From assembly GCF_032854445.1 (NCBI RefSeq), contig NC_088301.1:44689187-44753186 (forward strand): a stretch of 64,000 nt of DNA, written 5' to 3'. The stretch is from Liolophura sinensis. Its lineage: Eukaryota; Mollusca; Polyplacophora; Chitonida; Chitonidae. Position 1 is the stretch's first letter, and every line of letters starts with the position of its first letter. Below, piece after piece: positions 1-64,000 of the stretch. A model generated the notes under the pieces. It was not told the origin of the DNA and made no database searches. It saw only the letters and a list, made by a program, of their open reading frames with translations. A program made the position numbers and the translations under genes.

Positions 1-126
1 CCAGGTGACCATGCAGAAAAGTTGAAGAAACAGTGTAATGCAAGTAGATACAAATACAGTAAACCCACATAAACTACATACTGTAACAAACTAGACAAGC
101 TGTCCAATGATGGATGGGTTTTTTAC

Positions 127-294
127 CTTTCTCTGTAAGACGACTACTTTTCTGTCCTTGATGTCCAGATGATCCTTCAGCTCTGCAATCTCAGTCTCTG
201 TCCTTCGCTTGTCTGCCTGTGCAGACTGCACCTGCTTGCTCTTCTTCTCTATCCCAGAGTCCTTTTCTCGCAGCCTCTCGCGCAGGTCTTGAAT
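127..294 (-). CDS. ERC: ERC exon 4 (last in window)
   Basis: 56 codons, phase 0, acceptor TGTGCAG|ATT and donor AAG|GTAAAA. It reads IQDLRERLREKDSGIEKKSK at its start and HLDIKDRKVVVLQRK at its end. It matches human ERC1 from VDALRLRLEEKETMLNKKTK to MLDVKERKVNVLQKK. The coiled coil continues in exons left of the window. Confidence 0.93.
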
Positions 295-660
295 CTGCAC
301 AAAAGCCAACAATAATTTTAGCTTCTGCAGTGTTCATTCAGCCCATTATTTCTACTGTGACTGATATTAAAACCATATATAAAAATAATGCCAATGCAGT
401 CTTTATGTTTCGCAGGAAGATTTGTTAATTTTTAAAGAAAACTCTCTCCTATTCACAATCTGACTTTAACACAGGGTCAATACTTTTTCAAGCAAATTTC
501 ATCCAAATGTGAAGTCAGAATTCTGAAACATGCCATTTAACACAAGACTTACAAGTCAGTGAGTCACAAATCTAATAGTAATAGTAATAATAATAATAGT
601 AAGATCACACAAATCAATATAATTCCTTTTGGTTTCTGTAAGGTTTATCAGGCATGTGAA

Positions 661-703
<43 letters not shown>

Positions 704-3700
704 AACAACAAACAAAAAAGAAACAAAAAAAACTAAAACAAAACAAATGAAACAAGTATTTGTGAATTCAGCATTTAGACAAGCCAAATGACCTACACCT
801 GGTGTAAGGCAACACTTTGCAATAACCTTTGTAAACTTTGGAAGAGAAAATTGGGTCTTTTAATTGTTAGCCCAAACCATTGTTATGGAATTGGTGTCAT
901 TAATAACATGAAAAGTGTACGCTTGGGGTTTTAAGTCGTACATCACAATTTTGTCATATGGCAACTAGGAGTCATTAAGTATGTGTACATGCCGTGTCTA
1001 CTGGTGGCTGGGCGTCCACGTGCTGCCAAACTGCTACCACCGCTGAAGTATTATGCCGAATACACCCGACATGACACCCCACCACATTATACTGACACGG
1101 GGCCCACCAGTTCTGTTTCCTTGCTCTAACCTCTCAGTGTATGACCAGACCCAGGTTTAATCCCTGTTTCCTGACTTAGAGGTGGAAGCTCTAACCATTA
1201 GGCCACAAAGTAGTCNNNNNNNNNNNNNNNNNNNNNNNNNNNNNNNNNNNNNNNNNNNNNNNNNNNNNNNNNNNNNNNNNNNNNNNNNNNNNNNNNNNNN
1301 NNNNNNNNNNNNNNNNNNNNNNNNNNNNNNNNNNNNNNNNNNNNNNNNNNNNNNNNNNNNNNNNNNNNNNNNNNNNNNNNNNNNNNNNNNNNNNNNNNNN
1401 NNNNNNNNNNNNNNNAACCATGCACAATTTCGTTTGATAGGTGAATAATTACTGTCAAAACTAGTCGCATCAAAGATGGCCTGCTTTTATCAGCCACATA
1501 TTCTATACACAATCCATATAAAACTGTGATGTGCCATAAATTCATGCATCAAATACTCCCACGCGTTTGCAATTATGTAAGTTTTGATGAGGAGCTGATA
1601 TTTTATGACAGTCTACTGTCTTCTCAACTATTAAATGTATCTCTAGGGTAAATGTTATATGCTGTATAAATGTTTCTCGTAACTTCTGACTAAGGCTAGC
1701 ATGTTGTCTTCATCATATAATCTTCATACATGCCTTTCTTTGTATAATGTCTTACATGTCTTTGGATACAGTGATAGCTTTCTCCAGTAAGTGAAGGTTC
1801 TCAACTTTGTTTACACATTTACGCCTCATAGATATAATTATACAGATATTACCAAATTTTAAGTCTTTTTTACAAAGATATTTAGTACGCTATCCCAATA
1901 GATGCTTAGGATATTGTTGCACATATTTGTTCTTCCTGACCCAGTTGTTTGAAAGTGTATTAGTTAATACTGGTGGTATAAAGTCATACTTTATATTAAA
2001 TCTTTAGCCAAACTCAGCAGCCAATGCAGACCCCTAAAGTCAAAGTATAACAGCACCAGTTTTTTTAGGCTAAATACAAAATTTAAGATTTGGCTTAGTT
2101 TTAAATCCGGTCTTAAATCTTAAACCAGTTTTGAATAACCAGGTCCAGAATCTTAAATGTGAACAGCTTAAACGAAATTCTCCACGTTTTATACATGGAG
2201 TACATGTATAACAGCACCAGTTTTAGTTCATACTTAATATAATGTTACACAATTTTTTTAAGCTAAATACAAAATTTAAGACTTGACGTAAATTTAAATC
2301 TGGTATTAAATCTTAAACCAGTTTTGAACAACTGGGTCCAGAATCTGAACAGCTGTGAACAGCTTAAACAAAATTCTCACTATTTTATACACATCTGGCA
2401 TTCAAATTCAAACATGCTTGTGAGTTAAGTTCCACAAAATTCTTTTTAACACCTTGAATACATTTACACATTATAATAATCATACAAGTATGTTCGTACT
2501 ACCCCCAAAACCCCCCAAAACCCACTGTACTAGAACATACAAAGTAAGATTCAGGCATTCCTCTTCTACACGAGAGACGTACTGCACATTTACTGATTCT
2601 GAGTCGAGTCATTCATAAGGGCCAAACCAATAATCAGGCCAGCTTGTGCCAGTCTGAATTCAGCAGCGATAGGAACTGCAGAAACACTGTACATCACTGC
2701 GCATACTCTACGCTCTGCACATACTGCACACGTGCATATATACAAGCTTACATATCAATACGAGTAAAAACTAAACTAAAACAAATGTCCACCAGTTTGG
2801 GCACCTATGGAAAATAAGATGTAAACATGGATATTTTAACTGGAGTGAAGTATGCATACCCACTTACCGTATTTTCAAAAGATGCAAACATACATGTACT
2901 GTACAAACGTCTTAAAATCATATGTCACTTAACGTACACTCATTTTTGGACGATCATACAAATACAATGTACATGTACATGTAATTTCTTTGCAGAAATT
3001 AACTTGCACAAGACATAAATAATGAAAGTCTAAAATGCAGCCTACTGATTCTGCCATACTCTTCTTACAGAAAGTATAAGGAATTGATCACATATGTGCA
3101 AATGCTACAACGCTATCCTCACCTCAATTTGTAAAAGCTTGGAGATTGCCATCTTCAATGCAAAACCAATCTTAGTTGTAAAGTTAAGCCAATTTGAAAA
3201 TGTTCACCAACGCATAAAATGTTCTCATACCAGCCACACACTATTCAATCTACACTGCATTACGTTCAAAGTTTTTTCAAAACTACAACAATAACACAAT
3301 ATTATCATATCAACCATCACTGTGCATACATGTACACTTATGTGTATCCTTGTATGTTACATTTTTGTAGATTCATATTCACTAACTTATGAGTAACTAT
3401 CAATATAGATTAAATATCATGTAATTGTCATCTTTCAAGCACTAGCACAGGTGATGCTTAACCCAAATCTTTGACAAGTTGAATTACATTATTACATATT
3501 AAAAATCTGAATGATACACGAGGTTACATATAAATGTATGTAATATATTAAGCATAGTTAACACACACAAACCATCATTCACTCACCTTGGCCTCCAGCA
3601 TGGCTTGCATAGATGCAGTGTTGGCAGGCTGGGACTGAAGTTGTATTTGAGCATCATGGAGCTTGTCTCTAACGTTGGCAAGCTCCTACCATAGAAGAGA

Positions 3701-6700
3701 AGAGAAATTCACAGAGAAGAGACATCAGAATATATTTGTATTGATCCACAGGGTATTCCACGCTCTTCTGAGCCAGTAATACAATCTGGAAGGGTGCCAA
3801 GACATTTTGTATCATGACTATGAAATTGTGTCCTCAAAATCTACTAGTTCCTTAGCAAACATACTTAATAGTTCTCAAGGATGAAACCGTGTTGATAAAA
3901 GTGTTTAAAGGACCAAGGATCTTTGGATTGCATATGGACAAGTGATCACTGGCTGTGTTTCGAAGATTTGGGGGGCACATTTATTACTGATGCTCACTTT
4001 TCTATAGCTTGATGAAAATCTTCATTTATACAGATGAACTACATGTACAGCTATACTGACAAACTTACATGAAGACCTGATGCTAATGCTGTTTATAGGC
4101 TTGGAAATAAATATATCCTACTCTGTTCTTTAATAGAAGTACAATCTAACTAATATATTTCTTTAGCAGTAGCAAGTGTGAGGAGTTGTCATTAACTTAA
4201 AAATGTAAATCTTTGTAGATTCACCATGAATTTCAAACTTTCAATCTGTCAGACAACTACTATACTGCACATTCAAAAAAAAAAGATTGTCAACATCAAC
4301 ATTACAAAATTCATGTACATGTTATTGTCCATGTTCATGCATGAATCCATGAACTATTTATTTTAAGAAGTATTTTGCTGACGCTTTCAATACACATTTA
4401 CACATGTGCAGTATGTACATGTACCTGGTGATATCTCCAACAAACAGAAAGAAAACAACTGCTTCTGGAAATAAATTAATTTTGTTAAATGTCCAAAATT
4501 TACTAAAAACATCTATGATTTATTCTGGAGTGTGCTATTTATAAATGTATCTAGAGGATTGAACTGTTCAACAGAAATACATTATTTATTTATTTATTTG
4601 ATTTATTTATGTGTTTTACGCCGCACTCAAGAATATCTCATATATACGAATGCTGCCAGCATTATGGTGGGAAGAAACTAGACAGAGTCCAGGGGAAACC
4701 CACGACCATTCGCAGCTTGCTGACAGACCTTCAATCCTAGGGCTGAGGAGGATAAATACATGTATTCTTGTAGTCTTGAATTAAATGCACAAAAGGGAGA
4801 GACAATTTTAATCAATTGTTCTTTAATTAACTGATACATCTAATCATCATGCCCTCCATACTCACATCTTTTAAGGCAGATATTTCCTTTTCCTTTTGTG
4901 TCAAAACACGATCTGTGTGCTTCATTCGCTGTTCATCCTCAATAACCTGTGTGCGAAGTTTCTCCATCTGCAATCGGTCATCCTCTAATTGCTTCACCCC
5001 TAACCCTTTGCTCTGGAGCATTTCTAGAAGTTTCTTTATGCTTTCATCTCTTGCATTTAGTGTTTGTTTCTGTGTTTCAATACGTAACTCCATCTCCTCA
5101 ACAGTCTTGCGTAAGATTTTGATTTCTTTGATCTGTTTCTCTTTGTCTCGTTTGAGAGTATCTGTGAGGTCTGGGTCCGAAATTTGGCTGGACAGGCTTC
5201 CATTATGCCGACTTAAACTACCGCTCTGATGACCCCCACTTTCCTCGATTTCCCTTACTCTTGACAAGAGTCGCTGGAATTAGCAAGAAAAGACAAATAT
5301 AGAAAACACATCATAATCAACAAGCTTTCACCTGTGAAAATATGTAAGAATACATTTATGTCAACAATGCCTGCACATTGTAACACTGCTACAAACACAA
5401 GCCCTAAATAACCTAAGATTTTGTCAATGACTACCTTGCTTATTTTATGGATTTCTGGGAATTTTGTAGATTTTTAGAAAGGTGCTCTAAGGTTTGTTTG
5501 AAAGGTAGAATGGTATTCTACTGGAAAAATGTTTTAGCATCAAAAATAATATTTTATGACATTTATTTGCCTCTAACAATGCACTTTTATGATCAAAACT
5601 TTAGGTCATTTAGGGTAAACTCAAAATATATGCCACACTGTGACAATTAATAGGAGTGATAAAGAAATACAGCTGTAATACTATTGTGGCCATCAGGCTG
5701 GTATTTTTCTATCTTTTACCAGCTTTTCTATCGTATGATCCACATGCAAAAAACATCATTAAATTCTAACAACTTCATTAGAAAAGACCAGCTTCATTAT
5801 ACAATACTACATGTTCTACTAGAACTTGAATGTACATGGATATGAATGTGTATAATTTCCTGACATGTTACAGCCCCTTATTTATTTCCATCTTTTGTCA
5901 CTTACTAACTCTGTGATAAATTTATCTTGAAGAATAACCATAAAACTACACTGAAACTCTGTGATAAATTTATCTTGAAGAATAACCATAAAACTAGACT
6001 GAAACATGTTTCTTCAAAAATGAGAGCTTCAACAGTAGTTTCCTTTCACGTCAACAAGCACTAAATTACCAATTTTTATCTAATCTATGTTGTTCATTCT
6101 AGTGCAGTAAACATAGAAAACTAAATTTTAGAATGGGCAATCCTCAAATAACCCTGCCTTCATCCTCTCTACTGTCTTATTTGCTTGTCAACTACACGTA
6201 CCACACCTAAACTTCTGTAAAAGACCAACTTTCTACTCAAAGCTGGGAGTGAAACATATGGGCAACAAATTAGCTTATATCTACTTGTTTCCCTCATGTA
6301 TGATCAATTTCTTAAAGTCAACATAAAGTCAGCCACTAAAGTTAAACAAATTAAAGTAGTATAGTAAACAATTGTCAGTATCTAGCCACTCATTTTGTTG
6401 ACGCCACTTTGCCATGTTGTACATGTAGCTATCTAGAGTGACAAAAGTCACAAAACCTAGGAGCTCTCCCATACCATTGGTATTAAACAGTGACACTGGG
6501 AAAACACAAACAAAGATGCTTAATATCCCACCAAAGAATATCAGCTCTGTTCTGTGTTCAAAGGACTGATGTTTCTTTTAGTCTGGCACTTGGTTGAGGG
6601 TTTTCGTGGACACAAGTGTCCTGTTTTAGTGGTTCTGCTCGTCCTCGTCCTGCATGGGTGAAAGCATTTGGCCTAGCTGACTGTAGCCACTTTAGGGAAT

Positions 6701-9700
6701 TTACCGAACATAGCAGGACCTTCTGATTGATAACACTTTCATTCAGATTTTGGGAAGATGTTTTCGTAATAAATCTGACTTTGTTATTGAAAAAAAATGC
6801 AAGGTCACAATATTTTTCTTCAAGCAATGACTCTCCACAGATGGTTTTCTTGCCAGCTCACCCAGGCAAGTTACTGCAGTATCATGCCCAACATGTAAAC
6901 CTTGTGACACAGGCAGCCGTTCTCAGTTCCCTGCTCACAAATGTGTGGTCCAAAATGCATCAGTTTAACACTTACACTAACTGCAAAATCCAATTTTTTT
7001 TTACCTAACAGCCACTTATACCCTGACACTTTCAGTGATGGTGATTGGCCAAGTTCATAAGGGAGTAGAATATGGCTCCTTGGAGTGAATTGTTCGTCAG
7101 TGCCATATCCCCAATGCTGAACTTCATCTTCTCGACTTTCAAAACTTTATAGAATTTTTAACATATTTTTCTATGAAAACTGTATCCTATATCATTTTTC
7201 TATGTATATACAGTGGCAGAGTTTATGTTCACTTTAATAAATTTTCTTGTACAAGTGCTGTCTGATTATTGTTCCCTGGGTCAATGGATTTGATTGACAG
7301 GTGGCTAAACACATACAATAACCCCACTGTGATGCAAGTCTTGACATGAGCTTTGACATAAGTATGTTCGGATGCAAGCGTCTCTCATTTGGGATGCTTC
7401 AAAATTTTATGTTGTGCATGTTCAAGTATGTACATGTAGTATGTACAAAATCTGAAGTATAAGTGAATATGCAACGTTGTCACATCAGCAAGCCTTCGTG
7501 ATGTCATGATGTTTGTCTCTTTGTGGATCACACTGTCACTGTTAACGTCCACAGACACAAATCAAGGCATAACTTTCAGGATTCAGAAATATACATGTCG
7601 CCCATAACCAATGTTTGTCAATGAAAACAGAGTTTTCTATATGATGCAGGGTAAATGTGTATTCAGCATCAAGTTTGAAATAGTATGTTACTCATATGAT
7701 GATAGCCATTACAAGTTACACAAGTGCAATTGGGACAACTCAGTCGAAAATTGCCTCCGAACTAAAGAGTGAACGAACACCGACTGCATAATACTGCCAC
7801 ACAGGCGTTTTAGGTTGCTGTTACACTATAAATTTCTGCACTGATATTTTGCACCTATTTAAAATATATCAGAATTTTGTCTGTTTTGGAAAACTTTGCC
7901 TCCAGTCTTACTACAACCCTAACACCTCCCCCTACCGCAATAGGGTTAACATCGAACAAGGTAACAAAAAGCTATGACGGTCATGCTAGGTTGATTTTTT
8001 GATATGTTGTGGAGAAAAGTGCAAGTTGAAAGTGGTGGTTTGGTCTGGTACCATGCCAAAGTTTTGAGTTTGAAATTGACAAATTTACTACATAAATAGT
8101 ATGGAAAATCAGGAGGCTGGTGCAACTTACAATGGTCAAAAAAATTCACATATTCAGAGCGCAAATTTCTGTGCCCTCCAGCATGTGAATTTATAAGGCA
8201 TGTACTCTCTTTACCACTGTCATGTATGGTACTCGAGCGTGGGGAAAACCTCATGATGTAACAGATACAATATGACCTAACAATAAGACAAAAGTTAATT
8301 AAAACATCACCTACTTTGCAGAGAAACACTGCTGTTAATGTTCCAGCAACACAGTTCTTACATTATTGATTGGTAAATAATGTCATGCTGGCTAACTTAT
8401 TTCATATTTCAAAAATCCCAGTCAAGGATTTGTCATTGCATTTCACAAAATTTAGAACATAAAAACAAAACAAGGCACAAACTGTGGTGTGCTCTTCTTA
8501 GTTGACATAAGGAAAGGGTGTGGGGCTTGTGGGGTGTACTGCTGGCAGTAAATATTGTAGCATTACACATGTATATTAACTTAAGTGACTGTAAAGCTGC
8601 TTGAAGACACTTACATACATGTACATGAACACCCCGCATGAATGGACAACCTGGCACTGTTCCAAACGAATCAGGAACCACATTATGTCCCATCCCAAAG
8701 CAAGCAAATGTCATAGAAACCAACCCACACACAATGAGTTACATTTACAAATCCAATTGACTATCATTTTTCTGGGATTTAATAACTTGCCTACAGCAAA
8801 CTGGAACTGAGCTACTACCACCCTAGGCTTCTAACCAGCATGCAATGATAAACCCAATATTAAAACTGTATGCCAACAGGTGCTTGTTTCTCAAAGTGGT
8901 CTGTGCTATCACACTACAGGGGGGGTCAGTCCTGATTACAAAAATATTACGTGTCTCAGTCCTCTCTAATTTAACACACAAACAAAAAATATTTAAAATC
9001 CTGAGAGACTTTCCTGAATTTGCTCAGGCCTCATTCAGAAATCACAAGCTAAGACCAACCATGGACAATCTATACATGCACATACACAAGACACATATTT
9101 CCACTTTTAATAAGGGATAGAGAGGCTGTCAGGCAGGTTCATTACTGGAGGTGGCCTGAATGACAGCTACATGGACCACCAGAGGTGACAGGCGGCAAGG
9201 CATTGAAAAATGGCATTGAGATACAGTACACCGGTGTCAGACAGTAATAACAGGACAGGTGCATGTCACATACAATGTATATTCATACATTTTCACTTAG
9301 GCATGTACCTACAGGGGTCGTAATAACGCCTGTCTACCTGTCGGTGACAGGTCACAAAAAAAATCACCTGTCACAGTGACAGTTAGGCTCAATAAGTTTA
9401 CAATAAGTCAATATCCATACATGTATATGTTTGTGAAGTCTGTATATTTACTTGGAGTTCCCATAATCAAAACATTGTTGCAAGTACTTCAGCACTGAAG
9501 AACGCCCTTCAGTAATCATTGCTACGGCAAAACTAGATCTGCAAAAAGCCGTTTTCCTTAGGCCCTAGGCCCTTCCTATCGCCCAAAAGTGTACTGTTTT
9601 AGGGCCGCCTTGTTAACATTTCTCGCTCGAGGACTACGCATGGCATCACAGGTGTGAAGGGGAGCAACTCAAACCACATATAAATCTAAATGCACACAGA

Positions 9701-12700
9701 CCGGATGCTTTTCCTCAATTGTTTTCCTTGAATGGGAAGCGTATGCATACACAAGTACAGACTGAAATCTTGCAAGTAAGTCTGCTTTTGTTGATCAACA
9801 GAATTCTCAGTATGGACAGAATATTGAACATAAAGGGAAATGCTAATGAAACCAAATATTCTTGTAACACGGTAGGCTGACAGTACTTTGCCAAGGTGGC
9901 AATGTTGACAGAAAATTTCACAAAACTGAAATTATATGTTCGCAAAATGTGACAATGGCGATCGGTAGAGCTAGCAGAGATCATAGACTTTCTAAAAGTC
10001 ATATTGATGGGGCCAGGTATATACATGTAGGTGAGAGGTACAAAAAAATTCTACCTGTCTCTGGGACAGACGGTATTTAAAAACATTTCTACCCCTTGAA
10101 CAATGGCTATGCATACATGCACCTGTACATTTGCATTCTTGCACAAGGAATATAGTGGTCTTAGAGCATATAGATGTACATGTATGTTACATACTCTCAC
10201 GCTTAAAACTGTATTATGTACACAGTCTATTTGGTTTTGCTATATACATGTATACATGCACATGAAGATAATTACCAAGTACATGTACAAGTATATGTGC
10301 ATGTACACATAGCTGACAAATACCTGACAAGAAGATGGGCCGGATGGGTGTCTGTTTGAATAATTTAGGAACATCAGAAGAAAATAAACACACATTCTGT
10401 CTTGCTTTTCGTAAAGTTTAACTGAACACTTCATTAATGTGCAGTACATGTACACGTTATCGGGTATATGCATACATTAAATCATGCCAAACCAAGACAT
10501 AATAGAAGGCAGGTACTTGTATAAATGAACATGTACAGTACATGTAAATTTCTAAAGTATTCAGTACATGTGTACATACACAATATATAACCACAATCAA
10601 ATAAATATATACCAACTGAATCTCGTCTCACCCAAGCATTTATTAGTTAAATGTTTATTAGACATATTACATGTTACACATGTATGTAACTATAAAATCT
10701 CGAACTAGATGCAAATCAGCAATGCTCTGATAAGGCAAAATTATTGGTCAGCCAATTTCTTCCTTCACAGATTTGCATCTTTGTTCAATGAGCTCATTAC
10801 AGATTTCATGAAATTTCAGTATAACGACACAAGAAACTAATGGAGTTTGCACAATACAAGACACTGTGAAGCAAACTGATGACTGTATAAGTATTTCTGT
10901 AGGAGATCAGAATTAAAATCATGGCTGAGTGTGGTGTAATTTATCTCATTTTCAATTTTGTTCAAAGGCTTTGTAAGCTAAAGCCATCAAGAGTGACCAC
11001 CACATCCATCCACGCTTCATGCCCCTTGTTGTACTTTATCCCTGCCCAGTATTCCTTAATCATTCCAAATCCTTGTGACATAAAATACAGGTCTGTATTA
11101 CAATTTACCCAGCTCTGTAAATATATGTTTTCCCATGTTCATGACATGTACATGTATACACACATGGGGTTTACTACATGAACTCTGCTCATACAGTACA
11201 GATCCTTGCTAACTGTACTTCAATTTGTGACTTTCAGGAAAGTGCCTTGAGCTATACACGTACACGGAGATGGTAGATTTCATTAAGGCATATGGGAGAT
11301 GTCAATATCGGAAGCAATTACCCTCCAAATTACTCAATATCACCATTACTGTCTATTTACTGAGAAATTTGGAAAACGAGAACATGTCCATTTGAGACTG
11401 ACAAACGCATTCAACAGAGGACCTCCAATTACATATACTATATGTCCACTGATACACATCAAATCACCTCTGCCACAATATTATCACCCACAATTATAAA
11501 TATGCCAATACATGTACACGTATAGTATTTCATTGATATCTACATCAAATCTAGTATACATCTGAAGTATTATTGATAGTGAGTGGAATGGAGCATTGGT
11601 ATACATGCATGTACATGTGCTGAACCTAATTCCAAATTTGCATGCTAAGTTGGTATTTATCAGAGAAAAAAATAAACTTTAACTTAAATGTAATTTATCA
11701 GAAAAAAAAAAAAATTTTTACCTCTAGTGCCATAATTTATGCTATAGTCCTATACTAGTATGAGCCCCACCATTCATTCAACTGGCCTGGTAATTTCATT
11801 ATATTACATGTACCTACATGTATACAGGTACATGTACATGACTTCTAAAACAAAAGTGGTAAAGGAACAATCAGGTCATCTTAGGGGAGGGTGGTAAAAT
11901 AACTGCAGCGGTCGTTTCGCCTAGAGGTAATCAGATAGGATCCCGTGATAAGTCTCCTATTGACATCTTACCGGCTTCGCCTCATTTTACACAAATCGGC
12001 CTCAAAGTATTGACAGAGATTGATTTTGCAACGGACCCTATTAAGTTCTGCACGAATCTGCCTGAAATCTTCAGCCAAAGCCATAACCGATTGACTATTT
12101 CCACAGGCTAGAATTTTGGGATTTCTAACCTACATGTATCGTTGTGGAGATAACTGGCCTGCAAGTATACCTATTCATTCCATGTACACATTCTAAAATC
12201 TGAGAAAACATTTTTAATAAAATACTAAAATACAATGTACAAGAATCTTGCATTGGTTCCTTTCTAGATTTATGAACAATTTACATATCTTACAGAATAA
12301 AAAGTTGAATACAATCTAATAATTGTGTCATTTAGAAATATATAATTTCTTGCTATGACACAGATGGCAGTGTGAGTGGTTTACACATCTCATCAACATT
12401 ACCACTTTTACTGCAATATGCCATAGCAAGAAATAACTCGTGTTTATTCTAATGTATCACAAATTGTACATCTTAACTACCTGCAGTACAAAAAATTAGA
12501 ATGTTCTTTGACCATGTTCACCATTAGTCATTTCTTGGACACAGACAGCCAATCAGAGGTGCTTATTGGTTTTGTCTTCACTATTCTTCATTTTTTTTTT
12601 CCATAAAATGTTTTTGTTTTGGCTTATCAAACCTATCTTTTCTGACAGTGGAACACTTCAAAGAGATTTCATTTTGCCGAATGTTTTTTCTGGATACAAA

Positions 12701-15700
12701 TACTCCTTGGCACTCTCAAAACACATGTTTGAAAGTGAAGAGTTCATAATTGATTCATAGAGTAAATTTGAATTCACATTTAATTCACATAATGACCTGT
12801 TATTTATTCCAATAATAAAAAAATCAGTGTTCAGCAGAAGTGTTAATATCAGAAATACAAACATACCCTGCAGAGTCTATGTGTAAAAACTAGATTTTAT
12901 CGACAAAAATGTGCACATTACTAGATTTTCTGTCACCATCAACCTGCATCATGTAAAAGCAATGAGCATAGCCTAGATCTGACAGAGGTGTTTCTTCTGA
13001 AGCCATTACACCCATCAACAAGTGTGGCTGACAGGGTTCAAGTGTAGGGCCAATTTACCCTTATGCTAACAACCTGTCTGTTTGGTGTCAGTCACAGGAA
13101 ACTTGATCCTTGTGTTTTGGTGTGAAGGGTCTTGTATTCCCACTGATGACTTGTACATCCGCACATACATGCAGTTACAGAATACAGACTAAGAAGACCA
13201 CATGGACCCCAGTCTGCCAACAATGTCTAGACCAGTTTGATAACTTGTTTGTACTGACAAGTCTGTACTTTTACTTGCAACATGTACCACCATGTACATG
13301 CACATGTGTCTTTACTGGCACATTGCAGATTTTGGCATCTGCAATGATATTATTTCTAACTATCTGGACATCTGGTCAGAGCATTTCAACCCTATCACAT
13401 ATACAATCCCACAGTGTATCATTAATACAATGGCTAAATATAACACTATCACACTGTAACTTTTCTTGAAACCAGGAAAACAAATACATGTACAATGCAT
13501 ATACCCTTTTCTTTCAAAATTATACTGTCCTAACACTCATCCATACCTGAAACAATAACTGAAGTTCACAGAGTAGATAATACTATAGATAATAATAATG
13601 TACATCTTTGTAACATGTAAACTTGTTAGAATTGTTAAGAATTGCTCCATCATAAAATAATCAAAAAGCTACATAGTACACCAAAATTCTTTCATAGCAG
13701 CAATATGTAGGTTGTTGAGCCTTTGATGGACAGATGGCATGTGTAATCTGTATCACATGATACGCAGTATCAATGTCAGTATTAAACTATTAGGTTGGTC
13801 CAGATTGACCCAAAGCTGCTGCCAGGCCACTTGTACATGTAGAACTGATAAGAACCACACATAATAAGGCACACATGCAAAGTGTCTTCTAGGCTATCGG
13901 CCACAGCTTGTTGTCAAGTATTGATATTTGACTACTGGTCAAGCTGGTGTGGGTGTTGTTATCAGCCTCTCCCAGCTTATCCAGATTTCTGTACTGATGG
14001 AACAGCCAGAACAAACCATGGCTATCACAAGATGAACTTTAGATACACCAGATTACATTACCAAAAATCCAGTAATTCCTGATATGTCCAAAACAAATCT
14101 GAATGACCTGGGGAGGGAAATTGATAATACAGACAGAAAATCCGGCCAGGGTGAGTGTAAAAATGGTCTGATGCACAATGACCTCTTGAAAATAATGAAG
14201 CCCACCCATACCAGATGAGACATTCACTCATACGGCATATATCTGTTTTCTGATAAAGCTGGCCTCACCCGAACACACCAAGAACTGATTTTCCCTGCGT
14301 AAAGAGCATGGGTTACCTAAAATCAGTATGCACCGCACTGACAAATTAAGGTTTCACGAAAATTCGCAAGTGATGCAAGCTAACTACATGTATATTTGTT
14401 GCATATGTACAACCTTATTACTACATGTACACGTATGATGCTCTGTGACGTATGAAAGTGGTGTCCTGCCAACAGTTTAAAGCTGTTCCGACCACTAGAA
14501 TCGATAAGCCTTTGGTTTGGTTAGGTGCATGTATACCTTGCTGACTCTGCTCACAACAATAAGGCAGTGGCCCTGTGTTTCATTTCTTCACAGCCCGAGC
14601 AAACACCCTATACTGCTGCCCCCGGGGATAACAGGCTAATTCTCAGACCAGGACAAAAGCTTCATGTGAATGCAGAGAGACAATTTGTTCCAATGCCTAT
14701 GCCTGGAAATCTTATAGACATACAAGAAGAATGCACAGCAGGTGCACTACATGAATGTTATTTAGTATCCCTTAGCCTTTTATTAATTCCTGTGTGTTAC
14801 ACATATGTATTTATAAGGTCCATGGCTCTTTCACTTTCAATGTGTCTCAGATTTATAATGTTTTAGTTCTCATTTCAGTTGACTATACTGGCACATTGAA
14901 AACTTAGTCAATTTAGTGGCTTAACCATATAAATGCAACAATGGATGCTTTATAATGATGTAAAAAATAATCCCAAAGAAATGGAGCAAGTAACAGTGGA
15001 AAGACCACTAAAAAGTACATCCAAAGCCACTTCATTTGTAACTGCAGTCAAACATCTAAAGTTGGCTTTATGGAGCAAGTCTCTTGGAGCAAAATATGTG
15101 TACAGCATGGCTGCACCATGCTCCTCCAAAAAGGTGTGTGGTTTCCTAGGCATGATGTTTGTTGCAGTAGTCAGGCCAGGGTTCTTTCGCGAGCCAGTGA
15201 GTCTGATGAAGGATGGGATGACTGGAGAGGTCTACCATAACAGGCCTGGGTTTAGGCATGACCACTGGTAAAGTGTAAGTTTCTGGCAATTCACTGAGGT
15301 GGCTTTATACACTGTACATTTATATCAGCAACAGAGCAGGTTGTACATTTCACAGTGCATAAAGACACAACATGAGGCCATCTGAACCTTTCTGACAAAT
15401 GTTTATTTTAAATGGGCATATGGCACACAAGCAACTCCAGGCGGTCTTATATGTGTGTGCATGCACACCAGGATAACTCCTTACTGCTCATTACCACATC
15501 TCATTTCTGATCTAAAATAAGCATCGCCTCAATCAATGAACTACAAACAGATGTTGGCTGATGCATATATTATGTTTTTAAGGAAACACTGCATTCCAGG
15601 GTCAAACTGTATCACCCAGTTGACAAATTGGATAATAAGGGGTGGGCTGGTGTTTTCACATACATCCATACTATTCTACAAATATTTAACAATTTGTTGT

Positions 15701-18700
15701 ACAGTGCATTTCATGTTGTACAGTGCATTTTTATGAGCATAATTTTTAGGCTAGAAATGAAAACCTGCTTTTAATACTTTCCATACCAGTACAGACATAC
15801 ATATATTTCCATACCGGTATAGTCATATACTACAGTATTAGTCACCATTACAACAGAATATGAATGGTTCAAAGCAAACATATGTGCATACATTTATACA
15901 TGTTATGATGTAATATCTGATTATATGAACTAATGTCTGTGTAGATTGGAAACTTGCATAAAACATACATTTTGTATAACAATCAATGTTAATTAACAAT
16001 CATGTTTTTTGACAAGGATTATTAGAGCAAATGGACACAATATTCTTCAAAATTGTCTTGACAAAATGGTGCAAATGTATAGTACTATCTTTTCTGAAAT
16101 ATGATGACAAATTAATTTTAAAACACGTTTTACACAAATTGTCAGAGTGTATAGCAATAAAAAGGTTTAAGTCTATTAATAATCAGAAGGAAAGGTGGAA
16201 TCACCTTCAGAATTTTAGACTAATGGTGTTTTAAATCAAATCAAGAATAATGGACATGCAAAAAGCTAATCTGGTTTGCTGGTCTAGCTAAAACCTTAAC
16301 CCACAATAATAACGTACTTGTACATTATGTGTTTGTCGTCTTCAACCAACTTTAGACTGCATAATCTGTAATATGAGCATATATGACCACAAACAGTATT
16401 GTCACCAAAGATCTCATGAAGAACAGTGGGAACGAATGAATCTACAAATTGCCTGTCCATGGCAGGGATGTACAAAATGATGATTACTTCTCTAAAGCCT
16501 TGAAGTTTAAAGTGACACTTTGGTTTTATATCCCAGTGCCACTATGGCCAATATATCTATATTCAGGGTGCATTACAGGGAGTTCTGCCCTCAACCTGCC
16601 AAACAGCAAAGAGCATTGGACAAGACCACAAAAAGCCGGACAGTCAAAGCAATCCAGTGCTTAAGCTCCTTCGCCAGCCAAGAACCTCTCACTGACACAT
16701 CATATATCCACATATCCCCCATGTCCAGCAAAGTACATTCAATTGTGTCCAGAGTTCTGACAGTGGATAATTTATTTGAATATTCCACTCTCTGATTAGG
16801 ACACCCAACAGAGATATTTAAGTCTTAAGCTGCCCCAGTGGAGCTGATGCAAGCTGAACCTCACAAAAGTTAGCATCTGGTTTGATGACTTGCATGTGGG
16901 AGTTCTGGGACCAGGTGGTTCTTATTTCCACTCAACATTGTGGGCAGAGACATACATGTCCCAAGCTCTAACACAGGTCTCAAACTGGGTCTGATAGTGT
17001 GTTCACAGCCATCTACATGTACATATGCACATAATCTGCAACACCCACAGTTCCCAGTCAAAAACTGTGATCACATTCTTACTCACCTAGTGGCTATGAA
17101 CCCAGTACTTGTGTGCAGTGTAGATAATCACATGGGCAAACCATGTGACAACATGTTACAATGTCCAAAAGCCAAACAGAAACTTAACTTTTCTAAATAA
17201 TCAAAATTTTTCCTACAGATATTTAATTCACTTAATTCAGTGACACTTGGATTTTCTTCAACAAAATCTGTATATAAAAGTCAAAAACAATTCACTTGTG
17301 TGCACAAAACTGCAGATGCAATATTCACGTATACCTCCTTACATGTTCACAGTATGTTTCTGCTGACAGAACAAAAAAAGATGTTGTCCTGGGCACAGTA
17401 CATCTAATGTTTTAGCGTCCAAATTTTGAAATCCTAATCAAGTTAAAACATGTGTATGTTTCATTAATAACTAGTATATTTAGTGTTTAGGAGGCTCTGT
17501 CTGATGATATGATGATATTATGCAGATGTATTACTGTAGCTCTTGTCATCTGAGGTCAGTGTGTGAAATAAGCATGACAATTTGAACTTACGTTATCCAC
17601 ACAACTACTTACTTACTAAGGGTAATCTATGTACAACTTTTTTCCCATAAAAAGCACCTTTGTGATTAGGAATCAATTAAATAGACTAGGACATATGAGG
17701 TGCAGGTTCAACTCTGGTCTTGGACAGGAAATTTGCAGATTTAACGGCTCTAAGTATTCGGGGTTTTTGGTGGCAATAAGTGGCCAATGAAGCTCCTTGG
17801 GCGTAGAAAAGTTTGTTGGTAACCTTTCAAATGTAAGTGGTTTATATCGTGTTCCTGGTCACCATAGTACATGTATAAATTATAGAGCACAGAGTATTTC
17901 AAACAACCAATACATAAATCACCATATACATATGGTACTTTTTACGTCCACTATTTTTGGTCACCAAATGCAGATCTGTAGCTTCAAAAAGGAAATAAAA
18001 GTTTCATGTATGTGTACATGTATTATCATATGATTAACAAAATCCACTAACATCAACACATTTCGAAACTGCTGCATGTGGTAGACGTCAAACATTATCT
18101 CTTTATTAGGCAAATGACAAAAATCCAGATAGAGTGGACTGGTAAATTATGAATCTGATCTGTCTTGGTCTGTAAGCTTTCAGTATATGTATGCTGAGAA
18201 GTGGTGTGCAACAGTTTGCGACACAAATTACTGCCCCTAATATAGTAGACAGGATGAAACTGATCAATGAAAAATATATGCCTTGTCTGTCTGCCACCAG
18301 TGCCCACCACCTAAATGAGGCAGGTCATGGATCAGCTTCGCCCTGATTGCACAGGTCAATGTTTTCCCTGACTGTAAACTGGGGTTCAAGCCATCGCTTA
18401 TGTACATTTATTTTGGTGGCCTAGTGTTGACAAAAAAAAAAAAGAGAAATAATGGAAAAATCGTCCTAATATTTGCTATAAAGTTATTATATGAAAAGAA
18501 TAATAAAACAGTGTGAAAAAAAACAATAAAATCAAAGATAAAAAAATTAAACAAACCAAGATAAAACTGATAATTCAAATCATATAACAAAATAAAAAAA
18601 ATATAAATATGACAGTAAGAATAATTACAAAATAATTTTTTTGAAATAAAATCCAAGTCAACGTTGCTGGCAGGCCCTAGCAAATCAGTTTTAAATTACT

Positions 18701-21700
18701 TTCATATCTCTCTTGGTGCCAGTTTTCAAGGTAAAAGCAGGGTTTTAGCCAAAGTAAAACTTAAAAGTGCACGGTGTGTCCAATTTTAAGCATCTCTGGG
18801 AAACCTAACCCTGCAAATAAACTTGAATAATAAAAAGAAGATTACAATGTAATGGATGCCTAATTTATACCTGTCATTTAAGTCCAGAGAAATGAGGTGT
18901 GTCAGGTCTTCATGCAAATCAAGGCAGGTGCAGATTTACATGCAAGCCTAACTAGTGACCTTATCCAATAATGCCTAGTTTTCTGAAGACAGCATAATCC
19001 ATTATTGGCTGCATGACTCACAGAACATGAGGTGAATTTTTCAATGATTTGTACAATGCTGCAGGGTAATGAGTCAATACTTAGGAGTCAGGTATACGAT
19101 GATGTACATTTACCTGTATCGGAAAGTGGTGGTTTGAACTGCCAAAGTGTAAAAAGAACCAATACTGGCTACATACACAATATACAACACATGTGGCTTA
19201 ATATAATCAGGAATGGAACTGAACCAAATCATTATGCAAATGCAAACATTTTAAGTAATTTGAAAATAAGATGCTCACAGAAATATTTATTTTGAATATC
19301 AAAACTGACAAAGTCTTACAAACACAGAATTTTAGACAATGTTTTCACTGAGTGTTCAAATAACAATCAAGGGTACATAAATGTAAATACTCACAGTTGC
19401 ATGCAAAGTAACAATACGCCAATTCATACTCTGTAACACGTGCTATGAGAAGTCAGCGTTTTTACATGTACATGTACATTGTATGTAAAAGGTGCTGTAT
19501 GAATAGAGCACATACTTTCATCCATAACTACATCTAGCGTAAGTGTATTTTTATCCACATGTGTTTGTTGTCCTCAAGTCATCTGATAGGAAGATGAAAC
19601 ACCCTCCCATCCAAAACATACATGTTGACATGACATGCCATCTTTCCCTATGATATTTATGTCTTGCAGGATTGAAAGATGTTAAATGTAGACAAGCGAC
19701 ACAACATTATCAGCTTAGGCTTGCCAAACAAGGAAATATTAACGTTTATTTTGACACAATATACATGTACATGTAGCGTCTTCAAAACCTTGTTTGAAGC
19801 ATGATGGTGTCAAAATATAACACAGCAGTATTCTGGCCACTTAATGTTTAATACAAACAGTTACTATGTCAAGTCTTTTTTTCAAAAAATTTTAAGCTTT
19901 GAGGTACATGTAGACTATTCAGTGCTACTTTTAAAGCCTTTAAAACTTCCTTAGAACACGTATAATGTTACAATCCACAGATGGTTTTAAGCTTAGTTAC
20001 ATGTAGCTACATGTATAGAAAGAATAGAAATACTACAGATATTAAATGTCACTAGCCTTCAAAAGCCTAGGTCTTACAGTTTAAATCTCTTCTGTCATAC
20101 ATGTGCTTTCACACAGATACATGTATATAACACCACTTGAGGTTCGATTCCCTGCACATATTGTGTAACTTCATCACACTAATCTAGCAACATCTGCCTA
20201 AACAAAACCATTTCTAGACAATACTCTCAGATAAGGTCATGTGCCAATATAAAATGTCAAATAAACAGGCAGGTTTATCCCAAACTGACAGTCCCATGAT
20301 GATGTGCATGCACATATACAGGTCTGACTAAATCTACCAAACTGACCCAGATTCAACAGGGTATGTAATGCTATTATCTTCAACACTGACTGATGCATGG
20401 TGGTGACCAGCACAATACAGGGATACAAATATCTAATTTGGAAAGTGGATTGTGGAATAACTTGTGGAATGCTACTATTTATTACATGCACAATTTGAAA
20501 AGGTCATGACAATCTAGTGACTCTCATACTATAAGTATGGTGCATGTATCTATTCATAAATATCATGCCGTCCCTTGATATACATACAATATACATCATA
20601 AGATGAACAGATGCATTGTACAGGTTTAAATGAAGATATATAAGACATAGAACACATACAATCAAGTACAAGACATGGTTCAAATAGACAAAATTAATGT
20701 AAACTTCATGTTTACTACTGCATATTGTTAACACCCATATATGTATAAGAATACTAATAATTTCTCCTTTGGAAAATAAAGACAGACAAGGCTGTGGGTG
20801 GGAGAATGGAAGGGTGCTTGCTCGCTATAGATACAGTACTATACCTCTCCTGTTGATATGCTGAATGATGGAGCGCAACTAAGTGACAGTTAGCAAAATT
20901 GGGCAGGTCCACTTAAGCAGTCAAAATCCAAAATGAGGCAATATGGCTAATGCCTGTTGCAGAAATATTAGCTACATATCTTTTGTAAGGTTTTTTGGAT
21001 AACTGTAAAAGGTGGTGACCTTGAAGGCAGTGCAAGACATAGCTTACATTGAAAACAAGCCATTTTATTGAATAATACACTTTCTCCGTTATGTTTGACA
21101 AATTATTTGTGGTTGAACATTTACATGTACATATAGGTTACCTGCCCAATTTCGCTGCAGCACTCCGTCCATCAGCATATCAATAGGAGAGCATCAGCAC
21201 TATATCCACATGTATCTTGTCCAAACTTAAAACTATTATTCTTCCTTTCACCGATAAGCCTCTGAACCAATGAGGTTGCCACTGCTGTCTGCATTGTCAA
21301 GATGTTTTTTGCAAAGAATGATAGCCAGATCCGGATGTTCTGGATTCTGTCACCCATAAACATGATCATCATCATATATATGAAGCACATGCAACTACCT
21401 GAAATATGCTTCAATACTGCATTAGTCAGCAATCATATAAACAAATAAATAATGAATTACCACATACAGCTCAATTAAAGTACATCCATTACACGTATCA
21501 TTCAATGATACATGTACCTATATGAAAACATTTTCTGCAGTTGACAGCATGAGTGAAAATTGATTATATTAACTGCTGGTTTACAGTGAAAAAAAATTTA
21601 CATTACCTGAATCTCTGCTTGAGCCACTTTATACTGTTCATTCAGAGTATTATATTTGGAGTTTTCCTCTTTCCTTAACGTTCTTTCTTTTTTTAGTTCA

Positions 21701-22626
21701 GGACTCCAAAAAGTTTTAATACTGTTCATACAGGAGCTGAGTTTTTCTTTGGTAGCATCCAAGTCCCTCATTAAGTTTGCACTTTCCCGATTAGCATCAG
21801 ATAGTTGTGCCTGGAGTTCATGGACCCCTAAACGAGCATCAAGATCCCTGTGTGATGATGGGTGAAGCATACTGTTCAGTTCAGCCTGAGACTTTGATGG
21901 TAGACTTGTTGAAAGTTGACTAAGTTGACTAAGTTGCTGCTCTAAAGTTGACTCCTGCTCTATAGACCTTGATCGGCTGACTTTGTGATGGGCATAGTCG
22001 CGTTCCAAAGATCTCGCCCCCATATAGGGGTAGTCACGGTCCAAAGAACGATCACGTAGAGCGGCTCCACGTCTTTCACGAGGTAAACTCTCACGCACGT
22101 ATCCATGTCTATCCAGCGATGCTGTACTATTTCGCTCTTGTTGCAAGAAAAGGGCTTCTCTTTCAGACAAACGATCAGCTGAACGATCCCTTACCAGATT
22201 CTTCATGCTTGCTGTGCTGTTGGATCTACTGCTGTGGGTAGGGCTTTGATACGGGCTCCTGCTGGAAGGAGAAGGGATTGGGCTTGTGGCATATCCAGGT
22301 TCCAGGTATGTTCCCTGTCCTAGATTGTACACTGCACTCAGCGACTGCAATGTCTCCATGGGTAGATCTAAAGGACTGTTGGCACGGCTTCCTTGGCGGC
22401 TGCTTGAGGCACTACCGCCAGCGCTACTTGAGCCCCCTGTACGACGAGTCCTTGCCGTAGGAATAGATCTGGACATGGAAGCACTTTGAGGTACTGGCTG
22501 TCCCAGCAGTGTTGAAAGTGCACTCCCTGAGTGGTGGCTCTGTGTGCCACCTTTATGCTTTGGACTTTGAGTAGATGCATCATGTTTGGTAGGTGAACGA
22601 GAATAGGTTTGTGACTGTCCGTGCAT
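127..22626 (-). CDS. ERC: ERC/ELKS/CAST active-zone scaffold protein, 5' part (partial gene)
   Basis: Presynaptic active-zone and cortical scaffold of the ERC1/ERC2 (ELKS/CAST) family, a long coiled-coil protein known to bind RIM, liprin-alpha and RAB6. Four exons are visible: 21607-22626, 4866-5273, 3587-3685 and 127-294. All are phase 0 with GT/AG borders, giving 565 codons. Exon 1 holds a Ser/Arg/Pro-rich head with LPMETLQSLSAVYN (compare human SMENIQSLNAAY) and the near-identical block MNSIKTFWSPELKKER. Exon 2 carries MELRIETQKQTLNARDESIK, matching human ERC1 exactly. Exon 4 ends ELKDHLDIKDRKVVVLQRK, close to human DLKDMLDVKERKVNVLQKK. The start at 22626 is the first Met of the open frame and has an AACAATG context. 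The gene continues past position 1. Compared with human ERC1, about 120 residues between exons 3 and 4 and a short stretch between exons 1 and 2 were not found; the N gap at 1216-1415 may hide some. Invertebrates usually have a single ERC gene, so no ERC1/ERC2 assignment is made. Confidence 0.95.
662..702. repeat. Poly-A tract, 41 bases
   Basis: Uninterrupted A run followed by AAC/AAAC-rich sequence; could be a retroposed tail. The open frame over it is only polylysine. Confidence 0.95.
915..1215 (-). repeat. tRNA-derived SINE, truncated by the N gap
   Basis: The minus strand starts at the gap with a tRNA-like head: GGCCTAATGGTTAGAGC (A box) and GGGATTAAACCTGGG (B box). The body (plus strand CACCGCTGAAGTATTATGCC and CACATTATACTGACACGGGG) is a type I recognise from bivalve-like genomes, ending in the GCTTGGGGTTTTAAGTCGTA tail side. 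Confidence 0.7.
1216..1415. other. Assembly gap, 200 N
   Basis: Exactly 200 N, the same as the second gap, so it is a placeholder length. Lies in the ERC intron where exons may be missing. Confidence 0.97.
2045..2394. repeat. Two-copy tandem duplication, unit about 160-190 bp
   Basis: 2045-2205 and 2206-2394 share GTATAACAGCACCAGTTTT, GCTAAATACAAAATTTAAGA, TCTTAAACCAGTTTTGAA and GAACAGCTTAAAC in the same order. Diverged by about one base in seven, so not recent. Confidence 0.8.
3587..3685 (-). CDS. ERC: ERC exon 3
   Basis: 33 codons, phase 0, acceptor GGTAG|GAG and donor AAG|GTGAGT. It reads ELANVRDKLHDAQIQLQ then SQPANTASMQAMLEAK. It aligns with the human segment containing SAKTKALQTVIEMKD, the expected continuation of exon 2. 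Confidence 0.88.
4581..4735 (-). repeat. SINE with ACGCCGyACTCAAGAATAT tail (family 2)
   Basis: Plus strand shows TTTATTTATTTATTTGATT, then TTTTACGCCGCACTCAAGAA, GCTGCCAGCATTATGGTGGG and GAAACCCACGACCATTCGCAG. The T-rich left end is the SINE tail, so the element points to the minus strand. In an ERC intron. Confidence 0.7.
4866..5273 (-). CDS. ERC: ERC exon 2 (coiled coil with LRKTVEEMELRIETQ block)
   Basis: 136 codons, phase 0 on both sides; acceptor ATTCCAG|CGA and donor GAT|GTGAGT. The first third is a Ser/Gly/His-rich linker (GGHQSGSLSRHNGSLSS). The rest is the most conserved ERC coiled coil, LRKTVEEMELRIETQ continuing to KKLLEMLQSKGL, then QLEDDRLQMEKLRTQ and LTQKEKEISALKD, which align with human ERC1. 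Confidence 0.95.
5907..6002. repeat. 48-bp perfect-length tandem repeat, two copies
   Basis: AACTCTGTGATAAATTTATC... repeats at 5907-5954 and 5955-6002 with a single mismatch; recent duplication in ERC intron 1. Confidence 0.9.
6312..7235 (+). mobile_element. piggyBac-like MITE, copy 1 (in ERC intron)
   Basis: Flanked by TTAA at 6312-6315 and 7232-7235. Left end TTAAAGTCAACATAAAG and the reverse complement of the right end TTAAAGTGAACATAAAC form imperfect terminal inverted repeats. TTAA ends are the signature of piggyBac-type target sites. Over most of its length it matches 45606-46713, including GTCTGGCACTTGGTTGAGGG and AATTGTTCGTCAGTGCCATA. No transposase frame. Confidence 0.72.
21607..22626 (-). 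CDS. ERC: ERC exon 1 (start codon, low-complexity head, first conserved block)
   Basis: Encodes 340 residues from ATG at 22624-22626 to ...VAQAEIQ, then donor GTAATG. Residues 1-150 are rich in Ser, Pro, Gln and Arg. Residues about 170-245 repeat arginine-centred motifs (RSADRLSERE, DRSLDRDYPY, RSLERDYAHH, SRSRS), likely phosphorylation or RNA/protein-binding sequence by composition only. From about 270 the sequence becomes heptad-like coiled coil (LGVHELQAQLSDANRESANL) and then the invariant FWSPELKKER block. A short direct repeat (AAGTTGACT, about 21917-21936) encodes SQLSQLS. Confidence 0.95.
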
Positions 22627-24266
22627 TGTTGTTTGGATACTGTTTTTGGGACCTTTTAAAAATATTGGAAGACCTTATTTGCCTTACAAATTTGTGGTGA
22701 CCTCTAATTTCAAATGAACTCCATGAAACCTAAATATGTTACGGTATTCATATGCACTAACAGTCATGATAATCTAAAAAATTTAAATGGGCTCGTGCGT
22801 TAGATATTCCTTGACTCAGTTTTTATACTTTTTCTACGCCACCAAAAAACATTTGCACGTTAAAAGTTGGTGATGAACTCACCACACGAAAACTGGACAA
22901 TCTTCAATGAAAGCCAGGCAATCATTGGGAATCTGTACTCAACCACTTCGCGTTCGCTTTAGCTCCTTGTCCTGATTGTCTTTAAAATTTATCGTCTGTT
23001 AACATTATCGCCCACGCCCATCACGTGTTCTTGGCCTACCCCGAAATATGTCTTTCAACAAAATCACATTTTCAAACGAAAACGCCCAGTCTCCTTTGCT
23101 CTCCTCCCCGGCATCCCATCCTTCCAACATCAGCAGCAAGCGATCAAAATCCGACAGTCCATCTCATGAATATTCAATCTTTGCTTTTCACTTCCGGTCA
23201 TTTATATATTACAAATACAATATCGTGATGTACTACCATGCACAGTAATGTTCTTCTAGATACTCTTATGTGCTATATACAAATCTGATGGATATAACAA
23301 TGCATCATGACATCAAAGAAAAATCACCGATAAGTGTTGGTCCCCTGGTTTAAAAAAATCCGTAGGATCTTTCATGCAAGCGTATCCACAGGCTTTCATA
23401 TAGGCCTACCTTGGGCGAATTAGAGACATAAATATTCAATGGCCAACATGAATATGGTTTCGATTAAATAAAAAGTACATGAAATAAAGATCAAATTTAC
23501 TTTAATTGTTTACTGGTTGAAATAAGTTTCCTTGATTTTGCAGATATCAGAATACTGACAGGACCCTCTTCAGGACCTAGGAGGAGACTTGTCTAAATAA
23601 AATTGTTTTCCAAGTTTATGTTTTGTTTTTGATTGTTACTTTATGCCGTACTCAATAATATTTCACTAATAGTGTGTTGGTAAGAATTAAGGTGAGAGAA
23701 AAATGAGCAGAGCAAGGCATGACCCAAAAATAGTCACAAATCATTTTTCAAATCAAATTAAAAGCTTACAGAAAGTTACTGTGCTATACATTTTAGCTTT
23801 ACAACCATGATGGTAGTACTAGTAAAATTCAGAAAGTATTATGATAAAGCAATAAATTATAGAACGTTTAAAATTATTATTACTCTATATATGTGGGACT
23901 AATAGAACATTTATCTGTTATATTAGTCTCAGTATATATGTATTGTGGAATTCCATTAAGGTTAAAATTGACAGAAGTAATATAGGGACAATGAATAAGG
24001 TATGCTAAGTAAATGAATAAATACATAAATAAAGTTATAACAGACATATCCACGTTAAAAATGGGCATTTTTGAGCTTAGGTACCTGCCAGTTTGCCCAC
24101 AGCTAAGCGTCCGTTGAGAAAGTTAATTTCAGGGAGATTATTGTCCTAGGATGAAATTTACGAGGCACAGACGCATTTCTAAGATTTGATTGGCCTGCGT
24201 CAAAAAATTGCGCAAATATTCAAACAACGATACTGTGCGCAGACATCAAAACACCACTAACGAAAA
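22627..24266. promoter_or_regulatory. Divergent ERC / RAD52 promoter region
   Basis: 1640 bases separate the two start codons, which point away from each other. The ERC-proximal part (about 22900-23170) is locally richer in C and CpG and has an E-box CACGTG at 23022-23027 next to CCACGCCC. The RAD52-proximal part has an inverted CCAAT box (ATTGG, 24189-24193) and TTGCGCAAA about 60 bases before the RAD52 ATG; no TATA box is placed clearly. Transcription starts cannot be set from sequence, and the 5' UTRs may include introns. Human ERC1 and RAD52 are also head to head, which favours a shared promoter (inference). Confidence 0.55.
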
Positions 24267-24302
24267 ATGATTACAAGCTTTCGTCCAGCTTGTTTCGGAC
24301 AG
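24267..24302 (+). CDS. RAD52: RAD52 exon 1
   Basis: ATG at 24267-24269 (context AAAAATG) gives [12 protein letters not shown], then donor GTAGAT. The ending ACFGQ aligns with human VLCFGQ just before the annealing domain, so the protein has a shorter N-terminus than the human one. Phase 0 joins it to exon 2 across an intron that contains the 200-N gap. Confidence 0.8.
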
Positions 24303-27300
24303 GTAGATAGATATTGTTAAGAATATTATGTTAATGTGACTTGTGAAAAAGGAATCTTTCCACTTTCGTTGTGAATTGTGGATGATATCTGATTGCATTA
24401 GTTCTTATGCCATGTTCAATCCTCATGATTTGTTTCAGCTGCAACAACAACATAAGACCGTAATATTTTCTAACTAGAACTTAAAGCAGATATTGTGATA
24501 AGCCTAGGGACATGTTACAAGTATAGAATGATCAAGAGTTCCAAAAAGTGTTGCTCAAATGTTGCTTGGTTTCATTCAAGCAGTTATTTTATAGTCTTTC
24601 TGTAGCCGTCCTAGCCCTGGATGACTACACCGCGCTCTATTATATTTGTACTGACGCTCGGCTAGTCCTGTCTGGGTCGCCTTCGCCCTNNNNNNNNNNN
24701 NNNNNNNNNNNNNNNNNNNNNNNNNNNNNNNNNNNNNNNNNNNNNNNNNNNNNNNNNNNNNNNNNNNNNNNNNNNNNNNNNNNNNNNNNNNNNNNNNNNN
24801 NNNNNNNNNNNNNNNNNNNNNNNNNNNNNNNNNNNNNNNNNNNNNNNNNNNNNNNNNNNNNNNNNNNNNNNNNNNNNNNNNNNNNNNNNCCAATCCGACC
24901 CGTGCTTGTATTAACCTGACCAAAACTCCTGTGGCCTTGGACAATCAGACTAATGTTAATTTTCTAACTCTGTATCTCTAATATGCAGTTGTTTGAATGG
25001 TATGTACATGTATTTTTTCTTCTTGTTTTAGGCAGAGTTTACTGAGGAGGAACATGCTGCTATACAAGCCGCACTGCGACAGCGGTTGGGTCCAGAGTTC
25101 ATTAGCCAGAGGCCTGGGCAAGGAGGTCAAAAAGTAAACTTCATCACTTATCTCAATTACTTCTATATAATTTATAATCAGTTCAGTTGAGTTATTGTCT
25201 TGGAGTCATGGTTTTGATTGATTTACTATGATTACAGTGGGTAATCTAAAATCTTGCCCATGACTACATGCCAAGTTGCACATTTTTTCTGGATTCTAAG
25301 AGCTCTATAGATCCTCAAAAGGTGTTTTAAAGTTTGTTTGTAAGGTAGGAAGATTAGATACTGGAAAAGTTTCAGCATCACAAGGAATTTTCGGGGTTAT
25401 TTATTTCTCTCTGAAATTGCACTATTTTTGAGCGAAACTTTAGGACATTTACCGTACATGTTCTTCCAATCCTTATGTCTGCCATTGTAGAACTCGTTGT
25501 ACACAGTTGATAAGTGAAGATCTCTTCTCTCTATTTGCAGTTAGCATATATTGAAGGATGGCGACTGGTTAACCTGGCAATGAAATGTTTGGATTTAATG
25601 GCTGGTCTCACTCTGTTACACAGCAGACAGTTGGTAAGAGCAGTCTTTTGGTGAACAGCCACCATAAATCTGTCCGCACACTGTGATGGTGAAAATGCTA
25701 TCAAACCTGGCCTCATGCATAAGCCTGGTTGTTGTTAAATTGGCAAATCTTGGTACATGTACTTTTTCTGACTTTCCTAATATAGAGAAGGACAGATCAG
25801 GCTAGTTTCCTTATTTCTGGGTGTGTCTCTCACGATGAGTAGCCTCTTTTACATTCTATTGTTCATTGTAAAATCCTGTTCAGTATGAAACGGCTTTGTG
25901 GCAGAAATCAACTTTAGAAACAAATGTGTGAATATTTGTGACTACTATCATGTCCATTTCAATGTTTCAGATTTTGTTGATCATCATAATGGCAGATATT
26001 ATGTGGGGGTTAGTGCATGTGTTAAAGTACAGTTAAAGGTAAGAAAAATGTTTCCTCCCCGACAGCCATTACTACCACCTGTGCAGATATGTGGAGTAAC
26101 TAATGAGATAATACATGTATATGTAATATAAAGTCAAGGGAGATACTGTCAAAAGAAATTCAGAATTTTTGAGTTGGTTCAGCTAAATACAAAAACTCCT
26201 GGGACTATGTTTTCTGAAAAAGGGCAAATTCGTCACAGGATAGATTGAAAGCAAATTATAAGTATAGTAAACCAGAATTTTTAAGTTACATGGTAGGCCA
26301 TACAATTACAACACGATACCGTGTCTGTTATTTCTGAGATTGCTGAACATCTCCTATCGGGAGGGTGGTGGGTCTTGTAACCGAGTCAAAAAGCCAAAAG
26401 TCAGTCTTGTAAATAGAGTGACTTGAGTGAGTTAATAAAAACTGAACATTTGATTGTTCACTTAAAGCCAGATGCATTTCAGTAGACATTTGGGAAGTGT
26501 CAAGTTTATGTTGGATGACGTCTAAACTAACTGCACAAGTCTTTCACCATCGTCAGTATGTTTCTTTCAAGGATTATTTTATTACAAGATAGTTTAGCAC
26601 CCTTAGAATTGAAGGGATGTTTATAAATGTAACAGTCAATATCTATTATCTGTAGGATGAAAAATGATAGTTACAGTATCTTACATAGTTCAAATTGGTT
26701 ATTCTTTTTATTTGAAGCCTTTCAGTGATGGTGTGTGGGATTTGTATTAAAAACTTTTTAATCATGAGAAGTACATGTAGTATTATTCAGTTACTATTTA
26801 TGTCAGTGAAGTAAACAAGTTCATTGTGAAAAATTTGGTTTTTGAGTGCTTGGCCCACTTTCACAAAATTTTGTAAACCAAGATTTTGTATGTTTCCTTG
26901 TAAATCACCTCCTCCTTACGGCCATAAAACCAGAGTCATTTATAAAGAAAGAAACGAGAAATTTGATTTTTGAAATTTTCTGAAAAGCAGCTTATGATAG
27001 TGAGTGAACAGTCAGCCCACATTAGAGAAATAGAAATTTTTTTGAAGTTGCATTTGATTCTGTTAACTTTTTCTTTCAGGATGGAGTTTTTCCATGAGGA
27101 CATGGGTTATGGCAATAGTGAAGGAATGAAATCAAAATCACTGTCACTGGAAAAGGCTAGAAAAGAGGCTGTGACAGATGGTCTAAAAAGAGCCTTAAAG
27201 TAATGTTATATTTTGGTTGATGGGTGAAAGCTATATTGGAATCACCTTGTCTGTCCATCTGTCTGTCTGTAGACATGGTTTTGCCAGTGCAAATCCTCCC

Positions 27301-30300
27301 AAACTACTGAACGGACTTTTATTAAAGATACATCTTGCTTATCATATGACCATGTGCATGCTTAAGTTTAATGACAATTGCATAATAATTTTCATAATAA
27401 TTTTCATAATTGCCAGCATTCAGGTACTTAGTGTAACATATTTTGTCCACACAACTCCTGATCAAGTACATGTATAGCAAGAATTTCCCTAGAACTTGCC
27501 TACATCTTACCTGTTATCAATTGTCAACTCTAATGTCTGTCAGATTAATAATGGTTCAAGCCTTCTTCTGGAATCCCTATTGTTTTTGTTAATAGTGTTA
27601 TTATTCTCCAAAAGTTTGCACTCATTTCCCAGCTAAAAGCATTATAACCATGCTTTTGATACTTTTTCATCTTATAGTATAGAGTTAAAGCTATCAGAGA
27701 AATATTTTTGGTGGATAAAAGATGGGATATTACTGTACTTGAACGTAGTACAAAACATCAGTCTTCATTAGCATCTCCTTCACTAAAGAAAGACATAACT
27801 AAAATAAGGAAAAACATTTGGTTGTCTTGGGCAGTAAATGTCCGATGGCGCTGTGGTGGCCGTTTATTTGTAACATGGGAGTTAATTCCATCACTTTAAT
27901 ACCTTCCACCAGTTACTTGTCAAAGGTCATGTTTTATTTCAGGCTCTGCTCAACTGTAAAACTGACAGTATTAAAAAATGATCTGGATTACATCTTCGAA
28001 CCTCTAATAAAAAAACTGGTTCTTTCATATGCTTGAAGCTTTAAAGAGCTGCATGTACGGTATGCTACTTCAAAGGGAAGCTAGAATGAATTTTATGAAA
28101 TTTATGATGGAAGCCTTTTGGAACAGAATTGACACCGTGGTTAGTTGTAGTAAAACTTAGTTTTTTAAGATACAAGATTGGACTTGACTTAAATGTATTC
28201 CCCTGTCATCCAGTACAGTATGAATTGGTTCTAATTGAGAATAACAAGACAGACTATCTCCGTTCTTATCATTTAGCCATTTTTTAAAAACACACATGCT
28301 TTGGGATTGTGATATCTCTTTAAACATTAACTAGTGATTTAAGAACACCTTGCAATGTGTGTTTGTTTCCTACAGTATTATCAGTCAAGAAAATGTTTAT
28401 GTTTTACAGAAGCTTCGGAAATTCTCTAGGTAATTGTTTAGGAGACAGAGAATTTTTAAAATACCTTGGGAAGACAGGAAAAGTGGTAAGTCTTTGTATG
28501 TCAGAGCCACTATCTCTATGGTACACATAAGAAACTGTAAAAATGTGAAAAACTCCAATGGGATAACAAGTGATGAAAAGATTACCTACCATTTGTACTT
28601 GTCTGTTGAGACCCTCATTTGCTGTGGTGTTATTGTTAGTTATTGTGATGGTGTCCCATTTTCCTGATGTACTCTTCACACTGTAGAAGACTGCATCTAT
28701 GCTTGTGTGAGTGAGTGAGTGCTTGTGGTTTTACGGATCAACCAGTTGTTGCACTATCTCCTAATGCTGAACGCCAAGCGAGGAAGTTATAACTTCCTCT
28801 TTTAAGGTCTTCTTTTATTTTATTTTTCATCATGTTCATTACCACAGTACATTTAAGTGCTTGATAGGGGTTGGTAGACATAAGTTCCAAAGCCTTTCTT
28901 CTAGATTTATAGTAAATATTAGAATGTACCATAAAGAATAGGGTGACACAAACATATTAACTCAATACTGCATTTCCTCCTCTAGGCCTCCGTCACATTT
29001 AACGCTGAGGATCTTAGGCATTCAGAAGTTGAGAAGAGCGTGACAGAAGCAAGGTATGAAAGTCTGCGGAAGAGACAAATGATTTGCAAGCAGACAGTAA
29101 GTGCAGGCATAATGGACAGTTCAAAGATGCACAATGCTGGGCCTGGCCCCATCAAGCTCTAACAGTACCTGTAGAAGTGTCAGTCCTTCACCACAGATAA
29201 TTATCAACAGACAGGTGACAAAGTACCCGAGGGAGGTGTTAGGGAAGGAAACTGTAGCATTATCTCCAATTGTGTCACACGAAGCCAAGCCAAACCAAAG
29301 TGATGGGAACAATATATCACATGTGCCTGCAGTGTCATTACCAGTTCAGCAGCAAGATACACCATTACCTGCATTCCCTCAGGATAGACCAGATGGGAGG
29401 GCTCACTACCGACGCTCTACCGTGGGAACGGTGGATAGTGAAGGGATGGTAAAAGCTGTAAATAAGTAAGTCTTGTTAAATGTTCCTACAAAAGCAATTT
29501 TCGGAACTATTTTTATACCTTAATATGGGTGTGAGGTACACTTAATGATGATGACACTGGTTACACAGGCACACTCCTCTCTCTGTGGGTCTTGATGAAG
29601 AGAGTTCTTCCCACAGGCCCATTATAATCAGTGAATACAAAAGTTGCAAAGTCCAGTAATTTATCGGTGATAATTATATACAACAAATGATATTTCCAGT
29701 GAACTCAAGAAATAATATATGAATTCATGTATGGTAGACAATTGAAGACATTAACAACTACATGTACTATATGAATGGATGTTTTTCATCCAATCAAGTT
29801 CCTTTTTTTTTCAGTTCTGATAGTTTGAAAGCTGATGGCAAACCATCTAATATGAGCTCTGAGGAAAACGCAATAAAATTACAGCGAAAACTGAAGCAGC
29901 GAAGAAAGCAGATTGAATTTCAGCAAATCCTTCAACAGAAATTGAATTTTGCAGATCATTCCAGCAAACCAGACAGTGGCTTCAAGCTGCACCAACCTGA
30001 CATAGGTAAGAGAATGATATATTGACATAACTATTGTTACTGTATTAGGGACAGTGAATATATCATGCAGACTGCCAGTCTGATGCTGAAAGTTGGCTGA
30101 GACATAGGTTTTGAACCAGCAAACACCAGCTGAGGTGTACATTGAAGTCAGACTCTTGGCCAACACAAATTTTGCAAGAATAATTGGTATCTGTACATTA
30201 TAGATGACCGTCTGTCAACTGTATGTATGCTGTAAACGCTCCTTTAAACTTGAGAAGCTACGAACCCACCTGGTGATCCACTTCAACATGTATGCAGTAG

Positions 30301-33274
30301 ATGAGTGACTCCTAACCTTTAGGTGGATTTGGGTTTCTGCCTGGTCTCCCTCTCGATAACCAATAAAATAATCTGACATCGAGAGATCTGGGATCAAACC
30401 AGGGTCAGGTCATACCAAAAACTTGTTGCTACTTCATGTGGCGCTCAGCACTGAGAGGTTAGAGCAAGGAAACCGGACTGTTTGGCCAGTGTTAGTATAA
30501 TGTCTGGGTGGTGGTGTCATATTTGGTGTCTTTGGTACGATGCTTCAGTGGCAGCAGCACTTTGGTGGCATGAACTCGCTGTTCCCCATGGCCTTAGAGG
30601 GCCTACTAAAATTTGTGTTTTTCTAAGGTTTAAGCTCTAATTTTACTGATATAAGAATGGTCTCTTGTAAAAGTCAAGGGGGAGATTTGTAGAAATACCA
30701 CATTGTCCTGATAATGATTTAAATTTTTGTTGTTGGAGGGGATCATTTGGTCGTTGCTAACCCACCTGCTGCAGGTATAGGGCCTCCAGCAGCTGCTTCC
30801 AGTCCAGTCCCAAAACGTCTTCAGGAAGAGGGTGATGAAGGACATAACAACACAGATGCCAAACAACACACTACCACGAATCAAGTTCTCATGGGAGAAA
30901 ACAATTTTTGGTACAATTTATTTCATGCAGAAATACAAACTCTTTTTGTAGTATAAAGCTTAATTAATCCCTACATGTTGGTAGGGTCATCATCTAAAAA
31001 AAAAATCAAATAAACAAATAATTAAATTGTTCAGATGTATTGCTATTAGTAGCAGTACCAAATGGCCATTTAGATTTTTTTTAAATATAAAGAGTATTAG
31101 TATAATATTGATAGTTTGCATGTTGACCTATTACATTTGGACACTTAAAATTGACTAAGCATGTAGTAGCATCATTGATTATGATGACCTAGCACATCTT
31201 TAGTCATTCTGTCTGTAGCAGTTTGGTTACAGTTTTCTCTAAGTTCCAGCCAGAAATGCAAGTGAATGTAATGTTAATGATTCACAACTGACATGGTTAT
31301 ATGATCATTGCCATTGTAAAACATATGATGTCTGTCACTGTCTGATTTGCATTTGCCAGATGACCCAATGTTCTGGAGTCAGTCCTCTAGATGTGGAGAA
31401 CATCCCATTAACTCAGGATACAAAGGAAGTCCAAAAGATCCATATGAACAACATAAGGAATAAAACAGATCAGGGGCACGTCAGCCCCAGAAAAGTAGTG
31501 TTCAGTCAAGGTCACCTATGCTCAGAGATTTGTCACAAAACATTACCACTCGACCTATCAACAGCCCACTTCCCAGTTGTCAAATCTACAGCATCTACAA
31601 ATTCATCATGGACAAATTTGAGGAAAAAATGCGGACTCTGGTAAGCTACCATTCATCTACTTGTACATAAAAATAACTTATTACTTTCAGATATACAAAG
31701 AAACAAGGGCTTTAATGTAAGCCATGTGTAGCTCGGCAGTTGGACTCAGAAAATGACAACATAGGTATACATTTTTGATCTCTAGAAGATCATTTGTATG
31801 TTCCAATTTGCTGACTCAAACCAACAAAAGAACGTGATTTCCATGTACATTTATTTGGCTTTAATAACCAAGGCCAACCACGGGTCCCTCCTGGAGTGTA
31901 TATGTATATGTAGAAAAAAATGGCAAACAATACAGAAAAAATTTCTTTCACAAATAGTGATACTGGCCAGGTAAAGCTGGAAACCATCCTGAGGACAACA
32001 CTGGAACCATTTTTCCTTGGCCATGCTGCCCGACATCTCCAGTCTGGATGGTGGACATCAGCAGGTCAATACTACATTTCACTGCTCAACCAAACCACAT
32101 ATCACTCATACATTATATATATATATTCAACATTTGAATAACATGAAATGGTGAATACCACCCGCACGTTGATAATGTCTCGTTGCTTTGACCAACCCAC
32201 ATAATACCACCCATAAGCAATTAACTGACAAAATGTTCTATTCCTGTCTGCACTAAACCATTCATCTGTCAGCTCAGTGAACATGTAATATCTTAACTGA
32301 AAACTGTTAGGATTGGCCTCAAATATGGTCTTTACCATAGCATTAAATTTTGGTTTTGCCTGCTTTTGCCCTACTGCTCTTGTCAGTCCATCCTTGCAAG
32401 CCTTGATCAATAATTTCCCCTGGTAATATATTTTCTGTCCTATAAATTCACTACTGTCACCAAAACTATAATGTTGTATACATATGTCACAAGAGTACAC
32501 TTATTTCACTGGTCTACCCCAGTTCCAAAAACTGGTGGTTTACACCAGCCACTCTAGGTTTCTCCACCCATAAAACTGACTGCCATCATAAACCTGAAAA
32601 ATTTAGCAGTATGCCCCTAACTAACAATCAAACAAATAAATACACCTATACTCTAAAGTATTATATGTAGGATAATAACAAATCTTAGCGTTCTTCCTAA
32701 GCATTTGATCTGATTACGAGGTACCATGGGTATTTTGCAAGATCACTTATAAGCAGTTGTGATTCTTTGTTTTCCAGTGTTTCCATATAGGCCATGTTCA
32801 TCTTTTCTTTAGGGGAGAATACTGTGCTGAACTCAGGACAATATCTGCACAATGAGGATATATCAATGGGAATTTTCTGTCTCATGAACATGGCCCACTG
32901 CAGTGTAGCTGATGCACACGTAGCTTAACATAACATTGCCCCTGAATAGATGAATAAAGTACTGTATTTCACCTAAAGTTTAGCATTTTTCAGGTGACAT
33001 ATTTTGCTTGATTTTGATTTATTTAACAAAAAATCCACCCGATAATAGTTTTTAGAGGTTAACTAAGTGTTGGCTTCTATAGTATCACTTTAAGGGTAAT
33101 ATGTGCTTATTAAAGTGCATTTGGAAATGCCAAACTTCGAGTGAAACACAGTTTATGCATGTAGCACATTTCTTCATGCTACTTGGAGTGCCTTCTTACA
33201 TCAAGTTCTGTTTTCCTGCAGGTGAGCACAATATGGAGAAAAAGAGGAGGAGGACAGAGACTGTGACAAGCTGA
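24267..33274 (+). CDS. RAD52: RAD52 single-strand annealing / recombination mediator protein
   Basis: RAD52 forms rings that anneal complementary single-stranded DNA and, with RPA and RAD51, acts in homologous recombination and single-strand annealing in the nucleus. Exons: 24267-24302, 25032-25133, 25541-25633, 25971-26038, 27080-27199, 28410-28485, 28986-29465, 29815-30005, 30775-30910, 31360-31640 and 33222-33274. The N-terminal annealing domain is clear: [51 protein letters not shown], and [18 protein letters not shown], the last identical to human and including the DNA-binding KRAL lysine/arginines. Exon 8 ([15 protein letters not shown]) matches the human RPA-binding segment QRKLRQKQLQQQF. 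The last exon ends [12 protein letters not shown], similar to the basic human tail KKRKYDPS. As given, the frame is broken: one base too few near 25578, one too many near 27090 and near 29148, all in short homopolymers, plus unclear frames in 30775-31640. These may be sequencing errors or real decay. Splice sites are intact. Confidence 0.93.
24690..24889. other. Assembly gap, 200 N
   Basis: Exactly 200 N inside RAD52 intron 1; exons 1 and 2 on both sides are in phase, so no coding loss is implied. Confidence 0.97.
25032..25133 (+). CDS. RAD52: RAD52 exon 2
   Basis: 34 codons between TTTTAG|GCA and [29 protein letters not shown] then [14 protein letters not shown]. Matches human YTAEEYQAIQKALRQRLG with PEYISSRMAGGGQK; the arginine of QRLG, corresponding to human R55 of the DNA-binding groove, is kept. 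Confidence 0.96.
25541..25633 (+). CDS. RAD52: RAD52 exon 3 with one-base deletion
   Basis: Starts [13 protein letters not shown], identical in pattern to human VCYIEGHRVINLA. After CTGGCA the sequence reads AATGAAATG where the family motif NEMFG needs AAATGAAATG, so one A is missing near 25578. Downstream of that point the other frame gives [18 protein letters not shown], nearly invariant in RAD52. Donor TTG|GTAAGA. Confidence 0.93.
25971..26038 (+). CDS. RAD52: RAD52 exon 4
   Basis: Acceptor TTTCAG|ATT, donor AAG|GTAAGA. Reads [20 protein letters not shown] then QLK, matching human [20 protein letters not shown]. Phase agrees with exon 3 only after the missing A is allowed for. Confidence 0.95.
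26165..26575 (+). repeat. Dispersed repeat, copy 1 (RAD52 intron 4)
   Basis: Diverged relative of 61822-62525, sharing blocks such as TACATGGTAGGCCATACAATT, GTGACTTGAGTGAGTT and GGATGACGTC. It sits within the intron between RAD52 exons 4 and 5, about 130 bases after exon 4. Confidence 0.65.
27080..27199 (+). CDS. RAD52: RAD52 exon 5 with one-base insertion
   Basis: After acceptor TTTCAG|GATGGAG the run GTTTTTCC (five T) breaks the frame; four T would give [11 protein letters not shown], the family consensus. The rest is open and ends [19 protein letters not shown] then LKRAL, donor GTAATG. The KRAL basic residues line the ssDNA groove in human RAD52. Confidence 0.94.
28410..28485 (+). CDS. 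RAD52: RAD52 exon 6
   Basis: Acceptor TTTACAG|AAG, donor GTG|GTAAGT. With the AA from exon 5 it reads [20 protein letters not shown] then GKTGKV, matching human [20 protein letters not shown]. End of the annealing domain. Confidence 0.94.
28705..28815 (-). repeat. SINE fragment, same family as 915-1215
   Basis: GTGAGTGAGTGCTTGTGGTTTTACG joined to CTAATGCTGAACGCCAAGCG with the middle lost; located in RAD52 intron 6. Confidence 0.5.
28986..29465 (+). CDS. RAD52: RAD52 exon 7 (domain end and acidic/serine-rich middle) with one-base insertion
   Basis: Begins [18 protein letters not shown] then [11 protein letters not shown], aligned with human LEPSVEEARYNSCR. Near 29148 the run GGCCCCATC carries one C too many; three C join NAGPGP to [14 protein letters not shown] in one open frame. 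The rest is the poorly conserved, disordered middle ([19 protein letters not shown]) and ends at AATAA|GTAAGT. Confidence 0.88.
29815..30005 (+). CDS. RAD52: RAD52 exon 8 (RPA-binding-like basic helix)
   Basis: Follows a T-rich acceptor (TTTTTTTTCAG). Encodes [20 protein letters not shown] then [20 protein letters not shown]. The second part matches human ATHQRKLRQKQLQQQFRERM, in the RPA-interaction region. Donor ATAG|GTAAGA, phase 1. Confidence 0.9.
30375..30605 (+). repeat. tRNA-derived SINE, same family as 915-1215
   Basis: Carries the B-box remnant GGGATCAAACCAGGGTC, then CACTGAGAGGTTAGAGCAAGG, ACTGTTTGGCCAGTGTTAGTA and GATGCTTCAGTGGCAGCAGC, the reverse complement of the body at 915-1215. 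It lies in the RAD52 intron before exon 9. Confidence 0.65.
30775..30910 (+). CDS. RAD52: RAD52 probable exon 9
   Basis: Phase fits exon 8 (G|GT ATA). Reads [20 protein letters not shown] then [17 protein letters not shown] up to a possible donor TTTTG|GTACAA. It has no recognised domain, which is usual for this linker. The phase at its end does not lead into an open frame of the next exon, so a fourth length error in AATTTTTGG or a different donor is likely. Confidence 0.65.
31360..31640 (+). CDS. RAD52: RAD52 probable exon 10 (reading frame uncertain)
   Basis: Bounded by TTTGCCAG and CTG|GTAAGC. Frame +1 from 31360 is open throughout (starting [20 protein letters not shown]). The alternative frame reads [20 protein letters not shown], meets TAA at about 31461, then reads on as [20 protein letters not shown] to [11 protein letters not shown]. 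By composition the second looks more like a RAD52 tail, but it needs the stop to be an error or a true nonsense change. Confidence 0.5.
32530..32645 (+). repeat. SINE-like tail fragment
   Basis: TTTACACCAGCCACTCTAGG, CATCATAAACCTG and CAATCAAACAAATAAATAC; similar phrases recur near 50335-50400. It lies in the last RAD52 intron. Confidence 0.4.
33222..33274 (+). CDS. RAD52: RAD52 last coding exon
   Basis: Acceptor TTTTCCTGCAG|GTG. In phase 1 it reads [17 protein letters not shown] and stops at TGA 33272-33274. The short basic C-terminus parallels human QDMKKRKYDPS, which serves as the nuclear localisation signal. Its phase does not follow directly from exon 10 as written. Confidence 0.65.
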
Positions 33275-34171
33275 AGAGAGTTGTTTTCAAACTGCTTCCA
33301 TTTCTGCTGCATCACGCACAGATCTACAGACAGCTATGTCAAGGGAATGCAGCAGTTTTGGTACATTGTTAGATGTATTTCTGATGCTTTATCTGGAGTT
33401 CTCTGGTTTCTTCTGTTAAAAATTGTCAGAATTGATACATTCCTTCATAGTGATTACAGCAGTTTTCAAAACACTGATCTGTTACACAAACATATGAAAT
33501 GGTATGTATTGCAAATAACTGGATCCTTAATCAGAAAGTTCCACTCTGATCAGTTAACTCATTTAGGAGATGGGTATCTGTTAATAACATTTATGATCTG
33601 AGACCACTGTTTCAGGCAGTAGTTTTCCTGGCCCAGTTAGGTAGGAGGTTTTTGTGTGAGAAATGATGTTAAAATTAATGGTTGAGCTCTGATATAGTTA
33701 ACCTGCAGGCTTAATAAGTTATTATGGAAAAATATTTAAAGAATTCAAACATTATTTAAGCATTTTAATGAAATTAAAAAAATCTGTTCTTAGCACGACA
33801 ATATCTCAGTTTCTAAGTTACAGTATGGTTTATTTTTGTTTCCTGTTTCTTCATCTTAATGAATTACATTTGGCTTGGAAATTTGCGTTTCTAATTATAT
33901 TTTAGATAAAAGTTTTGTACATAAAATATCTCCAAACATTGTTAATTTGGACACATTGTGGATGAGTCTGCATGTTGTTTAAACTTGTACCATGTGATAA
34001 AAAGTTAATTTAATACAAATTGTTTCATTTAAAAAAATGAAATCATGTACATCTATGCCTGCAATTAGTCTGTTGAAATCTTTGCTTAATTAAAAAAATG
34101 TAATGTGGCAGCTGACATTTTTCATGTTTACACTTGTTATTGTTCAAATTTGAAGGCCGTTTGGTGCTTTC

Positions 34172-34177
34172 AATAAA
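34172..34177 (+). terminator. RAD52 poly(A) signal AATAAA
   Basis: First canonical AATAAA in a good position after the RAD52 stop (33274), followed within 30 bases by a GT-rich stretch (TGTGCGCATGTCTTTGTGTTT). It implies a 3' UTR of about 920 bases. Confidence 0.6.
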
Positions 34178-34734
34178 AGAAATGCAATGTGCGCATGTCT
34201 TTGTGTTTCCTTGGAATTATGAAAAGGACAGTAAAGTATCGAAGTCTTTCACAAGCTTATGTGGTCGTTGACTTCAGGTGAATTGTCAAAGGGTAGAACC
34301 TGTTTAAGGTTCCTCTTCCAAAAAGCTTACACGGTATAGTGTACTTGCTGGAAGTGATCCAAGGAATGGTAGTTTTGGTAGGTCTTTTTTTTTTTATGTC
34401 ACACCCGAGAATATTTCGCTTTATACTTGCATATTCATATAGCTGTCTTGATATTTCATTGGTCGATCTGACTTTTGTGAGGAGTCATTATTTTTCACAT
34501 TGCAGGTGTACTTCCCAAACATGTTTTTAGACTTGTTCACCAAAAGTTTAATTGGAGTTTGACAATCTGTATAGCGTGTGTACCTTGCGTCCAATAGAGT
34601 GTCAGTCTGTCAGAAAAGTATTTCCTGGCAGGTTCTTGAAAACAGTTCGCCAACAATTTTTTCCTCTCCCCCACATGATCAATGGCGTCACTGTCGTCAC
34701 ATTGAATAAAGCGATCAAAGAATCAGGTTAATTT

Positions 34735-35660
34735 ATTGCACCATAGTTAAGCAATACCTTGTCAGCCAAGCTAGCTGAAACATATTTTACCCCACTGTCA
34801 GTTGTGGGTCACGTGCAAATATTCATGTTAGTACAAAGGGCCTTTCAAACGAGTGTATCGCATTGCATTTACTTCCCTGAGAAATGCACCGTCTTGATGT
34901 TCATTTCTCCACATAAAAGAATCTGAACTTGTTTATGTGTTAGGTTTGTTTTGATGATTTATACATGTAGATGAAGTTTCCAGATTTCCTTCTAGACAGT
35001 GCTGTTTCATAGTTTATGGATAACACTTTTGTTATCACAAAACTTATACATTTCTACATTTATGTCATGAAACCACTTCATTCACACGCAGCTTTGACAT
35101 TTCTAGGTCACAGATTGCTAGTGATAGGTCTAAAATTGAGCTCTGCAGAGAAGAAAAGGGCAGCATGAAATTTGCTGTTTTTCAATTTCTATATGCCCCT
35201 GCCATTAGGTGTAGCATATTATTCATAGCGATTTTTCAATTTGTATTTGTGTCCAGGCTATAACTCCAACAGTTTTCTGTGTACAATTTTAATTTTTGGT
35301 GGATACATACATACATACACACATACATACATACATACACACATACATTCATACAAAGATGAATATGTGTCACGACTCACATTTGTCCATTTTGACCAAA
35401 GCTGTCATGGTCAGCCATTTTCCTTATAGATGTGATTTCATGTCCAGGCTGCAATTCTGGAAAATGTTTTCCGCATATTTTCATTTTGACACCACGCACA
35501 GTTGTTATGGTAACCACATGCCTATTATCAATGCCCATGAAGATTCTGCTCAGGTATTCCTTTATACATTTCAAACAAATGCATTTGTTGGGACTTATGT
35601 TTGCGTTTAGCTAAACTCTTCTTGCTTAATTTTTTGGGGTAGAATAGACTTTAACCCCAT
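34735..35660 (+). repeat. Diverged dispersed repeat, copy 1
   Basis: Shares ordered blocks with 51420-51870: CCACTGTCAGTTGTGGGTCA / CCCTGCTGTTAATTGTGGTCA, GCAAATATTCAT / GCAAATTATACAT, CCTTTCAAACGAG / CCTTTCAAACAAC, ACTTCCCTGAG / ACTCCCTGAG, and GGGGTAGAATAGACT in both. The class is not identified. Confidence 0.5.
35303..35355. repeat. ATAC/ACAC microsatellite
   Basis: Tetranucleotide ATAC repeats with ACAC interruptions. Confidence 0.95.
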
Positions 35661-36460
35661 ACAACTATCACAAATTTTTCATCCAAGCAGAAAACTATAG
35701 TATTATAAACAATGAATTTTGCAGACAGAATGAGCCAATGCAATATGTATGGAACGAACACAACGGTGGTTAGATATTTAATGCTGATAATGCTTTTTTA
35801 CAATGAAAAAAAAAAAAATTAACTTGAATAATGTTTCAGACAAGTGTGAAAACATTTAAATCATAGGTGGGTATAATGTAGTAACTTACCTGTTAAAAGT
35901 TCATAATTTTATAAAAAAACACATTTTTAACCCTTCACAACCACACATTGCAGGTGATTAAGAATGTACGTAAATTTACGTAGTATTGACTTCAAAACGA
36001 CAAGTGTTTCTCCATACCCCGTAGAATATACTTCTGAATGTAAGTAATTGGTCCATCGTGTTTGTACAACACCACTTTAACATTAACCAAATGGATTCAA
36101 CCATGCAACTTCTGGATGAAATCATCTTTAGTACTTAGAATTACAAGTGAAAAGAAACATCTAGTTCAAGAGAGGTCCTTCTGGCACTTCATATTGATCC
36201 TAGAAGGATTTGGCATCAACCAGAGCTTCTCTGGGTTTGATTAAATCACTTTAAATTTCTGGTCTCATTCTTATGCCAGTAAAATTAGTTCCCACCAGGA
36301 AAAGTGAACTTAGGAGTTTTTAATGATATTGTCAGTAGTTCCTACATCAGACAATCAACCTTGAACCATAGGTACATGTGGCAGCAGGTCAGCCCAACAA
36401 TGATCTCAAAACTAATCAACTACACGGACTGATGTAGTGACCTGACACAATCTTGTTACA

Positions 36461-36570
36461 CTAATAAGAATGTTCTTTGTGCTTCTTCTTTTTCTTTTTC
36501 TTTTTGTGGGCACCTGATGGTTCATGATGGTCATCAGCTAGGACCTCTGAATAACGGGTTGCCGAAGATT
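36461..36570 (-). CDS. POLR1G: POLR1G-like last exon
   Basis: Reads SSATRYSEVLADDHHEPSGA then eight lysines, HKEHSY and TAG at 36461-36463. The frame remains open through all 12 exons to this stop, which supports the model strongly. Confidence 0.82.
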
Positions 36571-39500
36571 CTGTAAAATAAGTTTGAAATCTAATTTATG
36601 AAAAATAAAAAGAAACAACTTTTAAAAAATATCTGTGACTTTGCTGATAATAATGAGATTACAATGCCTTGCACAAGGTATTTGCTGAAGACCACTTATC
36701 TTTCTCTGATATGGTATGCATATCTATATGTTGCTTGTGGGAAAACAAAAATCTTGATAATGGTGTTAAACAACAAACAACCAAATAAATATTAGACATA
36801 CTCTACACACCAGTAAATTACTACCAGACATAATCGTACGCTGGCAAATTACTAGACATCAAGCTTATGCTCATTTCCTCTCATACTAGGAAGGCCTGCT
36901 AGCAACCTGCTGATGGTTGTGGGTTTCCCCTGGTGTCTGTTTTGTTTCCCTTGCCGTTGTAGAAGTGAAATATTCTTGAGTATGGCAAAAACAGCAATCA
37001 AATAAATCTAAAAATTAATACATACAGATACTATCAGACATACACTAACTGATCACAAGAAGAACCTGTCAAATGGCAGCTAAAATGAGAGTGGCCGAAG
37101 CCTAAATGTAAGCACTTTGTAGTACTAGATTTCAGTATCAGGTTGTTCTGGCAATAAGATACGGAAGCATAACAGAGAGAAATGGCTAGTCTTGTTTATT
37201 AATACATACCAGACTGATCTTGACTGTGCTTTGTTTTTTTCCTTCCAAAAACAGATGGTTCATCATCCACATCTGTATAATAATCTGAAATTTATAGCAA
37301 AAAGTCATGCCACGCACCGTCAGTCACAAGTGGTACTCTTAAGATCTAAAACTTGAAGTTTTTTTGTAAGGATTTAATTTTTTCCACTTTTGCTTACAAA
37401 ACAAACACCTATGACCACAAGGATGTTTGGCTATGAAACCATTAACAGAAGACTTCCTAACAACTTTATTTGCACTACCACTATAATCACTAGCCGTTTT
37501 TGCTGGCAGTACAATGAGTGAGAAAACGAACTGTCTAGAAATGGATGCAATAAGAGTTAAGGTGACTGTAGTTTTATTTAATAATACATACCAGACTGAT
37601 CTCTGATCTGCTTCTTTCTTTTCCTTTTAGTAACAGGCCGGCTATCATTCACATCTGTGTAATAACCTGAAATTTATAGTAAAGTCAGGTCTGTCACAAG
37701 TGGAAGATAAACTAACGAAGGCTATCAGGCCAAGAAAAGTTGATTTTCTGTGTCTATGATTCACGACATTCTCCACCAGAAAAAACATTTCTGTCATCCG
37801 TGAATGTGTTGCACTGCATGCAGTTGTTCCCCTTTGAGGAACACTATGGCATTTAAAATCGGGAGAATGATTCTTCCTTTATATATGACTACCCTAATTA
37901 CTCAACCTTTTCGCAAATGTAAGAGCAACTCTCAGTGCAATTTTTACCTATAATACCTTCGATAATACCTTTAGAATATGCTTGAATAAACACTTTGTAA
38001 ACATGTGAAAATGTTGACGACTTACAGTCTATATTATACATGTAAGCCAGGTTTAAACTAAGAAAAGTTGGCAGCTCGAGGCAGGTTTATGTTTACATGA
38101 CTAGCGCAAAAAAGTAACCTGAACTGAGCCGGATCCATTCCAGAGTTTTTTTTCTGATACACCAAGTGGTCTAAATTATAATGTTCAGTCCGCCGCAAAC
38201 GCCCAGATGGTAATCAATGTCTCACGTCCATAGTAATAACTGATGTGATAGGAGCAAGTTTGTGCCTTCTATAGGCAAATCTTACACTATATATACTGAC
38301 TGACATGTGAAAGCAAGCAGCCATAAATTGGTGAAATAAACAAAGCAAGCGTCACACCTAAAGTTAACTTTAGGACAACCATTGCCATCACTGAAATAGG
38401 AAGTACCCTAATTCTTCCACCTTTTTAACCACCTGTCCAGGCCAATCAATATTTTAAAAGATTGTGAGAACTACTGGGTGAACAGAAATAATTTGCAGTT
38501 TTTAATAGGAAGCTTGCATCTTCAATGACACAAACAAATAATTTTAGCTTCAATTCAAAATAAATGAATGTATAAATTTGAAAGAAAAAACTGGTTTAGA
38601 GGTTGAAGATTTACAGCAGAGCATATATGTTATTAATCAAAACAGTTTTATGTAAAGATGTGCTTCTTCATCCACATCTGTATAATGATCTGAAACTTAC
38701 CTGTATAGTAAAAGTCATTTCACACACACATACACTTCCTTGGTCACGAGTGAATCTCTTAATATCTAGAACTTGTCAGCGTTATTAGTGAGTATTTGGT
38801 TTAAATGACTTTCAAAAGAAAAAGCAACGGCCCCAGAAGTGGGTATGGCAGGTAGTAGTAACCAACCGTGGCGTGATTTTTGGGAGGCTTATAGTGAGGG
38901 ACACTGCAATTTTCTTTGATAACACACACCAGATTGACAGGTGGGCTATCATCCACATCTGTGTAATAGTCTGAAATTTATAGTGAAGGCTCACATCACA
39001 CACAAATACATTGTGTCAATCACAAGTGAGTGAGTAGAGAACAGGCCCTTAGCGAGTGGTTGAAGCAGTTGCCTTTCAATTGCCTGGAGACACAAGATAC
39101 TGGTTCAAAGCCACCCTTGGACAGGGAAGTCGATTCCACCATTCTCAGTGTGTTTGGTAGGTTTAGTAGGTACAAGTTGCATTAAGTTTTATTGTGACAC
39201 TTCTTCTCATGTTCAGCAGTTTTCCTGTAAATTTCCTACCACCATACATCATGACATGTTTACCTATAAATAGAAATGTGAGATTTATTGTTCCTGTGTT
39301 TGTATGCACTGGAGTAGGTAGAGCTGAAATCATATAGAGAGATCATGGCATACGTCTCTCTACTTATGTATGTGTAATTCTGATTATACATACCAGACTG
39401 ATGTCCACTATGCTGTTTCTTTTTCCTTTTAGTAACATCATCCACATCTGTGTAATAATCTGAAATTTAGTTTCAAGTCAGATTACACCTACACAGATGT

Positions 39501-42500
39501 ACACTTTCTTCAGTTACAAGTGGAACTCTGAGAGCTACAAGCAGTGAAGGTTATTAGGGGACAATAAGTTAATTTTCTCAAGCACTGCTTGCATGACACT
39601 CACCACCAACTTCACAGTTTTGGCACCATATCTTTCTATAAACTTGTACTTTCAAAGGCATTAGATTCATCACGCACATAGATAAGCCTCCTCTCAGTCA
39701 AGAAAGCTGTGTCTGCTAAAGTAGGCAACAATTTTAAGCCAGTTTTGAGCTACCTGTCCTAACAACCATCGCCATGAATGCACAAGTCAAATGAATAGTT
39801 TATAAAAGGAGGTTGTGAAGTACATGCAAAGAAAAGGTTTCATGCACGCTTAACTTTTGTAATGGAAAATAGAAATAAAATCTTTCACCCAAAAAAATGC
39901 CTGAACAACAAAGAAACAAATTTGTGTGGCCTTACATGATTATATACTTTTTATAAGGAATAAGGAATGGTGACTGTGACATTAAAGTGGCCCATGTTAT
40001 AATAACGAACAACAGTATTTTCATTTACTAGTACCACAGGTATACAGGTATGTAAAATATATAAATAATAATATAATATTTCAGACTATATATAGCGTGT
40101 TATATGGTGCAGTGCATTTCAACATACATATTCCTTCCAGTCTGTCTAGCAACTGAAACTATGTTTAGAAATGGGTATGGCAGGTGGTTGTAAGCAACTG
40201 TGACCTTATAATGGGAAGCGTTACAGGACCGGACAACTGTAATTTAATTTAGTAAAACATACCATATTTATCTCGACTATGCTTTTTTTTCCTCCTTTTA
40301 GTAACAGATTGGTAATCCTCCACATCAGTATAACAATCTGAAATTTATAGTAAAAAGTCACATCACACACAGGCATACACTGTCAGCCACAGATCACAGG
40401 TCTCTAACTGCAGAGTGTAAACTGGCGGGTGTTGTTACAGGTAGTGAGTGGGGAGCGGGCTCTGACCAAGTGGTTAAGATGGTTGTACACGGAATTTGTA
40501 GATTTCACCACTCTTGAACGACAAAAATTGTGGAACTCTTAAAAGCTAGTGAGAATTATTAGTCATTAGGCAGCAGGCCATGAAAAAGTGGTTGAAGTGG
40601 TTGCATTTTAATTGAGTCATGGCTCCAACTGCAAGTAAAATATGGTTCTCAACTCACAAATGGCGACAGATTGAGACACTGTGGCAAGTACATGTGTATA
40701 AAGAAAGGTTACTGCAAGTGTGTCAAATCTATTGACAAGGCATACATAAAAAGATTATGGTGATTATGTGCAACTTTCAGCCATTGCGTCAGCACTCACT
40801 CACCCCAATGGGAGATGGGAGGCTCCTGGGTCATAGCGCCACGTGGGCGTGCTAACCCTCTCGACCACAGAGGCTCCAAAACCGAATAAAAAGTCACGTC
40901 ATAATCTGTCCTCAACTAATAGCAACATAATAATTTTTAGACCAGCATACAAAAACTCTTTCAAGCATCTGCAATAGAAGACTACAACATGCTTTATAAA
41001 TTTAATATGTGATTTTTGTTTTACTCAAGACGTTTACAACATATCTAACCTCTTTCTTTTTTTCTCTTGCGAACATCTATTGCTTCATGAGGGTCATCCT
41101 CCACTGAGGATTCATCAACTATGACCTCAGTCTGATGGACCATGGGAGATTCTGTAAAATGAAAGTCAGTTTACACCTATACTAAAGCAGAAGCAGATTT
41201 CAATAAAACATACAGCATATCGTGTTGATGTACCATATGAAATGAATGCAGAATAAGTGACAGAATTATTGGTATTAACAGCAATCTTGATCAAATCAAA
41301 TCATCTATAAACTGTTAAAATAAGAATACTAACAAATCAAAAATGTTCACAAATATGTATAACTGACAGAAGCTTCTAACCAGCACTTTCTTGGATGCAT
41401 TAGAAGCCAAACTCCTCGGGGACCTTAGCAAAACTGTAGTTTAAAAGCCATTTTTACATCCTAAGAAGAAAGTTAAGAAGCTTTTATGCACTTGTACATG
41501 TTAGGCCACACAATATACTCCATATTAAGTAAAAACATTTGCCTCAGCCAGCACAGGCCCAATAAGTGAAACTTGATCCAATAAATACAAGGAAATGTAT
41601 GTAATACATTATGAATTTTCTGGCATGTGTTTCATCCAGAATTGTGGACTTGATGGGATTTTTTTGACGGGTTACTTATTTGACAGTTTCGCAGCATCAA
41701 TCTTTAATGAATACGTAAAAAGCTACCAAGGCAAACTTAAATAAAGACAAAGAAACCTGAAAAACTACCATGTTCATAACTAACAAACCTTACTCTGTGA
41801 ATTTAAAATACCACATACCAGACAAATGTCTTTTGTGCTTCTTTTTCTTCTTCTTGCTGTGTTGTGAGCCACTGTTCCTTACGGGAGACCCTGTCAAGGA
41901 AAAAAACAAATGCAAATCAGCAAAGATTAAGATATTCCCTAAAACCTCAAAAACTGAACAGGGAAGAAACTACATTAGGGGGGGTTGTCAATCTTTAAAT
42001 GTTTCAATGAAAATGTTATTTAGATAATCCACGCGGAATAATATTCTAAGTGTATGACAATATAAATACCTTCGGTAAATATGAAAATGTTATGTTAAAA
42101 TTTATAAAACAGTTCATATTGAAACATTTTAAAAACTTACAATCATTTTAACACTATAGATAGTAAAGTACCAGTCTCGTAAGTACTGCAAAAAAAAAAT
42201 AACTTGACCTAGTCTTGGGAAAGTACAGAAAATTTGATTTGATTAGTGAATAGGGATTTGGGGTCAAAAATCTCTAGTGTAGCCTCCTTAAGCACAAAAT
42301 GTGGTAGTGGCTAAAACATCCTTGCTTAGAAGTATATTTGTAAGCCAGTTTCATTATATCTTGTAGATACATATATAGTATTCTAAAATAATCCTCAACA
42401 AAAGGGGTAAGACTTTACCAGGCCAAACACCAGGCTAATTCAAATCACCACATTTTTACTGGAATTACAAATTTATAAGTAACAATTATTAAAACCTCTA

Positions 42501-45500
42501 TGAAATCCTACTTGAACTGAAACAGGGCTTCAGAATGACTTATCATTTTAGTCTGAAAGAATGCCAAATCTACATCTACCAAATCACCTGGTGTCCAGCA
42601 GGCAGTCCGAAGTTGTCTACTGGAGCCAATCAGCGCCCAATCCACCTTAGCATGTTGTGCAAAGACTGCTGAACTGATCTATAAAGTTTACTGGACTATC
42701 CAATGAGAGCCAGGAAATGTCCATCATTAAGAGCATGTCTCCATGTGTTGTACATTCCAAATGACTTACCTGACCCTAAAGGTTGAAATCTAGCTTTCAA
42801 TCCTTCTGGTAGTGGTTTAGGTGCAGGAACTATTGCCGCTGGAATTAAGACTGGAGGGACTGCCACTGACTGGACAATGCTGAGAAGCCCACGGATTTCT
42901 GAAACTAACCATGGATTATTTAAGTTTTGATGTTGTTATTTGAGATTTACACTCAAATTTACATTACAGGTGTAGAACAGATTCTAGAGCTGAAAATTGG
43001 GCTGGGACCATTCTGAGACCAATGATAGGCACCAAATCTTGATTGAACAACCAAGCTTTTCAAATAGCAATTTTCATTGCAATCTCTTTAAAAACTTATT
43101 TAACACATAATGCACATTCTAGAGCTTTCATCTTCGTCGAATCCTTAAAACACTATGCATTTTATATTAAATTGTTTCCACTCTGTTTCACAACACATTT
43201 ATTTAAAAAAAATATTAAAACTGTTTACTTGAGTTTATTAATGTGATATGCTCTATTCAACAGTCACAAAATCATGTTAATAGCTAAAATGAAACTTATG
43301 TGTCACAGAGGAAGAGTGAAACAGGTTCTGGAAAACCACAGCCAAACAGCAGCATCAGGATTTAGGAGATGGACCTGAACAAACAACTTGTGGTGTTTCA
43401 GTCTGACATAACCTCTTCTTAGATTTTATGCTCAGTTCAACCGAGTAATCAGTACCAAATCTGACCAATGTTGAGTAGAAGAGTCTACAAATTAGTTTGT
43501 AATTTAAAACCATTTCACATTTTTCCCAACTATTCTGGTTACATGATGTATCATTAAAGGCAAATACAAATCTATGGACGAATCATAAAAACAGTTAAAA
43601 TTGACAGAAAACACTTATTTACAACTCTTAACTGAGACAAGACACACTTATACATTACACAACAAAGTAGCATGACAGTAATCAATCATTTCTGAAGATC
43701 CTGTTTAGCACCAATCCATTTTTTGATTAAATGTGGCCAAATCATAAACACTTTCATTGTCTACTTTTGCAGTGGTCCACTGGGATATAATCACATGGGT
43801 ATACAACATATTCCCCCAGTTGAAGTGAAGATCAAATTTTAGAGACCAAACACCCAATACAAGAATAGGCTTTGTACCTGCAACCATCTTCTTACTATTG
43901 GATACGACTGGTTGAACGTTGATCATCTGAAAGAAATCAAAAGATATGCTTAAAAAAAGTTAATAGTCTGAGGGGAGAAACATCTGACCTCTAAATTGTT
44001 AAGCTCAATGTTCTGTTCCTGTACATTAATATGCAATCCTAAATGTATTAAGCATTCATATTTGTGGTGAATAGCTGGTTAATTCATGCTTCTATAATGA
44101 GGCATAATCATTAAATTGAAATTATCAAGATCATTCTTATCGGTCCCCCATGGGATCTCATAGAACTCTCCTGTTTACATAACTTAAAAAAATGAGACAA
44201 ATAACTGTCAAAAAATATTATTTTTGAAACTTATTGTTTCCCATGCTTCTTTGCTTGTAAGTTACCATGTTTATTGATACCTTCCAAGATACACTGTAAC
44301 ACCTTTGTAAGATCAAAAGCTCTCAGAACCATAAAAAATGAGTAGCTTAGTAATGGACAAAAGTAATGCATCGTTTGAGCTGGAGGCTTATTTCATTGCC
44401 AACATATATTGAAAAAGACATGTCAGACTTACTTCATTAGTTCTTTCTTTTGATGCTTGTACTTCAAATGAGTTGTTCCCCTGTGACAAAAACAATAAAA
44501 TAAAATAAACAAGACACACAACATGAATAAACCACTCTTATGAATATATCACCAAATATCACTTAGTAGACAGAAAGATGGAAACAATTCATTACTTGCT
44601 TTTGGCGTATACAGTATAACACTGTCTGTGCAAGACAAAAATATTCTAATCATTACTTTTGCAATACGAAGTGTGCAACAAAAATCACTCTAAATGACAA
44701 TCATTACCTACAACACCAAATGTGCAAGACAAAGTGTACATTACTTGAAATACAAGGACCACTCAGTTTAGTTACAAACCTTCATGTGGAGAATAATGGA
44801 CAGCATTTCAGTAGCTTACTTATTTTGAGCTTAATTCAAAACAATTAACAGTGTTAAATCAAGTATTTCCACTGTGAGTTCAAGCCCAGCTCAAGCTGGC
44901 TTCTTCTCTGGCCGTACCTGGGAAGGTCTGTAGCAACCTGCAGATGGTTGTGAGTTTCCCTCTGGGTATGCCGGTTTCCACCGACCATAATGCTTGCCGC
45001 CGTTGCATAAATGAAATATTCTTGAGCACGGCATGAAACACCAATCAAAAAAAAATACAATAAATACAATGATTATTAGTTACTTCTGTGTATCATGAAC
45101 AAAATAACTGAACTCGTCTATTGCCCTTTTAATTGCATAGATCTCCTTGGTTTTAATAGATCTACATATTCCATGGGTTAACACATTTTATCTTTTGTTA
45201 ACTGCATTCAGCAATGATGGCTAACAGAGTTGGGCTGCACCAGCTATGTTTGTGTTAATGAACAGTCTCTTATTATTCACAAATACATGAGCCTAGGTCA
45301 TATGCAGTCAGAATTACTTCTGGAAACCTACTTTTGTAGCCTCATGTTTTGACCTGATGAGCACACCAGATGTGAAAAGACTGTGCTGTAGGTTTAATGA
45401 AAAGAGTACAGGTGTGTATTTCTGAAAGCTAAACTGGGAAGTATGAAAAGTTTCAGATCTAGGTTCAAAACAAAATTAAACACCAAGAGAGCCAGACAAA

Positions 45501-48500
45501 GCCACCTGTACACTAGAAATTTTCAGCCATGTTAGATCTGAGAATATTTCCATTTGTTTTTATTTGCTGTGTACGATATACATGTATCTGTACAAAAGGA
45601 AAGACTTAAAGTGAGCACAAAGTCTTCCACTAAAGCTGAAGTAATTAATAAAGTAGTATTCCACAAATGTTCTAAAAAATTTTAAAAAATTTTACACTGC
45701 TTATCAACAAAATAAATAGCAAATAATTGGCAGTACCTAGCCACTCATTTGGTGACACAATTTTGCAACAAAATGAATAGTAAACAATCGTCAGTACCTA
45801 ACCACTCATTTGGTGACGCCATTTTGCCATGTTATAGCTATCTAGAGTGACGTCACAAAACCTAGGAGTCCCCCGTACCATCGGTATTATGTGACAATAT
45901 GACGAGAAGATACAAACAAAAATGCCGGATACCCAACCAAAGAGTATCAGCATTGTCCTGTGTTCAAAGGGGTGATGTTTCTTTTAGTCTGGCACTTGGT
46001 TGAGGGTTTTCGTGGACACAAGTGTCATGTTTTAGTGGTTCTGCTCGTCCTCGTCCTGCATGGGTGAAAGCATTTGGTCTAGCTGACTGTAGCCACTTTA
46101 GGGAATTTACCGAACATAGCAGGACCTTCTCATTGATAACACTTTCATTCAGATTTTGGGAAGATGTTTTTGTAATAAATCTGAATTTGCAAGGAAAAAT
46201 AATACAAAGTCTTAATATTTTTCTTTAAGCAAAGACTCTTCAGAGGAGGTTTTCTTGCCAGCTCACCCTGACAAGTTACTGCAGTATCCTGCCCAAACAT
46301 GTACGCATTGTGACCGGAGCAGCAGTTCTCAGTTCCCTGCTCACAAATGTGTGGTTCATGTGTGCATCAGTTTAACATTTACACTAACTGCAATATCCAA
46401 TTTATTGCATCGATATCTATCTATCCGCTATAACAAACCAAACTGAAAATCTACAGCTAATAGTTTTTTTGACATGACAGCGAATTATCACGTGACGCTT
46501 TCAGCAATAGTGGTTGGCCAAGTTCATAAGGGCTTCTACAACATGGCTGCTCGGAGCGAATTGTTCGTCAGTGCCATATCCTCAATGCTGAACTTCATCT
46601 TCTCGGCTTTCAAAACTTTATAGAATTTTTTATGTATTTTTCTGTGATAGCTGTATCCTATATCAGTTTTCTATATAACGTATATATAATGGCAAACATT
46701 ACGTTCATTTTAAATACTGAGTGTAAGGGTCAATTATCTGTAAACAGTCTGTCACTACTATTAAAAAGAAAATTACCAATTCTGATGGTCCTAGTGACTG
46801 AACACCTTGGAGAAGCAGAGCTTTCCCTTTCATGTTGTTTAGGTCAAGCTGAAAAGATAGCAAAGAAAGAAATCTATGACATTTCAATCACTTCTGATAC
46901 CAGTATACATGATAGTTGGTAATTCCATTAAATTACAAAGCGGATTTAAATGGAAATCACCATTTTGAATACACTTACATATGCATGTATTAATCATTGT
47001 ACCTACATGCTTATGATATGTTACACATGAAATGGAATTCTATCTTTATAAGGAATGCTTTATCATGTCACTGTATAAACGGTATGTACCTGACTGAAAT
47101 TTAAATAAGCAGTACAGGTATATATCCCTGAAGAGAGCCCTAGTTCAAAACTGCAATGCAGCTGAACTGTAACAAAAAAACACCATCTTCTTTTGGGGTG
47201 GTGGATGGGGGTGGTGGGAGTGGTGGTGAGTGGTCAAATATCAGTAGTGATGAAAACAGAATATCACATTTCTTTCCAGCTTTTTGGAAAGATATGAGTA
47301 TGTTGTTCATTAGATGGTCTAAGCATGTGAGAAAAAAAAAACTGAATATCCCTACAGTCACACGTATCTTGTCTAACAAGAGCAGACCCAAAAATCAGAG
47401 AGAGCAAGTGAGTGCTTGGGGTTTAACGCCGTACTTAACAATCTTTCAGTCATATATGGACAAAGGAGTCCTTCTGGCCAAACATTACAAGAAACAGGGT
47501 ATGTGATTTTAACCTAAAAGTTCAACAAAACTAAAACTGAACAACTTACCCCAGCTGGTGCACGAACTAACCACAAGTCCGTTTTCTCGGAGGAATCCTC
47601 TTCATACCACAGGCATCCTTGATGATCAATGTTAAAACCTTCGTCCACTTCCACATTTTCATGATTTCCCGTTCTAGAGGGCGCCTGTTCCTGCTGCCTT
47701 CTCAACATTTCTGCTTCAAATGTCTTACTTATGCCAATATCCTCCTCAGAACTGCTGTCACTGCCAGATCCATTGAACTGATAAATGTCTGTATCTTGGG
47801 AAGGTGTTGGTGGTTTGGGAGATGACTTAGAAACACTAATGCTCTGCTTTTCTGTTCTACGCAAGGGGATTTGCTTTCTCATCAGTTCTGCATGAAATGT
47901 TTTACTAATCCCTGTATCCTCCTCAGAGCTGCTGTCACTGTCTAAGTTTACTGCCAAGGTTGATGAAGTGGACGCTTTGTAAGGAGATGCACCATTTGAG
48001 CTTTTCTTGACCATCAAGGCACTGGTCTTATTATCCTGCACTGAGGTAGGGGAGCCACTAGGTTTGTCCTTGGTTTCTGTGTGTTTTGTTTTAACAGGAC
48101 TTTCTACATGTGTTCCACTGGACTTTTCAGGAGATTTATGTTTCAATTTTTTTGTCTTCTGCTTCCCTTTTATGGGTCCACTTTGAACACTGTCTGATGA
48201 CCTGAACTCTGAAAAGTCCATGACTGAAACTTGCATTTTGTCATCTCCTGGCACACACAATGATTTATGATGAAGAGGAGAAGTTTCTAAATCACTTTCC
48301 TCAGAACTTCCTCTTCTGTTTCGCTCTGTTACCCGAGGTACCCTAGAGGATGACTGTTTCCTCTTTACTCTTTCTTTGCTGGGCACATCCCCTGATTTCT
48401 GTACATTTCTGTACTTGTTACTGAGCTTAGATATGCTAGTTCCAGGGCTCAACAAATGAATCTCTGGGTCAGGTGAATGAATTTTCTGGGTTTCAGTTTT

Positions 48501-48737
48501 GTTGCCCCTTAGTGACATATGCTGACCAACCTTTTTTCTTAGTTTTTCTTGTGAAGATTTTAAGTTCTTCATTTCTCTTTCTGAGTCAGTACCTTTCTTA
48601 GTAGATCTATCACTTCTGCTCTTTTTAGAATTTTTAGCGGGTCTTAACTGGACCTCAGCTAAGTTACTAGATGCTTTCTCTACCATTGTTTTCCTGAACA
48701 ATTCATCTAATTCCACATCTGACTCATTGCTGCTCAT
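36461..48737 (-). CDS. POLR1G: POLR1G-like RNA polymerase I subunit (PAF49/CD3EAP/RPA34 family), 12 exons
   Basis: Likely the Pol I-specific subunit that pairs with PAF53/RPA49 in the nucleolus for rRNA transcription. Exons: 47550-48737, 46777-46848, 44433-44480, 43878-43926, 42770-42898, 41819-41890, 41050-41151, 40263-40337, 39394-39459, 37592-37666, 37210-37284 and 36461-36570. Joined, they give one open frame of about 686 residues with GT/AG borders. Family evidence: DLWLVRAPAG (human ELWLIQAPAD) followed by NNMKGKALLLQG; then PKPLPEGLKARFQPLGSG (human IPPGLRPRFCAFGG); then a long tail of acidic patches alternating with KKKKKKHKRH, KRKKKQHS and similar blocks, as in human POLR1G. Unusual: 386 residues precede the LWL motif, where human has about 45, and the tail comes from duplicated phase 1-1 exons. 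The assignment rests on short motifs and overall build; without a search an unrelated nucleolar KKE/D protein is possible but less likely. Confidence 0.78.
36860..37025 (+). repeat. SINE family 2 copy
   Basis: GCAACCTGCTGATGGTTGTG, TTGCCGTTGTAGAAGTG, AAATATTCTTGAGTATGGC and CAATCAAATAAATC tail; inside the last POLR1G intron. Confidence 0.65.
37210..37284 (-). CDS. POLR1G: POLR1G-like exon 11, array copy F
   Basis: 75 bases, phase 1-1: DYYTDVDDEPSVFGRKKTKH then SQDQSG. The donor and following intron (GTATGTATTA) are shared with copy E. Confidence 0.83.
37592..37666 (-). CDS. POLR1G: POLR1G-like exon 10, array copy E
   Basis: 75 bases, phase 1-1: YYTDVNDSRPVTKRKRKKQI then RDQSG. Closest to relic copy C by the SRPV/SPPV segment. 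Confidence 0.83.
38665..38689 (-). pseudogene. Decayed array exon copy D
   Basis: Begins DHYTDVDE after AAGTTTCAG, then runs into unrelated sequence without basic block or donor. The flanking intron still matches the other units (TCACACACACATACACTT). A relic of the duplicated exon. Confidence 0.7.
38930..38970 (-). pseudogene. Decayed array exon copy C
   Basis: Same acceptor and start (DYYTDVDDSPPV) but an internal deletion removed the TKRKKK part and left 41 bases, which is not a multiple of three. The donor region reads CTGGTGTGTG. Using it would break the POLR1G frame, so I read it as a relic in the intron between exons 9 and 10. Confidence 0.7.
39394..39459 (-). CDS. POLR1G: POLR1G-like exon 9, array copy B
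   Basis: 66 bases, phase 1-1: DYYTDVDDVTKRKKKQHSGH then QSG. It lacks three codons found in the 75-base copies. Confidence 0.83.
40263..40337 (-). CDS. POLR1G: POLR1G-like exon 8, array copy A
   Basis: 75 bases, phase 1-1: DCYTDVEDYQSVTKRRKKKH then SRDKYG. Acceptor context ATAAATTTCAG is shared with the other copies. Confidence 0.83.
41050..41151 (-). CDS. POLR1G: POLR1G-like exon 7 (acidic patch plus RKRKKERG)
   Basis: Phase 1-1, reads ESPMVHQTEVIVDESSVEDD then PHEAIDVRKRKKER. It resembles the last exon (ESSATRYSEVLADDHHEP... KKKK), suggesting that the two are related copies flanking the array. Confidence 0.8.
41819..41890 (-). CDS. POLR1G: POLR1G-like exon 6 (first lysine block)
   Basis: Phase 1-1, reads SPVRNSGSQHSKKKKKKHKR then HLSG. 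Opens the basic tail; ends TCT G|GTATGT like the duplicated exons farther on. Confidence 0.8.
42770..42898 (-). CDS. POLR1G: POLR1G-like exon 5 (PLPEGLKARFQPLGS motif)
   Basis: 43 codons' worth, phase 1-1: EIRGLLSIVQSVAVPPVLIP then AAIVPAPKPLPEGLKARFQ and PLGSG. The LPEGLKARFQPLG piece parallels human IPPGLRPRFCAFGG at the end of the folded domain and is the second-best family signature here. Confidence 0.82.
43878..43926 (-). CDS. POLR1G: POLR1G-like exon 4
   Basis: Reads MINVQPVVSNSKKMVA and ends in phase 1 (G|GTACAA). From here every intron is phase 1, which allows later exon duplication without frame loss. Confidence 0.75.
44433..44480 (-). CDS. POLR1G: POLR1G-like exon 3
   Basis: 16 codons, phase 0: GNNSFEVQASKERTNE between CACAG|GGG and GAA|GTAAGT. 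FEVQ is in keeping with the beta strands of the PAF49 dimerisation fold, but the exon is too short to judge alone; it is supported by frame and splice sites. Confidence 0.7.
44866..45072 (+). repeat. SINE family 2, nearly complete
   Basis: Has a B-box-like GAGTTCAAGCCCAGCTC, then GGGAAGGTCTGTAGCAACCTG, ACCATAATGCTTGCCGCCG, GAAATATTCTTGAGCACGGC and an A-rich tail. In POLR1G intron 2. Confidence 0.7.
45606..46713 (+). mobile_element. piggyBac-like MITE, copy 2 (in POLR1G intron)
   Basis: Same family and orientation as 6312-7235, bounded by TTAA at 45606-45609 and 46710-46713, ends TTAAAGTGAGCACAAAG and (reverse complement) TTAAAATGAACGTAATG. It is longer because a segment with the ACAATCGTCAGTACCTA block is duplicated inside (about 45715-45830). 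It lies 63 bases past the exon 2 donor of POLR1G. No coding capacity. Confidence 0.72.
46777..46848 (-). CDS. POLR1G: POLR1G-like exon 2
   Basis: 24 codons, phase 0: LDLNNMKGKALLLQGVQSLG then PSEL, donor TTG|GTAATT. Continues the conserved N-terminal domain after LWLVRAPAG. A TTAA-flanked MITE ends only 63 bases beyond the donor, inside the following intron. Confidence 0.8.
47405..47480 (-). repeat. SINE tail fragment, same family as 915-1215
   Basis: AGTGAGTGCTTGGGGTTTAACG and CGTACTTAACAATC followed by CAGTCATAT; the 3' end of the SINE only, next to the POLR1G exon 1 donor. Confidence 0.5.
47550..48737 (-). CDS. POLR1G: POLR1G-like exon 1: 386-residue charged N-terminal extension plus LWLVRAPAG
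   Basis: 396 codons from ATG 48735-48737 to APAG|GTAAGT. Ser/Lys/Glu-rich and probably disordered, with many basic clusters (KRKQSSSRVPR, KQKTKKLKHK). Two related acidic modules occur near residues 262-290 and 325-350, each with SDSSSEED then GISKTF and AE; the very N-terminus (ESDVELDELFRKTMVEKA) looks like a third, diverged one. SSEED runs are good casein-kinase-2 sites by pattern. The segment GFNIDHQGCLWYEEDSS leads into the conserved DLWLVRAPAG at residues 387-396. Confidence 0.85.
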
Positions 48738-49113
48738 TCTGTCTTTCTACTTGATCGCCAGTTCCACTTTATCCAGTACAGAAAGGGTATTTCTTGATAA
48801 ATCTTTTCATAAACACTGTGTCAAAATACAAAACATTTACAAAACTTCAATATCAATCACTTTTAATAATTGTGATTATAAAACTTGACTGAAAAACACA
48901 AGCATACTCAAAACTATTCATTTATGATATTTTTAATAGTATTCAAGAATATTTAACATTCTCTTACATGTACACGGCCTTCCTTCAGCAGCAGGAAACC
49001 ACTCCATTATACATATCAAGGGGGAAACAAGGACACATCACCATGTTTCACCTGACAAACCTGTGCCATACAATCTCATTAGTCTCAGGGAAGATTGTCT
49101 GTTAACGCCTATA

Positions 49114-49824
49114 CAGTGGACTCTCTCAACACTGACACCTTAATTAACCGACATCTTGTCAAACCCAACAACATTACGTGATCCGTTTTCTGCTGAACTG
49201 GACTGTAATGTTAAATGTCTTCAGTAAACTAACTCTTCTCTATTCTCAACACTGACATTTCCAGTGAGTGTTAATCTGTCTTGTCAAATCCGACACAGCG
49301 TGTCCCACAACGTCCGACGGAATCCGAATTTGGCTTCAACTTGCCTGCTCACCAGGTGACTGAAGGTCAATGGGAAGGTAGATAATCTGCTTATGTGAGC
49401 TCCTGCGGAGATCAGAGTTTAGTAACTCTGTCAGTGGAAGACGACTCTGACACTGAGTAGCTCAGTGACTGAATCAAAATGCCTCACACAGTTGCCATCA
49501 CAATTTTCCTTGCCATTCCCTGTACGACATCCTACCACGACCAGCAGACCGGCAAAGCATCGCCGTATGGAAATGAACTTGAGTGATAAAGTTCGATTTT
49601 TTGTAATTATACCTATGTGCAAAAGTAAAATACTGATCAGCTTCTTTCCATAGTTTGTTGCTATGCATCACTGTGTGTTTAATTAAACATATATGTATGT
49701 ACAATATACATGTTGTTGTTGTTGTTGTTGTAGGCTACTTGCCCATGTTTAATACACCGACATCTTGTCTAAACTGATATTTTTGTTCGGTCCAGAGTGC
49801 GGTCGGTTTACAGAGAGTCTACTG
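49114..49824. mobile_element. Tigger/pogo-like non-autonomous element
   Basis: Begins CAGTGGACTCTCTCAAC and ends with the reverse complement of CAGTAGACTCTCTGTAAACC, each side next to a TA dinucleotide (49112-49113 and 49825-49826), as expected for pogo/Tigger elements. Both ends carry the related phrase CCGACATCTTGTC. Inside, 49540-49600 on the plus strand reads RPAKHRRMEMNLSDKVRF, faintly like the start of a pogo transposase, but no intact gene exists. A (TGT)n run sits at 49710-49730. Confidence 0.65.
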
Positions 49825-51419
49825 TATTAAACATTGGATGTATCTATAACATCCTTTTTCACATTGCACTTACATGTTTGATCCTTTTATGCTTGACTTG
49901 ATCAAACTTACTTTCATTGGAAATCCTCAGTTCAGCTTCAGAAGTGTAATTGATATATTCTGTCAGTTTTCTTACCACTGTAGAGGAATTCAGTCTGCAA
50001 ATAACTCTTCTCCAACTCTTGATTTCTATTTCAGCATGACTTCATCAATATAAGACCAGCTGTACAGAAAAAAAAAACAAGCATTTCTTAGGTATTAATC
50101 CAAACAATGTCACGGTGGGATTTGAATCCCAATATAACTGACTTTAGGGATTTATTTCATTAAAGTCTATATGTGGACCACTATATACAAAGAATTATTG
50201 TAAGAATGATTTTGTGTTTATGATTTAATGAAGACTAACCTGAAAAACTATTCCACATCTACTGTCGATTTATGTTTCACATCAGACTTATCATTATTAG
50301 ATGTTTAATTTTATTACACCTGCTAAATGAGGGCTGCCTGTTCAAGTGTGATTCATACTTGCAACAGCCACTCTAGCTTTACACCCTAAATTTAATAGGC
50401 CATTAACTAGCTGCACATGTGTGCCAACTCATTTGACAATGTACTAACATACCAAGCAGTACAGAGCCACGCTTAAACCTGGCAGACATCAGACTGGACT
50501 AAGTAGCACGTCACATGACTTGTGGATTCCAGTGAGATATGTCATTAGCCGTTATTAAGAATAAGTAGGTGGCTTACGCAGATGTTTATGCATATTCAGG
50601 TAACCCAGCAACACACACTCTCAAGTGAAAACGCTATTGTGGAACAAAACAATATTGAAGAACAAAGCGAACATGTTGACTTGTTTATATTAGTTGTAGC
50701 AACTCGGTTAGAACTGTCAGCAGTACAACTTTACCAACTTCGTCATTTGCAAACATCTTCGTTCCTTGGTGAGTTACATTTGCAATTCCCTTGTGCAGGG
50801 CCTGCGAGCAAGTCAGGTGACTTTACAGGAGATTACGCCGTTATGTCGTATAGAAACAAGGCTTTTGTTCCCCAAAATGGAGATTCTGGCAGTGAAAACA
50901 CATGGATTTACTGTATATATTGACTGGAAACTACACAGATATACTCAGATAGGTTTGATTTCAACATTGACATGCAAATATACCAGTCAGTGCTTCTTGT
51001 AATGCATTGGTGAAGCTTTCTAGTAGGAAGCATGTTCTTCTGTTTCCAAAACTGGTGATTTCGATGAAGCTGACCTGCTTGGTACGTTGGTACATTGTTA
51101 AATCAGATGTCAGCTTCAGTCGTGGAGCTAGACCATAACATACATGTATTTGATATGCTATACAACACCATCAGTTAGGGAGGGTGGCCAGGAATCCCTG
51201 CAGCACATCAGTAAATAACTTACACTGTTATTTTCAGTCTTGCTATAGGTCTCTCTGGCTAGTCAACCAGGTTTCCTGACCACCAACTTTTACTCAGTGT
51301 GAAACAAAAAAACCCCCACAATTGTTCTTTGATCCTACATGTGACTTAAACATATAAAAACCTACTAGTACCCAAAAATGAGTAGGCCTATTAGTTACTT
51401 GGCTGTGAAAAGTCGGATC

Positions 51420-51870
51420 CAGCTTAAGACTGTCGCATATTTCTGCCGAGATGAACAAATAATTTATTCCACCCTGCTGTTAATTGTGGTCAGTGTGCAA
51501 ATTATACATATTCAATAGAGATGACCTTTCAAACAACATCGAGTGTGTCATGCACCGGCCGGTGTGTTTAACTCCCTGAGCAGTATAATTTGATGCGGTT
51601 GTGATATAAAGGTGAACTATTGGAATTTCCTTCAGTGATAAAAGTGTTATTTCACACAGTTTATAGATATCGCTTCTGTTTTCACATTTTTGATAGTTTA
51701 CACTCAGATGTCATGACATGGAAAAAGAAACATTTGTTTCATGATGTTCCAATTTGAGCTCAGCAGTATCACATCATGATACATGTACACTGCAATTTTA
51801 CATTCCTACATGCCGTTTGTGCCTTATTTTCTTCATTTCTGGGGGTAGAATAGACTCCATACCGACAAAC
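51420..51870 (+). repeat. Diverged dispersed repeat, copy 2
   Basis: Partner of 34735-35660, shorter through internal deletions. The last shared block is GGGGTAGAATAGACT near 51843. Confidence 0.5.
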
Positions 51871-54660
51871 CTTGTTTTGTACCTCATCAAATTCCTCGCG
51901 TGCTTCGCTTTCTTGAAATTTGACTTGGTACGAAACAAGTTTCAGCACTATCAAGTTACACAACGAACACCGCAGCGGCGGTGCTAAACCCTTAATTGTA
52001 CATGTACATTGTACAGATGTGATCGGCGTTGGGTATGGAACCAGATACTCAGTGTTGTCGTAAATGTAGTACTGGTAGTAGTACTTGGTGTAGTTGTCGC
52101 GTCGACTGTGCATGGGAGTTAAATTACTTTTAAGTATTGTTGATGAACTTATAAAGGCTTTAAGCGAGCACAAAGTTTCACATGCATTCAATGTAATGTT
52201 CTATACCACAGAAACTTCTGATGCTCTCATCCTGGCAGCTCTTCCTTAGCCTTTAGTTACGGTACACATGACGTTCAAATGAACCCACCTGGCTCCAAAA
52301 CGCACATGGTGCAAGTACATTTATTTCAGACGGTAAAAATTAAAAACCCATTAAAAACGGAAATACGGACTTTATATTTCCGTATAAGGAATGTTAAAGC
52401 CCTTTATCTAAGAGAAATTAACATTAATAATTTTACCGGAAACATCAATATGTGTCGTTTATACTCATAAACTAGATAATGAGCGGCGATACAACATATG
52501 TCCCTGACTAGCTGCAAGTACATATTTTCGGACATCCATGATAATCTACATGACCTTTACCCTAGGAATGAGTGAGGTCCTATCAGTGTGTCGATTCTGG
52601 GACCGGCCTCGCAGGGCTGCTCAAAGCTCGGACTGGCCGCCACTTAACGCAACCAAAACACCATACAACTGCAGGTTTTCGTACTATAAATAATTTTTTA
52701 TTGTGCCTGTCAACATGTATTGGCTGTTATATTTAATGATGGATTGCTTCGTACTTTAGGGAATCATATTCAATGGGTGGGGTGCTGCGCAATGTGCTGG
52801 GTTTGAAGTAAAAAAAAAACGATGCTCTCTTTTGTCATTTGGGCCTTCTGTGTAGCTCGTCCTCGAGTCTGAGATCATAACTCTCTTGTACACTGATCAT
52901 GATACATATTCTGTATACATGTATATTCCCTGGTGTAATCAAATTTTTGCAAAGGTTTCAGTTAGAAAGGCCCACTTCAAGCTGAAAATTTTATACTTTC
53001 ACATGAGTAAAAACAAACACTGGTTAATTGTAAATATAGATGAATTGACATAATAATACATTTTTCTGTTTTAATGTGTGAGACTTCTGGCGTTGGCTAC
53101 ATGTTTTGTTCTGTGTATCAAGAACCTATGTATTAAGCCAGGTAAAAGCACATATTAACTACCAGTAACCAGGTATTTACTCACTTGTAATAAAAGTATG
53201 GTATATTAAGTGCTGGTACACCAGTTTACGTGTAAACATTGAATGCTCAGTACAGTTGTGCTGTTATATAAAGAAGATATAAAGTTATTTCATGACAGCG
53301 GCTCACGTGTTGTTATATACAGGCAGTCCCCTGGTGGAGGTCATTCAGTACATAACCTTTAAATATGAACAGTTAGTGTCCGTGATGTTTGAATCCCCTC
53401 AGTCGTTAATTGAGGTCTTATGCTACATATATTTATAATAAACTGATATAGAGAAAGATCCCCTGGTGAGGAGAATTTTTTATTGATGTAAGTGACGACC
53501 AGTCCCTTGTTGAGCTCTCCAGTCTCCTCATACCGGTCCCAGTGATACCGTCACTGATTGTGATAACATGTTGCAGCGGCGTACGAGTCACCTGTTATGG
53601 TATCCTCTTAACAGGGTACGAGGCCAGTCTAGGAAGAGACTTCCGGTGGGTAAGGGACGGCTTCTGGAGACTGCAGAGGTGGACACTGCTCGGTTTAACA
53701 CTTTTTAGGCTGTGTCTGGAGGGCTGTAGCTCAGCGGAGCAAATATGTTCGATAAACTTCTTTCACGGCGTTTTGGAACATGAAGGTAAGTTGGCCAGTT
53801 GACATTCTTGGATTTAGAAGTGTGAAGCTGTCTTAAAAGCGCCTCGTTGTGATTGATAAAGTCTTGCCATGCTTGTTTAGCCTAGCTAGATGTTAGGCAC
53901 GTTGGTGGTCACGTTCCACTGGCCTACTTTGGACTTGCCGATTCACTTGGCACTGTATGTGGTCATTACTGACAGAAGTTGAATGTTTATTTGTAGTGAA
54001 GACTTCGCTTCTCTATTCTTAGCGTAAAATTAGTAGACATCAGTAGTTGCTACAATGTCTTTTCAGGTAGGTACTCGTTTGCTTTTAGGGAGTGACATAA
54101 AAGAGATATTACCGGTGAATAAAAAAACATTGTACCAGTATATCAATCAAAACCTGTGAGATCAATTCAGTCCTACCATTCAGTATTAAAATTATGGCAT
54201 CCATGCTTACAGTTAAATGCACAATGAATGTCAGATGTTACACAACTGACCGTCTGTGACAGTGACTTACATTATTAAAAAGAATGAAGAGAAACATTGT
54301 GCAAACGATGCTTTAATGTGTACATATCTTTAAAGTTTGTAAGTTTTTTAATACTGGAACAGGTTGCAAATGACTTGGTATGAGAAATTATAAGTGGTGT
54401 GCACTGATTTTGTCATTGTAGCCATTCTTACACCTTCACCTGTAGTTTGAATTCTTAACATCCAGACTCATTGTCATATGGGACCTCACTTGCTCAATCC
54501 ACTAAAGAGTTGTTCTCGATGCAGGCAATTGTTAATGTGCCATTGTCTGATGAGGTCCGACATTTAATACAGCTCTTGATTATTTTGCTATGGTTTTGTC
54601 AGAAAGTTTGTCAGGTCATGAATGACACCATAATAATGTTTACGTATAATTGAACATGTT

Positions 54661-54736
54661 AATGTCAACACAAAATTGGACATAATAATGTGGACACAGA
54701 ATTGGACATATCAATGTGGACACAAAATTGGATTAG
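54661..54736. repeat. 26-bp tandem repeat, three copies
   Basis: Units start at 54661, 54687 and 54713, each AATGTnnACACAnAATTGGA. Confidence 0.9.
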
Positions 54737-56079
54737 TGTTTTTGATTCACACACTATGAATCTGACTAAAAGTTGTTGCTTATCACTTCAGAAATCCATG
54801 TATTAGCATGTATTTGGTAACTGTCATGTATTGGACAATAAGCAGCACATAGGTTTCAGCTTACGCAATTTTTTTACAAGTAGTTTTGCCTTACTGTCCA
54901 GTCTAGTTACCATTCTGTTAAAATGGATTCGTATGTAAGTTTGCCTACATGCACATCCTGAAATATGCAGTTCTGTGCATAATTGTATATATAGTTAGTA
55001 ATACATAAGGTTCAAGTTGATTAACAGTAGGAAGGCCAGTCTAGTCTCATCCACATCCAGTGTCGACCCATTTGTGGAAGCTTTTTTTTTTATTAGTTAT
55101 TGGGTCATTGCTGTTTTGTGTACATGTGTTGTAGTACATGCACATTGTATAACTGCCTGGATAATAAAGTTAAGTAGGTATAAAATGTATATACACCGGA
55201 ACAATTAATTTCCTTTTCTAGGGCACTGCATTAGTAGTGTAACTGATCTACTGGATTAGTGTTGTTTTCATCCTTCTCGCATGTACACAACACATGCACA
55301 TTATAATAGCTTGATCGGTACAAGACATAATATCAAACTGTCTTTCACTAATTTATTTTATGCAGATGCCTTAATTCTATAATGTTTAATCAGCCCTAGG
55401 GCTAATATCCATACATGTACATGTACATATGCAAGATAATGTTATGCACTATAAAAGTAAGTACATGAACATGTATGCCTGCAACTTAGTAACACAAAAT
55501 CAGCTACATGTGTTGATGTCAGTTGTAAGGAGTCAGTTTTGATATTGGTCATACTTGTTTTATATGTTTATCTTGTACATGTAAAAAGATACATGAAATT
55601 AAAATGTTCCTGTGGGCTTTACCTTAACATAAAATGTTTATTGTGACAAATAAGATGAACTCGTGTATTTGCATTAGCTATATGCTATGTTTATGCCTTT
55701 TAATGCTGTTTTAGAGCAGTCCAAGAATTGAGTGAAAAGATAGAGTGAAAAATCAATGTGGCTTGCTACATGTAACTACAGACATGGACCCGCAGAATGG
55801 GGTGGGCGTAATCAATGGTGTGACAACACTATTCAAGGTTTGGAGGACATTAAGTACATGTACATTGCCTTCATGCTCTGGGGGCAGTGACAGCAAGTAC
55901 ATGTACATGCTGTTCTGGATTTGAAAGTGCATAGTAATTCAGTGAATTATATTGTATGTAACTGTGAATACCAGAGTTAAGAGACATATACAGTATGTGT
56001 CTCCGACTGTGAGCATATAATGTGTACTCCATATGGGGAGCGGCCCTTGTCTGGCAAGTTAAAGATGCTTGTCTATCAG

Positions 56080-56262
56080 TGGCCATGGAACACAGGTACA
56101 GTTTCAAATCCAGCCGTGGTCAGGGATTTCGAAGAATGTGTGGCATTGGTGACAGTAAGTGGTCAGGGATGATCAGATAAAACTGATTGCCGTGGTATTC
56201 GAAAAACTGATTCTTGAGTATGGCATTTATTATTAACCATGATAAAATCAATAAATACAGCT
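56080..56262 (+). repeat. SINE family 2-like, diverged
   Basis: B-box-like GTTTCAAATCCAGCC and tail TTCTTGAGTATGGCATTTATT then ATCAATAAATAC. The middle differs from the other copies. Confidence 0.45.
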
Positions 56263-56881
56263 TATGTACTATTTATGATGGAAAGATTATAGTGGATATT
56301 GTGTTGCAATTTTAAAATTTATGACTTTCATTGGGTGCTGTAAAAACACAACAGTAATGTTTAATGGAAGGAAAAGTTGGTTAACTATTCATTGTTTTTA
56401 TTATTGTAATTTTTTTATGATTATTATTTGTCTATATTGTCTGACAAGGAGCTGTCCATTCTGCTAATCTTAGTAAGTCAGGCTAGTAATGTGTTTGATA
56501 GATATGCCACTGAATGGAACGATCACCACTTACGCCCACATGTCTGATCCTCTGATATCTATTTTTATGTCTGATGAGAGTTAATAGAATCCCCATGATT
56601 TGCCATTAAATCTAGGGTGTTGACAAGCTTGATATGATGATGAGAATAGCATACATGTATATTTTATTAGATATAGTACGCTTTTACATGATCCTGTATT
56701 GTTCTATGTACATGTCCTCATGAGAATAGTGTAGTGTCATCCCCCAAGGGCTTTGTTTGAATATTTAGGCAAGCACTCATATGTTTGCATTTCATCTCAC
56801 AGATGTTGCCGTACAGCTGCACAGCATGTATATCTTCCTGTAACGGACAATGAACCAATCAGAGCATTGTATTCTTTTCAT

Positions 56882-56940
56882 TTCCACCAATATCTTCCTT
56901 TCCACCAATACCTTCCTTTCCACCAATACCTTCCTTTCCA
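56882..56940. repeat. 18-bp tandem repeat, three copies plus a part
   Basis: TTCCACCAATAyCTTCCT at 56882, 56900 and 56918. Because the unit is a multiple of three, it makes a spurious HQYLPF repeat in an open frame. Confidence 0.9.
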
Positions 56941-57145
56941 GGTATTATCAATCAAGCTTTGGACAGGATCCAAAATGAAATCTAAAGGTTATCCCATACC
57001 ATTAATGGTGGTAAATATAACGGGTCTTTTTGATGCTGCCAAAAGAAAGCCATGCTGCATGTAAACTTACATGTAGGTTGTACATGCAGGCAACTGCTGA
57101 GAAACATGGAAAATGTCACCAACAGGTTCTGTTTTTAAGCTGTCC

Positions 57146-57192
57146 ATACACATACATGTACATGTACATATGTATGTATGTATGTATGTATC
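57146..57192. repeat. CATACATGTA palindrome and TATG microsatellite
   Basis: CACATACATGTACATGTACA followed by (TATG)n; an example of the ACATGT words that recur throughout the window. Confidence 0.9.
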
Positions 57193-58150
57193 TTTGTACC
57201 GGTATGTAAATTACATCTTTAGTGACACATACAAATAATTTTTGGTGTCATTTTCATAATAGTTGTGTGTATAAATTCTACTGAAAAAAGTGCTTAAGAG
57301 GTCAAACAGGTTGAAGATTTTGAGTACATGAGATTTCAGTTTTTGCCTTATGAGCATGAATTTTCAAATATGAGAAAAATTTGGCACTGTAGATGTATGT
57401 AATAAGGGGCAGTAGATTAGCAGCAGTGACTCATTGTATTTTTTTTCATTGTATAAAGTTAAAGAATTTGGATGAAGCTTATTTTCGTTACGTGAAGCTT
57501 TTATTTAGATGTTTGTGAATTGTTAAGATAATTCAAGAGCTATGCAAATGTACAATCTGTGTAAATAGCAATGAAGCATGCCTTTCTTATGTTCAGTTAG
57601 AAATACTAAGTGCTTTATGCCTCGGGCGTATAAAGTAATATCAGTAGGAATGTTAAGATCCATTGCTATATGTGCTTATCTGTATCTAATAACACTTTTT
57701 GTATACCTTCACCTTTTGTTTTTGGTTAATTGGAAAAGATTTGTCAGTATATTCGTAATGTTTCTTGTTAAAAAAAAATATGCAGGAAATGAACATTTTT
57801 GTTTATGCATGTGGCAATGAGATTATGTTTCTAAGATTCATACAGTTTCAATTTCCCCTAAAATATAGCATGAATTCATTGAAAAGCATCTTATTTCATT
57901 CTAATTGTTAGACTCCTGATGCCTCAAAAATAAGCATTTAAATTCTTGGGTTATGATTTTGGGCACTGGGATTGGCGTCTGTACAATTTAAACTGTGTCA
58001 GATCTTCCTATAGATGTACATTCAAGCACACACTGTATAGAAATGTGTTCATAATGGCCTATTCTTACATGTAGCTGTCGGTATTGATGAAGGCTTGGTA
58101 TCAGTTCAGAAGCTGCTCACAGAATTCTAAGAAGTCCGATGTACATCTAT

Positions 58151-58185
58151 TGATAATACTTGTACACTGATAATACTTGTACACT
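58151..58185. repeat. 17-bp tandem repeat, two copies
   Basis: TGATAATACTTGTACAC twice without mismatch. Confidence 0.9.
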
Positions 58186-59734
58186 GCACAAGTTGAAAAT
58201 AACAGATTGTGACTGAGCCCAAAGGGATCAGATCTATCGTTTGCTGTTAAAGTGACTCATTTTTCCCCAGCACTGAGCTCAATTTGGCACATTGCCACAG
58301 ATCATGTTAAGGCAGGTGATACATGGTTAAAGGCCTCACTTGTGTTCATTCAATCAACAGTGTTTGAAATGTACTTTTTATAGTCTAAATATCAAATCAC
58401 CAACTCCATGCAAGCAAATTCTCTGTAATTATAAAGATCATTAAAATGGCATTTTCCACCGTTTGATACCGTTTTATTGTGATGATGTATTTATAAGCCC
58501 TTTAAATGGAAACTTCACAGGTGTTTAATCTAAAACAGAAAGTAAATGAAAGGTGATGCTTGTCTATTGATTTATAGCTAAATGTATGGACTGAAATAAA
58601 CTGAACCAATGAAGATAGCCTATAATAAAAAAAAAACATTTTGCTGCTTAAATTTGAACAGCAAGATGTAGTTCACATTTAAGTAGCAAGATTTTGCTTG
58701 TCTATGATACTTACATGTAGCATATTAGCTTAATCCAGAATTGCGTAAGGAATAGCCAATGGAGTTACATGTATTTATATTCTGGCATCGTATTGTAGTG
58801 ATGACTATACCCATGATGAATAGTCAACATATTCCCAGTGGAGATTACATGTATTTAATGCAGCACTGATATTTGCTGTAAAATAAGTTCACTGGAAAAT
58901 GTATTTTTGTGTGGGTGTTTTTTTTGGATATTAATGTATATTTTGCTTTTTTAGGCTGTATTCTTACTCTAGATGTTTTTGGTATCAAACTTTAGTATGT
59001 GTACTTGTTTGATTCTTGGAGTAGGTAAAAATGTTGTGATTAATGGTCACAGAAAGATGATAGATTTTCTCAAGGGTAGATAAGTAAACAACTATGACCC
59101 GGATGTACATCTGGAACCTTTTTCAAAACCAGGTCAACTTCAGGCATCATTTGCACAGTACACATATCTTTGTACATGACAGTTTTGGACCTTACAGTTA
59201 AAGTTTGCCTCCCCTCAGTAACCTACTTTTGAAATATTTACTGGAAATAAACATCCAACACCCCAATTTGTTTGAATCCATTTCACATAGTTACACATGT
59301 GCATGCACTGAAGTCGTGACTTATTTTTGACATTATTTACATACTTAGTGTTAGTGTAAACTGTTCATATCAAACACAGAATAAGGGTATTAATTGATAC
59401 AAAATCACCCCACATATTTTTGTTTCGAAAAGCACTTAATTTTACACTGTTAGTGGCATGGCTTACATGTACATGTACGGTGGCAACTTCATTGTGGTAA
59501 TGATGTGATCATTGTCATTGTAATACATGTGCCTGTTTTCCTGGAATGATGTGAGCTTCTTGCATGTTTTGGTCAGGTCTCTATGGGAAACTTTTAGGAT
59601 GAGCAATATGAAGTAAGTCAGGTTGATATAAATTATGTCATGTGCATTTACAGGCATTTGGTTAGCAGGCAGCACAAGCCTCTTAAATGTCTTTATCCCA
59701 CAACTGACTGGTGGAAGGCATTTTTGACTGTTTC

Positions 59735-59810
59735 AGTGGCCTAATGATAAAGTGTCGCCTCAAAGTTGGGAGACTTGGTATCAAACTCGGGTTTGCCCTG
59801 CCACAAGAAG
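59735..59810 (+). repeat. tRNA-like SINE head
   Basis: GTGGCCTAATGATAAAGTG (A-box-like) and GGTATCAAACTCGGG (B-box-like) with tRNA-like spacing but no cloverleaf; a SINE head rather than a tRNA gene. Confidence 0.45.
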
Positions 59811-61821
59811 ACATAGTATATTTACATGCTCACCTTGTTGTTATGTGACTGAAAAATTGTTACTCCAAGTATTCATTCATTTGAAAGCCATTTTGAAAAT
59901 GCATGTAAGGCAGAATTTACTGATTTGTAGTTTGGACCAAAAAGTTTCACCATGATAAGGTAGAAAATAGACGTCATGTTCATATCCCAAGTCCACATAC
60001 CTTTTATATTTTAATCCTATATTTTCACATACCTACTGTACATAAGATAAATGAGATAAATGATGCCATCCTTTCTTCATACGTCATGGCCCCCTGATAA
60101 CATTATATTGTTTGATCTTTCACTTAAGGCTTGGCTCTTATATATTAAGGAGTGTACATACTCAGTGTTCGTTAGTATTACTGCCTTTTTTTCCTTCTTT
60201 TGCACAATCATGTTGTCAAAACAAATATCTCAGTGTCTTTATACTTAAATGAAAACAAAATAATTTGCTCCTATTATATACGATTTTTGTTAATTGTTAA
60301 TTATGAGTGCCTGTGAGTGTCCATGCCTAGCAGCCATAAAACACTTAAAGTAAATCTGTTGCACATGGGTTTGTCTTTAGCCTGGAGCTGTGTGTGAGTG
60401 AAGTCCGTCTTTTTGTTGTCAGATGAGTTATATGTAGTAAAACCCTCCATATTGAAACAAACAAGCCAATCCCATAATTTCAACAACAGCCATGATTGAC
60501 CTATTTAAATGTAATTGGCCACAGAGCTGCTGTCTGGTCTATTAAATTTAAATAGGTGAACGATAGTAATTTTGTGTACATGTTCATACTGTATATGTAT
60601 GAATAAACATTTCGAAGCTAGTTAATTGATTCCGCAGAAATGCATTAGATGTGTGAGCTTCAAAGGCAGAAGTTATATTAATTCTTATATTTTGCAAACA
60701 TGCGAAAAGGTTGACGGATTACTGTATAGCCCTTGTGAACCAATTTAGGGCATCACAATGTATCATGCACGTTAAAATAGCAGTAAGCTGTCTAAAGTTT
60801 CCATTTCACTTATGTTGTAATTTAGAAAGCAACAGAAAAGCTGACATCAATGTGTTTTACATGTGGCTAGTTCTGTATCAACTTAAATTTTAATTGTATA
60901 CTGTCATTTAATTTTTTGAGGTGTTACAAAGACATTTAAGATACTAATACCCTGATGCGTGTAGCCCACTATATTGTAACAGTAATGTTGCACAATAAAA
61001 ATACAGTGTGCTGGCCAAATTTTTTAGCCATAGGTGATTATTGAAAAAATTTTTGTTCTTGTTAAACAAATTGCATCTAAATAGGGTTGGTAGAAAGAGG
61101 TTTTGTTAATTCTGGCTAATGAAAGTGATAAAGAAATTAACATTTAGAGAAGAAGAATCATAATAGGAATTCCATTAAAAGCCCAATGAAAAGTTTAGAG
61201 TAGGGCCCTTTTCAGAGAATTGGTCTGTTTACTTTGGATGAACATATTTTTAAACATGACGTTATGAGTATTTTTACAAGTACAAATATCCTTGGTCATT
61301 GAAGAATGGCTGTTCCATTTATTTGAATTCTGACATGTCAGAGGAAGTCTGTCAAAATGCACAACCATGACTGATGTGCCTGTATCTGTATCATAAGATG
61401 ACACAGTGATGGGGTTTAATGTCACGTCAAAAAAAGCACTGCCTTTAAACCAGAAGTATATTATTAGATTTCTGCTTTAATGCACTGTTTACAAGTACAT
61501 GCAGAACAAAATTATATCATTATGTCATGTACAATGTTTCATTAACTCTGATATGACTCAAACCTTAATCATCTCCTTGTAAAATTAGTAGATATTGTTT
61601 TTATAATAAGATAATTCACACCTTAATTGACACACCATCACATGCTCCACATCTAAAGAAAGATTTATCCTTTTAAATAGAACATGTTACAGCTACTTGA
61701 ACTGTTACGAATTTGCAATATCTGTGGCCTATCTAGGATTCAGCTCCCTCGTTAAGTGTATTGTCCTCGTTAAAAGATTTGATATCAGAAGTTTGACCAG
61801 CCAACCAAGATTGAATGAAAT

Positions 61822-62525
61822 CCAGAATTTTTTAGTTGATTTAGCTAAATGCAAAAATGAGTTGCATTTAACTCTTAAGTAAACCTTGTCAACCTGTGTT
61901 TTCCCGGAAATATCTGAAGAGAATTATAAGAGAATTATAAAGGGAATCCGTCGCGGGTCTAAACTTTCCGCCCAATGAGAAACATGCAAATGATGCAGCA
62001 CAAAGATTGCAACATTCCAACTTTCGATTGTGGATAGCAAGTTAACAATCGTAAAAGGAAATAATATGAAAGCAAATCATAAGTCTATTAAAGCAAAAGC
62101 AATCTTCCTTACTATCGATATGGTTTTATAAAGTATTAGTAAATCCCAACAATCTCTACAGAAGAACTGAAGGTACATGGTAGACCACATAATTACAACA
62201 CAACACTGTGTCTGACATTTCAGATTTGCTAAACGTTATCCCGGCGTCGAGACAACAAGGGGAGGTAACTGGCTCAAAAAAGTCCGGCTTTCTAAATTCA
62301 GCGACATGAGTGAGTTGTTGGTCGAAACCCCGAATAAAGTTGAACATTCAGCTGTTCGCTGAAAGTCAAGTTCATGTCAACAGACATCTGAAAGTCCCAT
62401 CTTTATGTAGAAGACGTCCCAAACAACAGCACAATTTTTTCGACGTTAGCGGTATGACGTTCATTTAAGAGTAGCTTCTTGCAATTAAAAAATGAGAGGG
62501 TGCTGGCCTGGACAATGTATATAAT
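61822..62525 (+). repeat. Dispersed repeat, copy 2
   Basis: Matches 26165-26575 in order and orientation: CCAGAATTTTTTAGTTG, ACATGGTAGACCACATAATT, GACATGAGTGAGTTG, then GAAGACGTCC near the 3' end. No coding frame across it; the 62156-62347 open frame is a by-product. Confidence 0.65.
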
Positions 62526-62930
62526 TTTGTGTGCATAGAAAAGTAGGTCCTGGTATACTCGTATGCGACATTCTTCATTTTGGTTTTAGAAATTAATTTG
62601 ACAGTATTGAACTACATGTATGTACTTGTTTCAAGACATCGGAAAATAAGGTTTAGCTACATGTTTAGGTACATGTAAATGAGATGTTTTACATTCAGTC
62701 GTCGTCTTTATAACTAAGAGATGCCAAGGTCACATTAAGTAAACTCAAGAGGGATCATATATCTTAGTAATTTGCCTAATATATCTGTGCACATAGAAGT
62801 TTATACATTGTCCAGACCAGCACCCTCTCATTTTTTAGTTGCAAGAAGCTACTCTTAAATGAACGTCATACCTCTAACTTCGAAAAAATTGTACTGTTGT
62901 TTTAGAGATCTTCTACATATAACACAAGGG
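62403..62930. repeat. Fold-back inverted repeat
   Basis: Left arm about 62403-62525 and right arm about 62803-62930 are reverse complements with few mismatches (GTTCATTTAAGAGTAGCTTC / GAAGCTACTCTTAAATGAAC; AATGAGAGGGTGCTGG / CCAGCACCCTCTCATT), with a loop of about 280 bases. The left arm is the 3' part of the dispersed repeat 61822-62525. Confidence 0.8.
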
Positions 62931-64000
62931 TTTTGATGAGTTAACTTCATGGGAATGGTTGCTACAGTAACCTAATGTGGCCTCTTGTCACCTAAGCACA
63001 AAACTTTCAAAAATTCCATTATTTCAGGTATGAGCTACATGTACCTTATCTTCTGAATTAAATCCATTTATTTTTAATGTAGGTTACAAATGTTTCCCGG
63101 GCAGAGAATATGTGTCTTGTTAGGCATATGGTCTGTTTTCAGACTTATTTGTAATCCATTAACTCTTGACATGATACATGTGATGATACATCCGCCAGTT
63201 TCATATACATGTATTTCCCTAGGAGTATATATGTGTTAGCCTGTATCAGAAGCTTAGTATACAAGATTACTGTTTGTTTGCTGACTAGCTTCATCTGTCT
63301 GGCAATCTGGTGATGACTGGTCCCAATATGAAAATTGTCACAGCCAAGAATTTTTGACCATTGCATATATACATGTACATGTTGGCCTGAACTACCTATT
63401 TCTTCTAATTTTTGGGACACGTGGTCTGCTAATTTTTACCAGTACATATGTAATTTTAGCAGGAATATTGAGTTTTTTTTCTCTCACATGGTTAGACCAT
63501 CTAGTGAACAATATACTCATATCTTAAGTTTTTGAAAAGCCTGGTAAAGAAATGTGATGTACTACATGTACTTTCATCACTACTGATATCTGTCCCAGAA
63601 ATGAGGAGAACTAGGCTACCTACCTAGGATTTCTGTAAGCAATTAGTTTACTGACAACTCAAGTCATCGCATCCAATGTCATGGCTTATGTTTGTGTATG
63701 TATTACAAACTTCGAAAAAAATTAATATCAGATATTTTATAGTTGGTTTTACAAGCCGTATCTTGAGCTTATTGTGGTACTACGTAATTACACATATCAG
63801 TGACCATACATGACGAATTTAATCCATGGGGACCCATTGTGATTCTGGTAACTGTAGAATCTGCTGACTGAAGCTAACACAGCTCTTGGATTTGTGTGGG
63901 TTGACACTCCGGCTCTATTAGCTGGTGAACTGCGTCAGCCTTGTGGAAACCTAACACAAACCCTGGAATTGTCACTGCCACATCAGGGTTAATGGACGCC

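Follow-up and report, generated by a model that had tools for sequence, protein, structure and literature searches.

The tail of a chiton POLR1G has probably grown by tandem duplication of a phase 1-1 exon

Symmetric exons, such as those of the titin PEVK region and of elastin, can be duplicated in tandem, and their copy number can then change without loss of the reading frame. In human POLR1G, the repeats of the tail probably lie within one exon. For A34, the same subunit, the tail has been described as a series of repeats, each consisting of an acidic stretch followed by a lysine cluster; there are nine in human, eight in cat, seven in mouse, four in zebrafish, and three each in sea urchin, fly, fission yeast and budding yeast (PMC11765491). 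According to one proposal, this tail is the repeat-bearing equivalent of the Pol II CTD and lengthened between yeast and human (PMC11765491); the table of that paper contains no molluscs, and neither ‘exon’ nor ‘mollus’ occurs in its main text. Tails that combine K-blocks with acidic stretches are a type linked to nucleolar partitioning, and among human regions with K-blocks and E-rich stretches POLR1G is the fifth to be named (PMC10936679). Passages on the fly orthologue mention neither exons nor repeats (PMC10823793). Among the open-licence PMC literature, judged by title and abstract, no paper on exon duplication in POLR1G was found.

The window analysed here, 64,000 nucleotides from the chiton Liolophura sinensis, carries on its minus strand a gene with a tail of this kind. 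Compared with titin PEVK and elastin, the chiton case concerns a small subunit of the core transcription machinery, and its array is old and degenerate, with two relics. The A34/RPA34/POLR1G tails provide a close match, namely the same subunit with the same acidic-then-lysine repeat in varying number, and the nine human repeats bear out the parallel with human lysine blocks drawn in an earlier note on this DNA (PMC11765491). The chiton tail differs in that its seven lysine blocks are each encoded by a separate exon, and homology among the introns shows how these blocks originated. The nucleolar tails of POLR1F and TCOF1 also have lysine blocks between acidic stretches (PMC10936679), whereas the chiton modules are short and mostly Asp-bearing (YYTDVDD), not Glu-rich.

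The exons, all on the minus strand, are designated E1, E1b, E2–E6, A1–A6 and E7, with the array (A1–A6) located between E6 and E7. Twelve exons joined together are open to a single stop and encode 686 aa. E1 (47550..48737) starts with ATG and encodes an N-terminal extension of ~380 aa, followed by the first A34 strand, LWLVRAPAG; it is defined by its open frame, a GTAAGT donor and the start of the Pfam match within it, and ends in phase 0. E1b (46777..46848; phase 0-0) reads LDLNNMKGKALLLQGVQSLGPSEL, resembling the A34 domain, and was the top-ranked of five candidates from a splice-site scan of the E1–E2 intron. E2 (44433..44480; phase 0-0), E3 (43878..43926; phase 0 to 1) and E4 (42770..42898; phase 1-1), which reads EIRGLLSIVQSV...GLKARFQPLGS, complete this part of the gene. 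The first three introns are in phase 0, and every boundary from the E3 donor (exon 4 of 12) onward is in phase 1.

A 324-aa construct including E1b matches the Pfam family RNA_polI_A34 (PF08208) with 61.8 bits, above the cut-off of 31.7, as does a second construct of the gene with 50.9 bits. A search of the PDB placed A34.5/RPA34 chains first among five matches, if weakly (E 0.011). On these matches the predicted gene is identified as chiton POLR1G (RPA34, PAF49), the identity that the earlier note had given it. A gene model lacking E1b (662-aa construct) was rejected; it scored 29.1 bits against PF08208, below the cut-off, and had no PDB matches. Across the chiton's own genome, PF08208 points to a single locus, with the match in E4; this search was made exon by exon and its score, 22 bits, lies under the cut-off. 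By this measure POLR1G is still single-locus, despite the partial genome duplication reported for L. japonica (PMC12005716). For the A49 partner, PF06870 gave four matches on C8, one of them above the cut-off. No match to any of 4227 Rfam families exceeded the gathering score.

In the array, one phase 1-1 exon occurs six times in tandem; four of the copies are open and the other two are broken. A1 (40263..40337), A5 (37592..37666) and A6 (37210..37284) are 75 nt long, and A2 (39394..39459) is three codons shorter (66 nt). Each of the four is preceded by TTTCAG and followed by GTATGT; in the order A1, A2, A5, A6, their peptides read DCYTDVEDYQSVTKRRKKKHSRDKY, DYYTDVDDVTKRKKKQHSGHQS, GYYTDVNDSRPVTKRKRKKQIRDQS and DYYTDVDDEPSVFGRKKTKHSQDQS. 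Relic A3 (38930..38970) is reduced to 41 nt and has lost its lysine block, and relic A4 (38637..38689) keeps its acceptor and reads DHYTDVDEEAHLYIKLF up to an in-frame TGA; its internal GT dinucleotides, inspected by eye, are not donor-like. The four live exons and two relics of the earlier note are recovered, and self-matches that run into introns show that their flanks are repeated as well. Its claim that all array boundaries are in phase 1 applies to all four open copies, the exception being relic A3. The acidic stretch followed by a KRKKK block that it assigned to each live exon is seen in the open copies, although the block of A6 is weak, with 4 K/R in 7 residues.

The copies share more than their exons. 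Self-comparison of 36400–42000 gave 21 direct matches at E ≤ 1e-3, several extending into introns, against a mean of 0.01 and a maximum of one in 100 first-order Markov shuffles. The match at 40214–40380 continues for about 43 and 49 nt beyond the exon, and that at 39386–39604 for 145 nt. When bases 1–62801 were divided into 14 tiles of 5.6 kb, the array tile had 18 matches; ten of the other 13 had none and three had one. The off-diagonal intron matches expected in a self-plot are therefore present, and exon and flanks were duplicated in tandem, as proposed earlier. The array was not among the repeats reported by Tandem Repeats Finder. A profile built from five of the units returned all five, together with A4 (E 1.1e-10) and E5 (E 1e-4); the hit after these was at E 0.67. 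With gaps penalised (an earlier measure was discarded, as its control gave 0.77), pooled identity among units is 0.73 for exons, 0.63 for the upstream flank and 0.58 for the downstream flank; random 30-mers gave a mean of 0.42 and a 99th percentile of 0.58, so that the downstream value only equals the 99th percentile and homology there is thin outside the pairs found by BLAST. A tree of five units, with supports of 68 and 73, is too weak for ordering the duplications.

These divergences also bear on the idea that the extra copies stem from assembly error or unmerged haplotypes. Heterozygosity is reported to be 1.24%, but the copies differ by ~27% in exons and by 37–42% in near flanks (gaps counted), far above that level, and the assembly is based on HiFi reads with duplications purged (PMC11068029); this origin is considered extremely improbable. 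Just as improbable is a dispersed mobile element exonised several times. Two units do contain SINE heads, but these lie outside the repeated core, and genome-wide DNA and peptide searches returned, within their limits, only the array. The consensus peptide matched the four open exons alone.

The SINE heads, all on the plus strand, are less widespread than the earlier note had it: rather than in several units, they occur in two of six, A1 with two and A3 with one. The tRNA-derived head that precedes relic A3 in the direction of the gene (39044..39135) has three other genomic matches; those upstream of A1 are decayed, and their intervals, A1a (40442..40485) and A1b (40561..40614), include some preceding bases. 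The A3 and A1b heads have a similarity of 0.75 across their first 40 nt; against six genomic heads, which were chosen by pattern and hence lean towards the consensus, A3 is 0.61–0.78 and A1b 0.53–0.72 alike. In the 15 nt before the head, A3 agrees with A1b at 10 positions and with A1a at 11, as opposed to 2–8 for the six genomic copies. Farther downstream, A1 and A3 also match each other over 69 nt (72%). A shared insertion in the A1–A3 pair is mildly favoured by these comparisons. The other four units show no head, so for the complete array the SINEs are uninformative.

The preservation of the open copies bears on whether they are used. In simulations of neutral decay without indels, the probability that at least four of six copies stay usable was 0.13, 0.05, 0.016 and 0.007 over 0.15–0.3 substitutions per site; with indels it was 0.006 or less. 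Under most of the neutral settings tried, it is thus unlikely that four of the six would still be usable. Pooled pN/pS among units is 0.57 (six non-independent pairs), which may be a weak sign of constraint. The array exons could instead be pseudo-exons, all six skipped in the working transcript, with four open frames surviving by chance. Two of six copies are indeed broken, skipping would preserve the frame, the POLR1G tail is reported to be dispensable in mammalian cells, and neutral survival has a probability of 0.13 in the least diverged indel-free setting; on the other hand, the four open frames bear matching splice sites, exons are more alike than flanks, pN is lower than pS, and most settings make such survival improbable. 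Skipping of the whole array is therefore regarded as unlikely. Somewhat more doubtful still is a role in splicing, with the open exons serving as optional cassettes and the relics also taking part, either A3 as a poison exon or A4 as the last exon of an alternative transcript, so that splicing would set tail length or dose. The open copies are indeed all phase 1-1. In A3 the acceptor survives and the donor reads GTGTGT; inclusion of A3 would lead to a stop in the next exon, although a donor four bases further on would keep it in frame. A poly(A)-signal-like hexamer at 38506 lies downstream of the A4 stop, but such hexamers are frequent by chance in AT-rich DNA.

The exons around the array point to an older event. 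E5 (41819..41890; phase 1-1) carries the lysine block KKKKKKHKRH without acidic residues, E6 (41050..41151; phase 1-1) an acidic stretch followed by RKRKKER, and the last exon, E7 (36461..36570), an acidic stretch, KKKKKKKKHKEHSY and the stop TAG (36461–36463). The likeness of E5 to the array is confined to its 3′ half and its donor (Smith–Waterman z 7.7 to A5, 0/300 shuffles; nhmmer E 1e-4), and E6 resembles E7 (71% over 49 nt; z 9.9, 0/300 shuffles). These similarities, weaker than those within the array, suggest that duplication happened in two rounds. An older duplication of the two-exon block E5–E6 probably gave rise to the ancestor of the array and to E7, and we infer the order of the duplications on this basis.

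Taken together, it is likely that the tail grew by tandem duplication of a phase 1-1 exon with flanking intron sequence, probably atop the older E5–E6 duplication, and serves electrostatic partitioning. A small symmetric exon would have been copied along with its flanks, and each open copy, presumably included in the mRNA, would contribute one module, composed of an acidic stretch, then a lysine block, then a short polar end. Because exon ends are in phase 1-1, modules could be gained, lost or skipped with the frame intact, two of six having decayed. The resulting tail after the A34 domain is lysine-rich and of alternating charge, with 50 K/R and 34 D/E among its 191 aa; a window of seven residues with 4–7 K/R occurs in every one of the seven tail exons, and in six of the seven 2–9 D/E precede it. 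Such a tail is expected to be disordered, and would likely act as K-block plus acidic tails do generally, by electrostatic partitioning of Pol I into the nucleolar fibrillar centre. It is a speculative and rather improbable extension that exon copy number works as a dial, with gain, loss and skipping between individuals, tissues and chiton species setting the number of lysine blocks and thereby, under selection, the strength of partitioning into the fibrillar centre.

A familiar mode of growth, the duplication of symmetric exons, thus appears in a new place, the tail of a Pol I subunit. Should the vertebrate repeats sit in a single exon, their origin would be unreadable from introns; in this chiton every repeat is an exon of its own whose flanks can still be recognised, so that gain and loss become traceable and can be counted in related genomes. 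Seven blocks in a mollusc, by a count that may differ in method from that of PMC11765491, do not agree with a steady increase between yeast and human, and suggest instead that the length of the tail varies by lineage.

The chiton POLR1G (RPA34) gene, which lies on the minus strand, carries an array of related exons (A1-A6) between its exons E6 and E7. Reading of the DNA, listing of its repeats and translation of candidate exons bear out, for this strand, the claim of the earlier note that 37200-40640 harbours four open and two broken copies of a phase 1-1 exon; A1, A2, A5 and A6 are open, and A3 (38930-38970) and A4 (38637-38689) are relics. The off-diagonal intron matches that the note had anticipated are also present: in the self-comparison of 36400-42000, several direct matches run into introns, one of them pairing 39386-39604 with 37202-37409. 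This region contains 21 direct self-matches; 100 shuffles average 0.01, and none has more than 1. At equal settings across 14 tiles, the array tile yields 18 self-matches, ten tiles none, and three tiles one each. Tandem duplication of the exon, the note's main interpretation, is thus supported. A profile built from five units recovers those five as well as A4 and, weakly, the upstream exon E5. Searches of the genome (632 contigs, 609,464,459 bases), which skip common words and score the best candidates only, place the DNA of 37190-37700 at five sites, all inside the array, and match the consensus array peptide at E≤10 to the four open exons only. Elsewhere in the window, tile 1-5601 has one strong direct self-match (139 bits), and two 200-N runs, either gaps or withheld sequence, occupy 1216-1415 and 24690-24889.

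Exon boundaries were placed manually, guided by open frames and splice sites. Exon E1b (46777-46848) is the best of five candidates in a splice-site scan of the E1-E2 intron. As finally modelled, the gene comprises 12 exons and encodes 686 amino acids, with its stop at 36461-36463; of its 11 introns, the first three are in phase 0 and the remaining eight in phase 1. With E1b included, a 324-residue construct that covers the end of E1 and all later exons up to the stop scores 61.8 bits (E 1.2e-16) against Pfam RNA_polI_A34 (PF08208; cut-off 31.7), and the whole N-terminus without the tail scores 50.9 bits; a 662-residue model lacking E1b was rejected at 29.1 bits, below the cut-off. In a PDB search, A34.5/RPA34 chains head the five rows returned as a weak match (E 0.011 and 0.012). 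Genome-wide, the sole PF08208 locus is the present gene (22 bits on a single exon); contig C8 carries the gene for the A49 partner. Ahead of the A34 domain, E1 (47550-48737, minus strand) provides about 380 residues, a long N-terminal extension in which a DSSSEED-GISKTF-AE motif is seen twice by eye, together with lysine-rich stretches. An intron of the gene also contains a 61-base tandem duplication (45705-45827; two copies, 87% matches).

Judged from sequence, the open array exons are likely in use, because they are more alike than their flanks, have a pN below pS and would, in most settings, be improbable survivors of neutral decay. Their pooled identity is 0.73, compared with 0.63 in the near upstream and 0.58 in the near downstream flank (random mean 0.42, 99th percentile 0.58). 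Pooled over six non-independent pairs, pN/pS is 0.57; for the acidic part the same pairs give a pN of 0.10 and a pS of 0.28, and for the remainder a pN of 0.25 and a pS of 0.39. In simulated neutral decay without indels, the probability of at least four of the six copies remaining usable is 0.13, 0.05, 0.016 and 0.007 at 0.15, 0.2, 0.25 and 0.3 substitutions per site, respectively; with indels at one-tenth of the substitution rate, it is at most 0.006. Use of the relics is less likely. If A3 is included, the following exon runs into a stop; splicing at a weaker donor four bases past its end would preserve the frame, and A3 might conceivably enter transcripts by this route. A4 terminates at an in-frame TGA and is followed by a poly(A)-signal-like hexamer at 38506, and might conceivably serve as an alternative last exon.

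The sequence also suggests older layers of duplication. The likeness of E6 to E7 reaches beyond the lysine codons (71% over 49 nt; z 9.9, 0/300 shuffles), and that of E5 to the array lies in the 3' half of E5 and its donor (z 7.7 with A5). A simple reading, in which we infer the order of events, starts with the duplication of a two-exon block, after which one member of the second block multiplied. In a tree of five units, supports are only 68 and 73.

Two array units contain SINE heads, and four of the six have none. The heads start at 39044 in unit A3 and at about 40458 (A1a) and 40576 (A1b) in unit A1. The tRNA-derived family with this type of head occurs at 14 genomic places with at most two mismatches (reversed control 0). 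Over the first 40 nt, the A3 and A1b heads are 0.75 alike; against six genomic heads, A3 scores 0.61-0.78 (mean 0.69) and A1b 0.53-0.72 (mean 0.62), while A1a is 0.59-0.60 like the other two array heads. In the 15 nt preceding the head, A3 matches A1b at 10 positions and A1a at 11; against genomic copies, A3 has 2-8 matches and A1b 2-10. A downstream stretch, D5, is also common to A1 and A3. It is possible that both units share one SINE insertion. By eye, a second tRNA-like head, of a different family, lies at 40780-40890 (minus strand); no other copy of it is found in the window at E≤1.

In human POLR1G, the repeated lysine blocks probably lie within one exon, unlike in the chiton. All seven chiton tail exons contain a seven-residue window with 4-7 K/R, preceded by 2-9 acidic residues in six of them; the exception, E5, has none. 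An acidic stretch followed by a lysine cluster is also the repeat described for A34 tails in PMC11765491, whose counts are nine for human, seven for mouse, four for zebrafish, and three each for sea urchin, fly and yeasts; the chiton tail exons share this pattern. Among human proteins with K-blocks and E-rich regions, POLR1F ranks first and POLR1G fifth according to a review (PMC10936679), which links K-blockiness to partitioning into the fibrillar and dense fibrillar components. The exon-duplication mechanism of the array is already known in kind; what is new, so far as literature searches reach, is its place, the confinement of one module (acidic stretch plus lysine block) to each exon, and the visible relics.
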